Positions 1 to 51,123 of a DNA stretch of 51,123 nucleotides are shown one piece after another; within the stretch, counting starts at the first letter, position 1, and every line of letters starts with the position of its first letter. A program made the translations under genes and the position numbers. The stretch lies in NCBI GenBank assembly GCA_000798955.1, contig JTLC01000034.1:1-51123 (forward strand), read 5' to 3'. The notes below the pieces were generated by a model. The model saw nothing but the letters and a program-made list of their open reading frames with translations, searched no databases and was not told the origin of the DNA. Source of the DNA: Firmicutes bacterium ZOR0006 (GTDB lineage: Bacteria; Bacillota_I; Bacilli_A; Culicoidibacterales; ZOR0006).

Positions 1-96
1 AAGCCTTTGGATTTCAAAACTTAGCACGTACTGAGAAGTTGATGATTATGCGAACTTCTTCCGCCCACTAAATTGACAAAGAACCTGAAAAATAAG

Positions 97-147
97 AAAG
101 GATTGACAGGTAGCTGAGATGCCGCCCGTCAATCCTTTTGTTTTTTT
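97..147 (+). terminator. Rho-independent terminator
   Basis: The perfect 11-bp stem AAAGGATTGAC (97-107) / GTCAATCCTTT (128-138) is followed by a run of T. It probably ends a plus-strand gene upstream of the window. Confidence 0.8.
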
Positions 148-273
148 GAACACCGAAACCGGAAGCGTGTTACAAAAACTAAGCGCTGACGGTGGTGCTA
201 CTTCAAAGAAAATTAATTTCCAGTTAGCTGATAAGTAAATTAAGGATAGCATCAAGATGATATGAAAAATTAG

Positions 274-323
274 CCCGCTAAAATAGCAATCTGAGATTGC
301 GTGATTTTGGTGGGTGTTTTTTC
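274..323 (+). terminator. Long hairpin terminator
   Basis: CCCGCTAAAAT (274-284) pairs with ATTTTGGTGGG (304-314). The inner stem GCAATC/GATTGC closes on a TGA loop, and TGTTTTTT follows. It stands about 180 bp past the previous terminator with no gene between, so it belongs to the repeat tract rather than to one obvious gene. Confidence 0.65.
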
Positions 324-383
324 GAGTCTTGGAGCACAAAGCGTGTTACGAAAGCTGAATAAGAGTATTAACAGCCATAATCC

Positions 384-416
384 AAAAGTCCATGTTATAG
401 AACGTGGGCTTTTTTG
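384..416 (+). terminator. Rho-independent terminator
   Basis: AAAAGTCCATGTT (384-396) pairs with AACGTGGGCTTTT (400-412) through two G-T pairs, followed by T residues. It lies just before the nitroreductase promoter. Confidence 0.65.
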
Positions 417-423
417 TGATTTA

Positions 424-454
424 CTGACATTTCCGCTAGGCTTTCTGCTACAAT
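424..454 (+). promoter_or_regulatory. Probable sigma-A promoter for the nitroreductase gene
   Basis: CTGACA (424-429) and TACAAT (449-454) are separated by 19 bp. The start codon at 486 has AAGGGGAA at 471-478. Confidence 0.5.
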
Positions 455-485
455 AAAGAAAGTATAAGAAAAGGGGAAATGACAA

Positions 486-1124
486 ATGACAAATTTAGAT
501 TTTATCTATAAACGGAAAAGTATCCGACAATTTCAAGATCAACCGGTACCAAAAGCTGATATTTTAGAAATGCTTAAAGCAGCAACATATGCACCATCGC
601 CAAAGCATCAACAAAATTGGCACTTTGTTGTGCTACAAGATCGAGAAAAGATTCAAGAGCTCGCAGAAATTGTGTATGATAGTCATGAAGCCATTGGCCG
701 GCTAGCGAAGAATGAAAAAGATTTCAAACGTCATATGAGCGTGATTAACTACTATACGTGCTTTAAAGATGCGCCAGTGGTCGTCCTTGTGTATGGTTGC
801 GAGTATAATATGATTGAATATAAAATCATGAAGGAAAACGATGCGCCACAAGCAGTGCTTGAGATGTTACAGTCAGCACAATCAGGTGCACAAGCAATTG
901 GTGCCGCAGTTGAGAATTTCTTGTTAGCAGCGACGGCAATGGGATATGGAACCTGCTATATGACAGGACCGACACATGCAAAGTTGGCAATTGAAGCAGC
1001 TATCGATTTTGAAAAACCAGGATACGAACTCATGTCGATGATTTCGCTTGGAGTTGCCGCTGAAAACACACCAGCACAACCACCACGGAAGCCACTTGAA
1101 GAAGTCGTGACATTTATTGATTGA
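486..1124 (+). CDS. Nitroreductase family FMN-dependent oxidoreductase
   Basis: The 212-residue length suits a nitroreductase-fold enzyme, a dimeric FMN protein that reduces nitro or quinone compounds, or a related substrate, with NAD(P)H. The N-terminal KRKSIRQF (residues 9-16) is the family FMN phosphate-binding motif. P-S-P-K-H-Q-Q-N-W (37-45) is the usual second FMN contact, and GYGTCYMTGP in the C-terminal half is the third. The start has a good Shine-Dalgarno (AAGGGGAA, 471-478). The gene is a single transcription unit with its own promoter. No terminator is evident between its stop and the mini-CRISPR promoter. The natural substrate cannot be read from the sequence. The fold assignment is firm; the physiological role is open. 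Confidence 0.85.
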   Translation: MTNLDFIYKRKSIRQFQDQPVPKADILEMLKAATYAPSPKHQQNWHFVVLQDREKIQELAEIVYDSHEAIGRLAKNEKDFKRHMSVINYYTCFKDAPVVVLVYGCEYNMIEYKIMKENDAPQAVLEMLQSAQSGAQAIGAAVENFLLAATAMGYGTCYMTGPTHAKLAIEAAIDFEKPGYELMSMISLGVAAENTPAQPPRKPLEEVVTFID

Positions 1125-1168
1125 GGGGAAACAAGTGTGTGAATTGATAGCTTGATGCTGTTTAGTTG

Positions 1169-1177
1169 TGATATAAT
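1169..1177 (+). promoter_or_regulatory. Extended -10 promoter of the mini-CRISPR RNA
   Basis: TGATATAAT (1169-1177) is a perfect extended -10 (TGnTATAAT). No well-spaced -35 is seen, which is acceptable for extended -10 promoters. The predicted start, about 1184, is only a few bases before the first pseudo-repeat. Confidence 0.65.
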
Positions 1178-1186
1178 CAGATTGTA

Positions 1187-1215
1187 CATAAATCTAACCG
1201 TTTCGGAATTTAAAT
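1187..1215 (+). repeat. Pseudo-repeat 1 of mini-CRISPR
   Basis: Aligned without gaps to the 29-nt array repeat it is identical at 20 positions, including AAATCT, ACC and GGAATTTAAA. The short stem CCA-GTA-TGG of the array repeat is replaced by CCG-TTT-CGG, so both sides changed and pairing is kept. The 3' handle is ATTTAAAT against ATTTAAAC in the array. Confidence 0.8.
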
Positions 1216-1248
1216 TATATATTTTATTTTATTTTTGAAATGAAGACA

Positions 1249-1277
1249 GATGAATCTTACCAATATGGAATTAGGAG
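1249..1277 (+). repeat. Pseudo-repeat 2 of mini-CRISPR
   Basis: It is identical to the array repeat at 20 of 29 positions. AATCTTACCA and TATGGAATT are intact, while the 3' end has turned into AGGAG, the first arm of the terminator. It shares the G-to-A change at repeat position 15 (CCAATATGG) with the last, degenerate array repeat at 12439-12467. Confidence 0.8.
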
Positions 1278-1294
1278 TGGAGCTCCTTTTTTTT
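1273..1294 (+). terminator. Terminator of the mini-CRISPR RNA
   Basis: AGGAGT (1273-1278) pairs with GCTCCT (1282-1287) around a GGA loop. A run of eight T (1287-1294) follows. It insulates the small RNA from the cas operon. Confidence 0.75.
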
Positions 1295-1309
1295 ACTAGT
1301 TAAAAATTC

Positions 1310-1345
1310 CCATATATATTTTATTTTATTTATTCGTTGACTGTA
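1310..1345 (+). promoter_or_regulatory. Predicted Cascade target site (PAM plus protospacer) in the cas promoter
   Basis: CCA (1310-1312) stands where a type I-B PAM should be. 1313-1331 equals the first 19 nt of the mini-CRISPR spacer. A 33-nt protospacer would extend to 1345 and cover the -35 box (1337-1342). The handle-side bases of the RNA (AT) differ from the PAM bases, so the site reads as non-self. Binding here would block RNA polymerase. The AT-only composition of the match is the main caveat. Confidence 0.65.
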
Positions 1346-1375
1346 GGCTCACTTGGGAGTATTATTAAGTCAACG
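1335..1375 (+). promoter_or_regulatory. Perfect 8-bp inverted repeat spanning the cas promoter
   Basis: CGTTGACT (1335-1342, containing the -35 box) and AGTCAACG (1368-1375, at the predicted start) are perfectly complementary across 25 bp. This could be an operator for a repressor or looping dimer. No regulator gene is encoded nearby. Confidence 0.45.
1337..1365 (+). promoter_or_regulatory. Sigma-A promoter of the cas operon
   Basis: TTGACT (1337-1342), a 17-bp spacer and TATTAT (1360-1365) give near-consensus elements. The predicted start is about 1372, leaving a leader of about 140 nt before cas6. Confidence 0.75.
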
Positions 1376-1514
1376 AGTTACATTTCATTCGATAAGAATA
1401 AAAAATGTAGTGAGGGTTGAATCTTTATTTTGTTTTTTAATTTTATTAAAATTCACTTGTTTTTATTTTTTGAGAAAGGTATAGTTGAAGAAGAGACTAT
1501 GAGGAGGGAAAATT
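1372..1514 (+). other. AT-rich 5' untranslated leader of the cas mRNA
   Basis: About 140 nt lie between the predicted start and cas6. It contains a 7-bp inverted repeat, TACATTT (1379-1385) / AAATGTA (1403-1409), and several T- and A-rich runs. No open reading frame or known riboswitch was recognised. GGAGGG at 1503-1508 is the cas6 ribosome binding site. Confidence 0.4.
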
Positions 1515-2252
1515 ATGAGAATCGCTTGCAAAATTTTATGTCCTAGCCAGCAATTACCGTTAGATATTCGACGAACATGTTTACATTTGATAAAACAGGC
1601 ATTGTCTGAATATGACCAAGAATTATTTTCACAGTTGTACGATCAAGGGAGTAATCGTAAAGGTTTTACATTTTCAACTGGATTAGGAAAAGGGGTTTGC
1701 TTTACAAAAGAATATATTCAATTACAACGTGATTTTTTTGAATTAACAATTAGTAGCGGAAATCTTGAATTGATGATTCATATGATTAACGCATTGCAAA
1801 GTCAAAATGGAAATAAGATTGAAACGAACAGTGGAATAGTTGAAATTGGGAAAGTTCGCATATTGCCAGATATGCAGGAACATATGGCATCGAGAGCGAC
1901 ATACCGCATTTTATCACCTATTCTTGTTCGTCAACACAATCAAGAAACCAAAAAAGATTTTTATTTATCAACTAAGCATGAACACTGGCAAGAGCAATTG
2001 TATCTTAATTTGGCAAATACATTACAAATAGAAACGCCAATTCTAAAACAACTAGTACGATTTCATGTGGAGGATACGAAACGTACAGTCGTTAAATTCT
2101 ATCATCAGTATTTTGAAGCGACAATTGGTAAAATTACAATTGAAGCACCAGTTGAATTTCAAAAATTCTTTTACGAATATGGACTTGGTTCAAAAACATC
2201 AAGTGGTTTTGGGATGCTGACGATTGATGAAAGTGGGCGGAATAATGGGTAA
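1515..2252 (+). CDS. cas6: CRISPR-associated endoribonuclease Cas6
   Basis: The 245-residue length matches Cas6, the RNase that cuts the pre-crRNA inside each repeat and leaves an 8-nt 5' handle. The C-terminal glycine-rich loop YGLGSKTSSGFGML (residues 222-235) is the family signature. His and Tyr residues in the N-terminal half could serve catalysis, but I cannot assign them. A strong GGAGGG site precedes the ATG. It is first in the eight-gene cas operon and overlaps cas8b by 8 nt. Its expected substrates are the array transcript and, if the mini-CRISPR is real, that short RNA too: the stem in pseudo-repeat 1 is kept by paired changes, as expected for a Cas6 substrate. Confidence 0.92.
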   Translation: MRIACKILCPSQQLPLDIRRTCLHLIKQALSEYDQELFSQLYDQGSNRKGFTFSTGLGKGVCFTKEYIQLQRDFFELTISSGNLELMIHMINALQSQNGNKIETNSGIVEIGKVRILPDMQEHMASRATYRILSPILVRQHNQETKKDFYLSTKHEHWQEQLYLNLANTLQIETPILKQLVRFHVEDTKRTVVKFYHQYFEATIGKITIEAPVEFQKFFYEYGLGSKTSSGFGMLTIDESGRNNG

Positions 2253-3771
2253 TTATATTTGGTACAGAAGTGGAGAAATTGTTCGTGATATCGGAATGAT
2301 TTATTTCTATGAATTACTTGAAGCATATCAACAACAGCAACAACAGGAAATAAATATAGAAATGAATGCAAACCATTTGCGAATTAGTGGTGAAGTGGAT
2401 ACAGAAGCTTTTAATCAGTTTTTCCATAATTATGTGATGTTTGAAATGTTTAAAATTGATTTGGTTGTTGCTCTGAAGAATAAGAAAATTCAAGACGATG
2501 TTTTAGTGGCAGTTCAATTACAAACGACATATGAAGATTTGAAAACGTATTGTTTACAAGCAGATGTTCAAGTTCGAAAAGTTTATGAAGCGGAAAGTAA
2601 GAAGGATCAATACTTACCGTATCTCAGAAACTCAGGTAAATTTGGTGCGAATTCTGGTGGTGTAGGGAATTTTAAAAAGAATTTAAAAGAGTTAATTAGA
2701 CTTGTCTTTTCAGCAAACCAATGTCTAGACAATCAAGAAGAACATTGGCAAGAAGTATATGAGCATTATCAGATAGCTGATGAAAATGCTGAAATTACAT
2801 CATTTTGCTCAGTTTGTCACTATGAACCTGTTTCGATGTACGATATTACGCACAAATATAAGCAAGAAATTGTTGAAACATTGAAACCAAATACGAGAAT
2901 TGTTCGTAAAACATCGAAATATTTGTATTCGTTTTTGGGAAGTGAAGGGAATACATACAAAAATTACGGTCAAGTACAGAGTGATGTGTGCTTTACGTGT
3001 GAATTTTTCAATTTGTTATTCTTGTGCTTTGTTAAGATTAGTAAACCGTCATCAGTAATTTTGGCAGATACACTAAAAGAAACAAAACTTTTAAATTATC
3101 GCTATGGTATTAAGAGCACAGAATATACAAAAGAATCATTTTTGTTGAAAATTATCGAACAAAGTCGAGGACGTGCACGAGTTTTTTCAATTGAAACGGA
3201 TGCAAATAAGGGTGTAATTTTACGACTGCAAAATGTTGTGGAAAGTAAGAAAATTATTCAACAATTGCGAATGACAGCTCTAGTTGATAACTATCATTTC
3301 ACAGTTGCTACGAGTGAACAACGCAAATTTTTGAAGGATGCAATTTTTAATGGTAATCAACATGGTGTCAAACAAACATTGTTGGCAAATATCATTCAAC
3401 AAAAAGAAGTTGAATTAACCCAAAATTTACAAACATACCGTTCATATATCATTTGCTTATTGGAGGAAAGAGACGTGGAAAAAACACCGAAACATGGGTA
3501 CTACTACCGAAAATTAGGACAAGAAATACATGCGAAAAATAGTAATCAGCAGACAACGGCATATAAGCTTATTCAATTGTTAAAAGCCGAAAATCGGACA
3601 GAACTTGCTACATTGATGATGCATGTTGTAGTTGGAACAGGCAAAGCACTACCATATAACTTTGCGAATGATGTACTTAACAGTACAGAGCTTGAATTAC
3701 ACTACTACATTTCAGAATTTATCACAGGATTGTTAGGAACAAAGGGAGGAACAGACTATGAAACAAATTAA
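2245..3771 (+). CDS. cas8b: Type I-B Cascade large subunit Cas8b (Cst1-like, CXXC-CXXC)
   Basis: This is the large subunit of the type I-B effector, which reads the PAM and recruits Cas3. Two zinc-ribbon-like pairs are visible, C188-x2-C191 and C249-x2-C252. This is the CXXC...CXXC pattern that names the Cst1 branch (Tneap-type I-B). I chose the ATG at 2245, which is preceded by GGGCGG and overlaps cas6 by 8 nt. A TTG at 2224 is in frame but has no ribosome binding site. The protein has 508 residues from this start. It is not similar to Cas8 of other I-B branches by eye, as is usual for this fast-evolving subunit. The subtype call rests on the cysteine pairs together with neighbouring Cas7 and Cas5. 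Confidence 0.85.
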   Translation: MGNYIWYRSGEIVRDIGMIYFYELLEAYQQQQQQEINIEMNANHLRISGEVDTEAFNQFFHNYVMFEMFKIDLVVALKNKKIQDDVLVAVQLQTTYEDLKTYCLQADVQVRKVYEAESKKDQYLPYLRNSGKFGANSGGVGNFKKNLKELIRLVFSANQCLDNQEEHWQEVYEHYQIADENAEITSFCSVCHYEPVSMYDITHKYKQEIVETLKPNTRIVRKTSKYLYSFLGSEGNTYKNYGQVQSDVCFTCEFFNLLFLCFVKISKPSSVILADTLKETKLLNYRYGIKSTEYTKESFLLKIIEQSRGRARVFSIETDANKGVILRLQNVVESKKIIQQLRMTALVDNYHFTVATSEQRKFLKDAIFNGNQHGVKQTLLANIIQQKEVELTQNLQTYRSYIICLLEERDVEKTPKHGYYYRKLGQEIHAKNSNQQTTAYKLIQLLKAENRTELATLMMHVVVGTGKALPYNFANDVLNSTELELHYYISEFITGLLGTKGGTDYETN

Positions 3772-4714
3772 AGCAATCACACTCACGGTATTAACAGAAT
3801 CACCGATTTTCTTATCGAATGATCAAGGATTTGGAAACTATACACCAGGGAAGAAAGCATTCTACAAAGATGGAAAACATGCAATTACATCAGTAGCGAC
3901 ATTTACATATGAATTACGTCGGCTATTAAAAGAAGAGTTTGGTTGGCAATTAAATGACATCGTTACAAAAGCGAAAAATATGTACTTAGCAGATGTAAAT
4001 GATACGTCAGGACAAAAAATGGAAGCCGATATCTTTGGTTTCTTAATTCCTGATAAGCAAATCAGTAAAACATCGCCATTGCGAGTAATTCCATTTACAT
4101 CAATCCACCCGTTCCAAAATGATACACAGTTAATTACGAATAAAGGATTTTTCAATTTAGATTTTGAACGTAATTATCGTGATGAAAAGGGAAAAGTTTT
4201 AGAAATTGATGCAATTCCACAAACCCAAGCGTTAGCAAATGAAGAAGTTTTTGGAGATTACTATACATATACACTGACAATTGAATTGAATCGAGTAGGT
4301 GTTATCGAAACTGATGGAGAGAAATATTTAATGCCATCACAACGAACATTTTTTGCGAAAGAAAGTCGTTTGAAAGCAGTGCAAGATATTTTACAAGCAT
4401 TGACAATTTTAACTCGTGATATTAAGCATCAAAAAGTACTCTTAAAACCACTTGCGGTCTATGGTGGTGCATTTGCGAGCGCTGTGCCGTACTTTTGGAA
4501 TGATTTTCATTTCAAGAATGGTGAACTCGAGATTGAACGAGCAGTACAAACCCAAAAAGATTACCAACTTGAAGGTGCAATTTTGAGCGTTGATTCACGA
4601 ATTTCAACAACAACGCGTGAAGGTTTAACGGCAGAAACACCAGTAGCAGCAATGATACAACTTGCTAATCGTTTATCAATTGGTGATGATGATTTATGGT
4701 ATGTAAGTGAGTAG
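3758..4714 (+). CDS. cas7: Cascade backbone subunit Cas7 (Cst2/DevR family)
   Basis: At 318 residues it resembles the Cst2/DevR group of Cas7 proteins, whose copies line up along the crRNA spacer. Family-like features are the N-terminal beta strand ITLTVLTESPIFLSNDQG, the segment around residue 45 (TSVATFTYELRRLLKEE), and the glycine-rich AVYGGAFASAVPYFWNDF toward the C-terminus. GGGAGGA (3744-3750) precedes the ATG. The gene overlaps cas8b by 14 nt, so the two are probably translationally coupled. Expected stoichiometry is several copies per complex, but nothing in the sequence (slippage or an internal start) shows how that is achieved. Confidence 0.88.
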   Translation: MKQIKAITLTVLTESPIFLSNDQGFGNYTPGKKAFYKDGKHAITSVATFTYELRRLLKEEFGWQLNDIVTKAKNMYLADVNDTSGQKMEADIFGFLIPDKQISKTSPLRVIPFTSIHPFQNDTQLITNKGFFNLDFERNYRDEKGKVLEIDAIPQTQALANEEVFGDYYTYTLTIELNRVGVIETDGEKYLMPSQRTFFAKESRLKAVQDILQALTILTRDIKHQKVLLKPLAVYGGAFASAVPYFWNDFHFKNGELEIERAVQTQKDYQLEGAILSVDSRISTTTREGLTAETPVAAMIQLANRLSIGDDDLWYVSE

Positions 4715-4722
4715 GTGGTACA

Positions 4723-5526
4723 ATGAAAACACAATTTTTGAGAATTCCATTGTACCAACCATATGCACATTATCGGGAATCAAAAGTCTGCCAAGATGAT
4801 TATATTGCGAGCTTACCATTACCGACACCAGCAACAGTTGCAGGAATGCTTGCATATGTTGCAGATGAAAAATTTAGTGAAACATTGAAAATTAGTGTCT
4901 TGGGCGCTTATCAAACTCGTGATATCCAGTTTATTCGTGGACAAAATGGTGATTTTCATAAACAGTACCAAACGTTTTTGAAAAACAATGCCAAGGTTGA
5001 AGCAATGACACCAACTGACGAATATCCGTTGTATCATCATTTTAAAACTCAGGTTGTTAAAAATCGGATTATGAATTTTGAGGTACTTCAACATGTTGCG
5101 TGTGTGATTTATGTGCAAGCAGACCCCCAAACATTATCGATGCTTGAAAAAGCTTTAAATGAACCGCAACGTTATTTGACACTTGGTCGAAAAGAAGATT
5201 TTGCCTTGATCGGGACATATGAAAATGATCAATTTAACCCCGGAAAAGCTGAAGTTGTCGATGTTGAGATGTTTTCAAACGTTTCGATTGAAACTGCAAT
5301 TAGCGAGCAACTATGTGTAAAAAATACATATGTACCTAAAAGCGAAGAGTCACTTTTATCAGGTGTATTATATCGTTTGCCATATAGTTATCGTGATTTA
5401 ACAGCCCAACGAAAAGACCGAAAATACAAGTATCAGTGGTCTGTATATGTGCGAGATGGCTATTATCCAAGTGGTCAAGTTTATCGTTATCAAACAGAGT
5501 GCTTTCAGTTGATTGGAGATGAATAA
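4723..5526 (+). CDS. cas5: Cascade subunit Cas5 (Cas5t-like)
   Basis: This 267-residue RAMP protein caps the 5' handle of the crRNA in type I-B Cascade. The N-terminal segment LRIPLYQPYAHYRES followed by LPLPTPATVAGMLAYV has the Cas5 pattern in which a conserved Pro-Thr-Pro loop precedes the first helix. GGTGG (4713-4717) precedes the ATG, 8 nt after the cas7 stop. The order cas8b-cas7-cas5 is the standard effector cassette. No Cas6-like catalytic role is expected, because a separate cas6 is present. Confidence 0.87.
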   Translation: MKTQFLRIPLYQPYAHYRESKVCQDDYIASLPLPTPATVAGMLAYVADEKFSETLKISVLGAYQTRDIQFIRGQNGDFHKQYQTFLKNNAKVEAMTPTDEYPLYHHFKTQVVKNRIMNFEVLQHVACVIYVQADPQTLSMLEKALNEPQRYLTLGRKEDFALIGTYENDQFNPGKAEVVDVEMFSNVSIETAISEQLCVKNTYVPKSEESLLSGVLYRLPYSYRDLTAQRKDRKYKYQWSVYVRDGYYPSGQVYRYQTECFQLIGDE

Positions 5527-5527
5527 T

Positions 5528-7813
5528 ATGCAAAGAATTTTAGCGAAATCCGAGAAACATTCAGCAAATAATCAAGCTGAATCTTTAGTTGAACATACGC
5601 AACGAGCACTTGATGTTTTTCAAGAAATAAAAAAACTAATTATGTTTGATCCGCGAGATGAAAAAATTATTTATTATGCGATTTTATTTCATGACTTTGG
5701 CAAAATAAACTTAAATTTCCAAAGAAAATTACAAGGTGAACAACAAGAAAATGAGACTGGTCATAATTTTTTATCACCAACGGTTATTGATTCGGTATTA
5801 AATCAAGCTGGCATTAAGTTAGAGAATGACGATAAGAATCTATTGATCAAGGCAATCATTTTGCATCATGGTAATTTTGAAAAACACTTAGAAATGAATT
5901 CAACGACAGTTCAAAACGCTATTTTCCATGATGTTAAGCCACTCCTTCAATCTGGGGAATTTGATATTCAAGAAATTGAAACGTTTTTATTCGTACAATT
6001 TGGACAAAAAATTTCTTTAGTAGAGGTAAGTAATAATCTTGATTACCGCTATTTTCAAAATTATATGACGGCAAGTGTTGAAGCGAATGAAACCCGTTAT
6101 ATTGTCATTAAAGGAATGCTGAATTTAGTTGATCATATTGCTTCGAGTATACCATCGGAGCAAGCATGGCAGTATAGCTTTACGGATTCGCAAGTTGAGT
6201 CGCTAGATTTCTTACAAACCTTACAACAACGCTTAGGAGTTTCAAATCTTGCATATAATCAAATCCAAAAAAATTTACTGGAACCTGAATTTCAAGATAC
6301 CTCAGTTGTTTTGACAAAAGCATTCACAGGTGGTGGTAAAACCATCGCAGATGATTGTTTGAGAGCAAAGAAAAAATTTTATCTTGCACCAAACCGCATT
6401 AGTGCGATGAGTTTTTACGAACAAGCGTGTGAAAAATATCCTAAAGAAGCTGTTGGTGTTGTACATGGAGATATTTCAATGTATAGTAGCAAAAATCAAA
6501 AAGAAGCTACTCCTGATACTTTAGTAATTGAATACTGGAAAATTCAGGCAACGAGAAATTTTGGACAACCGTATATATTAGCGACTGTAGACCAATTGGC
6601 TACAGCGATGTTCAAATATCCAAGTTACGAGAAAGTATTTGCAGCGGTAGCGGAGGCAAGAATTTGCTTAGATGAAGTACATTTGTTGAATCCAAGAATG
6701 TTTTTGATTTTTATGTATTTTATGGAGTATTGTCAAAAACACTTAAATACAAAGTTTCATTTAATGACAGCAACATTACCGAAACAGTATGAAAAACAAT
6801 TATTCAATCGTTTTCCAGAGCTGAAATGTAATGAGGCGAATCCAACTATGGAAGAGACGAAACTTATTCGGGTACAACCAGCACCTAAAAAAGCAACAGT
6901 TGTTTCACTTGTTGGGGAACATGAGCAGTCACCGATTTTGATTATCCGAAATACAATTGCTGATGCAATTTTAACCTATAAACAAGTTAAGGAAACTTAT
7001 CCTAATCGAGATGTTCGATGCCTGCATAGTCAATTTATGAGCCAAGATAAAAAAGCAAAGTTTTCTGAAATTTTGCGGGAAAATCCAAATAGTATTTGGG
7101 TAACAACACAAGTAGTTGAAATTGCGCTTGATATTGATTTTCCAGTGATTATTTCTGATTTAGCACCACTTGAAGCAATGATTCAACGAATGGGACGCTG
7201 TAATCGACACAATAAAGTATTGGTCGGTCAATTTTATTATTTACCGATTGAAAAAATAACACCATATCGTGAAGAACAACAGGCAAAGTTGTTGAAGCAG
7301 ACGGAAGAACAACTACAGCTTTTAGCCGATCAACAGCAAGTGACAATGGCGCAGCGAAAAGATTTGCTTGAAAACTATTATGAATTAGATGTTGTTGATA
7401 CATACTATCAAAAGTCATTAGCTCAAGCAGAACAAAAAATTAGAGAACTTTTTGGTGTGACACAACGTAAAGTTGAGTTGAAAGCTGAGGATTTATTGTT
7501 TGCCTACGAACCATATCGTGAAATTGCTGATAGTAAAAAAGAAGCTTCTCAATATTTTCGTGGTGGTGATATTCAGGTTGAAATTTATCTTCGTTTGACC
7601 CAAGCGCAAGTCATTGACCGTGAGCATGCTGTGAGTATCAGTATGGGGAATTTTTATTTACTGAAGCAAGCCGGTTTATTATTACAACAACGATATATTT
7701 GGGTGTTGGATCTAACGGAGTATTCAAAAGAAGTGTGCTATAGTCATGATTTTGGATTAGAACTTAATCGTGAAAAACTGAAGCAATTAGCGACAAGTGG
7801 AATTATGTTTTAA
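5528..7813 (+). CDS. cas3: Cas3 helicase-nuclease (HD and SF2 domains fused)
   Basis: Cas3 is the nuclease recruited when Cascade has formed a full R-loop. It nicks and unwinds target DNA processively. From the ATG at 5528 (GGAG at 5515-5518) the protein has 761 residues. In-frame TTG (5513) and ATG (5519) starts would overlap cas5. The N-terminal HD nuclease shows H23, HDFGK (H55, D56) and LHHGNFEKH. The helicase shows TGGGKT (267-272), DEVH (382-385), LMTATLP, and IQRMGRCNRHNK as motif VI. All key residues are present, so the system looks able to interfere. The gene follows cas5 by one base and precedes cas4. Confidence 0.95.
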   Translation: MQRILAKSEKHSANNQAESLVEHTQRALDVFQEIKKLIMFDPRDEKIIYYAILFHDFGKINLNFQRKLQGEQQENETGHNFLSPTVIDSVLNQAGIKLENDDKNLLIKAIILHHGNFEKHLEMNSTTVQNAIFHDVKPLLQSGEFDIQEIETFLFVQFGQKISLVEVSNNLDYRYFQNYMTASVEANETRYIVIKGMLNLVDHIASSIPSEQAWQYSFTDSQVESLDFLQTLQQRLGVSNLAYNQIQKNLLEPEFQDTSVVLTKAFTGGGKTIADDCLRAKKKFYLAPNRISAMSFYEQACEKYPKEAVGVVHGDISMYSSKNQKEATPDTLVIEYWKIQATRNFGQPYILATVDQLATAMFKYPSYEKVFAAVAEARICLDEVHLLNPRMFLIFMYFMEYCQKHLNTKFHLMTATLPKQYEKQLFNRFPELKCNEANPTMEETKLIRVQPAPKKATVVSLVGEHEQSPILIIRNTIADAILTYKQVKETYPNRDVRCLHSQFMSQDKKAKFSEILRENPNSIWVTTQVVEIALDIDFPVIISDLAPLEAMIQRMGRCNRHNKVLVGQFYYLPIEKITPYREEQQAKLLKQTEEQLQLLADQQQVTMAQRKDLLENYYELDVVDTYYQKSLAQAEQKIRELFGVTQRKVELKAEDLLFAYEPYREIADSKKEASQYFRGGDIQVEIYLRLTQAQVIDREHAVSISMGNFYLLKQAGLLLQQRYIWVLDLTEYSKEVCYSHDFGLELNREKLKQLATSGIMF

Positions 7814-7839
7814 ATAAGTCATAAAAGAAGGTGGAATTT

Positions 7840-8331
7840 TTGGCAGTCAGGGGTCTAGATATTTATTACTATTTTATTTGTAAACGTAAACTTTGGCTTG
7901 CAGCACATGATCAGCAAATGGAACAAGATAACCAAGACGTACAGCTTGGAAAAATTATTGATAGTCGAACTTATCGATATGAGCGTAAACATATTCAAGT
8001 AGACGAGCATATTAACATTGATTTTCTTCAGAATTGGAAAATAATTCATGAAATAAAAAAATCTAAAAAATTTGAAGAGGCTTCAGTTTGGCAGATTAAG
8101 TACTATATTTATTATTTGGCACAGCGAGGTGTTCAAATTGAAGAAGCTTTTATCGACTATCCTGAATTTCGTGAACGAACTGAAGTAGAATATACGGATG
8201 TGGATACGATAGAAATTGAAAAAGTGACTCGAGAAATTGAGTCACTGAAATTACAAGCACATATTCCGAAATTTGAAAAATTATCATATTGCCAAAAATG
8301 TGCATATTTTGATTATTGTGGGGTAGAGTAA
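7840..8331 (+). CDS. cas4: CRISPR-associated exonuclease Cas4
   Basis: Cas4 is a RecB-like iron-sulfur nuclease that trims prespacers and selects those with a PAM during adaptation. The TTG start at 7840 has AGAAGGTGG (7826-7834) at good spacing. The in-frame GTG at 7831 lies inside that ribosome binding site and is less likely. The protein has 163 residues. Seen: an N-terminal cysteine in YFICKRKLW, a C-terminal C-x2-C-x5-C cluster for the 4Fe-4S site, the HEIKKSKK nuclease motif and QIKYYIYYL, the QxxxY motif. The stop overlaps the cas1 start as TAATG. Confidence 0.9.
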   Translation: MAVRGLDIYYYFICKRKLWLAAHDQQMEQDNQDVQLGKIIDSRTYRYERKHIQVDEHINIDFLQNWKIIHEIKKSKKFEEASVWQIKYYIYYLAQRGVQIEEAFIDYPEFRERTEVEYTDVDTIEIEKVTREIESLKLQAHIPKFEKLSYCQKCAYFDYCGVE

Positions 8332-9329
8332 TGAAAAATTTTTATATGTTTCGTAATGGGGAGTTGAAACGACAAGATGATAACTTACTTGTTGTTAGTT
8401 CCGAAGGAATCAAAAAGCAAGTACCAATCGAACAACTTAAAACTATTTATGCCTTCGGGGAAGTAACAATAAATAGTTCGGCAATTCAATTTTTAGCAAA
8501 ACATGAAGTTGTGACACATTTTTTCAATTATTATGGATTTTATACAAGTACGCTATATCCAAAAGAACAGCGAGTTTCAGGTGATTTATTAATTAAGCAA
8601 GTCAATTCAATTCAAAATGAGATGCAGCGAAATGAAGTAGCGAAACAGTTTATCGAAGCGGCTGCATTTAATATGCACCGTAATTTGATGTATTATAAAC
8701 GTAAAGGAAAAGCGGTTGAATCTTTCTTGGAAGAAATTGAAACGTTACGCCATCATCTTCACACAGTAACAACTGTTCCAGAAATTATGGGTGTTGAGGG
8801 TAATATTCGTAAAACGTATTATCATGCTTGGAATGTAATCTTAGCAAAAGAGCCGTTCCACTTTGATATTCGGACAAAGCGTCCGCCGAAAAATGAAATA
8901 AATACACTTATTTCATTTCTTAACACACTTTTATATACTACGTGTTTATCTGAAATTTATAAAACACCGCTAAATCCAACACTAAGCTACTTGCATGAAG
9001 CATCGGATCGAAGATTTTCACTATGCTTAGATGTATCTGAAGTTTTTAAACCTTTGATTGTTGATCATATTATTTTCCATTTGATTAATCATCACATCAT
9101 TACAGAACATGATTTTGAACCACATTCAAATGGCTTATACTTAAAGGATGAAGCTAGAAAAAAAGTGGTACAAGCGTTTGATGAACATTTAATGCAAACA
9201 ATTATGCATCGTGACTTAAAGAGAAAAGTTAGTTATCAGCATTTAATTCGTTTGGAATTATATAAGTTGATGAAAGGTTTGAATGAACCTGAAAATTATC
9301 GATATACTGGATTTAGGATGTGGTGGTAA
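8331..9329 (+). CDS. cas1: CRISPR integrase Cas1
   Basis: Cas1 forms the metal-dependent integrase with Cas2 that inserts new spacers at the leader end of the array. The 332-residue protein starts at the ATG overlapping the cas4 stop, with GGGG (8320-8323) upstream. The metal ligands are recognisable: E156 in GVEGN, H222 in YLHEAS, and the acidic pair D234/E237 in LDVSEVFKP. Its position directly before cas2 and the leader is standard. All catalytic residues are intact and the array has near-identical leader-side repeats, so adaptation is probably functional. Confidence 0.95.
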   Translation: MKNFYMFRNGELKRQDDNLLVVSSEGIKKQVPIEQLKTIYAFGEVTINSSAIQFLAKHEVVTHFFNYYGFYTSTLYPKEQRVSGDLLIKQVNSIQNEMQRNEVAKQFIEAAAFNMHRNLMYYKRKGKAVESFLEEIETLRHHLHTVTTVPEIMGVEGNIRKTYYHAWNVILAKEPFHFDIRTKRPPKNEINTLISFLNTLLYTTCLSEIYKTPLNPTLSYLHEASDRRFSLCLDVSEVFKPLIVDHIIFHLINHHIITEHDFEPHSNGLYLKDEARKKVVQAFDEHLMQTIMHRDLKRKVSYQHLIRLELYKLMKGLNEPENYRYTGFRMWW

Positions 9330-9608
9330 ATGTACATAATTTTAGTGTATGATATTAATCAAAGTGAAGAAGGTACAAAAACGTGGAGACGTTGCTATAA
9401 AATTTGTAAGCAATACTTACATCATGTCCAAAATTCGGTTTTTGAAGGGGAAATATCCCCTGCACAATTGAGGGCTTTAGAATATGACTTGAAAGTACAT
9501 TTACGTGATGACTTAGATTCCATTATTGTTTATAAAACAGAACAAATGAAAAGTATTAAGCGTCATTTTTGGGCGAAACAAGATGATGCAACAGATAATT
9601 TTTTCTAA
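9330..9608 (+). CDS. cas2: CRISPR adaptation protein Cas2
   Basis: At 92 residues it has the ferredoxin-like fold of Cas2, with the N-terminal strand MYIILVYDIN carrying the conserved Asp at position 8. The start codon touches the cas1 stop (TAAATG), so the genes are coupled. Cas2 bridges two Cas1 dimers in the integrase. It is the last gene of the cas operon. No terminator stands between it and the leader, so some read-through into the array is possible. Confidence 0.93.
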   Translation: MYIILVYDINQSEEGTKTWRRCYKICKQYLHHVQNSVFEGEISPAQLRALEYDLKVHLRDDLDSIIVYKTEQMKSIKRHFWAKQDDATDNFF

Positions 9609-9792
9609 AATTATCCATCTGTCTCGGGTGAATATCTATGAAAATAGTGTTTTCAGACAGAGATGCCTGTGCGAGTAATACTCAGGATGTAAAAAATAAA
9701 AAGTCAAAAATAATAAAATATGTTATTCTTATAAGTAGTGCGACAGATTACATGGTTTTTGACGCATAACCACTATGGCAAAATCAAGACCT
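9609..9792 (+). promoter_or_regulatory. CRISPR leader
   Basis: This 184-bp stretch between cas2 and the first repeat is A/T-rich in its second half, as leaders are. It contains a perfect 7-bp inverted repeat, TCTGTCT (9618-9624) / AGACAGA (9655-9661), and a second imperfect one around GAGT-AAT-ACTC (9673-9683). I found no promoter with convincing -35 and -10 boxes. Its leader role follows from the orientation of the repeats (handle at the plus-strand 3' end) and from the degenerate repeat at the opposite end. Confidence 0.75.
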
Positions 9793-12467
9793 ATCAAATC
9801 TTACCAGTATGGAATTTAAACATTTTGGGAGTCCTTTTTTTGTCTGCCCAACTATCGATCAAATCTTACCAGTATGGAATTTAAACTGTGGTGTCGTTTC
9901 GTCCATATGCACTTCCGCCACATCAAATCTTACCAGTATGGAATTTAAACGATAGTTTGCTTGATTATTTACAAACAGATGTCAAAATCAAATCTTACCA
10001 GTATGGAATTTAAACTTTTTAATAGTTCCAAGTGTAAATGTATTGTATGCAATCAAATCTTACCAGTATGGAATTTAAACGATTTAGCCGATGCTATTCA
10101 AGGTGGCCGTTTTGAATCAAATCTTACCAGTATGGAATTTAAACTCTAGTCTCTACACGTTCCTAGAATTTCTTCATAGGATCAAATCTTACCAGTATGG
10201 AATTTAAACGCACTTAAAGCTGAATATCTCTCAAAGTCCCAACGATCAAATCTTACCAGTATGGAATTTAAACAATATGTGCTTTCAGAACCGTCTTTAT
10301 GATCAGCAGAATTAAATCTTACCAGTATGGAATTTAAACCTGGATGCGATGTATCGTAAGATTGATGAAATTGTAATCAAATCTTACCAGTATGGAATTT
10401 AAACGCTTGTAAGACTAGATTATCAATTCGTCCATCTTGATCAAATCTTACCAGTATGGAATTTAAACGAAGATTGTATTTCCATCCGGAATATAATTTT
10501 GCGAATCAAATCTTACCAGTATGGAATTTAAACTTTATTGTCTTTAAGAGATTGAATGGCCAATGCTATCAAATCTTACCAGTATGGAATTTAAACGCTG
10601 AAATAACACTTGAAGGAATGGCGATAATGCCATCAAATCTTACCAGTATGGAATTTAAACTCTGTAAGAAGCGTGGATCAGCTTCGCTTCTCCACTCATC
10701 AAATCTTACCAGTATGGAATTTAAACTTGGAATTTCGACTGCTTGAAGAATATCACAGCGATCAAATCTTACCAGTATGGAATTTAAACGTTCTGCGTTC
10801 AAACTCTTTCGCAACCGTGTCTTCCATCAAATCTTACCAGTATGGAATTTAAACGGCAATCCTTGGAACAGCTTTTGAGTCAGGTTAGCATCAAATCTTA
10901 CCAGTATGGAATTTAAACGCAGGATTTAAGGTGAAAGACCTGATCAGCATTTGTATCAAATCTTACCAGTATGGAATTTAAACGTGTATGCTTTGGAGGA
11001 GAGAATTTAGTGATCAACATCAAATCTTACCAGTATGGAATTTAAACAAAGTAGCAGTTGAGATTGATTTGCTGCTTGATGAATCAAATCTTACCAGTAT
11101 GGAATTTAAACATTAGCGAACAAAAAACTACCCTACGGACCCCCTGATCAAATCTTACCAGTATGGAATTTAAACAAGGAAGCAGCGCACTTGTACATTG
11201 TCATTAACGAATCAAATCTTACCAGTATGGAATTTAAACGTGGAATTTCGCTAATAATCGTGCTTCCCAAATTGTATCAAATCTTACCAGTATGGAATTT
11301 AAACGTCGAAGGTGGCGACATCTTAATCCGGCGCCTAGAATCAAATCTTACCAGTATGGAATTTAAACGAGATTGCTAATGTTGACAAAGACCTCCAAGC
11401 CAAATCAAATCTTACCAGTATGGAATTTAAACTTTTTTATTTTCTCCTCATTTCCGAAAGTTGCTCAATCAAATCTTACCAGTATGGAATTTAAACTTGT
11501 GACTGCTGCCGTTCCCATTCCGACCAATGGTAATCAAATCTTACCAGTATGGAATTTAAACCAGAAATGCTTTGGAGTGAGTTTCAGGCACTGCTTGATC
11601 AAATCTTACCAGTATGGAATTTAAACGGAAACAACTTGTAAACATGGAAGCGGATATTTCATATCAAATCTTACCAGTATGGAATTTAAACTACGAATTT
11701 GGAATTGTTGTCGTTCTTCTTCGACTTATCAAATCTTACCAGTATGGAATTTAAACATTTTCGAGAAAACGTTCATCTATGATTCGTACGCAATCAAATC
11801 TTACCAGTATGGAATTTAAACTTATGTGTTGAGCATCATAATCAAGCACACACAAAAATCAAATCTTACCAGTATGGAATTTAAACTCTTCCGCAATGGC
11901 ATCAACATTTCGTTTAGTCGCATCAAATCTTACCAGTATGGAATTTAAACTCGAGCGTGACGACATCATTGATTGCTACTGCACGATCAAATCTTACCAG
12001 TATGGAATTTAAACGTTTATCAGGCTGGACTAAGAATGATTGATTGGAAGATCAAATCTTACCAGTATGGAATTTAAACTTTAGATCAGTTGTTACTTAC
12101 TGCTCAGATGGAAGAATCAAATCTTACCAGTATGGAATTTAAACCTTTTTTAACATGGTTTTGCACTTCTAACTCAAATATCAAATCTTACCAGTATGGA
12201 ATTTAAACTTGTCTTCCCGTTCTGGTCAGTTAACAGCATATCTTATCAAATCTTACCAGTATGGAATTTAAACTCAACTAATTTTTCAAAAGTTAAAGCA
12301 CCAACCGCATCAAATCTTACCAGTATGGAATTTAAACCTAGAAATTACCCATGATTATCTGCGGGGAAAATGGATCAAATCTTACCAGTATGGAATTTAA
12401 ACGAAGAAACTTGCTGCCTCCTTGATGACAAATGTCGCATCAAATCTTACCAATATGGAAAATTATT
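9793..12467 (+). CRISPR. CRISPR array, 42 repeats and 41 spacers, type I-B
   Basis: The 29-nt repeat begins ATCAAATCTTACC and ends GGAATTTAAAC. Spacers are 34-37 nt, mostly 35 or 36. The last eight bases, ATTTAAAC, resemble the ATTGAAAC-type 5' handle of I-B crRNAs, so the array is transcribed on the plus strand, with cas2 and the leader upstream. All repeats are alike except number 9 (10311-10339, third base T) and the last (12439-12467), which decays after GGAA as expected at the trailer end. No two spacers look alike by eye. I saw no spacer matching elsewhere in this window, but could not search phage sequences. No terminator is evident after the array. Confidence 0.98.
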
Positions 12468-12501
12468 ATTTAAAGTAAATTCAAATATAAATTATTTCCT
12501 T

Positions 12502-12529
12502 TTGCTTTTTTAAGTCAGCCGTGTATAAT
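12502..12529 (+). promoter_or_regulatory. Promoter of the glutathione peroxidase gene
   Basis: TTGCTT (12502-12507), 16 bp and TATAAT (12524-12529). The ribosome binding site AGGAGGG is at 12550-12556. Confidence 0.6.
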
Positions 12530-12563
12530 AGCACTACTTTAAGCAAATAAGGAGGGTTTACCC

Positions 12564-13043
12564 ATGTCGATTTATGAAATTCCTGTTGTGAAAATGAGTG
12601 GCCAAGAAATTACGTTGAACGAATACGCTGGCCAAGTCATTGTTATTGTGAATACTGCCAGCAAATGCGGACTCACACCACAATTTAAAGAACTCGAAGC
12701 TATTTATGAACAATATAAAGATCAAGGCTTTGTTATTCTTGGCTTTCCGTGTGATCAATTTATGAAGCAAGAGTTTGATGACAATGAAGAAATTCACAGT
12801 TTTTGTCAGTTGAATTATGGTGTTACATTCCCAATGTTCCAAAAAATCAAAGTGAACGGAAAAGATGCACATCCATTGTATCAATATTTAAAATCAGTCC
12901 AAAAAGGTTTGTTCAGTAGTGAAATTAAATGGAATTTTACCAAGTTTTTGATTGATCGCGATGGTAATGTTATGAAACGATTTAGTCCTGAAACAAATCC
13001 AATGGAAATGGTGGCCGATATTGAAAAATTATTAATAAAATAA
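12564..13043 (+). CDS. gpx: Glutathione peroxidase-like thiol peroxidase
   Basis: At 159 residues this is a cytoplasmic thioredoxin-fold peroxidase that reduces peroxides. C35 in NTASKCGLT is the peroxidatic cysteine, a Cys rather than selenocysteine form. The Gln and Trp of the active site sit in FPCDQF and IKWNFTKF. In this family FPCNQF is usual, so the Asn-to-Asp change is a small oddity. A second Cys in EEIHSFCQ could act as the resolving residue, and such bacterial enzymes often use thioredoxin rather than glutathione. The gene stands alone between the CRISPR array and aroQ, with its own promoter and terminator. A full glutathione synthetase (gshAB) lies about 23 kb away in the same window. 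Confidence 0.9.
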
Positions 13044-13048
13044 ACAAG

Positions 13049-13076
13049 AACCGTTCGTGAGAGCGGTTTTTCTTTT
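13049..13076 (+). terminator. Rho-independent terminator after gpx
   Basis: AACCGTTC (13049-13056) / GAGCGGTT (13061-13068), loop GTGA, then TTTTCTTTT. Confidence 0.8.
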
Positions 13077-13092
13077 AAAACTCAACATAATT

Positions 13093-13122
13093 TTGGACGA
13101 TAAGATGCGAGTATGCTATGAT
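13093..13122 (+). promoter_or_regulatory. Promoter of aroQ
   Basis: TTGGAC (13093-13098), 18 bp and TATGAT (13117-13122). Confidence 0.55.
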
Positions 13123-13164
13123 TAGAACAGTAAAACCGCAAGAGCCAATAAATGAGGTGAAAAC

Positions 13165-13605
13165 ATGAAGGTTTTAGTTTTGAATGGACCAAATTTAAAT
13201 TTATTAGGAATTCGTGAACCGGAGATTTATGGGACAGAAAGTTTAGCTGATTTGGAACGAGAACTTGTGATTATAGCACAGCCACGTGGAGTTGAACTTG
13301 TCTTTGTGCAAAGCAATCATGAAGGTGTGTTAATCGACTGGTTACAACAAGCCTTTTTTGAAAACTATGACGGGGTTATTTTTAACCCAGGAGCATATAC
13401 GCACTACAGCTATGCGATTCATGATGCGGTCGCCAGTATTACGACCCCAGTGATTGAAGTGCATTTGAGTGATATCACTCAACGTGAAGCTTTTCGCCAA
13501 CACTCAGTCTTAGAAACGGTCGCAATGGCCCGGTTTTATGGAAAACATTTCCAAAGTTATCATGAAGCCCTTTACTATTTAATTGCAGAGGAGAATACAA
13601 AATGA
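13165..13605 (+). CDS. aroQ: Type II 3-dehydroquinate dehydratase
   Basis: AroQ dehydrates 3-dehydroquinate to 3-dehydroshikimate in the shikimate pathway, as a cytoplasmic dodecamer. The 146-residue length is typical. Visible signatures are LNGPNLNLLG at residues 6-15, R17 and Y22 (catalytic pair in REPEIYG), NPGAYTHYS, and the His-containing EVHLSDITQREAFR. A GAGGTGA site precedes the ATG. The gene overlaps the next one by 4 nt, reproducing the yqhS-yqhT pair of Bacillus, so the two form an operon. Confidence 0.95.
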   Translation: MKVLVLNGPNLNLLGIREPEIYGTESLADLERELVIIAQPRGVELVFVQSNHEGVLIDWLQQAFFENYDGVIFNPGAYTHYSYAIHDAVASITTPVIEVHLSDITQREAFRQHSVLETVAMARFYGKHFQSYHEALYYLIAEENTK

Positions 13606-14675
13606 AAAAACGAATTGAAGCAATCCAAACATATTTAAAGCAAAATAACTGTGATGCTTATTACACAGAAAATCCATATAACCGCCACTACTTAAGTGGT
13701 TTTGAAGGGACAACAGGAGCAGTTTTAATCACACAAGCGGAAGCATACTTCATCACTGATTTCCGCTATACACAACAGGCGAAAGCTCAGTGTCAGGAAT
13801 CAATCGTGATTGAGCACCATAGTACACTTGCGCAAGCAGTTGCTGAATTAGCTATTCAAAACCGCTTAACAACAATTGCCGTTGAAATCGATCACTTAAG
13901 TGTGGCGTATTATCAAGTGTTAGAAAAAGCTTGGCCAGTACAATTATTCCCAACGCAACGTGTAGTTGAAGATATCCGCATGATTAAACAAATGGACGAA
14001 ATCGTTTTGATGAAAAAAGCTGTTGAAATCATTGAAGAAACATATCAATTTGTGCTAAATACAGTTCAACCAGGAATGCGCGAATGTGATTTAGCGTTAG
14101 AGGCCGAAACATATATGCGTCGAATCGGTGCAAGTGGACCATCATTTGATACAATCGTTGCTTCAGGTTGGCGTGGGGCTTTACCTCATGGACGTGCGAG
14201 CGAAAAGACAATTGAAACTGGTGAGTTAGTGACAATTGATTTCGGTGCCTTCTACAAAGGGTATGCCTCAGATATGACACGAACATTTGCCGTAGGGACG
14301 CCAGCATCAGAACAACTTGTTGATATTTATCACCTCGTGTTAAAAGCCCAAGAAGCCGGAGTTGAAGCCGTAGCTCCAGGAAAAACATGTAAGTCAATTG
14401 ATGATGTAACACGTGGAATCATCACTGAAGGTGGGTATGGACCAGAATTTGGACATACAACAGGACATGGATTAGGACTTGAAGTTCACGAAGCACCACG
14501 CTTATCACAAATCGTTGAACTCCCATTACAACCAGGAATGGTCGTGACAGTTGAGCCAGGGATTTACGTTGAAGGACTTGGAGGAGTTCGTATCGAAGAT
14601 GACATCCTTGTAACAAACACAGGGTACGAAAACTTCATGACCGCACCAAAAGAACTTATTATCTTAGGAAAATAA
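13602..14675 (+). CDS. Xaa-Pro dipeptidase / aminopeptidase P-type metallopeptidase
   Basis: The 357-residue M24 peptidase cleaves N-terminal or dipeptide bonds next to proline with two divalent metals. An N-terminal creatinase-like domain occupies roughly residues 1-125. The pita-bread catalytic domain carries the ligands in TIDFGAF and ASDMTRTF (two Asp), FGHTTGHGLGLEVHE (His), TVEPGIY (Glu) and VRIEDDI (Glu). It corresponds to Bacillus yqhT, next to aroQ and normally next to efp. The ATG overlaps the end of aroQ. Whether it prefers dipeptides (PepQ) or longer peptides (PepP) cannot be decided here. Confidence 0.92.
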   Translation: MKKRIEAIQTYLKQNNCDAYYTENPYNRHYLSGFEGTTGAVLITQAEAYFITDFRYTQQAKAQCQESIVIEHHSTLAQAVAELAIQNRLTTIAVEIDHLSVAYYQVLEKAWPVQLFPTQRVVEDIRMIKQMDEIVLMKKAVEIIEETYQFVLNTVQPGMRECDLALEAETYMRRIGASGPSFDTIVASGWRGALPHGRASEKTIETGELVTIDFGAFYKGYASDMTRTFAVGTPASEQLVDIYHLVLKAQEAGVEAVAPGKTCKSIDDVTRGIITEGGYGPEFGHTTGHGLGLEVHEAPRLSQIVELPLQPGMVVTVEPGIYVEGLGGVRIEDDILVTNTGYENFMTAPKELIILGK

Positions 14676-14877
14676 GTGCCCAAAGCCGATTTTCATACCA
14701 GAGTAACATAACGTGATTTAGCTTTTGCTTCCTTGCAAAAACATTTTGTCCATTTGATGTACTTTGGACCAATGTTCAAAATTTATTTTGCGAATCGGAA
14801 GCAATTCTGCCATGAGAGAAATCGTGTGCAGAACTAGCTTCACCACGCAAACACTGGTTTTAAAGAGCAAATAACTG
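14673..14877 (+). repeat. Diverged copy of the intergenic repeat family with a two-part hairpin
   Basis: This non-coding stretch begins at the pepP stop with AAGTGCCCAAAGCCGATTTT, close to the module at 24489 (GAGTGCTGAAGCCGATTTTC). Inside are TTTTGC/GCAAAA (a 6-bp hairpin) and a longer element, GAAGC (14798-14802), TTCTGC (14805-14810), GCAGAA (14828-14833), GCTTC (14837-14841), that forms a stem with an internal loop. No reading frame is convincing. Confidence 0.5.
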
Positions 14878-14918
14878 AACCGAGTCACATGCGAAAAAGC
14901 ATGAAACTCGGTTTTTTT
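14878..14918 (+). terminator. Rho-independent terminator
   Basis: AACCGAGT pairs with ACTCGGTT around an inner CATGC/GCATG stem, with T residues after. It ends the aroQ-pepP unit. Confidence 0.85.
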
Positions 14919-14947
14919 GTCATTTTGTTGAAAAAATCACTCATTGC

Positions 14948-14976
14948 TTGTATTCTCTAAACAAGAAGAGTAAAAT
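14948..14976 (+). promoter_or_regulatory. Promoter of the ABC-2 exporter operon
   Basis: TTGTAT (14948-14953), 17 bp and TAAAAT (14971-14976). Confidence 0.5.
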
Positions 14977-15028
14977 AAAATATATTTTGACAGGGTGAGA
15001 CCGGTTGAAGAAAGAGAGGCTATTGGGT

Positions 15029-15904
15029 ATGGAAGTAGTTGTACAAACAGAAAAATTAACGAAAACATATGGAAAACAACGGGGAATTATCGATGTAGAT
15101 TTAACAATTTATAAGGGCGAAATTTTTGGCTTTATTGGTCCAAACGGAGCTGGGAAATCAACAACAATTCGGACACTTTTATCACTCATTTATCCAACAT
15201 CAGGATCAGCAAAAGTATTTGGCCTAGATACAATCGCAGGGCATGAGGAAATTTTGCAACAAGTTGGGTATTTACCATCAGAAGTTTTTTACTATGATCA
15301 TATGAAAGTAAAAGATCTCTTGAAATATGCCGCAAGTTTTTATAAAAAAGATTGTTCGGCACGAATTGCTTATTTAGCGAAACGACTCGATTTAGATTTA
15401 AACCGCAAAATTGCTGATTTATCATTAGGGAATAAAAAGAAAGTCGGGATTGTTCAAGGACTGCTTCATGAACCTGAACTCATCATCTTAGATGAACCGA
15501 CAAGCGGATTGGACCCATTAATGCAAAATACGTTCTTTGAATTAATTCGGGAAGAACAGCAACGTGGGGCAACCGTCTTTTTCTCTTCACATATCTTGAG
15601 TGAGGTACAAAAATTATGTGAACGTGTCGCAATTATTAAAGAGGGGAAAATTATCAAAATTGAAACAATGTCTGATTTAGCCCAAACAACGTACAAACAT
15701 GTGGAAATTGAGTTGACAGAAGCAAGTACAGTCGAACTAGGAGCACTCGATGTGACTAACCTAGAAGTAGACGGTACGAAAGTAACATTTCTCTTTAATG
15801 GCGATATCAATGCATTGATTCAAGTGTTAGCAACCCACAAGCTCAAAAATCTCCAATTAAATGAACCGGATTTGGAAGCAATCTTCTTCCACTACTATCA
15901 ATAG
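15029..15904 (+). CDS. ABC-2 type exporter, ATP-binding protein
   Basis: This is the nucleotide-binding subunit of an ABC exporter. From the ATG at 15029 (GAGAGG at 15014-15019) it has 291 residues. A TTG at 15005 with GGGTGAGA upstream is a possible alternative. Walker A is GPNGAGKST (37-45), the signature is LSLGNKKKVGIV instead of LSGGQ, Walker B is LIILDEPTSGLDP, and the His switch follows in FFSSHILSE. The C-terminal ~80 residues form the extension common in bacitracin- and antibiotic-type exporters. It is followed by two permease genes at 12 and 15 nt spacing. Substrate unknown. Confidence 0.9.
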   Translation: MEVVVQTEKLTKTYGKQRGIIDVDLTIYKGEIFGFIGPNGAGKSTTIRTLLSLIYPTSGSAKVFGLDTIAGHEEILQQVGYLPSEVFYYDHMKVKDLLKYAASFYKKDCSARIAYLAKRLDLDLNRKIADLSLGNKKKVGIVQGLLHEPELIILDEPTSGLDPLMQNTFFELIREEQQRGATVFFSSHILSEVQKLCERVAIIKEGKIIKIETMSDLAQTTYKHVEIELTEASTVELGALDVTNLEVDGTKVTFLFNGDINALIQVLATHKLKNLQLNEPDLEAIFFHYYQ

Positions 15905-15916
15905 GGGGTGAGGAAA

Positions 15917-16708
15917 ATGACAATTTGGCGTTTTGAACTCCGACAAAGTTTCCTGAGTAGTCTTATTTGGACAGTGATTGTCACCGGGTTAGCACTACTT
16001 TTTATGGGGATTTATCCGACCTACCAAGCTGGAGCAGACGAATTTTTACAAGTGCTCCAAGCGTATCCAAAAGAACTGCTTTCAGCCTTCAATATTAACC
16101 CCGAAACAATTTTCAGCTACTTAGGCTTCTATGCCTTTGTGCTCCCATTTGTTTTTATTGCAGGTAGCATTTACGCAACGAACCTTGGAATTAGTATTAT
16201 GGGACGCGAAAAAAATATGCAAACAAGTGAGTTTTTATTGTCAAAACCAATTTCGCGGACAAGTGTGTGGTTCCAAAAATCAGCAGCAATCAAAACCTTA
16301 TTACTCGGGCATAATATCGTCTTTATCGCTGCGATGGTGAGTCTAACCGTATATTTTGATAGTAGTCAACTCAATGAACCAACGTTTTGGTTAATGACAT
16401 TTGCCTTGCTCATTCTTGAATTCTTCTTTTCAAGTTTAGGCATGTTGATTGCAGTCGTGTTAAAAAAATTAAAAAGTATTAGTAGTATTGCAGTTGGTGT
16501 GGCGTTAAGTTTTTATGTTATTTTTCTATTGCAAGCGCTATTAGAAAATGAAGAACTAAAATTTTTGACACCGTTTGCCTATGTTGATCCACAAGCAATT
16601 GTAGAAACACAACGCTATGATGGGATCTTCATTGGCTTTGCGATTGCCTTGAGCCTTATCAGTTGTGGGATAAGCTATTTACTCTATACGAAACAAGACG
16701 TTCGTTAG
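15917..16708 (+). CDS. ABC-2 type exporter permease, first subunit
   Basis: At 263 residues it is an integral membrane protein with about six hydrophobic segments, the first beginning near SLIWTVIVTGLALLFMGIY and the last in FAIALSLISCGISYLLY. The cytoplasmic stretch REKNMQTSEFLLSKPISR is typical of ABC-2 permeases, where an amphipathic helix contacts the ATPase. I chose the ATG at 15917. The GTG at 15908 lies within its ribosome binding site (GGGGGTGAGG). With the following gene it probably forms a heterodimeric channel. Confidence 0.85.
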   Translation: MTIWRFELRQSFLSSLIWTVIVTGLALLFMGIYPTYQAGADEFLQVLQAYPKELLSAFNINPETIFSYLGFYAFVLPFVFIAGSIYATNLGISIMGREKNMQTSEFLLSKPISRTSVWFQKSAAIKTLLLGHNIVFIAAMVSLTVYFDSSQLNEPTFWLMTFALLILEFFFSSLGMLIAVVLKKLKSISSIAVGVALSFYVIFLLQALLENEELKFLTPFAYVDPQAIVETQRYDGIFIGFAIALSLISCGISYLLYTKQDVR

Positions 16709-16723
16709 AAAGGGGGAAATGAC

Positions 16724-17521
16724 ATGCGTTTATTTTTACACGAACTCCGTATGAGTTGGAAAGTTGCTCTTTGGGTCAACCTTGGGACAGCACTCCTTGT
16801 TTATGTCGGAATTATCAAATATACCGGTCTGGCATCTGATCCGGCAGCGAGTACTGATTTAATTGCTCAGTTCCCAAAGGTAGTGTTGGCAGTTGTTGGG
16901 ATGGGAGAACTGGACATTAGTACACTTGGTGGTTTTTACGGTGTATTGTTATTCTATGTGATATTGATTGGTGCAGCCTATGCGACATCATTAGGAATTA
17001 ACTGCATTGCCCGAGAAGAAAATGAACAGACGATTGAATTTCTCTTGGTGAAACCAATTGCTCGTTGGCAAATTTTAGGGACAAAATTCATCGCGGCAAT
17101 TTTTTGGCTCACTGTCTTTCTTGGTGCAAGTGCGATTGCAACATTACTTGGTCTCCAAATGATTGAGGGAGGGCAAGAGATTAGCCAACAAGTTTGGCTT
17201 GCAACGGCAAGTTTATTCCCACGTTTCGGTCTATATCTTGGCGTTGGCTTGTTAGCAGCCACATTTTTTAATAAAGCCACAACCGGTGGTTTACTTGGTT
17301 ATACTTTTTATGCACTCACATGGATCCTGAGTACTTTCTATTTAATGTTTACCGAGCTTGAATGGTTTCAATATTTGACACCATTCCAATTTTATCCAAC
17401 ACAACAATTACTAGATTTAGATTGGTCATGGCCAATGACGCTGTATAGTGTTGGCTTAATGATTGTCGTTACTGCTGTCGGCTTTTGGCGCTATCAAACC
17501 ACAGACGTGCGTGTTCGCTAA
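16724..17521 (+). CDS. ABC-2 type exporter permease, second subunit
   Basis: The 265-residue permease is a paralogue of the preceding one: it shares the layout FxxELRxSxKxALW near the start and REENEQTIEFLLVKPIARWQ at the same place. About six hydrophobic segments are visible. AAAGGGGGAAATG gives a strong ribosome binding site. The three-gene set is inserted between pepP and efp, which are neighbours in Bacillus, so it is an accessory addition. No nearby regulator or resistance gene hints at a substrate. No terminator was seen after it. Confidence 0.85.
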   Translation: MRLFLHELRMSWKVALWVNLGTALLVYVGIIKYTGLASDPAASTDLIAQFPKVVLAVVGMGELDISTLGGFYGVLLFYVILIGAAYATSLGINCIAREENEQTIEFLLVKPIARWQILGTKFIAAIFWLTVFLGASAIATLLGLQMIEGGQEISQQVWLATASLFPRFGLYLGVGLLAATFFNKATTGGLLGYTFYALTWILSTFYLMFTELEWFQYLTPFQFYPTQQLLDLDWSWPMTLYSVGLMIVVTAVGFWRYQTTDVRVR

Positions 17522-17560
17522 TGAAAAGTATCAATTCCCAATAAAGACAAAGGCTGGCTA

Positions 17561-17589
17561 ATGACAAAAACGTGAAACTGTGCTATAAT
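17561..17589 (+). promoter_or_regulatory. Promoter of efp
   Basis: ATGACA (17561-17566), 17 bp and TATAAT (17584-17589). Confidence 0.7.
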
Positions 17590-17645
17590 ACTTTGGAAAA
17601 CTCATCTTACTTAGTAAGAATGAGGTATTTAGGAGGAATATATTC

Positions 17646-18203
17646 ATGATCTCAGTAAATGATTTCAAAACAGGTATGACAATTAAGTACGATGGACAAA
17701 TTTTTAAAGTGTTAGAATTCTTACACGTAAAACCAGGTAAAGGTGCTGCCTTTGTTCGTACAAAATTACGTAATTTACGCTCAGGAGCGAACATTGACAA
17801 AACGTTCAATGCTGGTGAAAAAGTTGAAAAAGCACATATTGATTACCGTAAAATGCAGTATTCATACAGTGCAGGAGATGACTACATTTTCATGGACCAA
17901 GAGTCATACGAAATGGTAGAAATTCCACGTTCAGCAATTGAGTGGGAACGTAACTTCTTAAAAGAAAGTTTAGAAGTAAGCATCGAAATGTTCGAAGGTG
18001 AAATCATCGGGGTAACATTACCAGATAAAATTACCTTAAAAATTGTTGAATGTGATCCAGCTGTAAAAGGAAACACAGCAACAAATGCTACGAAAAATGC
18101 CACTGTTGAAACTGGATTATTAGTAAAAGTGCCATTATTTATCGAAAATGAAGAAGAAATTATCGTGAGTACACAAGATGGGAAATACGCATCACGTGCA
18201 TAA
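17646..18203 (+). CDS. efp: Translation elongation factor P
   Basis: EF-P binds between the ribosomal P and E sites and relieves stalling at polyproline stretches. The 185-residue length and three-barrel layout are canonical: KOW-like domain residues 1-65, then two OB domains. The tip residue is K32 in KPGKGAAF, the position modified by lysine-type or 5-aminopentanol-type pathways in other bacteria. No modification genes (epmA/epmB) are in the window. AGGAGG (17631-17636) precedes the ATG. It forms a transcription unit with the Asp23-family gene. Confidence 0.97.
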   Translation: MISVNDFKTGMTIKYDGQIFKVLEFLHVKPGKGAAFVRTKLRNLRSGANIDKTFNAGEKVEKAHIDYRKMQYSYSAGDDYIFMDQESYEMVEIPRSAIEWERNFLKESLEVSIEMFEGEIIGVTLPDKITLKIVECDPAVKGNTATNATKNATVETGLLVKVPLFIENEEEIIVSTQDGKYASRA

Positions 18204-18230
18204 CCGTTAATCAGTAAAGGGGGAGTTAGG

Positions 18231-18584
18231 ATGAAAGGATATATTTTTTTCGCAGATAACAAAGATGGTTACCGTGCCATTCATTCTAGTGCAATTGAAA
18301 TGATGACCTTAATGGCAGCTTTAAGCGTAAAAGGTTGCGGATTAAGCGAAGTCAAAAAAGGTGTCGACCTAGAAACATTCAACCGCTTAGGGAAACGTCA
18401 TGTTGAAGTTGATGTTGTTGATCAAGTACTCCAAATTCGTTTGGCAATTGATATTGTTCATGGGCATGCTGTCGACAAAGTTGCCTATGCGGTTCAAAAA
18501 CAAGTGAAAGACGAAGTTTCACACTCATTAGGAATGAAAATCGGTGAAATCGATATTATTGTCGAAAATATTATTTTCAACTAA
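18231..18584 (+). CDS. Asp23/Gls24 family protein (YqhY-like)
   Basis: The 117-residue protein has the Asp23/Gls24 pattern: IHSSAIEMMTLMAALSVKGCGL, then KRHVEVDVVDQVLQIRLAIDIVHGH and a C-terminal VGMKIGEIDIIVENIIF-like strand. In Bacillus the homologue YqhY sits between accC and nusB and affects acetyl-CoA carboxylase activity. Here accBC are absent from this position, but the gene keeps its place before nusB. GGGGGAG precedes the ATG. The exact function is not known. Confidence 0.85.
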   Translation: MKGYIFFADNKDGYRAIHSSAIEMMTLMAALSVKGCGLSEVKKGVDLETFNRLGKRHVEVDVVDQVLQIRLAIDIVHGHAVDKVAYAVQKQVKDEVSHSLGMKIGEIDIIVENIIFN

Positions 18585-18648
18585 TTCACGAAAAAAATGC
18601 ACACTTAATTGGCTTTTTTACAAATGAACATAAACTTAAATGTGCCAG

Positions 18649-18685
18649 AACCGTGCCTAAACTTTGAGTTTATGCACGGTTTTTT
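18649..18685 (+). terminator. Rho-independent terminator after the efp operon
   Basis: AACCGTGC...GCACGGTT with inner TAAAC/GTTTA and a T run. Confidence 0.85.
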
Positions 18686-18764
18686 GTATTTTCATCCCCC
18701 TTTTTACCAAGATTTTAGTATACTGTATGTAAAGACACTTTAGAGATGAGAGGATTGACGCCAT

Positions 18765-19226
18765 ATGCGTATCGAAGGACGAAAAAAAACAATTCAAGTA
18801 TTATATCAATTAGACATTTTACGTCAAGTTTATACAAGTAAATTTAGTGAAGAAACAGTGACATTACAGCACCCAGCAGTGATTGATGAAATGAAAATTT
18901 TATTGAATACACTCGCTCAAGAAAATGGTGAAATTGATGTCAAGTATATTCGCCATTCAGTTGAAGGTGTTGTACAAAATCAAGAAGCAATCGACACGGC
19001 TGTTTCAGCACATTTAGCAGCGAAATGGCCATTTAATCGTCTTGGGTACCTAGAACGTGCTATTTTACGGTTAGGTGCTTTTGAAATTTTAATTGACCAA
19101 GATATGAGCGATACTGTCGCAATCAATGAAGCCGTGAAATTAGCCCAAGAATTCTGTGATGATGATGCCTACAAAGTCATCAATGGTGTCCTTGATAAAT
19201 TAGCGAAAGCAAAAGAGACAGAGTAA
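18765..19226 (+). CDS. nusB: Transcription antitermination protein NusB
   Basis: NusB, with NusE (S10), binds boxA RNA in rRNA operons. The 153 residues are all-helical. The conserved second half LGYLERAILRLGAFEIL and VAINEAVKLAQEFCDDDAYKVINGVLDKL is clear. GAGAGG lies upstream of the ATG. A -10-like TATACT (18719-18724) is present but I see no good -35. It is followed 3 nt later by xseA. In Bacillus folD stands between them, so folD has been lost or moved here. Confidence 0.93.
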   Translation: MRIEGRKKTIQVLYQLDILRQVYTSKFSEETVTLQHPAVIDEMKILLNTLAQENGEIDVKYIRHSVEGVVQNQEAIDTAVSAHLAAKWPFNRLGYLERAILRLGAFEILIDQDMSDTVAINEAVKLAQEFCDDDAYKVINGVLDKLAKAKETE

Positions 19227-19229
19227 TTT

Positions 19230-20516
19230 ATGGAACAACGGTATTTAACCGTTACGGCTTTAAATAAATATATTAAATTAAAATTTGATCGAGATACCCA
19301 TTTGCAAGTGGTGCATTTAAAGGCAGAGATTTCTAACTTTAAGCACCATTCGCGAGGGCATCTCTACTTCACGCTCAAAGATGAAAATGCACGAATTCAA
19401 GCAGTCATGTTTAAACAGCAAGCGCATAAGTTGAATTTCCAGCCTAGAGATGGCATGAATGTTTTTATCCGCGGAAATGTCAACGTGTTTGAAGCACAAG
19501 GTAATTATCAAATGTATGTTGAGGAAATGGTTGATGCAGGTGCCGGAAACTTAGCACTCGCATTTGAGCAACTAAAGCAAAAACTTGATGCTAAAGGCTA
19601 TTTTGCACTTGAACGGAAGCGTGCATTACCAAAATACCCACAAGTCATTGGGATTGTCACATCTCCGACCGGAGCAGCAATTCGTGATATTTTAACAACA
19701 TTGCAACGGCGTGCACCATATGCTCAAGTTTTGATTTTTCCAGCGTTAGTTCAAGGTGAACAAGCAAAATTTTCAATTGTGAATGCAATTGAACAAGCAA
19801 ACAGAACCCCAGGAGTTGATGTATTAATCGTTGGTCGTGGTGGTGGATCAATTGAGGATCTATGGGCATTCAATGAGGAAATTGTCGCTGAGGCGATTAT
19901 GCACTCACATCTACCAATTGTCAGTGCCGTTGGTCATGAAGTCGATACAACAATTGCCGATTTCGTCGCTGACGTCCGTGCGGCAACGCCAACAGCTGCC
20001 GCTGAACTTGTCGCACCATCAGCACTTGAGCTCCAAGCCCAAATTACAAACTTACAGCAACGATTGGCACGTGATTTGCTTAGACAATATCAATACCAAA
20101 AATTACGCTTCGAGCATGTCACAAACAACCGATTTTGGCAACAGCCATATCAATTTGTTCGTGAACGTGAACAACGCTTTGATGCGATTTATACACGACT
20201 TTGGCAACAGCGTCCGCACCAACAACTGCAGTTGGCAACACAACGCTTGAACCAACTCGAGCAACGTTTGCATCATGCGTTTCAGCAATCATATCAACAA
20301 CATAGTCAGCGTTTTGAGCTCCAACGCCAAAAGTTACAGGCATACAGTCCGTTACAAGTGATGGAGCGAGGCTATGCACTCGTTTTAGATGAAAATCAAC
20401 ATCTGATTCGCAGTGTTCAACAACTAGAACCACAGCAAACAATTACCGTCCAAATACATGATGGTGAAGCTGTTTGCCAAATTCAAACAGTTCATGAGAA
20501 GGGAGTTACTATGTAA
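19230..20516 (+). CDS. xseA: Exodeoxyribonuclease VII large subunit
   Basis: XseA is the catalytic subunit of the single-strand nuclease ExoVII. Of 428 residues, the first ~100 form the OB-fold (LTVTALNKYIKLKF, ISNFKHHSRGHLYFTLKD). The nuclease core follows with GIVTSPTGAAIRDIL, VDVLIVGRGGGSIEDLWAFNEE and PIVSAVGHEVDTTIADFVADVRAATPTAAAE. The C-terminal third is a long Gln-rich coiled coil that binds XseB. The stop overlaps the xseB start (TAATG). Confidence 0.96.
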   Translation: MEQRYLTVTALNKYIKLKFDRDTHLQVVHLKAEISNFKHHSRGHLYFTLKDENARIQAVMFKQQAHKLNFQPRDGMNVFIRGNVNVFEAQGNYQMYVEEMVDAGAGNLALAFEQLKQKLDAKGYFALERKRALPKYPQVIGIVTSPTGAAIRDILTTLQRRAPYAQVLIFPALVQGEQAKFSIVNAIEQANRTPGVDVLIVGRGGGSIEDLWAFNEEIVAEAIMHSHLPIVSAVGHEVDTTIADFVADVRAATPTAAAELVAPSALELQAQITNLQQRLARDLLRQYQYQKLRFEHVTNNRFWQQPYQFVREREQRFDAIYTRLWQQRPHQQLQLATQRLNQLEQRLHHAFQQSYQQHSQRFELQRQKLQAYSPLQVMERGYALVLDENQHLIRSVQQLEPQQTITVQIHDGEAVCQIQTVHEKGVTM

Positions 20517-20740
20517 TGGCAGAACAACAATCATTTGAACAAGCATTGCAAGCATTAGAAACTATTGTCCAACAACTCGAAAAAGGTGAGATTGAACTTG
20601 AACAATCAATTTCGCTCTTCCAAGAAGGAATTGGTTTGGCACAACAATGTCATCAAAAATTGGCGGCAGTTGAAGCCCAAATGGCTACTCTTGTCGATGA
20701 AAATGGACAATTAAAACCATTCGCATTGGAGGAAAACTAA
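20516..20740 (+). CDS. xseB: Exodeoxyribonuclease VII small subunit
   Basis: The 74-residue coiled-coil subunit wraps the XseA stalk. The motif FEQALQALETIVQQLEKGEIELEQSISLFQEG is diagnostic. It is translationally coupled to xseA by the TAATG overlap and abuts ispA directly. Confidence 0.95.
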   Translation: MAEQQSFEQALQALETIVQQLEKGEIELEQSISLFQEGIGLAQQCHQKLAAVEAQMATLVDENGQLKPFALEEN

Positions 20741-21613
20741 ATGCTAGCACCAACTTTACAAGCTGAACTTCAACAATTTGAAGCCTATCTGACGCAACAA
20801 GCAGCACAGCTCCCATATCCGGAAATGTTACAACAAGCAGCAAGTTATTCCTTGTTAGCAGGCGGAAAACGAATTCGGCCATTACTTGCTTTTGCTGTTG
20901 CGAAAGCCTTTGGTATAACGAGCGCAACGGTGTATCCACTAGCAGTTGCTATTGAGATGATTCATACGTATTCACTTATCCATGATGATTTACCAGCTAT
21001 GGATGATGACGCACTCCGCCGCGGGAAGCCAACAAATCATATTGTTTATGGAGAAGCAACGGCCATTCTTGCCGGTGATGCTTTACTAACGGAAAGTTTT
21101 GCCCAAGTGACAAAACTAGATGTTCCCAGTGCCGTTGCAGTGCAACTTGTCGCTGAATTAGCTCGCTGTGCCGGAGGTGCTGGTATGGTTGGTGGCCAAA
21201 TATTAGATTTAGAAGCTGAAAATCAACAGCTCCATTTAGAACAATTGGCGAATATTCACCAATTAAAAACCGGAAGAATGATTGAAATTGCAGTTGTTGG
21301 TGCAGCAATAATTGCACAAGCACAACCAGTCATTATTGAAGAGCTTCGTCATTATGCGCAAGCAATTGGCCTAGCTTTTCAAATCCAAGATGATATCTTA
21401 GATGTGACAGCAACAACGGAACAGTTGGGAAAACCACAGGGAAGTGATCTTGAAAAAGAGAAGAGTACCTATGTATCTTTACTTGGATTAGAGCGAGCAA
21501 AGATTGCTTTAGAGACAGAGCGTCAACGTGCGTACCAAGTACTAGAAAATACAGGAATTGCAACTGAAGAATTACAAGCTCTAACAGAGTTAATTTGTAA
21601 CCGCCAAGCATAA
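20741..21613 (+). CDS. ispA: Farnesyl diphosphate synthase-type polyprenyl synthase
   Basis: The 290-residue short-chain prenyltransferase condenses isopentenyl diphosphate with allylic diphosphates. The first Asp-rich motif is DDLPAMDDD and the second is DDILD within FQIQDDILDVTATTE. KRIRPLL and GGAGMVGGQILDL are also conserved. GGAGG (20728-20732) lies over the end of xseB. Next to dxs, it links precursor supply (MEP pathway) to prenyl chain synthesis. Product length (C15 or C20) is not certain. Confidence 0.94.
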   Translation: MLAPTLQAELQQFEAYLTQQAAQLPYPEMLQQAASYSLLAGGKRIRPLLAFAVAKAFGITSATVYPLAVAIEMIHTYSLIHDDLPAMDDDALRRGKPTNHIVYGEATAILAGDALLTESFAQVTKLDVPSAVAVQLVAELARCAGGAGMVGGQILDLEAENQQLHLEQLANIHQLKTGRMIEIAVVGAAIIAQAQPVIIEELRHYAQAIGLAFQIQDDILDVTATTEQLGKPQGSDLEKEKSTYVSLLGLERAKIALETERQRAYQVLENTGIATEELQALTELICNRQA

Positions 21614-21631
21614 ACGGAAGAGGTGATCAAA

Positions 21632-23536
21632 GTGGCGAATAATTATGAATATTTATATGAAATCAAAGAACCAGATTTTTTGAAAGCTTTTAGTATTGCA
21701 GAAATGGAAGTACTTGCAACAGACATCCGACAATTCTTAATTGAAACACTTAGCGAAACAGGTGGGCATGTCGCACCAAATTTAGGTGTGGTCGAATTAA
21801 CGTTAGCACTTCATGCTGTCTTTGATTCGCCAGTTGATAAATTAATTTGGGATGTTGGTCATCAGTGCTATATTCACAAAATTTTGACAGGTCGCGCAAA
21901 AGGGTTTGAACAACTCCGTAAGTACCATGGCTTAAGTGGCTTTCCGCGCTTAGAAGAAAGCCCACATGATGTATGGGAAACTGGTCACAGCTCAACATCA
22001 CTATCAGCAGCGATGGGAATGGCAGTAGCCCGAGATTTAAAGGGTGAAAAAAGCCATATTATTCCAATTATAGGTGATGGTGCCTTAACTGGAGGAATGG
22101 CTTTAGAAGCATTGAATCATATCGGTGATGAGCAACGACCAATGATTATTGTATTGAATGATAATGAAATGTCAATTTCACAGCCAGTAGGTGCAATTAA
22201 TCGCCAGCTAGAAGCAATTCGTGTCAATAAAAGTTATACACAAGTCAAACATATGTTCCGTGCTGCATTAGAAAGTATTCCAGTTGTTGGTGATTCGTTA
22301 GCGACAACCGCAGAACGCATGAAGAAGAGTGCCAAACGTGCGTTAGCAATTAGTGAAGAATCAAATATATTTGATTCGATGGGAATTATGTATTTAGGAC
22401 CAATTGATGGCCACAACTTACATGATTTAATGGCAACATTTGAATTGGCCAAACAAGCGAATCGTCCGGTTGTTGTTCATGTGATGACACAAAAAGGTCG
22501 TGGCTATGAACCAGCACAAAATGATATTCGTGGTTCTTGGCATGGAATTGGTCCTTTCGATTTAGAAACAGGTCAAAAGCACCACAAAAAACCAAATCGT
22601 GAAGACCGTGTTTGGAGTAGTGTGATTTCGCAAACACTTGAACAACTTGCAGAAACTGATAAACGTTTAATTGCAATTACACCGGCAATGATTAAAGGTT
22701 CAAAACTTGAATTTTTTCAAAAGAAATTTCCTGAGCAAACCTTTGATGTTGGTATTGCCGAGCAACATGCAGCAACTTTTGCTGGTGGACTAGCTATTTC
22801 AGGATTAAAACCAATTTATTTTGTATATTCAACATTCTTGCAACGTGCATACGACCAAGTACTCCATGATTTAGCTCGCCAAAAACTAGATGTTTTAATT
22901 GCTGTTGATCGCTGCGGATTTGCGACAGGTGATGGTGATACCCATCACGGAATTTATGATATTAGTTTTCTGCGTTCAATTCCGGAGTTAACGATTATGA
23001 TGCCAAAAGATCAAATTGAGGCTCAACATTTATTCTATAGTGCTTTGTACCATTACGAAGGTAAAGGAACATTAGCGTATCGGTATCCGCGTGGATATAC
23101 AGCTTTTACACCAGTAGTAGCATACGAAGAAATTCCGTATGGAAGTTGGACGTGCGAACGCGAAGGTGCAGATATTACTATTTTGACATTTGGACCACTT
23201 GTAGCAAAAGCACAGGCGATTGCGGAAACACTCGCAATGGCAGATATTGCCGTGCAGGTCATTAATGCCCGATTTATTAAGCCGATGGATGAGCGGATGT
23301 TGCATCAATTATTTGCAACACAACAACCAATCGTGACCTTAGAAGAGGGTAGCAAGATTGCAGGTTTTGGTAGTGGTGTGTGTGAATTTGCGGTAGAACA
23401 TGGGTATACGACACCAATTCATGTTTTTGGAATTGCTGATCACTATCATCCACAAGGAGATACACCAAGTTTATTGGCAGAATCACAAATGTCTGATGAG
23501 CAGATTTTAGCAAAAATGAAAGAAATGGTGAAATAG
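21632..23536 (+). CDS. dxs: 1-deoxy-D-xylulose-5-phosphate synthase
   Basis: DXS condenses pyruvate and glyceraldehyde 3-phosphate with thiamine diphosphate, the first step of the MEP isoprenoid pathway. I chose the GTG at 21632, with GAAGAGGTGA (21617-21626) as ribosome binding site. An in-frame GTG at 21623 lies inside that site. The 634-residue protein shows GGHVAPNLGVVELTLALH, the ThDP motif GDGALTGGMALEALN...NDNEMSIS, GIAEQHAATFAGGLA and DRCGFATGDGDTHHG. It is followed directly by tlyA, as in Bacillus (dxs-yqxC). Confidence 0.95.
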   Translation: MANNYEYLYEIKEPDFLKAFSIAEMEVLATDIRQFLIETLSETGGHVAPNLGVVELTLALHAVFDSPVDKLIWDVGHQCYIHKILTGRAKGFEQLRKYHGLSGFPRLEESPHDVWETGHSSTSLSAAMGMAVARDLKGEKSHIIPIIGDGALTGGMALEALNHIGDEQRPMIIVLNDNEMSISQPVGAINRQLEAIRVNKSYTQVKHMFRAALESIPVVGDSLATTAERMKKSAKRALAISEESNIFDSMGIMYLGPIDGHNLHDLMATFELAKQANRPVVVHVMTQKGRGYEPAQNDIRGSWHGIGPFDLETGQKHHKKPNREDRVWSSVISQTLEQLAETDKRLIAITPAMIKGSKLEFFQKKFPEQTFDVGIAEQHAATFAGGLAISGLKPIYFVYSTFLQRAYDQVLHDLARQKLDVLIAVDRCGFATGDGDTHHGIYDISFLRSIPELTIMMPKDQIEAQHLFYSALYHYEGKGTLAYRYPRGYTAFTPVVAYEEIPYGSWTCEREGADITILTFGPLVAKAQAIAETLAMADIAVQVINARFIKPMDERMLHQLFATQQPIVTLEEGSKIAGFGSGVCEFAVEHGYTTPIHVFGIADHYHPQGDTPSLLAESQMSDEQILAKMKEMVK

Positions 23537-24337
23537 ATGCGGAAAGAACGAATTGATGTTTTATTAGTTGAACAAGGATTCTTTGACAGCCGTGAAAAAG
23601 CAAAACGTGCTATTATGGCAGGTATTGTTTATGCGAACACAGCTCGGATTTTAAAAGCGGGTGAAAAAGTTCGGGATGATGTTGAAATTATGGTCAAAGG
23701 TAAAACAATTCCATATGTGAGTCGTGGTGGACTCAAGTTAGAGAAAGCAATTCAAACTTTTGGACTTGATTTAACTGGAAAAACAGTACTTGATATTGGA
23801 GCATCAACAGGTGGTTTTACTGATTGTGCTCTGCAAAATGGTGCGAAGTTTGTGTATGCGTTAGATGTCGGGACGAATCAACTCGACTGGAAATTACGCA
23901 ATGATGAACGCGTACTATCGCTCGAAAAAACAAATTTTCGATATGCAACACCGGAGTTATTTAACAATGGACAACCAGAATTTGCGACAATTGATGTTTC
24001 TTTTATTTCATTAAGTAACATTCTCCCAAATCTCGCGACAATTCTCGTACCAGACGGCGAAGTAATGGCATTAATTAAACCACAGTTTGAAGCCGGACGA
24101 GAATTTATTGGGAAAAAAGGAATTATTCGTGAGCCTAAAGTTCATCAAATGGTTCTAGAAAATACAATTGCGATGATGAATCAAACAGGGTTTGATGTCG
24201 TTGATATCTCACACTCACCAATAACTGGTGGTGAGGGAAATATCGAATTTATTGCGTACTTACGTTTGCGAGCACCACAAACACCAGCATGGGATAGTGC
24301 GAAAATCGTCGCCGAAGCCCATCAACAATTCAAATAG
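23537..24337 (+). CDS. tlyA: TlyA family rRNA 2'-O-methyltransferase (YqxC-like)
   Basis: In 266 residues, an N-terminal S4 RNA-binding domain (about 1-60: RIDVLLVEQGFFDSREKAKRAIMAG) is followed by an FtsJ-like SAM-dependent methyltransferase. The SAM loop is VLDIGASTGGFTDCALQNGA. KPQFEAGRE and the segment following are conserved too. Relatives 2'-O-methylate rRNA at the subunit interface. Haemolysin activity is an old label. The start codon touches the dxs stop. The stop codon lies within the first bases of a repeat element. Confidence 0.92.
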   Translation: MRKERIDVLLVEQGFFDSREKAKRAIMAGIVYANTARILKAGEKVRDDVEIMVKGKTIPYVSRGGLKLEKAIQTFGLDLTGKTVLDIGASTGGFTDCALQNGAKFVYALDVGTNQLDWKLRNDERVLSLEKTNFRYATPELFNNGQPEFATIDVSFISLSNILPNLATILVPDGEVMALIKPQFEAGREFIGKKGIIREPKVHQMVLENTIAMMNQTGFDVVDISHSPITGGEGNIEFIAYLRLRAPQTPAWDSAKIVAEAHQQFK

Positions 24338-24402
24338 AGAGTGCTGACTGCGGTGTCAAACCCAAGAGTTTGAGTTGGCATCAAATCGGTATGTGAAAAA
24401 AG
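24336..24402 (+). repeat. Intergenic repeat, full-length copy A
   Basis: This 67-bp unit runs from AGAGAGTGCTGACTGCGG to CAAATCGGTATGTGAAAAAAG. It is identical to 24630-24696 except for one base (T or C after GGTG). A hairpin can form between the Y-CAAAC arm and GTTTG/TTGGCA. It starts on the tlyA stop codon. A related copy follows the queA stop at 51038. Confidence 0.8.
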
Positions 24403-24403
24403 G

Positions 24404-24456
24404 AAAGACAGGACACGCCACAAAAAAAGTGAGAGTGACTGTCTTTTTGTTTTCAC
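24404..24456 (+). terminator. Hairpin terminator within the repeat tract
   Basis: AAAGACAG (24404-24411) / CTGTCTTT (24439-24446) and then TTGTTTTC. It directly follows repeat copy A, so the repeat and terminator may form one element that ends the dxs-tlyA transcript. Confidence 0.7.
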
Positions 24457-24471
24457 GAGATTTGAAGCAGG

Positions 24472-24629
24472 AAGCATGTTTGAAGAGAGAGTGCTGAAGC
24501 CGATTTTCACAGCAAGTAGAAAAGGTGAAAAAGCAATGGCAAGAAAATAAGGAGGTGACTGGATTCAAAAGAGATGAGTTCAGTCATTTTCGATTTTCAG
24601 CCAATTGCTAGGCTGAAGCATATTTGAAT
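24472..24629 (+). repeat. Second repeat module with a hairpin
   Basis: AAGCATGTTTGAAGAGAGAG (24472-24491) leads into GTGCTGAAGCCGATTTTCAC and then a hairpin, TGACTG (24556-24561) / CAGTCA (24581-24586), followed by TTTTCGATTTTC. AAGCATATTTGAATAGAG (24616-24633) then opens the next unit. The same order of modules occurs at 141-190 and 317-366. Confidence 0.6.
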
Positions 24630-24770
24630 AGAGAGTGCTGACTGCGGTGCCAAACCCAAGAGTTTGAGTTGGCATCAAATCGGTATGTGAAAAAAGAGAG
24701 TGCTGACATCGGTTTTGCAAAGTAGGAAAATCAACGCAAGAAAAATTTTCATTTTGAGATAAACATCTAA
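24630..24770 (+). repeat. Intergenic repeat copy D and a partial copy
   Basis: 24630-24696 repeats copy A with one mismatch in 67. A third start, GAGAGTGCTGACATCGGTTTT, begins at 24696, then decays into AT-rich sequence. No gene is seen between 24338 and 24841. Confidence 0.75.
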
Positions 24771-24841
24771 TTAGGTTATTCACTTTTTATATTGCATGAA
24801 TTTAGTGATAGGTGTATGCTGAGGGAAAGGAAGTGATTGCC

Positions 24842-25186
24842 ATGATTGCATTAGAAACGGTTTTAAGTGTAGAACAGTGTCAACAACTGGGTATTCCAAC
24901 ACAAGTACGTGAGCATCGTATTGTGATGTTTTTGGCTACAACCCCAGAAATAGTGGCGGCAATAGTAGCAGAAAATCACTATTTACAAGATGAAATTATT
25001 TTGTATACAGCACCGTTTTCCCAAGGAGTAAAAGAGATTCTAGGACTTAAAGATGAAGGTGTTGTACTGATTGATCGAAATTTGAAAATTCGCCAATCTG
25101 AAATAACAGTAAACCAGCATAAAATCAGCCAAAACTTGATGCAGCTCATTTCAGCTTGTGGCTGTGATTTATCGGATCAATATTAG
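24842..25186 (+). CDS. Uncharacterised 114-residue protein
   Basis: I do not recognise this protein. The ATG at 24842 has AAAGGAAGTGA (24826-24836). A GTG at 24812 is in frame without a site. The pattern RIVMFLATTPEIV, DEIILYTAPFSQGVKEILGLKDEGVVLIDRNLKI alternates strands and helices, and the last part recalls the strand after the cis-Pro region of thioredoxin-fold proteins. There is no CxxC, and only a CGC near the C-terminus (ISACGCDLS). It occupies the place of argR between yqxC and recN in Bacillus, but has no winged-helix features. It stands alone with a strong terminator overlapping its stop. Thioredoxin-like is a guess. Confidence 0.6.
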   Translation: MIALETVLSVEQCQQLGIPTQVREHRIVMFLATTPEIVAAIVAENHYLQDEIILYTAPFSQGVKEILGLKDEGVVLIDRNLKIRQSEITVNQHKISQNLMQLISACGCDLSDQY

Positions 25187-25214
25187 CACGTATGAAAATA
25201 CGTGCTTTTCTTTT
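25185..25214 (+). terminator. Rho-independent terminator with GAAA tetraloop
   Basis: AGCACGTAT (25185-25193) / ATACGTGCT (25198-25206), loop GAAA, then TTTCTTTT. The stem includes the last two bases of the stop codon. Confidence 0.9.
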
Positions 25215-25234
25215 GGTGAATTTCACAATAAAAA

Positions 25235-25346
25235 TTAGGAGAAATAACAATTTGCGAGGGGCGCCGAATCATTGAATATGAAAATAACGGTCTTCACGTT
25301 TGGCAAAATTAACAATAATGGTTGCTTTTATTTAGGAGAAATAACA
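25235..25346 (+). promoter_or_regulatory. 15-bp direct repeat upstream of the nucleotidase gene
   Basis: TTAGGAGAAATAACA occurs at 25235-25249 and again at 25332-25346, 97 bp apart. Each contains a Shine-Dalgarno-like AGGAG with no start codon at the right distance. It may be a binding site or the scar of a small duplication. The rest of 25215-25455 is AT-rich and I find no clear promoter. Confidence 0.35.
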
Positions 25347-25455
25347 TATTTTTCAGTGAAATGGCTTTCTAGTGAAAAAACAGTTGCTATTACCTTTGAA
25401 TTAAATTAATATGAAGTTGAATTTGCAATAATAATTAAAGGGAGAGTAACCAAAG

Positions 25456-28400
25456 ATGAAAAACACAAAATTGTTTTCAGGTTTAGTCGCAACAACGTTA
25501 TTAACACAAACGTTGATGCCAGGTGTAACAGCAATGGCACAAGAAGTTGCCGCAGCAACAGCAGTAACTGCAGAATTAAAGGTCATGCATACATCGGATA
25601 TCCACGGAAATCTAATGGATTATGATTATTATACAAACCAAAATGGAGCATACGGATTGACACGTGTCGCAACATTGATTGAAGCAGAACGTGCAGCCGC
25701 AAAAAATGTAAACTTTCCAGAAGTTGATAACAGTATGTTATTCGAAAATGGTGATTTAATCCAAGGGAACCCATTAGGGGACTATTATGCAACGGTGAAT
25801 CCGGTGCAACCAGGAGAAACGCATCCAATTTATGAAGCATTAAATACATTGGGGTTTGATGGTGCAACTGCTGGAAATCATGAATTCAACTTTGGATTAG
25901 ACTTCCTTAAACAAATTGTAGGTGAATTTAATGCACCATACTTGAATGCAAATGTGAAAATGACAGGGACAAATGCGCCATTATTTGGTGAAGGCACTGA
26001 ATACCAAATTCTTGAAGAAGAAGTTGTGACAAGTGAAGGGAACATCGAAACGGTTAAAGTTGGTGTGACTGGACTTGTAGCACCAGCAATTTTACGTTGG
26101 GATGAATCACATCTAAAAGGTAAAGTTGAAGTAGAAGATATGGTCCAAGCAGCAACACGTGTCACAGCTGAAATGAAGGCTCAAGGAGCCGATGTTGTTG
26201 TTGTGATGGCACATACTGGTGCCGGAAATGGAAACGGTGATGTGAATGCTGAAAATGCCGGACTTGATTTATTAGCAGTACCAGGCCTTGATCTTGTCAT
26301 GGCCGGACATTCACATTTTTCAACAACAAATCAAGATGCAAATACTTTCTTAGTGCAGCCAGCTGAATGGGGAAAAGAATTAGGTGTGATGGATTTTGGT
26401 CTTGTTAAGCAAGCCGATGGTTCGTGGAATGTTGATATGTCTGAATCAACAGCACGTGTTGCCAAAGTAACAGCTGATACACCAAATAATCCAGCGATGG
26501 TAGCAACAGTAAGTACTGCTCATGAAGCAACATTAGACTATGTAGCAACAGCAGTAGCAACAAGTGAAATTGCAATTGATAGTTACTTCTCACAGGTAAC
26601 GGACAACTTATCACTGGAATTAGTTCAACAAGCACAAACATGGTATGTTGAAAACCAAATTGCAAATGGAAATGCTGATTTAGCACCATATGCCGAATTA
26701 CCAATTTTATCAGCAGCAGCACCATTTAAAGCTGGTGGACGCAATTATGATGATTTAACATATTATGTCGATATTGCTGCCGGTGAATTAACAATGGGTG
26801 ACTTCTCAAACCTTTATATTTACCCAAATACACTGACAGTTGTTAAAGTAACGGGTGAAGATGTCAAAAACTGGTTAGAAGTATCAGCTGGTCAATTTAA
26901 TCAAATTACACCAGGGACACAAGGTGAAGAACTATTAAATACAAACTTCCGTAGTTATAACTTTGATGTGATTAATGGTGTGACATACCAAATTGATGTG
27001 ACACAACCTGCACGTTTCGTCGGGGGGAAATTAGTGGATGCTAATGCCAATCGAATTGTAAACCTTGAGTTTAACGGTGAGGCCATCAATCCGAATCAAG
27101 AATTTTTAATTATTACAAACAACTATCGTGCTGGCGGTGGCGACTTTGCACCTGCAGTAAATGGTGATAAAATTGTTTTAGCGGATTCAATTGAAAATCG
27201 TCAAGTTATTACTGAATATGCTCAAATGTTAGGAACAGTGACAGCTGATAACTTACAAGTTGATCATAACTGGTCATTAGCTGACGTTGATCAGACTACT
27301 GTAAACTTTACATCAGCTACGAAAGCGACTGAGCAAACACAGTGGTATGGAAATACGCATATTAGCGAACAAGAAAACAACGGTGCAGGTCTATCGACGT
27401 ATACTATTGACTTAGATACAACAAAAGCAATTAGTATTATGCACACAAATGATATGCATGGACGTTTAGCGGCTGAAAGTAGCTCGCTAGGAGTTGCTAA
27501 ATTAAAAACATTTGTTGATGAAGTAAATCCTGATTTCTTATTTGATGCTGGTGATGCGTTCCAAGGGTTACCATTATCAAATGAATCAAAAGGGATGATG
27601 ATGCTTGAAGCTATGAATGCGATTGGCTATGATGCCATGACTGTTGGAAATCATGAATTTGATTTTGGTTATGAACAAGCAAAAACATATGTGAACGAAG
27701 CTGATTTCCCAATTTTAGCAAGTAATATTCTTGATAAAATGACGAATGAATCTGCTTTTGAGCAAACACACATGTTTGAAGCATATGGTATTCAAGTTGG
27801 AGTTGTTGGTGTCGCAACACCGGAAACGGCAGAGAAAACTCATCCGGATAATGTTACTAACGTTACATTCCAAAATCCATATACAACAACGCAAGCAGCA
27901 GTGAATCAACTACAAGCTGATGGAGCTGATATCATTATTGCGTTATCACACTTAGGTCTTGATGCATCATCAACAGACCGTGCTGATTTATTAGCTGAGC
28001 AAGTTGAAGGACTAGACTTAATTATTGATGGACATAGCCATACAACATTAACTGAACCAATGGTTGTCAACGGAACACCAATTGTACAAACCGGTGAGTA
28101 TTTAAAAAATGTTGGTTTAGTAACAGTCGAATACAACACACTTTTTGATACCCTAGGAACGATTGATGCTCGTTTAGAAGAAACAGCAGGAAATTTAGCG
28201 AACTTAGCAGAAAATCCTGAATTAAAAACAATTGTTGAACAAGCACAAGCCGATTTTGATGATCGTACAAATATTCCGGTCTTTGAAAGTGAAGTAACAT
28301 TTGATGGAGCTCGAGAACATGTACGTACGCGTGAAACAAATCTTGGAAATATGATTACCGATGCCATGGCCGACTACGGTCAAACAGGCGGATTCAAAAA

Positions 28401-29574
28401 CCGTACTGACTTTGCTGTCACAAATGGTGGTGGGATTCGTGCAAATTTAAATGTTGGAACAGTAACATTAAAAGATATTATTACTGTTTTACCATATGGG
28501 AATCAAATTGCGCAAATCCCATTAACGGGATCAGAAATTATAGCAATGTATGAAAAATCATTAGGTGCTTTTCCCGCAGCAAATGGTGGATTCCTACAGT
28601 CTTCAAAAGATATCCGCGTAAATTACAATGTTGCCAATGAATCAGGTAGCCGTGTGTTAAGCATTGCGATTGCTGATGAAAATGGTGTTTTCCAACCATT
28701 AGATGAAGCAAAAACATACTACGTTGCGATGCCGGACTTCTTATCAGTCGGTGGCGATGGGTATACGATGTTAGCTGGTAAGCCACGCGAAGAAGGGATT
28801 ACGCTAGATAGCGTTGTTGCCGAATTCACTCAAGCAGCAGGTTTCGATAGTAAAGTGTATACTTGGGAAAATGGCCCGGAACGTTTATTAGCAATTGAGA
28901 TTGCAGCAGATGAAATTATCTTAGCAAATCCAGAAACAACAATTGATACAACAAAAAATACAATCAATTTTGGTGAGTTTATCATTCAGTACTTACCAAC
29001 AATGATGATTCAACGGACAACAGAAATGATTACGTTTGTCAATAGTGCTCTAGAAACAATGATGACGCTTGATCTTGTGAATGGAACATTGACAATGATT
29101 GATCAAGTGACAAAAGATGAGTATGTGATTACTGAAGAATTATTTAGTTTTAATAAATATCAACAACGTTTATTCCGTTCGCAAGCTGTTACTGCATACC
29201 AAATTGATTTAACAACAAAAGAAATTTTGGTTGATGGTCAAGTTGTAGGTACATACACAGGTGATGCTGTCTTAACATATGCTAACGATGGAAGCATTCA
29301 ATTTACGCATCCAACGCAAGTTGGATTGCCAGCACCAGGTGAAGGATCAGAGGGAACTGTCACTCCAGAAGTACAACCAGAAGCGGATCAGGGATTTGGT
29401 CCAGATGGAAATGTTACACCAGAAGTAGGACAGACAACTGATGGAACTCCACAGCCTGAGGGAACATTACCAGACACGGGTATGTCACAAGCTGAAGCGA
29501 TGCTAGTAGTAGGAGCTTTAGTTATGTTAACTGGAACGGCAACTGTTGTTGCTCGGCGTAAACATTCAGCATAA
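25456..29574 (+). CDS. Sortase-anchored tandem 5'-nucleotidase / cyclic phosphodiesterase
   Basis: This 1372-residue surface protein has two complete metallophosphatase/5'-nucleotidase units. A signal peptide covers about residues 1-29 (hydrophobic core, then AMA-QE). Unit 1 has HTSDIHGN, GNHEFNFG and GHSHFS, with a C-terminal nucleotide-binding domain around GGRNYDDL. Unit 2 starts near residue 655 with HTNDMHGR, GNHEFDFG, GHSHTT and VTNGGGIRANLN. The end has a Pro/Glu/Gly-rich spacer, LPDTG, a hydrophobic stretch and RRKHSA, a sortase signal. Such enzymes release nucleosides and phosphate from extracellular nucleotides, including cyclic ones. It resembles YfkN in design. A single-gene unit with GGGAG upstream. 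Confidence 0.93.
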   Translation: MKNTKLFSGLVATTLLTQTLMPGVTAMAQEVAAATAVTAELKVMHTSDIHGNLMDYDYYTNQNGAYGLTRVATLIEAERAAAKNVNFPEVDNSMLFENGDLIQGNPLGDYYATVNPVQPGETHPIYEALNTLGFDGATAGNHEFNFGLDFLKQIVGEFNAPYLNANVKMTGTNAPLFGEGTEYQILEEEVVTSEGNIETVKVGVTGLVAPAILRWDESHLKGKVEVEDMVQAATRVTAEMKAQGADVVVVMAHTGAGNGNGDVNAENAGLDLLAVPGLDLVMAGHSHFSTTNQDANTFLVQPAEWGKELGVMDFGLVKQADGSWNVDMSESTARVAKVTADTPNNPAMVATVSTAHEATLDYVATAVATSEIAIDSYFSQVTDNLSLELVQQAQTWYVENQIANGNADLAPYAELPILSAAAPFKAGGRNYDDLTYYVDIAAGELTMGDFSNLYIYPNTLTVVKVTGEDVKNWLEVSAGQFNQITPGTQGEELLNTNFRSYNFDVINGVTYQIDVTQPARFVGGKLVDANANRIVNLEFNGEAINPNQEFLIITNNYRAGGGDFAPAVNGDKIVLADSIENRQVITEYAQMLGTVTADNLQVDHNWSLADVDQTTVNFTSATKATEQTQWYGNTHISEQENNGAGLSTYTIDLDTTKAISIMHTNDMHGRLAAESSSLGVAKLKTFVDEVNPDFLFDAGDAFQGLPLSNESKGMMMLEAMNAIGYDAMTVGNHEFDFGYEQAKTYVNEADFPILASNILDKMTNESAFEQTHMFEAYGIQVGVVGVATPETAEKTHPDNVTNVTFQNPYTTTQAAVNQLQADGADIIIALSHLGLDASSTDRADLLAEQVEGLDLIIDGHSHTTLTEPMVVNGTPIVQTGEYLKNVGLVTVEYNTLFDTLGTIDARLEETAGNLANLAENPELKTIVEQAQADFDDRTNIPVFESEVTFDGAREHVRTRETNLGNMITDAMADYGQTGGFKNRTDFAVTNGGGIRANLNVGTVTLKDIITVLPYGNQIAQIPLTGSEIIAMYEKSLGAFPAANGGFLQSSKDIRVNYNVANESGSRVLSIAIADENGVFQPLDEAKTYYVAMPDFLSVGGDGYTMLAGKPREEGITLDSVVAEFTQAAGFDSKVYTWENGPERLLAIEIAADEIILANPETTIDTTKNTINFGEFIIQYLPTMMIQRTTEMITFVNSALETMMTLDLVNGTLTMIDQVTKDEYVITEELFSFNKYQQRLFRSQAVTAYQIDLTTKEILVDGQVVGTYTGDAVLTYANDGSIQFTHPTQVGLPAPGEGSEGTVTPEVQPEADQGFGPDGNVTPEVGQTTDGTPQPEGTLPDTGMSQAEAMLVVGALVMLTGTATVVARRKHSA

Positions 29575-29582
29575 AATATTTG

Positions 29583-29620
29583 AAAAAAGCATCATTTTCC
29601 TTGGAAAGTGATGCTTTTTT
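29583..29620 (+). terminator. Rho-independent terminator
   Basis: AAAAAAGCATCA...TGATGCTTTTTT with an inner TTTTCC/GGAAAG stem. Confidence 0.9.
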
Positions 29621-29721
29621 GCGTATGATAGTAGTAAGCACCAAGCAGGACATGGTGACCGTGGATCTGATTGGCGAAAGCTTGTCGTTGATAAGCTAGA
29701 ATTGAAAATGAGGTGGCTATT

Positions 29722-30123
29722 ATGGGTTTATTTGATGCAATTATGGGGAATGCAACAGCTGTTGATGATTCAGCAATTATCAAAGAGTATTTGCTTCCAG
29801 ACGAAGAAATTATCCAAGCATATCGTTTTGTTCGTGACGAAATTGTTTTAACAACACAGGGTGTTTATCAAGTTGACGTCCAAGGTATGACTGGAAAAAA
29901 AGTAGAAGTGAAATTTTTCCCGAAAAGTAAAATCAAAAGTATTTCATTTGAAACAGCCGGAACCATGGATTTAGATGTTGATATTAAAATTGGTGTCGAT
30001 GGGAATACAGTTTTTGTGAGTGGTGTTCCTTACAATGCTCCAATTAGCTTTAAGGTACCAAAAGGACAAGGGAATCAAGCAAAAGAAATTGTTAAATTGG
30101 TTAAACAATATTATTTAAAATAA
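29722..30123 (+). CDS. PH-domain protein of unknown function
   Basis: At 133 residues this is a bacterial pleckstrin-homology-like protein. The pattern is LPDEEIIQAYRFVRDEIVLTTQGVYQVD, then KVEVKFFPKSKIKSISFETAG, seven strands and a closing helix (GNQAKEIVKLVKQYYLK). The ATG at 29722 has AATGAGGTGG at ideal spacing. A GTG at 29713 lies within it. It is soluble with no signal peptide. Function is unknown for this group. It is a single-gene unit between two terminators. Confidence 0.75.
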   Translation: MGLFDAIMGNATAVDDSAIIKEYLLPDEEIIQAYRFVRDEIVLTTQGVYQVDVQGMTGKKVEVKFFPKSKIKSISFETAGTMDLDVDIKIGVDGNTVFVSGVPYNAPISFKVPKGQGNQAKEIVKLVKQYYLK

Positions 30124-30130
30124 GATTTCA

Positions 30131-30162
30131 AAAAGCACGTTGGTTGACGTGCTTTTCATTTT
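30131..30162 (+). terminator. Rho-independent terminator
   Basis: AAAAGCACGT (30131-30140) / ACGTGCTTTT (30147-30156), then CATTTT. Confidence 0.8.
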
Positions 30163-30175
30163 GACAAAAAAGAGA

Positions 30176-30204
30176 TTGTCATAGTGACAAGGAAATGGTA
30201 TGAT
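30176..30204 (+). promoter_or_regulatory. Promoter of recN
   Basis: TTGTCA (30176-30181), 17 bp and TATGAT (30199-30204). Confidence 0.65.
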
Positions 30205-30264
30205 AAATGTGAAAATGACATCATTTAGAAGAAAAACTGAACACATGTAGCCGAGAGGGGGAAG

Positions 30265-30288
30265 TTTTATCTCAAATTAGAGATAAAA
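30265..30288 (+). promoter_or_regulatory. Hairpin between Shine-Dalgarno and start of recN
   Basis: TTTTATCTC (30265-30273) and GAGATAAAA (30280-30288) form a perfect 9-bp stem with a 6-nt loop. It starts after GAGAGGGGGAAG (30253-30264) and ends on the A of the ATG at 30288. Folding would bring the ribosome binding site next to the start, or hide it. As DNA it is also a possible operator. Confidence 0.5.
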
Positions 30289-31946
30289 TGAAGACGATGT
30301 TAACACAATTACGAATTGAAAATTTTGCGATTATTGAGAGTTTACAAATTGATTTTCAGGATCAAATGAGTGTTTTAACAGGTGAAACAGGTGCCGGGAA
30401 ATCAATTATTATTGATGCGATTTCAATTCTTACTGGCCAACGCACATCAAATGAAATTATTCGCTATGGTACCGATTTTGCATATATTGAAGGGGTTTTC
30501 TCACTTGAAGCACAGCACCCAGCGACACAACTTTTGACGGAAAATGGGATTGAAAGCGACGAAATGTTGATTCTTTCACGTCGAATTGGGCAAAATGGTA
30601 AGAGTATTTGTCGAGCAAATGGAAAAGCCATTACTGTTAATATTTTACGTGAACTTGGGAATGTATTAATTGATATTCATTCACAACATGAAACCCAATA
30701 TTTACTTCAAGCCAAAAATCACCTGCGTCTACTTGATCAATTTGTCGATTTTTCTGGAATTGATCAAAGCTATCGCCAAGCTTACCGTGCATATAGTGCT
30801 GCCAAGCAAGCACTAGAACAAGAAAAACAGCGTGTCGTTACTTCAGAACAATTGGATTTATATCACTATCAACTTGAGGAATTACAACAGGCCCAAATCG
30901 CTCCCGATGAACTTGAGCGCTTAGAACAACAACATCGTGAATATGCTCATGCTGATCAAATTCGGACAACATTAACACAGAGTGTTGAACAGTTGACAAC
31001 GACCGAGCATGCAATTCTACCTGCGCTGTATCAGATAAAAAAACAGGTTGAAGGATTACAACGCTATACGAGCCAGTATGATGGTTATAGCGAGCAGTTA
31101 ACGAATTTATATTATGAACTGGATGAATGTGTTAGTGGTCTTGTTCAAGAAAGCCAACAATTTGATAATCAGGCCCAAACATTACAAGAAATAGAACAGC
31201 GGATGAGCTTGATCTATCAATTTCAGCGTAAATATGGTCAAGATTTATCGGCCTATGAACAGTTTTTATTACAAGAAATAGAACGTATTGAAAACTATGA
31301 TGTGTATTTACAAAAACTTATACACCAACTTGAACAAACTGAGCAGCAAGCCCAACAATTAGCGAATCAAATGACACAGTTACGTGAAGAACAGGCCGTG
31401 CAATTAGCTCAAGCAATTGAACTGCAATTACAAGAATTACAAATGCCGCATGCTCATTTTGCAATTCAAATTGGAGCACAGGGGCTACAGCAAAATGGTC
31501 AGGACCAAATTGAATTTTTATTGACAACCAATCAGGGAGAACCGCTTCGTCCATTAGCGAAAATTGCCTCTGGTGGTGAGCTGTCACGAATTATGTTGGG
31601 AATGAAAGTTATTTTTGCGAAGAAACAACCGATTCAAACAATGATTTTTGATGAAGCAGATACTGGAGTAAGTGGTGCTGTTGCCCAAGCAATTGCTCAA
31701 AAAATGGCAATGTTAGCCCAAGAATTGCAAGTGTTCTGTATCACGCACTTACCACAAGTGGCAGCGATGAGTCAACACCATTTATATGTGAGTAAAACAC
31801 CAACGCAGACTCATGTCCGCACTGATGTAAAACGATTAGCCCCAGAACAACGTATTGAGGCGCTTGCTCAGATGCTAGCTGGTGAGCATTTGACAGAAAC
31901 AGCACTACAACATGCCCGGCAATTGTTAGACGCTGCTAGCGAATAA
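30288..31946 (+). CDS. recN: DNA repair protein RecN
   Basis: RecN is an SMC-like ATPase that acts on double-strand breaks. The 552-residue protein has Walker A GETGAGKS (32-39), a long Gln-rich coiled coil in the middle, the signature ASGGELSRIMLGMK and Walker B MIFDEADTGVSG, then ITHLPQVAAMS. The family usually begins ML-x-x-L-x-I-x-N-F-A-I, which would be the ATG at 30297. The ATG at 30288 adds three residues. The placement downstream of the dxs-tlyA block matches Bacillus, though argR is missing and three unrelated genes intervene. No SOS box was recognised. Confidence 0.95.
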   Translation: MKTMLTQLRIENFAIIESLQIDFQDQMSVLTGETGAGKSIIIDAISILTGQRTSNEIIRYGTDFAYIEGVFSLEAQHPATQLLTENGIESDEMLILSRRIGQNGKSICRANGKAITVNILRELGNVLIDIHSQHETQYLLQAKNHLRLLDQFVDFSGIDQSYRQAYRAYSAAKQALEQEKQRVVTSEQLDLYHYQLEELQQAQIAPDELERLEQQHREYAHADQIRTTLTQSVEQLTTTEHAILPALYQIKKQVEGLQRYTSQYDGYSEQLTNLYYELDECVSGLVQESQQFDNQAQTLQEIEQRMSLIYQFQRKYGQDLSAYEQFLLQEIERIENYDVYLQKLIHQLEQTEQQAQQLANQMTQLREEQAVQLAQAIELQLQELQMPHAHFAIQIGAQGLQQNGQDQIEFLLTTNQGEPLRPLAKIASGGELSRIMLGMKVIFAKKQPIQTMIFDEADTGVSGAVAQAIAQKMAMLAQELQVFCITHLPQVAAMSQHHLYVSKTPTQTHVRTDVKRLAPEQRIEALAQMLAGEHLTETALQHARQLLDAASE

Positions 31947-31978
31947 AAAAATGCACAGCGATTGCTGTGCATTTTTTT
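31945..31978. terminator. Bidirectional terminator between recN and the small minus-strand gene
   Basis: A-rich run, then GCACAGC (31953-31959) / GCTGTGC (31964-31970) with loop GATT, and T7. The flanking A and T runs let it work from both sides. Confidence 0.9.
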
Positions 31979-31993
31979 ATACAAGTTCAATGA

Positions 31994-32104
31994 TTATTGG
32001 AATAATGTCATTAAAGGAACAATTAAGCCAATGACCGCACTAAAAATGAAGAGACCTGCTAATCCTAGCGCAAAGTATTTTCGCATTGCTTTTGATTTTG
32101 CCAC
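31994..32104 (-). CDS. 36-residue single-span membrane protein
   Basis: On the minus strand a GTG at 32104-32102 opens a 36-codon frame ending TAA at 31994. The product starts MAKSKAMRKYFALG, a basic N-terminus, and continues with a single hydrophobic span of about 21 residues (LAGLFIFSAVIGLIVPLMTLF). AAAGGGG stands 8 nt upstream of the GTG. A consensus promoter (TTGACA, 17 bp, TATTAT) precedes it, and the recN terminator serves its 3' end. Size and charge pattern recall the tiny DUF4044-type proteins of other Firmicutes, but I cannot confirm membership. Function unknown. Confidence 0.72.
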   Translation of the reverse strand: MAKSKAMRKYFALGLAGLFIFSAVIGLIVPLMTLFQ

Positions 32105-32139
32105 AAAATCAACCCCTTTGTTTTCGGTTTTGTTCTTAT

Positions 32140-32168
32140 ATAATAAGATAAATTTGTTTAAATGTCAA
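32140..32168 (-). promoter_or_regulatory. Consensus promoter for the small membrane protein gene
   Basis: Read on the minus strand: TTGACA (32168-32163), 17 bp, TATTAT (32145-32140). It overlaps the region just upstream of dinB, so the two divergent starts may interfere. Confidence 0.75.
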
Positions 32169-32188
32169 TAAGAGTAGGAGTGTGTCTG

Positions 32189-33259
32189 ATGAGCCGAATT
32201 ATTTTCCACGTTGATATGAATAGTTTTTTTGCCGCGTGCGAACTGGCGCATCATCCCGAATATCGTGGGAAACCACTCGTTGTCAGTGGGAATAGTCGCC
32301 GCGGTGTAATTACAACAGCAAGCTATGAAGCCCGAGCTTTGGGTATTCATGCAGCCATGCCTTTAAGCGAAGCGAGGCGCATATATCCGCAACTCATTGT
32401 ATTGCCAGTTAATCATGAGCGATATCAACAGTATTCTCGAGCGATGATGGAAATTTTACAGCGCTTTTCACCAAAAGTTGAGCAAGCATCGATTGATGAA
32501 GCGTACTTGGATATGAGTCATTTAATGCTCACGGGTGAATCCTACATTGCGTCTGCTCGAACAATCCAACACACGATTCAAGCTGAATTAGGATTAGGTT
32601 CAAGTATTGGTATTTCTTATAATCGTTTCTTGGCAAAGATGGCTTCTGATATGCAAAAGCCAAATGGATTAACAATTTTGCGACGAGCTGATGTGGCGGT
32701 GAAAATTTGGCCACTTGCTATTGAAGCTATGTACGGTGTCGGTCCAAAAACAGCTGAAAAATTACAAGCACTCGGAATTCGGACTATTGGTGATTTGGCT
32801 GAGTATACAGATCAACAGGCACTTAAAAAGTTGATTGGTGACAAACAAGCTACGTGGTTGCATCAACGTGCAAAAGGTAATGGAAATTATACAATTATGA
32901 CAGCAACCAAAGAAGAACTCGATAGTATCGGACATTCACGTACTTTTGCGAGTGACACAATTGAAGAACGAGAACTAGAAAAACAGTTACAAAAATTATC
33001 CGAACTCGTGATTAAGCGCCTGATCCAACAGCAAGTTATGGCAAAAACAGTGCAAGTCACAATTCGTAACCAACACTTTGAAACGATTACACGATCATTG
33101 ACTGCCCCAAGTTACTATAAAACCGAAGAAGAAATTTTTCTTGCCGCCTTGAATGTCTTTTGGGAACATTGGGATGGGACACCGGTCAGACTACTTGGAG
33201 TTACATTGCAGAATTTGCTGCCAAAGCAATATGTCTACGAACAGCTCCGACTTTTTTAA
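32189..33259 (+). CDS. dinB: DNA polymerase IV (Y family)
   Basis: This error-prone translesion polymerase starts at the ATG at 32189 (TAGGAG at 32175-32180), giving 356 residues. A start at 32162 would be inside the divergent promoter. Catalytic acidic residues are D9 in HVDMNSFFA and D103/E104 in SIDEAYLD. The palm, fingers and thumb (HhH: MYGVGPKTAEKLQALGI) and the little-finger domain follow. No beta-clamp motif was checked in detail, but the tail YEQLRLF fits the QLxLF clamp-binding pattern. No LexA-type box is evident. Confidence 0.94.
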   Translation: MSRIIFHVDMNSFFAACELAHHPEYRGKPLVVSGNSRRGVITTASYEARALGIHAAMPLSEARRIYPQLIVLPVNHERYQQYSRAMMEILQRFSPKVEQASIDEAYLDMSHLMLTGESYIASARTIQHTIQAELGLGSSIGISYNRFLAKMASDMQKPNGLTILRRADVAVKIWPLAIEAMYGVGPKTAEKLQALGIRTIGDLAEYTDQQALKKLIGDKQATWLHQRAKGNGNYTIMTATKEELDSIGHSRTFASDTIEERELEKQLQKLSELVIKRLIQQQVMAKTVQVTIRNQHFETITRSLTAPSYYKTEEEIFLAALNVFWEHWDGTPVRLLGVTLQNLLPKQYVYEQLRLF

Positions 33260-33269
33260 AGTATAAACA

Positions 33270-33298
33270 TTGACATTCTTCTATATGAATGCTATGCT
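33270..33298 (+). promoter_or_regulatory. Promoter of arsC
   Basis: TTGACA (33270-33275), 17 bp and TATGCT (33293-33298). Confidence 0.7.
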
Positions 33299-33333
33299 AA
33301 GTGCATAAATAAGGAAATAAGGGAGAAAAAACG

Positions 33334-33771
33334 ATGTTAAACCGTAAACCACGAGTTGCTTTTATCTGTGTTCACAATTCTTGCCGTTCACAAATGGCTG
33401 AAGCATTAGGAAAACATTTTGCGAGTGATGTTTTTGAATCATACTCAGCAGGAACTGAATTGCGTCCACAAATCAATCAAGATGCTGTACGAATCATTCA
33501 AGATTTATATAGTATTGATATGAATGCGACCCAATCATCAAAATTATTAGCGGATATTCCAGAAGTTGATATTGTTATCACAATGGGATGTAATGTAGAC
33601 TGTCCGTTTTTACCATGTCAACACCGCGAAGACTGGGGGTTAGATGATCCAAGTCATCAAGCAGATGAAGCATTTATTTATACAGCGCAAACAATCGAAG
33701 CAAAAATTCAAGATTTAAAAGCTCGAATTCAGCAAGGTAGCATTCAGCTGAATGCTAATACAGCAGTGTAA
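33334..33771 (+). CDS. arsC: Arsenate reductase, low-molecular-weight phosphatase type
   Basis: The 145-residue protein has the LMW tyrosine phosphatase loop CVHNSCRSQ (catalytic first Cys, then the Cys-Arg end) and the second thiol pair in MGCNVDCPFLPC, with DDPS carrying the general acid. Extra cysteines indicate thioredoxin-coupled arsenate reduction as in Bacillus ArsC. It is a solo gene: no arsenite pump or ArsR is nearby. A phosphatase role cannot be excluded, but the second Cys motif favours ArsC. Confidence 0.88.
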   Translation: MLNRKPRVAFICVHNSCRSQMAEALGKHFASDVFESYSAGTELRPQINQDAVRIIQDLYSIDMNATQSSKLLADIPEVDIVITMGCNVDCPFLPCQHREDWGLDDPSHQADEAFIYTAQTIEAKIQDLKARIQQGSIQLNANTAV

Positions 33772-33789
33772 ATTATCGGATAATCTTGG

Positions 33790-33826
33790 AAAATCAGTAA
33801 CGCATAGCGGCACTGATTTTTTGTTT
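33790..33826 (+). terminator. Rho-independent terminator
   Basis: AAAATCAGT / ACTGATTTTTT with T-rich tail. Confidence 0.8.
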
Positions 33827-33843
33827 GTCTAAAGTCACTTTTT

Positions 33844-33872
33844 TTGAAAATTCACACAAAGTGGCGTATAAT
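33844..33872 (+). promoter_or_regulatory. Promoter of the MATE-gshAB operon
   Basis: TTGAAA (33844-33849), 17 bp and TATAAT (33867-33872). Confidence 0.7.
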
Positions 33873-33935
33873 GGTTGTTGATATCTGCAAATGACATGCG
33901 TAAGAAAGTTGACAGCACGAAGAGGAGAAGAAGGA

Positions 33936-35273
33936 ATGGCAAAAGGAAAAGATTTAACTCAAGGAAAAGAATTACGAGTATTGCTGCAATTAGCAATTCC
34001 AATTATGCTAAGCTCGTTGTTGCAGATGACATATAATTTTGTCGATATGATTTTTGTTGGTCGTCTAGGAAGTGATGCAATAGCGAGCGTTGGGACAGCA
34101 GGGTCATTTATCAATTTAGGTTATGCGATTAATGCCCTCGTTGTTATTGGTGCTGGTATTAAAATTTCGCATGCAGTTGGTGCCAAAAATCAAGAACAAA
34201 CAGGCCAGTATTTACATGCTGCCTATTGGTTTAATGGTGTGATTGCACTGGGTTATGCGACCTTTTTACTTGTCTTTCTCAAACCATTAATTCAATTTTT
34301 TGCTTTACCGGCTCATGTAAGCGGTATGGCCGAAGGTTACTTAGCAATTAGTGCTTTTATGCTCATTCCGAGCTTTTTCAATATTTTATATAGTCGATTG
34401 TTCAGTAGTTTTGGAGATAGTAAAACCGCACTTCGTGTCAGTATGATTGGTGTTGTAGTCAATATACTACTAGATCCGATTTTTATCTTTGGCCTGGATT
34501 TAGGGGTGAATGGTGCCGCCCTTGCAAGTGTGACTGCAAATATGATCATGACACTATTATTTGTTTGGTACTCTCGACATTGGATGCCACAAACAATGAA
34601 AAAATTTATTCGTGTCCCAAAAAGTTGTTTTCAAGCGATTGCGAAACTCGGGTTTCCGATGACGACGCAACGGATTCTCTTTACGTTGATTGGGATTTTG
34701 ATGGCCCGTTTGATTGCAAATTTTGGTGCAGATGCGATTGCTGCTCAGAAGATTGGTTTACAAATCGAATCATTAACTTTTATGGTAATTGGGGGCTTAA
34801 ATGCAGCGACTGCAAGTTTTATCGGTCAAAATTATGGTGCGAAGTTATGGCCACGTATTCGGCAAGGCTATCGAAGTGCAATTTTGGTTGCTATTGCATA
34901 CACACTTGTGACGATGACCATTTTCTTAGTTTTCCCAGAACCGATTGTTCGTGTGTTTGTTGATACACCAGAGACTGTGCAACTGGCTGTTGATTACTTA
35001 CGAATTATTGGTTTAACACAATTGTTTTCTGCGGTCGAGATGGTGACAAATGGTGCCTTCTCAGGCCTTGGTCAAGCCAAATATCCCGCGATAATCAGTA
35101 TTACATTTACGGCTTTGCGCTTGCCAATTGCGATTCTTTTAATGCCGTTTATTGGCTTGAATGGTGTGTGGTGGAGTCTCGCAATTAGTAGTGCTTTGAA
35201 GGGAATAATTGCCTACTTAGTGTTCCAAAAGAAAGGATTGAAGCAACATGAAGAAAATTTTAAAGCAGTGTAG
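33936..35273 (+). CDS. MATE family multidrug/cation exporter
   Basis: From the ATG at 33936 (AGGAGAAGAAGG upstream) the protein has 445 residues and about 12 membrane segments in two similar halves. PIMLSSLLQMTYNFVDMIFVGRLG opens the first half, typical for MATE proteins. KLGFPMTTQRILFTLIGILMARLIANFGADAIAAQKIG opens the second. These pumps export cationic compounds with Na+ or H+. The last 26 nt overlap the gshAB start, so the two are co-translated, perhaps pairing export with thiol synthesis. Substrate unknown. Confidence 0.9.
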   Translation: MAKGKDLTQGKELRVLLQLAIPIMLSSLLQMTYNFVDMIFVGRLGSDAIASVGTAGSFINLGYAINALVVIGAGIKISHAVGAKNQEQTGQYLHAAYWFNGVIALGYATFLLVFLKPLIQFFALPAHVSGMAEGYLAISAFMLIPSFFNILYSRLFSSFGDSKTALRVSMIGVVVNILLDPIFIFGLDLGVNGAALASVTANMIMTLLFVWYSRHWMPQTMKKFIRVPKSCFQAIAKLGFPMTTQRILFTLIGILMARLIANFGADAIAAQKIGLQIESLTFMVIGGLNAATASFIGQNYGAKLWPRIRQGYRSAILVAIAYTLVTMTIFLVFPEPIVRVFVDTPETVQLAVDYLRIIGLTQLFSAVEMVTNGAFSGLGQAKYPAIISITFTALRLPIAILLMPFIGLNGVWWSLAISSALKGIIAYLVFQKKGLKQHEENFKAV

Positions 35274-37527
35274 TCCCTACGAATTGAGTCAGGGGAATTT
35301 TGGTCTTGAACGTGAGGCTTTACGAGTGCAAGACAATGGTGAACTTGCTGTGAGTGAACATCCTGTCATCTTTGGTGACAAACTCAATCATCCGTATATT
35401 ACAACTGACTTTGCTGAAAGCCAACTCGAGTTGATTACACCAGTTTTTCCAACTCCAGCGAAAGCACACGAATTCTTGACGGCACTGTATGATATTACTG
35501 CTCTAGAACTCGAAAATGAATGGCTTTGGCCGCAATCAATGCCGTGTATTGTTGATGATGAAACACAAGTGACCTTGGCAACGTATAACCATGGACCGAA
35601 CGGCGAAAGTGCTCGTGCTTATCGTGAGCATTTAGCACAACGTTACGGTGTTAAAAAACAATTGATTTCTGGGATTCATTTTAATTTTTCGTTTGCTGAG
35701 CCATTATTACAAAAATGGTATCAATTGAGTGAATCGCATTTACCCTATCAAACCTTTAAAGATAATGTCTATTTAAAATTAGTGCGCCAATACTTACGTT
35801 ATCGGTGGTTGCTCGTGTATTTATTTGGGGCAACATCAACTTTACATGAGAGTTATTGTCGTGAATGCGAAAGTGATGAACATACTGTTTCTTTGCGTAA
35901 TAGTAGTTGCGGCTATCAAAATGAAACACCACTATATGCTGATTACCGCTCATTGTCGGCATATGTTGCGAGTGTCGAAAAATTTATGCATGATGGTTTA
36001 ATTTACTCACCGAAAGAATTTTACAATCAAATTCGTCTCAAATCGAAAAATGAACAACAACCATTAACATCGTTACTTCATGATGGTGTACAATATGTTG
36101 AAATGCGGACAATTGATATCAATCCCTTTGAAAAAGCTGGGGTTGCGAAAGTAGATTTAGAATTTTTGCAATTATTTTCGCTCTTCCTCTTAACAATACC
36201 GGAAACAACATATGATGATTGGCAAGAAGAAGCACAATACAATTACCAACAAGTGGCTTTACGTGGACGGGTTGGTGAGTGTGAATTACTTCATGATGGT
36301 GAAGCCGTGTCTTTACAAGTATGGGGACAAGCATTGGTAGCTAAAATGCAAACATTTAATCAAGAATTGGGACTTGCTTTTGCTGATGCCTTAAAATCAG
36401 TAAAATCACGAATTGAAGATCCTTCTACAACATATGCTGCGCGAATTGCGAGATTGGTAAAGCAACATGGTTATGTAAAAGCCCATATGATTCTTGCCAA
36501 AAATTATTATGCTCAGGCACAAGAGCAAGCCTATCGGCTCCAAGGCTTTGAGCATTTAGAATTATCGACACAAATCTTGTTGCGTGATGCGATTAAACAT
36601 GGAATTGAAGTCGAGGTACTTGATGAAACTGATAATTTTATCGCTTTGAAAAAGGGCGATAAAATCGAGTATGTGCAACAAGCAACCAAAACGTCATTAG
36701 ATAGTTATAGTACCGTCCTTGTCATGGAAAATAAAGTTGTCACTAAAACCGTCCTAGAACGAGCAAATATTCCGGTGCCACAAGGGCAAGTTTTTCAAGA
36801 AATTTCGCAAGCACAAAGTGCCTATGAACAATTTGCCCACCGTGGATTTGTTGTCAAACCCAAATCAACAAATTTTGGATTAGGAATATCGATTTTTACT
36901 CATGGATGTGATTTGGCTGACTATACGAAAGCGCTCGAAATTGCCTTTGCACATGATCACGATGTCATTGTCGAAGCCTTTGTCAGTGGGAAAGAATATC
37001 GCTTTTTGATCATTAACCAGGAAGTTGTTGGTGTTTTACACCGAGTGCCAGCAAATGTTTTGGGAAATGGTGAGATGAGTATCCGCGAGTTAGTTGCACA
37101 AAAAAACTTGGATCCATTGCGTGGTGTTGGCTATAAAACGCCATTAGAAAAAATCAAGTTAGACGATAGTGCGCGCCTCTTCTTGGCTCAACAACATTTC
37201 AATTTCGATAGTATTCCTAGTCAAAATCAAGTGGTTTATTTGCGCGAAAATTCAAATATTAGTACAGGTGGCGATAGTTTGGATTTTACTGATTTGATTC
37301 ACCCAAGTTACTTTGAAGTTGCGAAGCAAGCAGCGGCAGCAGTTCAAGCAAATATTTGTGGTGTTGATATGATGATTCAAGATATTCACCAGTTTGATGC
37401 CACGCATGAATACGCGATTATTGAGTTAAACTTTAACCCAGCCATCCATATTCATTGTTTTCCGTATCAAGGAAGTAATCGTCAAGCCGGAATGAAAATT
37501 TTACAAGCACTCAATTTAGTAGAGTAG
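35248..37527 (+). CDS. gshAB: Bifunctional glutamate-cysteine ligase / glutathione synthetase
   Basis: This 759-residue fusion (GshF type) makes glutathione from Glu, Cys and Gly in one protein. The N-terminal ligase runs to about residue 470 (GNFGLEREALRV, TTDFAESQLELITPVF, GIHFNFSFAEPL, YVEMRTIDINPF). The C-terminal half is an ATP-grasp synthetase (FVVKPKSTNFGLGISIF, VEAFVSGKEYRFLIIN, ENSNISTGGDSLDFTD, IIELNFNPAIHIHCFPYQG). AAAGGA sits inside the upstream MATE gene. Such fusions are known from streptococci, enterococci, Listeria and relatives. It may supply the peroxidase at 12564 if that enzyme uses glutathione. Confidence 0.95.
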   Translation: MKKILKQCSPYELSQGNFGLEREALRVQDNGELAVSEHPVIFGDKLNHPYITTDFAESQLELITPVFPTPAKAHEFLTALYDITALELENEWLWPQSMPCIVDDETQVTLATYNHGPNGESARAYREHLAQRYGVKKQLISGIHFNFSFAEPLLQKWYQLSESHLPYQTFKDNVYLKLVRQYLRYRWLLVYLFGATSTLHESYCRECESDEHTVSLRNSSCGYQNETPLYADYRSLSAYVASVEKFMHDGLIYSPKEFYNQIRLKSKNEQQPLTSLLHDGVQYVEMRTIDINPFEKAGVAKVDLEFLQLFSLFLLTIPETTYDDWQEEAQYNYQQVALRGRVGECELLHDGEAVSLQVWGQALVAKMQTFNQELGLAFADALKSVKSRIEDPSTTYAARIARLVKQHGYVKAHMILAKNYYAQAQEQAYRLQGFEHLELSTQILLRDAIKHGIEVEVLDETDNFIALKKGDKIEYVQQATKTSLDSYSTVLVMENKVVTKTVLERANIPVPQGQVFQEISQAQSAYEQFAHRGFVVKPKSTNFGLGISIFTHGCDLADYTKALEIAFAHDHDVIVEAFVSGKEYRFLIINQEVVGVLHRVPANVLGNGEMSIRELVAQKNLDPLRGVGYKTPLEKIKLDDSARLFLAQQHFNFDSIPSQNQVVYLRENSNISTGGDSLDFTDLIHPSYFEVAKQAAAAVQANICGVDMMIQDIHQFDATHEYAIIELNFNPAIHIHCFPYQGSNRQAGMKILQALNLVE

Positions 37528-37538
37528 CCGATTAGTAT

Positions 37539-37581
37539 AACAAAAAAGATGCTCAGTTCAAAACTGAGCATCTTTTTTGTT
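37539..37581. terminator. Bidirectional terminator between gshAB and the GGDEF genes
   Basis: A 19-20 bp perfect stem from AACAAAAAAGATGCTCAGTT (37539-37558) serves both convergent units. Confidence 0.92.
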
Positions 37582-39430
37582 ATGAAGGTAGATTGGAATT
37601 CGGTATGGAGAGAGCAATGTCAGCTGCGGTAATTTGATTACGACCAGCGACTTTTGCTTGATAGAGAGCTGTATCAGCTTCGGCAATTAATGTCGTTAAT
37701 TTTTTTGTGGCTACAGATAGACTATAACCAATACTCATTGTCACCGTACTCTCAGCAGTGATGCCATGGTGAGGAATTTGTGCGGTCTGAAGCACTGTTT
37801 GGAACTGATGGAGTTTTCTAACAAAAGTCGCTTCATTCACATTCGCGGCAACAATCAAAAACTCTTCACCACCGTAGCGAATTAAATGGTAATCAGGACA
37901 TGTGCTCCGTAATAAATCAGCAAATTTTTTGAGTAGTGTATCACCAGCAAGGTGGCCATAGAAGTCATTATATTTTTTAAAGAAATCCAAATCAATCATG
38001 GCGCATGCCAGTGGCAGATTTTCAGTAGACTGATATTCTAAATTTGCCAATGCTTGACGGTTACCAAGCTTCGTAAGGGGATCAGTAATCGCTTGCGTAT
38101 AAATTTGTTGATAGGTCGTATTTGCTTGGACGAGTAAATTGGTAATCGTTTGATCGTGATAGCGTGATTTATAGGCGACGAGGGCATGATTTTTTTGATT
38201 AGCAACGAGTTCGTGGCGAAGCGCATCGAAGTATTCAAAATGTTCGATAGCATTTTCGAATTGTTCAAGAGCTGCAAATGCTTGGCTGAGCTCATAGTGG
38301 AGCGTACTTTGTAACTGAAGATTGGGAGTTTTTTGATTGATACGTAAGGCATCAAGAAAATAATTTTTAGCAGAAATAAATTGGTGTGAACGTAAGGCAA
38401 TTTTACCACGTAGCCGCAACCAATTGAGTTGAAATAAAGGGAAAAGTTCGTGATACCAAAGACTTGCAAGTAACTCTTCAGCTCCTTCAATCGTTGTAGC
38501 AAAATGGGGAAGGGTATTTTTGAGATCTGCTAACTCAATCTCAACTTCTAAGCAAGCGAGTGAGAATTGTAAAATAACTTTTTGTTCTGATTTTTTTAAA
38601 TTGTTGATATCTTCCAGAAGGGGACGGAGCTGGTGGGCTTTTTCATATTGGTAACTTTTTTGGAAAAAAGTTATTGCATCAATAATGCTCATAAAATAGT
38701 AAAAGGCATCAATATTTTGTTCCCAAAGGGGAGAGGAGACAAGTTGTTCGTAGAGCATCGTTGTCTCTTCCGGGTTATTCGTATTACTTGAAGCAAAAGC
38801 GAGCCCTTTGAGCGTGAGAAGGGTGAGTGGCGTGTTTGGTAGGATCTCCAACATCGACTGTGCTTTTTCGAAGCAAGTAATTGCCAGTAATGGGTTGGGT
38901 AATTCATCTAAATAAAAATGTCCAAGTTCAAAGTAAAGGTAGGCGGTAATCATCGTTTCCCGAAGTTTAGGCAAGAGCATCGAAAGTTGCAAGCGTAAAT
39001 AGAAGATGCGCGAGTGATGTGCCGGATTAGGTTGTAAACTAATCATCAATTTTGCTAGCAAATAACCATAATACTCAGAAGGTAATGTTTCGCGTAACTG
39101 TTGTAAAGCGTGATGAATGTGCTCTTTTTCGAGTAAAAAATTGGTAATAGTTTGATAAATATGTAAGAAGTAGAGTGATTCAGCGGGAATTTCTTCATGA
39201 GAAACACTTGCGAAAAGGGTACTAGCATCAGTATATTTTTTTTGCCGAAACGCGACAAGCGCCTGTAAATAGCGACTAAAATGAAACCGCTGAGGATTAA
39301 ATTCTAGTTCTAAGCGTAGGCGAAGTTGGCGGAAATATTCAGTGGAAAAATAAGCACCGGTGTGAAAGAGAAGGTCTTGTTCAAGTTTAATAAAATAACG
39401 GTAGTTAATAGCTGAATAGCGATGGTTCAT
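37580..39430 (-). CDS. Diguanylate cyclase with TPR-like helical sensor region (second gene)
   Basis: The 616-residue soluble protein has about 440 residues of helical repeats (TPR-like pairs such as AESLYFLHIYQTITNFLLEKE), a short coiled linker and a C-terminal GGDEF domain. The domain keeps IDLDFFKKYNDFYGH and the active-site RYGGEEF, so c-di-GMP synthesis is plausible. The inhibitory RxxD before the motif is absent (CPDY instead). No membrane segment or signal peptide is seen. AAAGGAG precedes the ATG, 27 nt after the stop of its paralogue upstream. Together they form an operon. No EAL or HD-GYP phosphodiesterase is in this window. Confidence 0.88.
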   Translation of the reverse strand: MNHRYSAINYRYFIKLEQDLLFHTGAYFSTEYFRQLRLRLELEFNPQRFHFSRYLQALVAFRQKKYTDASTLFASVSHEEIPAESLYFLHIYQTITNFLLEKEHIHHALQQLRETLPSEYYGYLLAKLMISLQPNPAHHSRIFYLRLQLSMLLPKLRETMITAYLYFELGHFYLDELPNPLLAITCFEKAQSMLEILPNTPLTLLTLKGLAFASSNTNNPEETTMLYEQLVSSPLWEQNIDAFYYFMSIIDAITFFQKSYQYEKAHQLRPLLEDINNLKKSEQKVILQFSLACLEVEIELADLKNTLPHFATTIEGAEELLASLWYHELFPLFQLNWLRLRGKIALRSHQFISAKNYFLDALRINQKTPNLQLQSTLHYELSQAFAALEQFENAIEHFEYFDALRHELVANQKNHALVAYKSRYHDQTITNLLVQANTTYQQIYTQAITDPLTKLGNRQALANLEYQSTENLPLACAMIDLDFFKKYNDFYGHLAGDTLLKKFADLLRSTCPDYHLIRYGGEEFLIVAANVNEATFVRKLHQFQTVLQTAQIPHHGITAESTVTMSIGYSLSVATKKLTTLIAEADTALYQAKVAGRNQITAADIALSIPNSNLPS

Positions 39431-39457
39431 AGAGTAACTCCTTTTTTGATCAGCAAT

Positions 39458-41263
39458 TTAATTGAAACGGACATGATTACGTCCATTAGCTTTGACTTGG
39501 TATAGTGCTTGATCCGCCAATTGGAAAGCGACCTCAAAATCAAATTCTGGTTGTTGCTGCCAATTGGCACCAATGCTGACGGTAACAGTTTGCGTGTTAG
39601 TTTGTAATGATAGCTCAATGGGTGTTTGGCCAATAGTATCAACGAGTTGAATTAAGGTTTTGGAAAAAAGTTGATAATCATTTCCATAGTAAAGGAGTAA
39701 GAATTCCTCACCACCATAACGGAAAGCTTTATAATCAGGAGATAATTCTTGCAAAATTACACCGGCAACAGTTTTGAGCGCACGATCGCCATTTTGATGG
39801 CCGAAAGTATCATTAAATTGTTTGAAATAATCACAATCAAGGATAGCACAAGCCGTTGGGGTTGAAGCTTCAAGTTCTTGGTATAAAACTTGGCGGGTAA
39901 AGAGTTTAGTGAGGGGGTCATACTGGTGGTGTTGTTTTAACAAACTTGTTGAAGCTTCGATTTTCTCAAGCTGTTGTTGTTGGAGTTGACGATCAAAAGC
40001 ATCATATTCTGATTTGAATTGATTCGAAAAATTTTGGAGATGCCACATTGTAAAACAGTCATCATAAGCTTGATAGTAACTCCAGGCTAAGAGATAATCA
40101 GCGAGTGACTTATAGGTTGTAGCAATTTTTTTATAAAGAGAGGCAATTGCTAAATGCTTTCCTGGTGCATGCTCGTGTAAAATATTTAAATGCGTCAAAT
40201 AAATATAGAGTAGCTGCTCGGGATTATCATGAAATTGTTCATGGATAAAAGCTTCGAGATTGAGAAAATCTGCTTCAAGGTGTGGAAGTAGGCGAATATC
40301 AAGGGCTAAGTAGGCATCAGAAAGGTGGAGAAATTGCTGCCAAACAATTTCAAATGTTGCTTGTGGTTGGTAACATTTGAGAAAGAGTTCAGAAAGTTGA
40401 ACATACACGTGAATTTCTGCTGTTTGTGCGATTTTGTTGGCAAACAAACTTAATTCATGCTGCCATGTCTGTGCTCGCTCAAGTTGATTGTTCTCAAGAT
40501 AGGTCAGAATCACATGATAGTATGTTGGAATCAGTTGGGTTGCAGTAATAGTTTGATTTTGCTTATGAAAATCTAATGCGCGTAGCAAATAAGAAAGTGC
40601 TTCTTCAGTTAAGTGATTATTGCGATAAATCATCCCAATATTATGTAAAAAAGCAAATTCAAGTTGTGCAGCTTCATTTTTTTGGGCAAGCTGAAAGCCA
40701 TGCATGTTTGAGTGAAGTCCAAGCTCGGTCTTATCAATAACAGATGTGTACGTATCGGCAATGAAATAGGTTGCCAGTGCACAAATAGGCAGTGAGAGTT
40801 GAGCTATCTGTTCTTGAAAAGAGAGTAGTCGCTTCTCTAATTGAAATAATAGTTTTGGTTCACGACCAAGACGCTTCAATAAAAAACATTCAGCAAAAAT
40901 GCGATGTTCATCTGAAGCTGTTGCTTGCCACTTGGCAAAATCATCAAGGTGTTCGCCTAATTGGGGGGTTACTTGTAGGCGGAAAATCCACAGAAGCGTA
41001 TCAAAAAAATGACGAGAATATTTTGGAAGTTGTTGACGAACAATAGGTGAAAAAGTCTGCTGTGCTGCAATAAAATCACCTTGATAAAATTGGAGCCAGG
41101 CCTGTGTCAACAAATAACTATCTCGATGTGTGAAAATGGTTAATTGCTGAAATTGATTTTGTAATTGTAAAAATCGAGCATGGGCAGGATTGGGTAAATC
41201 TCGAAAGAGTAGTGTAGATAAATCAGTTAAAATTTGATCAAATTGCATAATTTTTTCGTTCAT
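39458..41263 (-). CDS. Diguanylate cyclase with TPR-like helical sensor region (first gene)
   Basis: The 601-residue paralogue of the following gene has the same plan: helical repeats to about residue 435, then GGDEF with LDCDYFKQFNDTFGHQNGD and RYGGEEF. The inhibitory RxxD is again missing (SPDY). The two proteins differ strongly in the helical part and clearly in the cyclase, so the duplication is old. The start is at 41263 with AAAGGGGATGA upstream on the minus strand. Its promoter region (41264-41504) is shared with divergent kup. Confidence 0.87.
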   Translation of the reverse strand: MNEKIMQFDQILTDLSTLLFRDLPNPAHARFLQLQNQFQQLTIFTHRDSYLLTQAWLQFYQGDFIAAQQTFSPIVRQQLPKYSRHFFDTLLWIFRLQVTPQLGEHLDDFAKWQATASDEHRIFAECFLLKRLGREPKLLFQLEKRLLSFQEQIAQLSLPICALATYFIADTYTSVIDKTELGLHSNMHGFQLAQKNEAAQLEFAFLHNIGMIYRNNHLTEEALSYLLRALDFHKQNQTITATQLIPTYYHVILTYLENNQLERAQTWQHELSLFANKIAQTAEIHVYVQLSELFLKCYQPQATFEIVWQQFLHLSDAYLALDIRLLPHLEADFLNLEAFIHEQFHDNPEQLLYIYLTHLNILHEHAPGKHLAIASLYKKIATTYKSLADYLLAWSYYQAYDDCFTMWHLQNFSNQFKSEYDAFDRQLQQQQLEKIEASTSLLKQHHQYDPLTKLFTRQVLYQELEASTPTACAILDCDYFKQFNDTFGHQNGDRALKTVAGVILQELSPDYKAFRYGGEEFLLLYYGNDYQLFSKTLIQLVDTIGQTPIELSLQTNTQTVTVSIGANWQQQPEFDFEVAFQLADQALYQVKANGRNHVRFN

Positions 41264-41441
41264 GGAATACTATCATCCCCTTTAACAATATATTAATACA
41301 AAAGCTAGCTTTATACAAGGAAAAGGGTTTCTTAACCTGAAAAAATCATCGTTTTTTCAAAAATAAGAGACGGTAACGCTTAGTGATTCTGTATAAAAAA
41401 TGAAGTTTATTTTCTGGGGAATTTAGCTAAAAATAAAAAAG
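41264..41441. other. Divergent intergenic region between the GGDEF operon and kup
   Basis: This stretch holds a perfect palindrome AAAGCTAGCTTT (41301-41312) and a hairpin TGAAAAAA (41338-41345) / TTTTTTCA (41352-41359). Either may be a regulator site. I see no c-di-AMP or c-di-GMP riboswitch fold and no open frame. Confidence 0.35.
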
Positions 41442-41469
41442 TTGAAAACGGCAAAGAAATTGTTAAAAT
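41442..41469 (+). promoter_or_regulatory. Promoter of kup
   Basis: TTGAAA (41442-41447), 16 bp and TAAAAT (41464-41469). The short 5' leader leaves no room for a riboswitch. Confidence 0.5.
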
Positions 41470-41504
41470 AATGGTGTTATCTGGCAAAGAAAGAAGAGGA
41501 TAAA

Positions 41505-43454
41505 ATGAAAACAAAAAATGGGAAAGAGTTGGTCACAATAGGTTCAATGCTCGTTGCCTTGGGAATTGTCTATGGTGATATTGGGACGTCACCACTGTAT
41601 GTGATGCGCTCAATATTAGAAGCAAATCATGGTATTGTGACCCAAGAATTAATTTATGGAGCAGTTTCTTTAGTTTTTTGGACGTTGACGCTTCAAACAA
41701 CATTAAAATATGTGATTTTCACACTCCAAGCTGATAATCACGGTGAAGGCGGAATTTTTTCACTGTATACACTTGTTCGTAAGCGAGCGAAATGGCTGAT
41801 TATTCCCGCAGTTATTGGTGGAGCTGCTTTGTTAGCCGATGGGATGATTACACCTGCCGTAACCGTTACTTCGGCAATTGAAGGACTCGAACTTGTCGTT
41901 TCGCTCACTCGAATTGAAATTGTTGGGATTGTCTTGGTGATTTTAGCGATTCTCTTTATTTTCCAACAATTTGGCACCAAAGCGATTGGGAAGATTTTTG
42001 GCCCGCTCATGTTCATCTGGTTTGGTATGCTCGCTGTTTTAGGCTTTGTCCATTTCCTGGATCATTTACCAATTATTGCAGCATTGAATCCGTATTACGG
42101 ACTTAAATTATTGGTGACGAATCCACAAAGTGTCTATTTATTAGGAGCTGTTTTCTTATGTACAACTGGTGCGGAAGCACTATATTCTGATTTGGGTCAC
42201 TGTGGGCGCAGAAATATCCACTATACCTGGTTTTTTGTCAAAATCTGTCTCGTCTTCAATTATTTAGGCCAAGGTGCTTGGTTGATGCAATATGTAGGAA
42301 AAGAAGTTACAATCAATCCATTCTTTGGCTTAATGCCAAGTTGGTTTCTGCTCATTGGTATCGCAATTGCGACCGTGGCAGCAATCATTGCAAGTCAGGC
42401 TTTAATTTCAGGTTCATTCACTTTGGTGTCTGAAGCTATTAAATTGAATGTCTTTCCACGGCTATCGGTTCGCTACCCAAACGATAGCAAAGGACAAATT
42501 TATGTGCCGACAATTAACTATTCACTGTGGTTAGGATGTAGCTTGCTTGTCTTATACTTCCAAGATTCAGCAAAAATGGAGGCAGCATACGGACTAGCAA
42601 TTACAGTAACGATGCTAATGACAACAATTTTATTGTATCAATTTTTACGACTCAAAGGTCATTCGCAATGGCAAGCAGTTCCTCTGTTGCTTTTATTTGG
42701 CGGAATTGAACTAAGCTTTCTCTATGCGAACCTCTTTAAATTTATTAACGGTGGCTATATCACTATTTTAGTTGCTGGTTTAATTTTAATTTTGATGTTT
42801 ATTTGGATTCGTGGGGGAATTGTAAAAAATCGTTATCAAGAGTATGTCCCATTTTACGCATACCGAGAGCAGTTTCAAAGTTTGCAGCGAGATGATGATT
42901 TGAAACGCTATGCAACTCATGTTGTGTATTTGAGTGAGGCGGAACACGATGGTGAAATAGAAGCGAAAATTCTATATTCGATTTTCAACAAACGTCCGAA
43001 AAAAGCTAATTTTTATTGGTTTGTTCATATCCGTGTGACTGATGAACCGTATACAAATGAATATCGCGTTACAACGATTGTGCCAAATCAAATATATCGC
43101 GTCGAATTTATTTTAGGATTCCGTGTACAGCAGCGAATCAATATCTTTTTGCGACAAGTTATTCATGATTTACAAGCAAGCGGTGAATTTCAGTGGCAGC
43201 CAAAAGATTATATGCTGACAACTAATCAGCGTGAAACATTTGGCGATTTCCGCTTTGTTTTACTGCAAGAAGTCTTATCGAATGAGAGTGGTTTGTCTTA
43301 CTGGGATGAACGAATGTTTGTTTGGCGAGCTACAATTAAACGAATGACGGTTTCACCAGCCAAATGGTTTGGCATCGATACGAGTAATGTCGATGTTGAG
43401 ACTGTGCCAATTCGAATTGGTGATTACGAAACTCATAAACTCGAGCGAGTATAA
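41505..43454 (+). CDS. kup: Kup/HAK family potassium uptake protein
   Basis: The 649-residue transporter imports K+ (probably with H+). The N-terminal YGDIGTSPLYV motif is diagnostic. About 12 membrane segments run to residue ~445, and a cytoplasmic C-terminal domain of ~200 residues follows. The acidic/Gly-rich DNHGEGGIFSLYTLV after the second span is conserved. AAGAAGAGGA precedes the ATG. It is a single-gene unit ending at a terminator. Potassium transporters in Firmicutes are often c-di-AMP targets, but no such element is visible here. Confidence 0.95.
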   Translation: MKTKNGKELVTIGSMLVALGIVYGDIGTSPLYVMRSILEANHGIVTQELIYGAVSLVFWTLTLQTTLKYVIFTLQADNHGEGGIFSLYTLVRKRAKWLIIPAVIGGAALLADGMITPAVTVTSAIEGLELVVSLTRIEIVGIVLVILAILFIFQQFGTKAIGKIFGPLMFIWFGMLAVLGFVHFLDHLPIIAALNPYYGLKLLVTNPQSVYLLGAVFLCTTGAEALYSDLGHCGRRNIHYTWFFVKICLVFNYLGQGAWLMQYVGKEVTINPFFGLMPSWFLLIGIAIATVAAIIASQALISGSFTLVSEAIKLNVFPRLSVRYPNDSKGQIYVPTINYSLWLGCSLLVLYFQDSAKMEAAYGLAITVTMLMTTILLYQFLRLKGHSQWQAVPLLLLFGGIELSFLYANLFKFINGGYITILVAGLILILMFIWIRGGIVKNRYQEYVPFYAYREQFQSLQRDDDLKRYATHVVYLSEAEHDGEIEAKILYSIFNKRPKKANFYWFVHIRVTDEPYTNEYRVTTIVPNQIYRVEFILGFRVQQRINIFLRQVIHDLQASGEFQWQPKDYMLTTNQRETFGDFRFVLLQEVLSNESGLSYWDERMFVWRATIKRMTVSPAKWFGIDTSNVDVETVPIRIGDYETHKLERV

Positions 43455-43459
43455 GCAAT

Positions 43460-43497
43460 AAAAAATCGGAGCTGATAACTAAGCTTCGATTTTTTTG
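43460..43497 (+). terminator. Rho-independent terminator after kup
   Basis: AAAAAATCG-AGCT / AGCT-CGATTTTTTT, with one mismatch in the stem. Confidence 0.8.
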
Positions 43498-43505
43498 AGT
43501 CGTGA

Positions 43506-43534
43506 TTGGCAGAAGGGGAATTTTTGGTTACAAT
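43506..43534 (+). promoter_or_regulatory. Promoter of the nudF-xerD unit
   Basis: TTGGCA (43506-43511), 17 bp and TACAAT (43529-43534). Confidence 0.65.
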
Positions 43535-43567
43535 AAAGAAATAAAAGAGAAAGAAGGTACAATCACG

Positions 43568-44122
43568 ATGAACCACTTAATTGAAAAACCACATTCTTCA
43601 ACACAACGCTTTCAAGGGCGAGTTGTTGGCGTGTATGAAGACCAAGTTATTTTACCAAACGGAACAATGGCACAGCGCGATGTCGTCCGTCATCCAGGTG
43701 GCGTATGTGTTTTGGCACTTACGGCAGAACAAGAAGTGATTTTTGTCCGACAATATCGCTACGTCTTAGACCAATTAACGCTTGAAATCCCAGCTGGGAA
43801 ATTAGACCCAACTGACTCAGAACCCGAGGCAGCAGCACGACGTGAATTAGCAGAAGAAACGCCATACACGGCACAAGCGCTAGAATTATTACATGCATTT
43901 TATCCAACACCAGGATTTTGTGATGAAAAATTATATTTATATTTAGCACATGGTGTGGAGCTGAATAGTGAACTAACACCGGATGATGATGAATTTGTTG
44001 ATGTTGTGACATATCCCTTGCCAGAGGCACTCGCAATGTTGGCGGCCGGAGAGATTACTGATGGCAAGACAATTATGGCCTTACAAGCATACGCGCTTCG
44101 TTTAGCTGGAGTCCAAAAATGA
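43568..44122 (+). CDS. nudF: Nudix hydrolase, probable ADP-ribose pyrophosphatase
   Basis: The ATG at 43568 (AGAAGG upstream) gives 184 residues. The upstream frame to 43502 would contain the promoter. ADP-ribose pyrophosphatases cleave ADP-ribose to AMP and ribose 5-phosphate. VRQYRYVLDQLTLEIPAGKLD and PTPGFCDEKLYLYLA are typical of this branch. The Nudix box is slightly unusual: one extra residue after the first Gly, Ser for the first Glu, and Pro for the last Gly (RELAEETPY). The catalytic RE-x-x-EE core is intact. It overlaps xerD by 4 nt. Confidence 0.88.
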   Translation: MNHLIEKPHSSTQRFQGRVVGVYEDQVILPNGTMAQRDVVRHPGGVCVLALTAEQEVIFVRQYRYVLDQLTLEIPAGKLDPTDSEPEAAARRELAEETPYTAQALELLHAFYPTPGFCDEKLYLYLAHGVELNSELTPDDDEFVDVVTYPLPEALAMLAAGEITDGKTIMALQAYALRLAGVQK

Positions 44123-45036
44123 ATGAACAAATAGTAGATCATCAACTGTGGGAACAAGTTGAAGCTTTTCTAACATATAATACAATTGAAAAAGGCTTGA
44201 GCCCACGAACAATTGCAAGCTATCGTCAAAATTTACAGCAATATGTCAAACAACTACGTGCCCAAGGCGTTGAGACGTGGGCAGCAGTGACCTTACAACA
44301 TATTTATCCTTTACTCGAAAAACAAGTGGACGAAGCCAAGGCACGACGAACAACAGCACAGTTGATTACAACACTTCGCTTATTTCATAAATTTTTATTT
44401 TTAGAAGGAGTTGTCACAATTAATGTAGCACAACAATTAGAACTTCCCAAACTTGAACGTCCATTGCCAGTTCATTTAAGTTTTGAAGAAGTGGATCGGC
44501 TACTGGCCATTGAAATTAGCGGCAAAAATGCAGCTATTGATTTTCGCAATCTGGTCATGTTAGAAGTGATGTATGGGACAGGAATGCGTGTTTCAGAATT
44601 ACTCGCTTTAAAATGGGAAGATATCAATTTACTGATGGGTTTTATTCGCTGTGTTGGAAAGGGCGATAAGGAGCGCTTGCTACCTCTAAATGATTATACA
44701 ATCGGCTTGCTTGAGGAGTATCAAGAACATGCCTATCCAGAGTTGAATAAAAAGCAAAGTAATTATCTTTTTGTGAGTCGACGTGGGGATGTTTTAACCC
44801 GCCAAGCTTTTTGGAAAATACTGAAACAATTAGCAATCCAAGCCGGGATTACGAAAACTATTTCGCCCCACACACTTCGCCACTCGTTTGCAACACATCT
44901 ACTTGAAAATGGTGCGGATTTGCGAAGTGTTCAAGCCTTACTCGGGCATACTGATATCTCAACAACACAGATTTATACGCATATTACTAATCAACGTTTA
45001 CAACAATTATATGCAAAACATCATCCGCGAGCATAA
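44119..45036 (+). CDS. xerD: Tyrosine site-specific recombinase XerD
   Basis: XerD works with XerC at dif to resolve chromosome dimers. The 305-residue protein has an N-terminal SAM-like core-binding domain (LTYNTIEKGLSPRTIASYRQNL) and a catalytic domain with Arg in GTGMRVSELLALKW, Lys in GKGDKERLLPL, HTLRHSFATHLL (His-x-x-Arg), the second His in GHTDIS and the Tyr in TTQIYTHI. Position before deoB and after a Nudix gene copies the Bacillus xerD neighbourhood, so this is the housekeeping enzyme, not a mobile-element integrase. Confidence 0.93.
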   Translation: MNEQIVDHQLWEQVEAFLTYNTIEKGLSPRTIASYRQNLQQYVKQLRAQGVETWAAVTLQHIYPLLEKQVDEAKARRTTAQLITTLRLFHKFLFLEGVVTINVAQQLELPKLERPLPVHLSFEEVDRLLAIEISGKNAAIDFRNLVMLEVMYGTGMRVSELLALKWEDINLLMGFIRCVGKGDKERLLPLNDYTIGLLEEYQEHAYPELNKKQSNYLFVSRRGDVLTRQAFWKILKQLAIQAGITKTISPHTLRHSFATHLLENGADLRSVQALLGHTDISTTQIYTHITNQRLQQLYAKHHPRA

Positions 45037-45039
45037 ATT

Positions 45040-45097
45040 CGGAAAATAACGATGAAAGTTCGGGGAATTTTCCGTGATTTTGATTGAAAAAATCACC
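45040..45097 (+). terminator. Inverted repeats between xerD and deoB
   Basis: CGGAAAAT (45040-45047) / ATTTTCCG (45067-45074), followed by GTGATTTT (45074-45081) / AAAATCAC (45090-45097). The first resembles a weak terminator. The second stands just before the deoB promoter and might regulate it. Confidence 0.4.
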
Positions 45098-45124
45098 AGT
45101 AACAGCGGAAATTTGCGAAAAACA

Positions 45125-45133
45125 TGCTATAAT
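45125..45133 (+). promoter_or_regulatory. Extended -10 promoter of deoB
   Basis: TGCTATAAT (45125-45133). No clear -35. Confidence 0.6.
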
Positions 45134-45164
45134 AACAATACAAAATTTAACTGAGGTGAGAGTT

Positions 45165-46349
45165 ATGAAGAATTTCAAACGTGCATTTATTATTATTCTT
45201 GATTCGGCAGGGATTGGTGAAATGCCAGATGCAGCACAGTACGGCGATACTGGTGCTAATACGATTGGTCATATTGCTGAGGCAAAAGGTGGCCTTCATG
45301 TGCCAACATTGGCGAGTATGGGGCTAGGGAAAATTGCACCATTAATGGGTGTTGAGGCACCGGAAGCAACAGCGGCATATTATACGAAAATGGCTGAGTT
45401 ATCAGTTGGAAAAGACACAATGACAGGACATTGGGAATTTATGGGTCTCCATATTACTGAACCGTTCCAGGTTTTTACTGACACAGGGTTTCCGAAAGAG
45501 TTACTTGATGAACTAACGGCACGAACTGGCTATGAATTTATCGGGAATTACTCGGCAAGTGGTACTGAAATCTTGGATGATCTTGGTGAAGAGCACATGA
45601 CGACAAAAAAATTAATCGTATATACATCAGCTGATTCTGTCCTTCAAATTGCGGCTCATGAAGAAATTGTTCCAATTGAAGAATTGTGGCGAATTTGTGA
45701 GATTGCTCGTGAAGTTACATTGAAAGATGAGTGGAAAGTAGGGCGAATTATTGCTCGTCCATTTATTGGTAGCGGGAAAGGACATTTCCAACGGACGCCA
45801 AATCGCCATGATTATGCGTTAAAACCATTTGATAAAACAGTCATGAACTTCCTTGAAGAAAGTGGCTATGATGTCATTTCTTTAGGGAAAATTTCGGATA
45901 TTTATGATGGTGAAGGTGTCACACAAGCAATTAAAACAAAATCAAATGATGATGGTATGGCGAAAATAGTTGAAGTCGCAAAAACAGACTTCAAGGGATT
46001 AGCCTATCTGAACTTGGTAGATTTTGATGCGGTTTATGGGCATCGACGTAATGCCGTTGGGTATGGTGATGCACTCGAAACATTTGATGCGCAATTACCA
46101 GAACTATTAGCACAACTTCAAGCAGATGATGTGTTATTTATTACGGCTGACCATGGAAATGATCCGACAGCACCAGGAAGTGATCATACTCGTGAATATG
46201 TACCATTACTTGTTTATAGCAAAGCTTTTACAGCACCAGGAGCTTTAACAGTCCGTGAATCATTTGCTGATCTTGGTGCAACGATTGCACAAATTTTTGA
46301 TGTTCAAGAACCGGCAATTGGGACGAGCTTTGCGGATGTGCTTGAATAA
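45165..46349 (+). CDS. deoB: Phosphopentomutase
   Basis: DeoB interconverts (deoxy)ribose 1- and 5-phosphates in nucleoside salvage. I start at the ATG at 45165 with GAGGTGAGA upstream. The longer frame overlaps the promoter. The 394-residue alkaline phosphatase-fold protein shows [14 protein letters not shown] (metal Asp), [24 protein letters not shown] (phosphothreonine site), [22 protein letters not shown], and [11 protein letters not shown]-type metal ligands near the end. It could use products of the cell-wall nucleotidase at 25456 after nucleoside uptake and phosphorolysis. Confidence 0.96.
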
Positions 46350-46369
46350 TTTTCAAAATTTAGTATGAT
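46342..46369 (+). promoter_or_regulatory. Possible promoter of the pncB-nadE unit
   Basis: TTGAAT (46342-46347) over the deoB stop, 16 bp and TATGAT (46364-46369). Confidence 0.5.
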
Positions 46370-46416
46370 TATGGAACAAGCATGCATAGCGGAAAACAAA
46401 TGAGGTGTATTTATTT

Positions 46417-47517
46417 ATGAAAGAAATCGATTTGAAAATCAATGGGCAAATTAAGCGTTTAACAAATAAGACGTTTAAATTTGATGAGCGTATTGGTGAA
46501 GGCTGGTTTTCAGCCGTATACTTTTTAAAAACGCAACAAATTGTTGAGAAATTCCAATCAGAAAATACGGTAACGATGCAATTTTTTCAACGTCGCAACG
46601 CAATTCTATGTGGAATTGATGAAGCAATTGCGCTCTTACATACTTTTGCGAAAAATCCAGAACAACTTGAAATCCATGCACTTCATGACGGTGATTCAAT
46701 CACCCCGTTTGAAACGGTATTAACAATTACCGGACCTTACCAAGCGTTTGGCTATCTAGAAGGTTTAATCGATGGGATTTTAGCACGACGAACTTCAGTA
46801 GCAACACATGTATACGAAGTTGTCAAAGCGACGGGTGATAAAGGTGTTATTTTCATGGGTGACCGTGATGATCATTATCAACAACAATCAGGTGACGGTT
46901 ATGCTGCTTACATTGGGGGTATGACAGCACAAGCAACTCACGCCATGAATGAATGGTGGGGGAAGCAAGGCATGGGAACAATGCCGCACGCCTTAATTCA
47001 AATTTTCAATGGTGATATTGTTGCAGCAGCTCGGGCATATCATGCAACATTCCCAGATGATAATTTAGTCGCACTCGTTGATTATAATAATGATGTGATT
47101 GCTGATACGCTAAAGGTGGCAAATGAATTTGGTGAAAAACTCTATGGTGTACGTATCGATACATCAGCAACGATGATTGACCAGTATTTTATGCGTCATC
47201 CTGAAGTGCTCGGTACATTTGATCCTCGTGGAGTCAATCCTGAGCTGATTTTTGCATTACGAAAAGCACTTGATGATGCTGGACACAAGCATGTGAAAAT
47301 TATTGCAAGTGGTGGTCTAACAGCCGCAAAAATTCGCCGATTTGAAGAAATTGGGACACCAGTGGATACATACGGAGTCGGATCAAGTCTCCTAAAAGTC
47401 AATATCGGCTTTACTGGTGATAACGTGAAATTGAATGGTGAAGATCAAGCGAAAGCAGGTCGCCTCTACCGTCCGAACCCTCGTTTAGAAAAAGTTGATT
47501 ATATAAAGGAGCACTAG
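46417..47517 (+). CDS. pncB: Nicotinate phosphoribosyltransferase
   Basis: This enzyme makes nicotinate mononucleotide from nicotinate and PRPP in NAD salvage. The ATG at 46417 follows TGAGGTG. The protein has 366 residues, the short form of the family. Visible patterns are FSAVYFLKTQQIVEKF, ILARRTSVATHVYEV, GMTAQATHAMNEWWG, GVRIDTSA and KIIASGGLTAAKIRRFE with TYGVGSSLL. It lies one nucleotide before nadE, so the two final stages of NAD salvage are co-expressed. An adenylyltransferase (nadD) is not in the window. Confidence 0.92.
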   Translation: MKEIDLKINGQIKRLTNKTFKFDERIGEGWFSAVYFLKTQQIVEKFQSENTVTMQFFQRRNAILCGIDEAIALLHTFAKNPEQLEIHALHDGDSITPFETVLTITGPYQAFGYLEGLIDGILARRTSVATHVYEVVKATGDKGVIFMGDRDDHYQQQSGDGYAAYIGGMTAQATHAMNEWWGKQGMGTMPHALIQIFNGDIVAAARAYHATFPDDNLVALVDYNNDVIADTLKVANEFGEKLYGVRIDTSATMIDQYFMRHPEVLGTFDPRGVNPELIFALRKALDDAGHKHVKIIASGGLTAAKIRRFEEIGTPVDTYGVGSSLLKVNIGFTGDNVKLNGEDQAKAGRLYRPNPRLEKVDYIKEH

Positions 47518-47518
47518 C

Positions 47519-48268
47519 ATGGATTTACAAGCATATATTGATTACTTAGTCACATGGCTACAAGAGACAGTTGCTAAAACTGGAACAAAAGGATTAATTG
47601 TTGGCGTAAGTGGTGGAATTGATTCAGCACTTGTGGCACACTTGATTAAACGTGCATGTCCGCAAACATCTTTAGGTGTTATTCTTCCGTGTAATAGTAA
47701 TCCACAAGATAAAGCTGATGCGCTTGCTGTCATTGCGAGTGCTGGTATTGACTTTGTAGAAGTTGATTTATCAGCAACACGTGATGCCTTGATTGGTGAA
47801 ATTCGTGAGGTGACTGAGACAACGACACCTCAATGGCAGCTTGTAGATGGGAACTTACGGGCACGTTTACGAATGACAACACTGTATGCGTTAGCACAAA
47901 ATCACGGATATCTCGTAGTAGGAACAGATAATGCTGCTGAATGGCATACTGGGTATTTTACGAAGTTTGGTGATGGTGGTGTTGATTTAGTACCACTTGT
48001 GCACTTAACTAAAGGTCAAGTACGTGAAGCAGCACGTCTTGTTGGTGTGCCGGAACAAGTCATTACCAAAGCGCCAACTGCGGGGTTATGGGAAGGCCAA
48101 ACCGATGAAAATGAGATGGGCACAACATATGATATGATTGATGCTTATTTACTTGGTGAAACAATTCCTGACCATGATCGCCAAATTATTGAGCGATTAC
48201 ACACTGTATCGGCTCATAAACGCACAACGGCAGCAGCACCGGTTTCGATGCATGGTGAAACAAAATAA
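47519..48268 (+). CDS. nadE: NH3-dependent NAD+ synthetase
   Basis: NadE amidates deamido-NAD to NAD. At 249 residues it lacks a glutaminase domain, so ammonia is the likely N donor. The P-loop is GVSGGIDSALVAHL. RLRMTTLYALAQNHGYLVVGTDNAAEWHTGYFTKFGDGGVD and KAPTAGLWEGQTDENEMG are strongly conserved. AAAGGAG precedes the ATG within the end of pncB. Confidence 0.95.
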   Translation: MDLQAYIDYLVTWLQETVAKTGTKGLIVGVSGGIDSALVAHLIKRACPQTSLGVILPCNSNPQDKADALAVIASAGIDFVEVDLSATRDALIGEIREVTETTTPQWQLVDGNLRARLRMTTLYALAQNHGYLVVGTDNAAEWHTGYFTKFGDGGVDLVPLVHLTKGQVREAARLVGVPEQVITKAPTAGLWEGQTDENEMGTTYDMIDAYLLGETIPDHDRQIIERLHTVSAHKRTTAAAPVSMHGETK

Positions 48269-48271
48269 AGC

Positions 48272-48302
48272 AAAAAGTGATGTGTAACAACATCGCTTTT
48301 TT
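48272..48302 (+). terminator. Rho-independent terminator after nadE
   Basis: AAAAAGTGATGT / ACATCGCTTTTTT. Confidence 0.85.
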
Positions 48303-48384
48303 CATGATTACATCCATTCACGACAAAAAGAACGTAATAATTCCATGAAACACAATGAGAAGAGTTTTCGCCCTTTCTTTTTTT

Positions 48385-48393
48385 TGCTATAAT
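48385..48393 (+). promoter_or_regulatory. Extended -10 promoter of ruvAB-queA
   Basis: TGCTATAAT (48385-48393). No SOS box of the Bacillus type was seen. Confidence 0.6.
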
Positions 48394-48418
48394 GAATGAT
48401 AGAAAAGAGTGAGAAATT

Positions 48419-48982
48419 ATGTACGCATCAATTGAAGGAACGATTCAACATGTATTGGCGGATCGCATCATTATTAAAAATTCTGGAATTGGTTACAATG
48501 TATTTACACCATATCCGTATGATTTTACGGTCGGTAGTATCGCAGAATTCATGACATATACACATGTCCGCGAAGACCAAATAAGTTTATTCGGTTTTAA
48601 AACATTGGCGGAAAAAGATATTTTTGTCCGTTTTTTACAAGTGAAAGGTATTGGCCCAAAAGCGGCAACCGCAATTCTCGGTTCAACAACGGTTGACCAG
48701 TGCTTACAAGCAGTAGCCGAAAATGACGTCGCCTTCTTTAAAAAAATTCCTGGTATTGGTCCAAAATCAGCACAACAAATTATTCTTGATCTTCAAGGAA
48801 AATTAGCAGGAATTGAAACGAGTGGTCCAAAAAATATCGCATTAGAAGAAGCGATTGAAGCGTTATTAGCGCTAGGATATTCAACAAAAGAAGTCGAACG
48901 AGTAAAGAAAGTCTTGCAGTCAGAAGCTGTGATGACGGTTGAAAATTATATTAAAAAAGGACTACAGGTTTTATTGAAGTAA
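48419..48982 (+). CDS. ruvA: Holliday junction branch migration protein RuvA
   Basis: RuvA is the tetramer that holds Holliday junctions and loads RuvB. The 187-residue protein has an N-terminal OB domain (MYASIEGTIQHVL...YTHVREDQISLFGF), two HhH motifs (VKGIGPKAATAILG and IPGIGPKSAQQIILDL) and a C-terminal UBA-like domain binding RuvB (ALEEAIEALLALGYSTKEVERV). GAGTGAGA precedes the ATG. ruvB follows 11 nt later. Confidence 0.96.
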   Translation: MYASIEGTIQHVLADRIIIKNSGIGYNVFTPYPYDFTVGSIAEFMTYTHVREDQISLFGFKTLAEKDIFVRFLQVKGIGPKAATAILGSTTVDQCLQAVAENDVAFFKKIPGIGPKSAQQIILDLQGKLAGIETSGPKNIALEEAIEALLALGYSTKEVERVKKVLQSEAVMTVENYIKKGLQVLLK

Positions 48983-48993
48983 GGAAGTGAAGA

Positions 48994-49995
48994 ATGGAAA
49001 CACGTCTCATGGATCAAAATTTACATACGGATGACCAAGAGTTAAGTTTGCGACCAGTTCGCCTGAATCAATATATTGGTCAAAATAAAGTTAAGGCAAA
49101 TATTCAAGTTTTTATCGAAGCAGCTAAACTCCGCTCTGAAGCACTTGATCACATTTTATTATATGGTCCACCGGGGTTAGGAAAGACGACATTAGCAGCG
49201 ATTATTGCCCATGAACTAGGGGTGAATATTCGGTATACGAGTGGCCCAACGCTAGAACGTAGTGGTGATTTAGCCGCAATTTTATCAGCACTTGAACCTG
49301 GTGATGTTTTATTTATTGATGAGATTCATCGAATGCCACGAAATATAGAAGAGATTTTATATCCAGCAATGGAAGACTATTGTTTGGATATTATTATTGG
49401 TAAGGATGCTTCAGCACGAAATGTCCGAATTGATTTACCACCATTTACACTCGTTGGTGCAACAACTCGAGCAGGTGATTTGTCAGCACCATTACGTGAT
49501 CGCTTTGGCGTTATGTCGCGGTTAGAGTACTATTCAATTGAAGAATTAACTTTAATTGTTGAACGGACAGCAACTATTTTTGATTTAACGATTGAGCCAC
49601 AAGCAGCAGTCGAAATTGGTCGACGCTCACGGGGAACGCCGCGAATTGCAAACCGTATTTTCCGCCGGGTTCGTGATTTTGCCCAAGTTTATGGAAGTGA
49701 TACAATCACGACTGTAATTGCGAAGGAAGCATTAACACGCCTTGAGATTGATGCTTATGGTCTTGATCATGTCGACCATAAATTGTTACTGGGTATGATT
49801 GAACGTTTTCGTGGTGGCCCTGTTGGTCTAGAAGCATTAGCAGCATCGATTGCGGAAGAAGCGCAAACTATTGAAGATGTCTATGAACCGTTCTTATTAC
49901 AAGAAGGTTTTATTCAAAGAACACCGCGAGGGCGTGTTGCGACTCGCAAAGCATATGAACATTTACAATTACCAATTCCTGAACATATTATTTAA
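48994..49995 (+). CDS. ruvB: Holliday junction branch migration helicase RuvB
   Basis: RuvB is the AAA+ ring motor of branch migration. The 333-residue protein shows [11 protein letters not shown], Walker [13 protein letters not shown], Walker [16 protein letters not shown], sensor 1 [21 protein letters not shown] and a winged-helix C-terminus ending in the RTPRGRVAT motif. AAGGAAGTGA precedes the ATG. It is co-transcribed with ruvA and queA, as in Bacillus. Confidence 0.97.
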
Positions 49996-50013
49996 GAGAA
50001 AGTAGTGAGACAC

Positions 50014-51039
50014 ATGCGTGTAGAAGATTTTGATTTTGAATTACCTGAGCGTTTGATTGCGCAGACACCACTAGCGGATCGTTCAAGTTCCAAATTAATG
50101 GTTGTCAATAAAGACGCCCAAACAATAAGTCACGATGTTTTTAGCCACCTTTTAAATTATTTGCAAGCTGGCGATTGCCTCGTGCTAAATGATTCAAAGG
50201 TGATACCAGCTCGCCTTCATGGTGCTAAAGCAGAAACTGGCGGACATGTTGAATTACTCTTGTTAAAAGAAACAATGGCAAATCATTGGGAAGCCTTAGT
50301 TAAGCCCGCAAAACGTGTTAAAGTTGGAACGAAAATTATCTTTGGTGAGGGACAACTTGTTGCCGAATGTACGGATATTCTCGCTGATGGTGGACGGATA
50401 TTCCACATGCAGTATGAGGGAATATTTTATGAAGTTCTTGATCAATTAGGGACAATGCCATTACCCCCATACATTACAGAACAACTCGAAGATCGTGATC
50501 GCTATCAGACGGTTTATGCCAAGCACCAAGGTTCAGCAGCAGCACCAACGGCAGGATTACATTTTACGCCGGAATTATTAGCCGCATTGGAGGATAAGGG
50601 GGTTAATATTTTAACCGTCACATTACATGTTGGATTAGGCACATTCCGTCCAGTTGCTGTCGATACAATTGATGAACATACGATGCATGCGGAATACTAT
50701 GAAATGACTGCAGAAACAGCAGCAACGCTCAATCAAGCGAAAGCTGACGGGCGACGAATCATTACTGTTGGAACAACATCAACACGAACACTCGAATCAA
50801 TCATGCAATTGTACGGGCAGTTCCAAGCATGTTCAGGTTGGACAGATATCTTCATCTATCCAGGGTATGAATTTAAAGCAATTGATGGACTCGTGACAAA
50901 TTTCCATTTGCCAAAATCAACACTCATCATGTTAATCAGTGCATTTGCGAATCAAGAGTTGATTATGAACGCATACCATGAAGCAATTGCGAATGAATAT
51001 CGTTTCTTTAGCTTCGGGGATTCAATGTTCATCTACTAG
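50014..51039 (+). CDS. queA: S-adenosylmethionine:tRNA ribosyltransferase-isomerase
   Basis: QueA moves the ribosyl group of SAM onto preQ1 in tRNA to form epoxyqueuosine. From the ATG at 50014 (AGTAGTGAGA upstream; an in-frame GTG at 50005 is within it) the protein has 341 residues. Family motifs are [62 protein letters not shown] and [10 protein letters not shown]. No preQ1 riboswitch lies upstream because ruvB is adjacent. A repeat element begins on its stop codon. Confidence 0.96.
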
Positions 51040-51107
51040 AGTGCCCGACAGCGGTGCTATCACACAAGCAATTCAGGATAGCAGCAAATCGGTATGTGAA
51101 AAAAGGA
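51038..51107 (+). repeat. Intergenic repeat copy after queA
   Basis: From the TAG stop it reads GAGTGCCCGACAGCGG, then arm TGCTATC (51055-51061), a loop, GATAGCA (51077-51083) and CAAATCGGTATGTGAAAAAA. The outer parts match the copies at 24336 and 24630. The hairpin arms differ but still pair (TGCTATC/GATAGCA here, TGCCAA/TTGGCA there). Confidence 0.75.
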
Positions 51108-51123
51108 ATAAATGTGAACGAAG

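Follow-up and report, generated by a model that had tools for sequence, protein, structure and literature searches.

The window analyzed here, a 51,123-nt stretch of DNA from Firmicutes bacterium ZOR0006, contains an intact type I-B CRISPR-Cas operon, in which all eight cas reading frames are open and hence the cognate effector complex and Cas6 are intact, together with a main CRISPR array (Table 1). In addition, a stand-alone mini-CRISPR lies between a nitroreductase-family gene (486-1124) and cas6. It consists of one spacer between two diverged copies of the array repeat (ATCAAATCTTACCAGTATGGAATTTAAAC), termed psi-repeat 1 (psiR1) and psi-repeat 2 (psiR2), both of which align with that repeat ungapped and in the same orientation, and it has a candidate promoter element and a terminator.

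Table 1. Features of the mini-CRISPR, its target and the adjacent CRISPR-Cas locus (positions in the window).
Feature	Position	Strand	Description
Extended -10 element of mini-CRISPR	1169-1177	+	TGATATAAT, read in the sequence; predicted RNA start ~1184
psiR1	1187-1215	+	CATAAATCTAACCGTTTCGGAATTTAAAT; 20/29 to array repeat
Single mini-CRISPR spacer	1216-1248	+	33 nt, between psiR1 and psiR2
psiR2	1249-1277	+	GATGAATCTTACCAATATGGAATTAGGAG; 20/29 to array repeat
Intrinsic terminator	1273-1294	+	AGGAGT-GGA-GCTCCT, 6-bp stem and T run
PAM-like triplet	1310-1312	+	CCA, directly 5' of target
Target protospacer	1313-1345	+	19/19 on seed side, then 5/14
Predicted cas operon promoter	1337-1365	+	TTGACT-17-TATTAT; 10/12 consensus matches
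Type I-B operon, intact	1515-9608	+	cas6, cas8b, cas7, cas5, cas3, cas4, cas1, cas2
Main CRISPR array	9793-12467	+	41 near-identical 29-nt repeats and a degenerate terminal repeat (12439-12467)

Anatomy of the mini-CRISPR

The two psi-repeats have diverged in different places. In psiR1 the 5' handle is retained, with ATTTAAAT at 1208-1215 matching the array handle ATTTAAAC at 7 of 8 positions, and the 3' triplet is AAT. In psiR2 the retained part lies upstream of where Cas6 presumably cuts (19/20 over positions 5-24), while its last 5 nt form part of the terminator stem. The spacer is slightly shorter than those of the array (33 vs 34-37 nt). Such a pair of repeats was never reached by chance. 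Against the observed score of 20/29, the weaker copy of a pair at array-like spacing scored at most 18/29 when the 48 kb outside the array was simulated 200 times with an order-2 model, and the best pair reached 17/29 when only the intergenic region was simulated, 5000 times. Moreover, when the 24-nt core of the repeat was searched in the 1.97-Mb genome with up to three mismatches, it matched only the 41 array copies and the psiR1 and psiR2 sites, and a reversed control gave no matches. An 18-nt stretch of psiR2, which includes CCAATATGGAA, is identical at all 18 positions to part of the degenerate terminal repeat of the array, hinting that psiR2 may be derived from the array end.

The extended -10 element lacks a good -35 at a distance of 16-18 nt, which is why it is absent from the promoter-scan list, and the terminator scan found one terminator at the mini-CRISPR where 0.1 were expected. 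The earlier note, which had reported two diverged, ungapped repeat copies around a 33-nt spacer, a hairpin and T run at the second copy and nothing coding within the unit, is thus correct in its coordinates and identity counts and in the hairpin, and an ORF scan found no convincing frame inside the unit. A search of Rfam gave no match above threshold, and the RNA as a whole has no significant stable fold (z -0.8); a stable fold is not required of a crRNA-like RNA.

Spacer match to the cas promoter region

The first 19 nt of the mini-CRISPR spacer (TATATATTTTATTTTATTT) occur exactly, and on the same strand, at 1313-1331, a match that was absent from the earlier note, while only 5 of the distal 14 nt are identical to the target. 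The -35 hexamer (1337-1342) of what is, by prediction, the only strong forward promoter before cas6 falls inside the footprint of this protospacer. The 16-nt seed occurs at two sites in the 1.97-Mb genome, the spacer and the target, and random 33-mers of the window reached a longest match of 10 nt. The target has a low-complexity, AT-rich sequence, and under an order-3 model of the spacer itself a 19-nt prefix match arose in 6 of 10,000 draws. A perfect 8-bp inverted repeat, CGTTGACT/AGTCAACG, has one arm over the -35 of the cas promoter (1335-1342) and the other over its predicted start (1368-1375), and might serve as an operator for a protein, besides the site targeted by the RNA.

The CCA beside the target fits the PAMs known from other I-B systems, for which CCN/YCN is documented in Clostridium and C. 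difficile, where AAT is non-functional (PMC8406132, PMC8482600). As psiR1 ends in this same AAT, the mini-CRISPR gene should not target itself. The PAM of the system at hand could not be derived from its own array, since searches of phage, plasmid and IMG/VR collections with the array spacers turned up no convincing protospacer. Spacer 2 (9887-9921) weakly resembles mobV relaxase genes of Gram-positive plasmids (87.5%) and spacer 23 (11240-11275) the coat gene of phage SpaA1 (86%); these similarities are of 86-93% over most of the spacer and are flanked by ATA and CTT.

The same cas6-proximal position is occupied by a mini-CRISPR unit in two further I-B-like systems of the same class, those of genomes G318 and G553, whose spacers differ. 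Both were found first by reading, in G318 of the flank, and then by a systematic scan. The G318 unit is on the minus strand of L013 and divergent from cas6. It comprises an extended -10 (TTGTGATATAAT, identical to that of the window), a psiR1 ending in TTGGAATGTAAAT, a spacer of only 19 nt (vs 36 nt in the G318 array), a psiR2 and a terminator hairpin. Its spacer has two adjacent targets upstream of cas6 (L013 3427-3480), both behind CCT, one of them mismatched within the first 17 nt at position 6 only and the other at positions 5 and 6. The G553 unit, on the minus strand of L052, is preceded by the extended -10 TATGCTATAAT, and its psiR2 is not clearly defined. The G553 target is 80 nt before cas6 and behind TTG rather than CCN, and position 6 is again the sole mismatch in the first 17 nt. 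In type I Cascades, the base at position 6 does not stay in the duplex of guide and target but is flipped out. All three spacers pair from position 1 with the region upstream of their own cas6, and in each case the PAM side faces away from cas6. Cas6 of G318 has 46% identity to Cas6 of G553, and hence the two units may share an ancestor. Between the target sites and cas6 of G318 there are two head-to-tail copies of TGATAAGACAAAATGTAAGCGCTA (L013 3478-3525), possibly an operator, and elsewhere in the G318 genome there is a 39-nt sequence related to the cas6-proximal end that adjoins them.

To be positive in the scan, a locus had to have a repeat-like handle (at least 10/12) and to match at every one of the 15 readable positions among the first 18. 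By this measure the window, G318 and G553 are positive, or 3 of 10 loci compared with 0 of 9000 simulated regions. Conversely, 7 of the 10 upstream regions of I-B-like cas6 genes have no such unit, and pair scans for degenerate repeats in other relatives gave only noise. In G001, the one other genome of the genus examined, the nitroreductase, aroQ and pepQ neighbors are present and the syntenic site has neither a cas locus nor a mini-CRISPR, so that mini-CRISPR and cas genes occur or are missing jointly. This G001 site (L045 1726-2260) lacks the cas locus, the array and a glutathione-peroxidase-like gene, and a 92-aa ORF lies between its nitroreductase and aroQ genes. A contig search of genomes revealed no close relatives by Cas6 or Cas8b, and in class and phylum samples the Cas8b family PDLC01144 was convincing in this genome only.

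Proposed role and alternative explanations

The mini-CRISPR is very probably the gene of a Cas-regulating RNA (CreR) by which the cas operon represses itself until Cascade is taken away. Such a regulator, which the earlier note had already suggested for this I-B system, should have a spacer that partially matches the promoter of its cognate cas operon beside a PAM, and a match of this kind does exist at the predicted promoter, behind the PAM-like CCA. That it is partial is also to be expected, as Cascade would be guided to the promoter to repress it and not to cut it. In the three systems the spacer and its target differ while the pairing register is kept, and this comparative evidence indicates that guides of the CreR type are maintained for pairing with the promoter.

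From the anatomy of the unit, the spacer match and its uniqueness, and the recurrence of the same logic in two other systems, we infer the following sequence of transcription, processing, binding, repression and derepression. An RNA would be transcribed from ~1184 to ~1294 and cut by Cas6 in psiR1 to give a product starting with AUUUAAAU and followed by the 33-nt guide, with its 3' end generated either by a Cas6 cut in psiR2 or by the terminator. Once part of the Cas5-7-8b complex (Cascade), this RNA would bind 1313-1331 beside CCA, and the bound complex would sit on the -35 of the cas6-cas2 promoter and sterically block RNA polymerase. Cas3 would not be licensed because pairing stops after 19 nt. 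Autorepression would then be relieved when array crRNAs or anti-CRISPRs draw Cascade away.

A different function for the same anatomy would be that of a CreA-type antitoxin of a CreTA/CrePA module, which would mainly repress not the cas operon but a small toxin (RNA or peptide) whose gene lies in the ~140-nt leader from the target promoter to cas6. The mechanism is common to CreA and CreR, the target promoter lies ~150 nt before cas6, and the leader does contain a frame of 43 codons (1353-1484) that starts with TTG and has a hydrophobic end. However, this frame begins upstream of the predicted RNA start (~1372) and its internal GTG has no ribosome-binding site, there is no ATG-start ORF of at least 20 codons between the target and cas6, and no comparable frame was seen on reading the leaders of G318 and G553. 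Furthermore, the leader has no terminator, so any leader transcript would continue into cas6. As the only frames seen under the targeted promoter are weak, have no ATG start and lack a ribosome-binding site, and no small gene from the target to cas6 is convincing, a CreA-type antitoxin is considered very unlikely.

The same degeneracy of the repeats might instead reflect decay, where a solo array would once have taken up a spacer from the cas promoter, and its repeats and distal spacer would then have eroded under autoimmunity, leaving a functionless remnant. The resemblance of psiR2 to the degenerate last repeat of the array and the loss of the match in the distal half of the spacer could be read in this way, but the loss is not random, since it has erased the distal half and spared the psiR1 handle, the Cas6-proximal part of psiR2 and all 19 seed-side nt. 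A promoter element and a terminator are in place, the same anatomy and seed-limited match are found in two other systems, and with an intact cas operon a useless, PAM-flanked, self-targeting seed would be expected to be lost. Decay is therefore highly improbable, and an eroded array end, a reading against which the earlier note had also decided, was likewise set aside. There is even less to be said for a chance AT-rich similarity between spacer and promoter region, with the mini-array serving another target. The matched stretch (TATATATTTTATTTTATTT) is indeed low in complexity, but genome-wide its seed is confined to two sites, the match starts precisely with spacer position 1, beside CCA and at a promoter, random 33-mers fall well short of it, and the scan result, with three positive loci and none among the simulated regions, also makes coincidence very unlikely. 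Overall, the probability of chance similarity is close to negligible.

With the mini-CRISPR thus best explained as a CreR gene, a more tentative and somewhat doubtful extension is that all three units form a bacterial I-B CreR group whose members avoid self-cleavage by different routes, with a mismatch at position 6 that is both tolerated and recurrent. One route might be a seed-only match of 17-19 nt within a spacer of near full length, as in the window (33 nt), and another a shortened spacer, as in G318 (19 nt), that might build a truncated Cascade capable only of binding.

Comparison with known systems

CreR is already known and is reported as widespread; according to reviews it autorepresses I-B, I-E and V-A systems, and repression is relieved by crRNA abundance or by anti-CRISPRs (PMC12737573, PMC13131331, PMC12948488). 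What is possibly new here are the shortened spacer of G318, its double target and the recurrent mismatch at position 6. The unit in the window offers a clear, proposed circuit of RNA-based autorepression that lends itself to direct testing, in a bacterial I-B system from a lineage that has been sampled only sparsely, and two parallels of divergent sequence are known from the same class. Taken together, the three units are also relevant to the question of how a PAM-flanked match to the cell's own DNA can persist without self-cleavage.

Like CreR, the unit is a degenerate-repeat mini-CRISPR beside a cas operon that would encode a crRNA-like RNA, its spacer partially matches the predicted cognate cas promoter, and it is probably not coupled to a toxin gene, there being no convincing candidate between the target and cas6, although a small toxin RNA keeps a low probability. 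It differs in that its seed-side match is long (19 nt) and its psiR2 doubles as a terminator stem. With the CreA of I-B CreTA/CrePA modules it has in common the degenerate repeat-spacer-repeat structure and, by prediction, Cascade-guided promoter repression through partial pairing, whereas downstream of its target neither a toxin RNA nor a toxin peptide is convincing, and the targeted promoter is predicted to drive cas6-cas2. A comparable logic is found in type II-A systems, where a natural long form of the tracrRNA with a partial match represses its own cas promoter, although that circuit uses Cas9 and the long tracrRNA in place of Cas6, Cascade and a mini-CRISPR.
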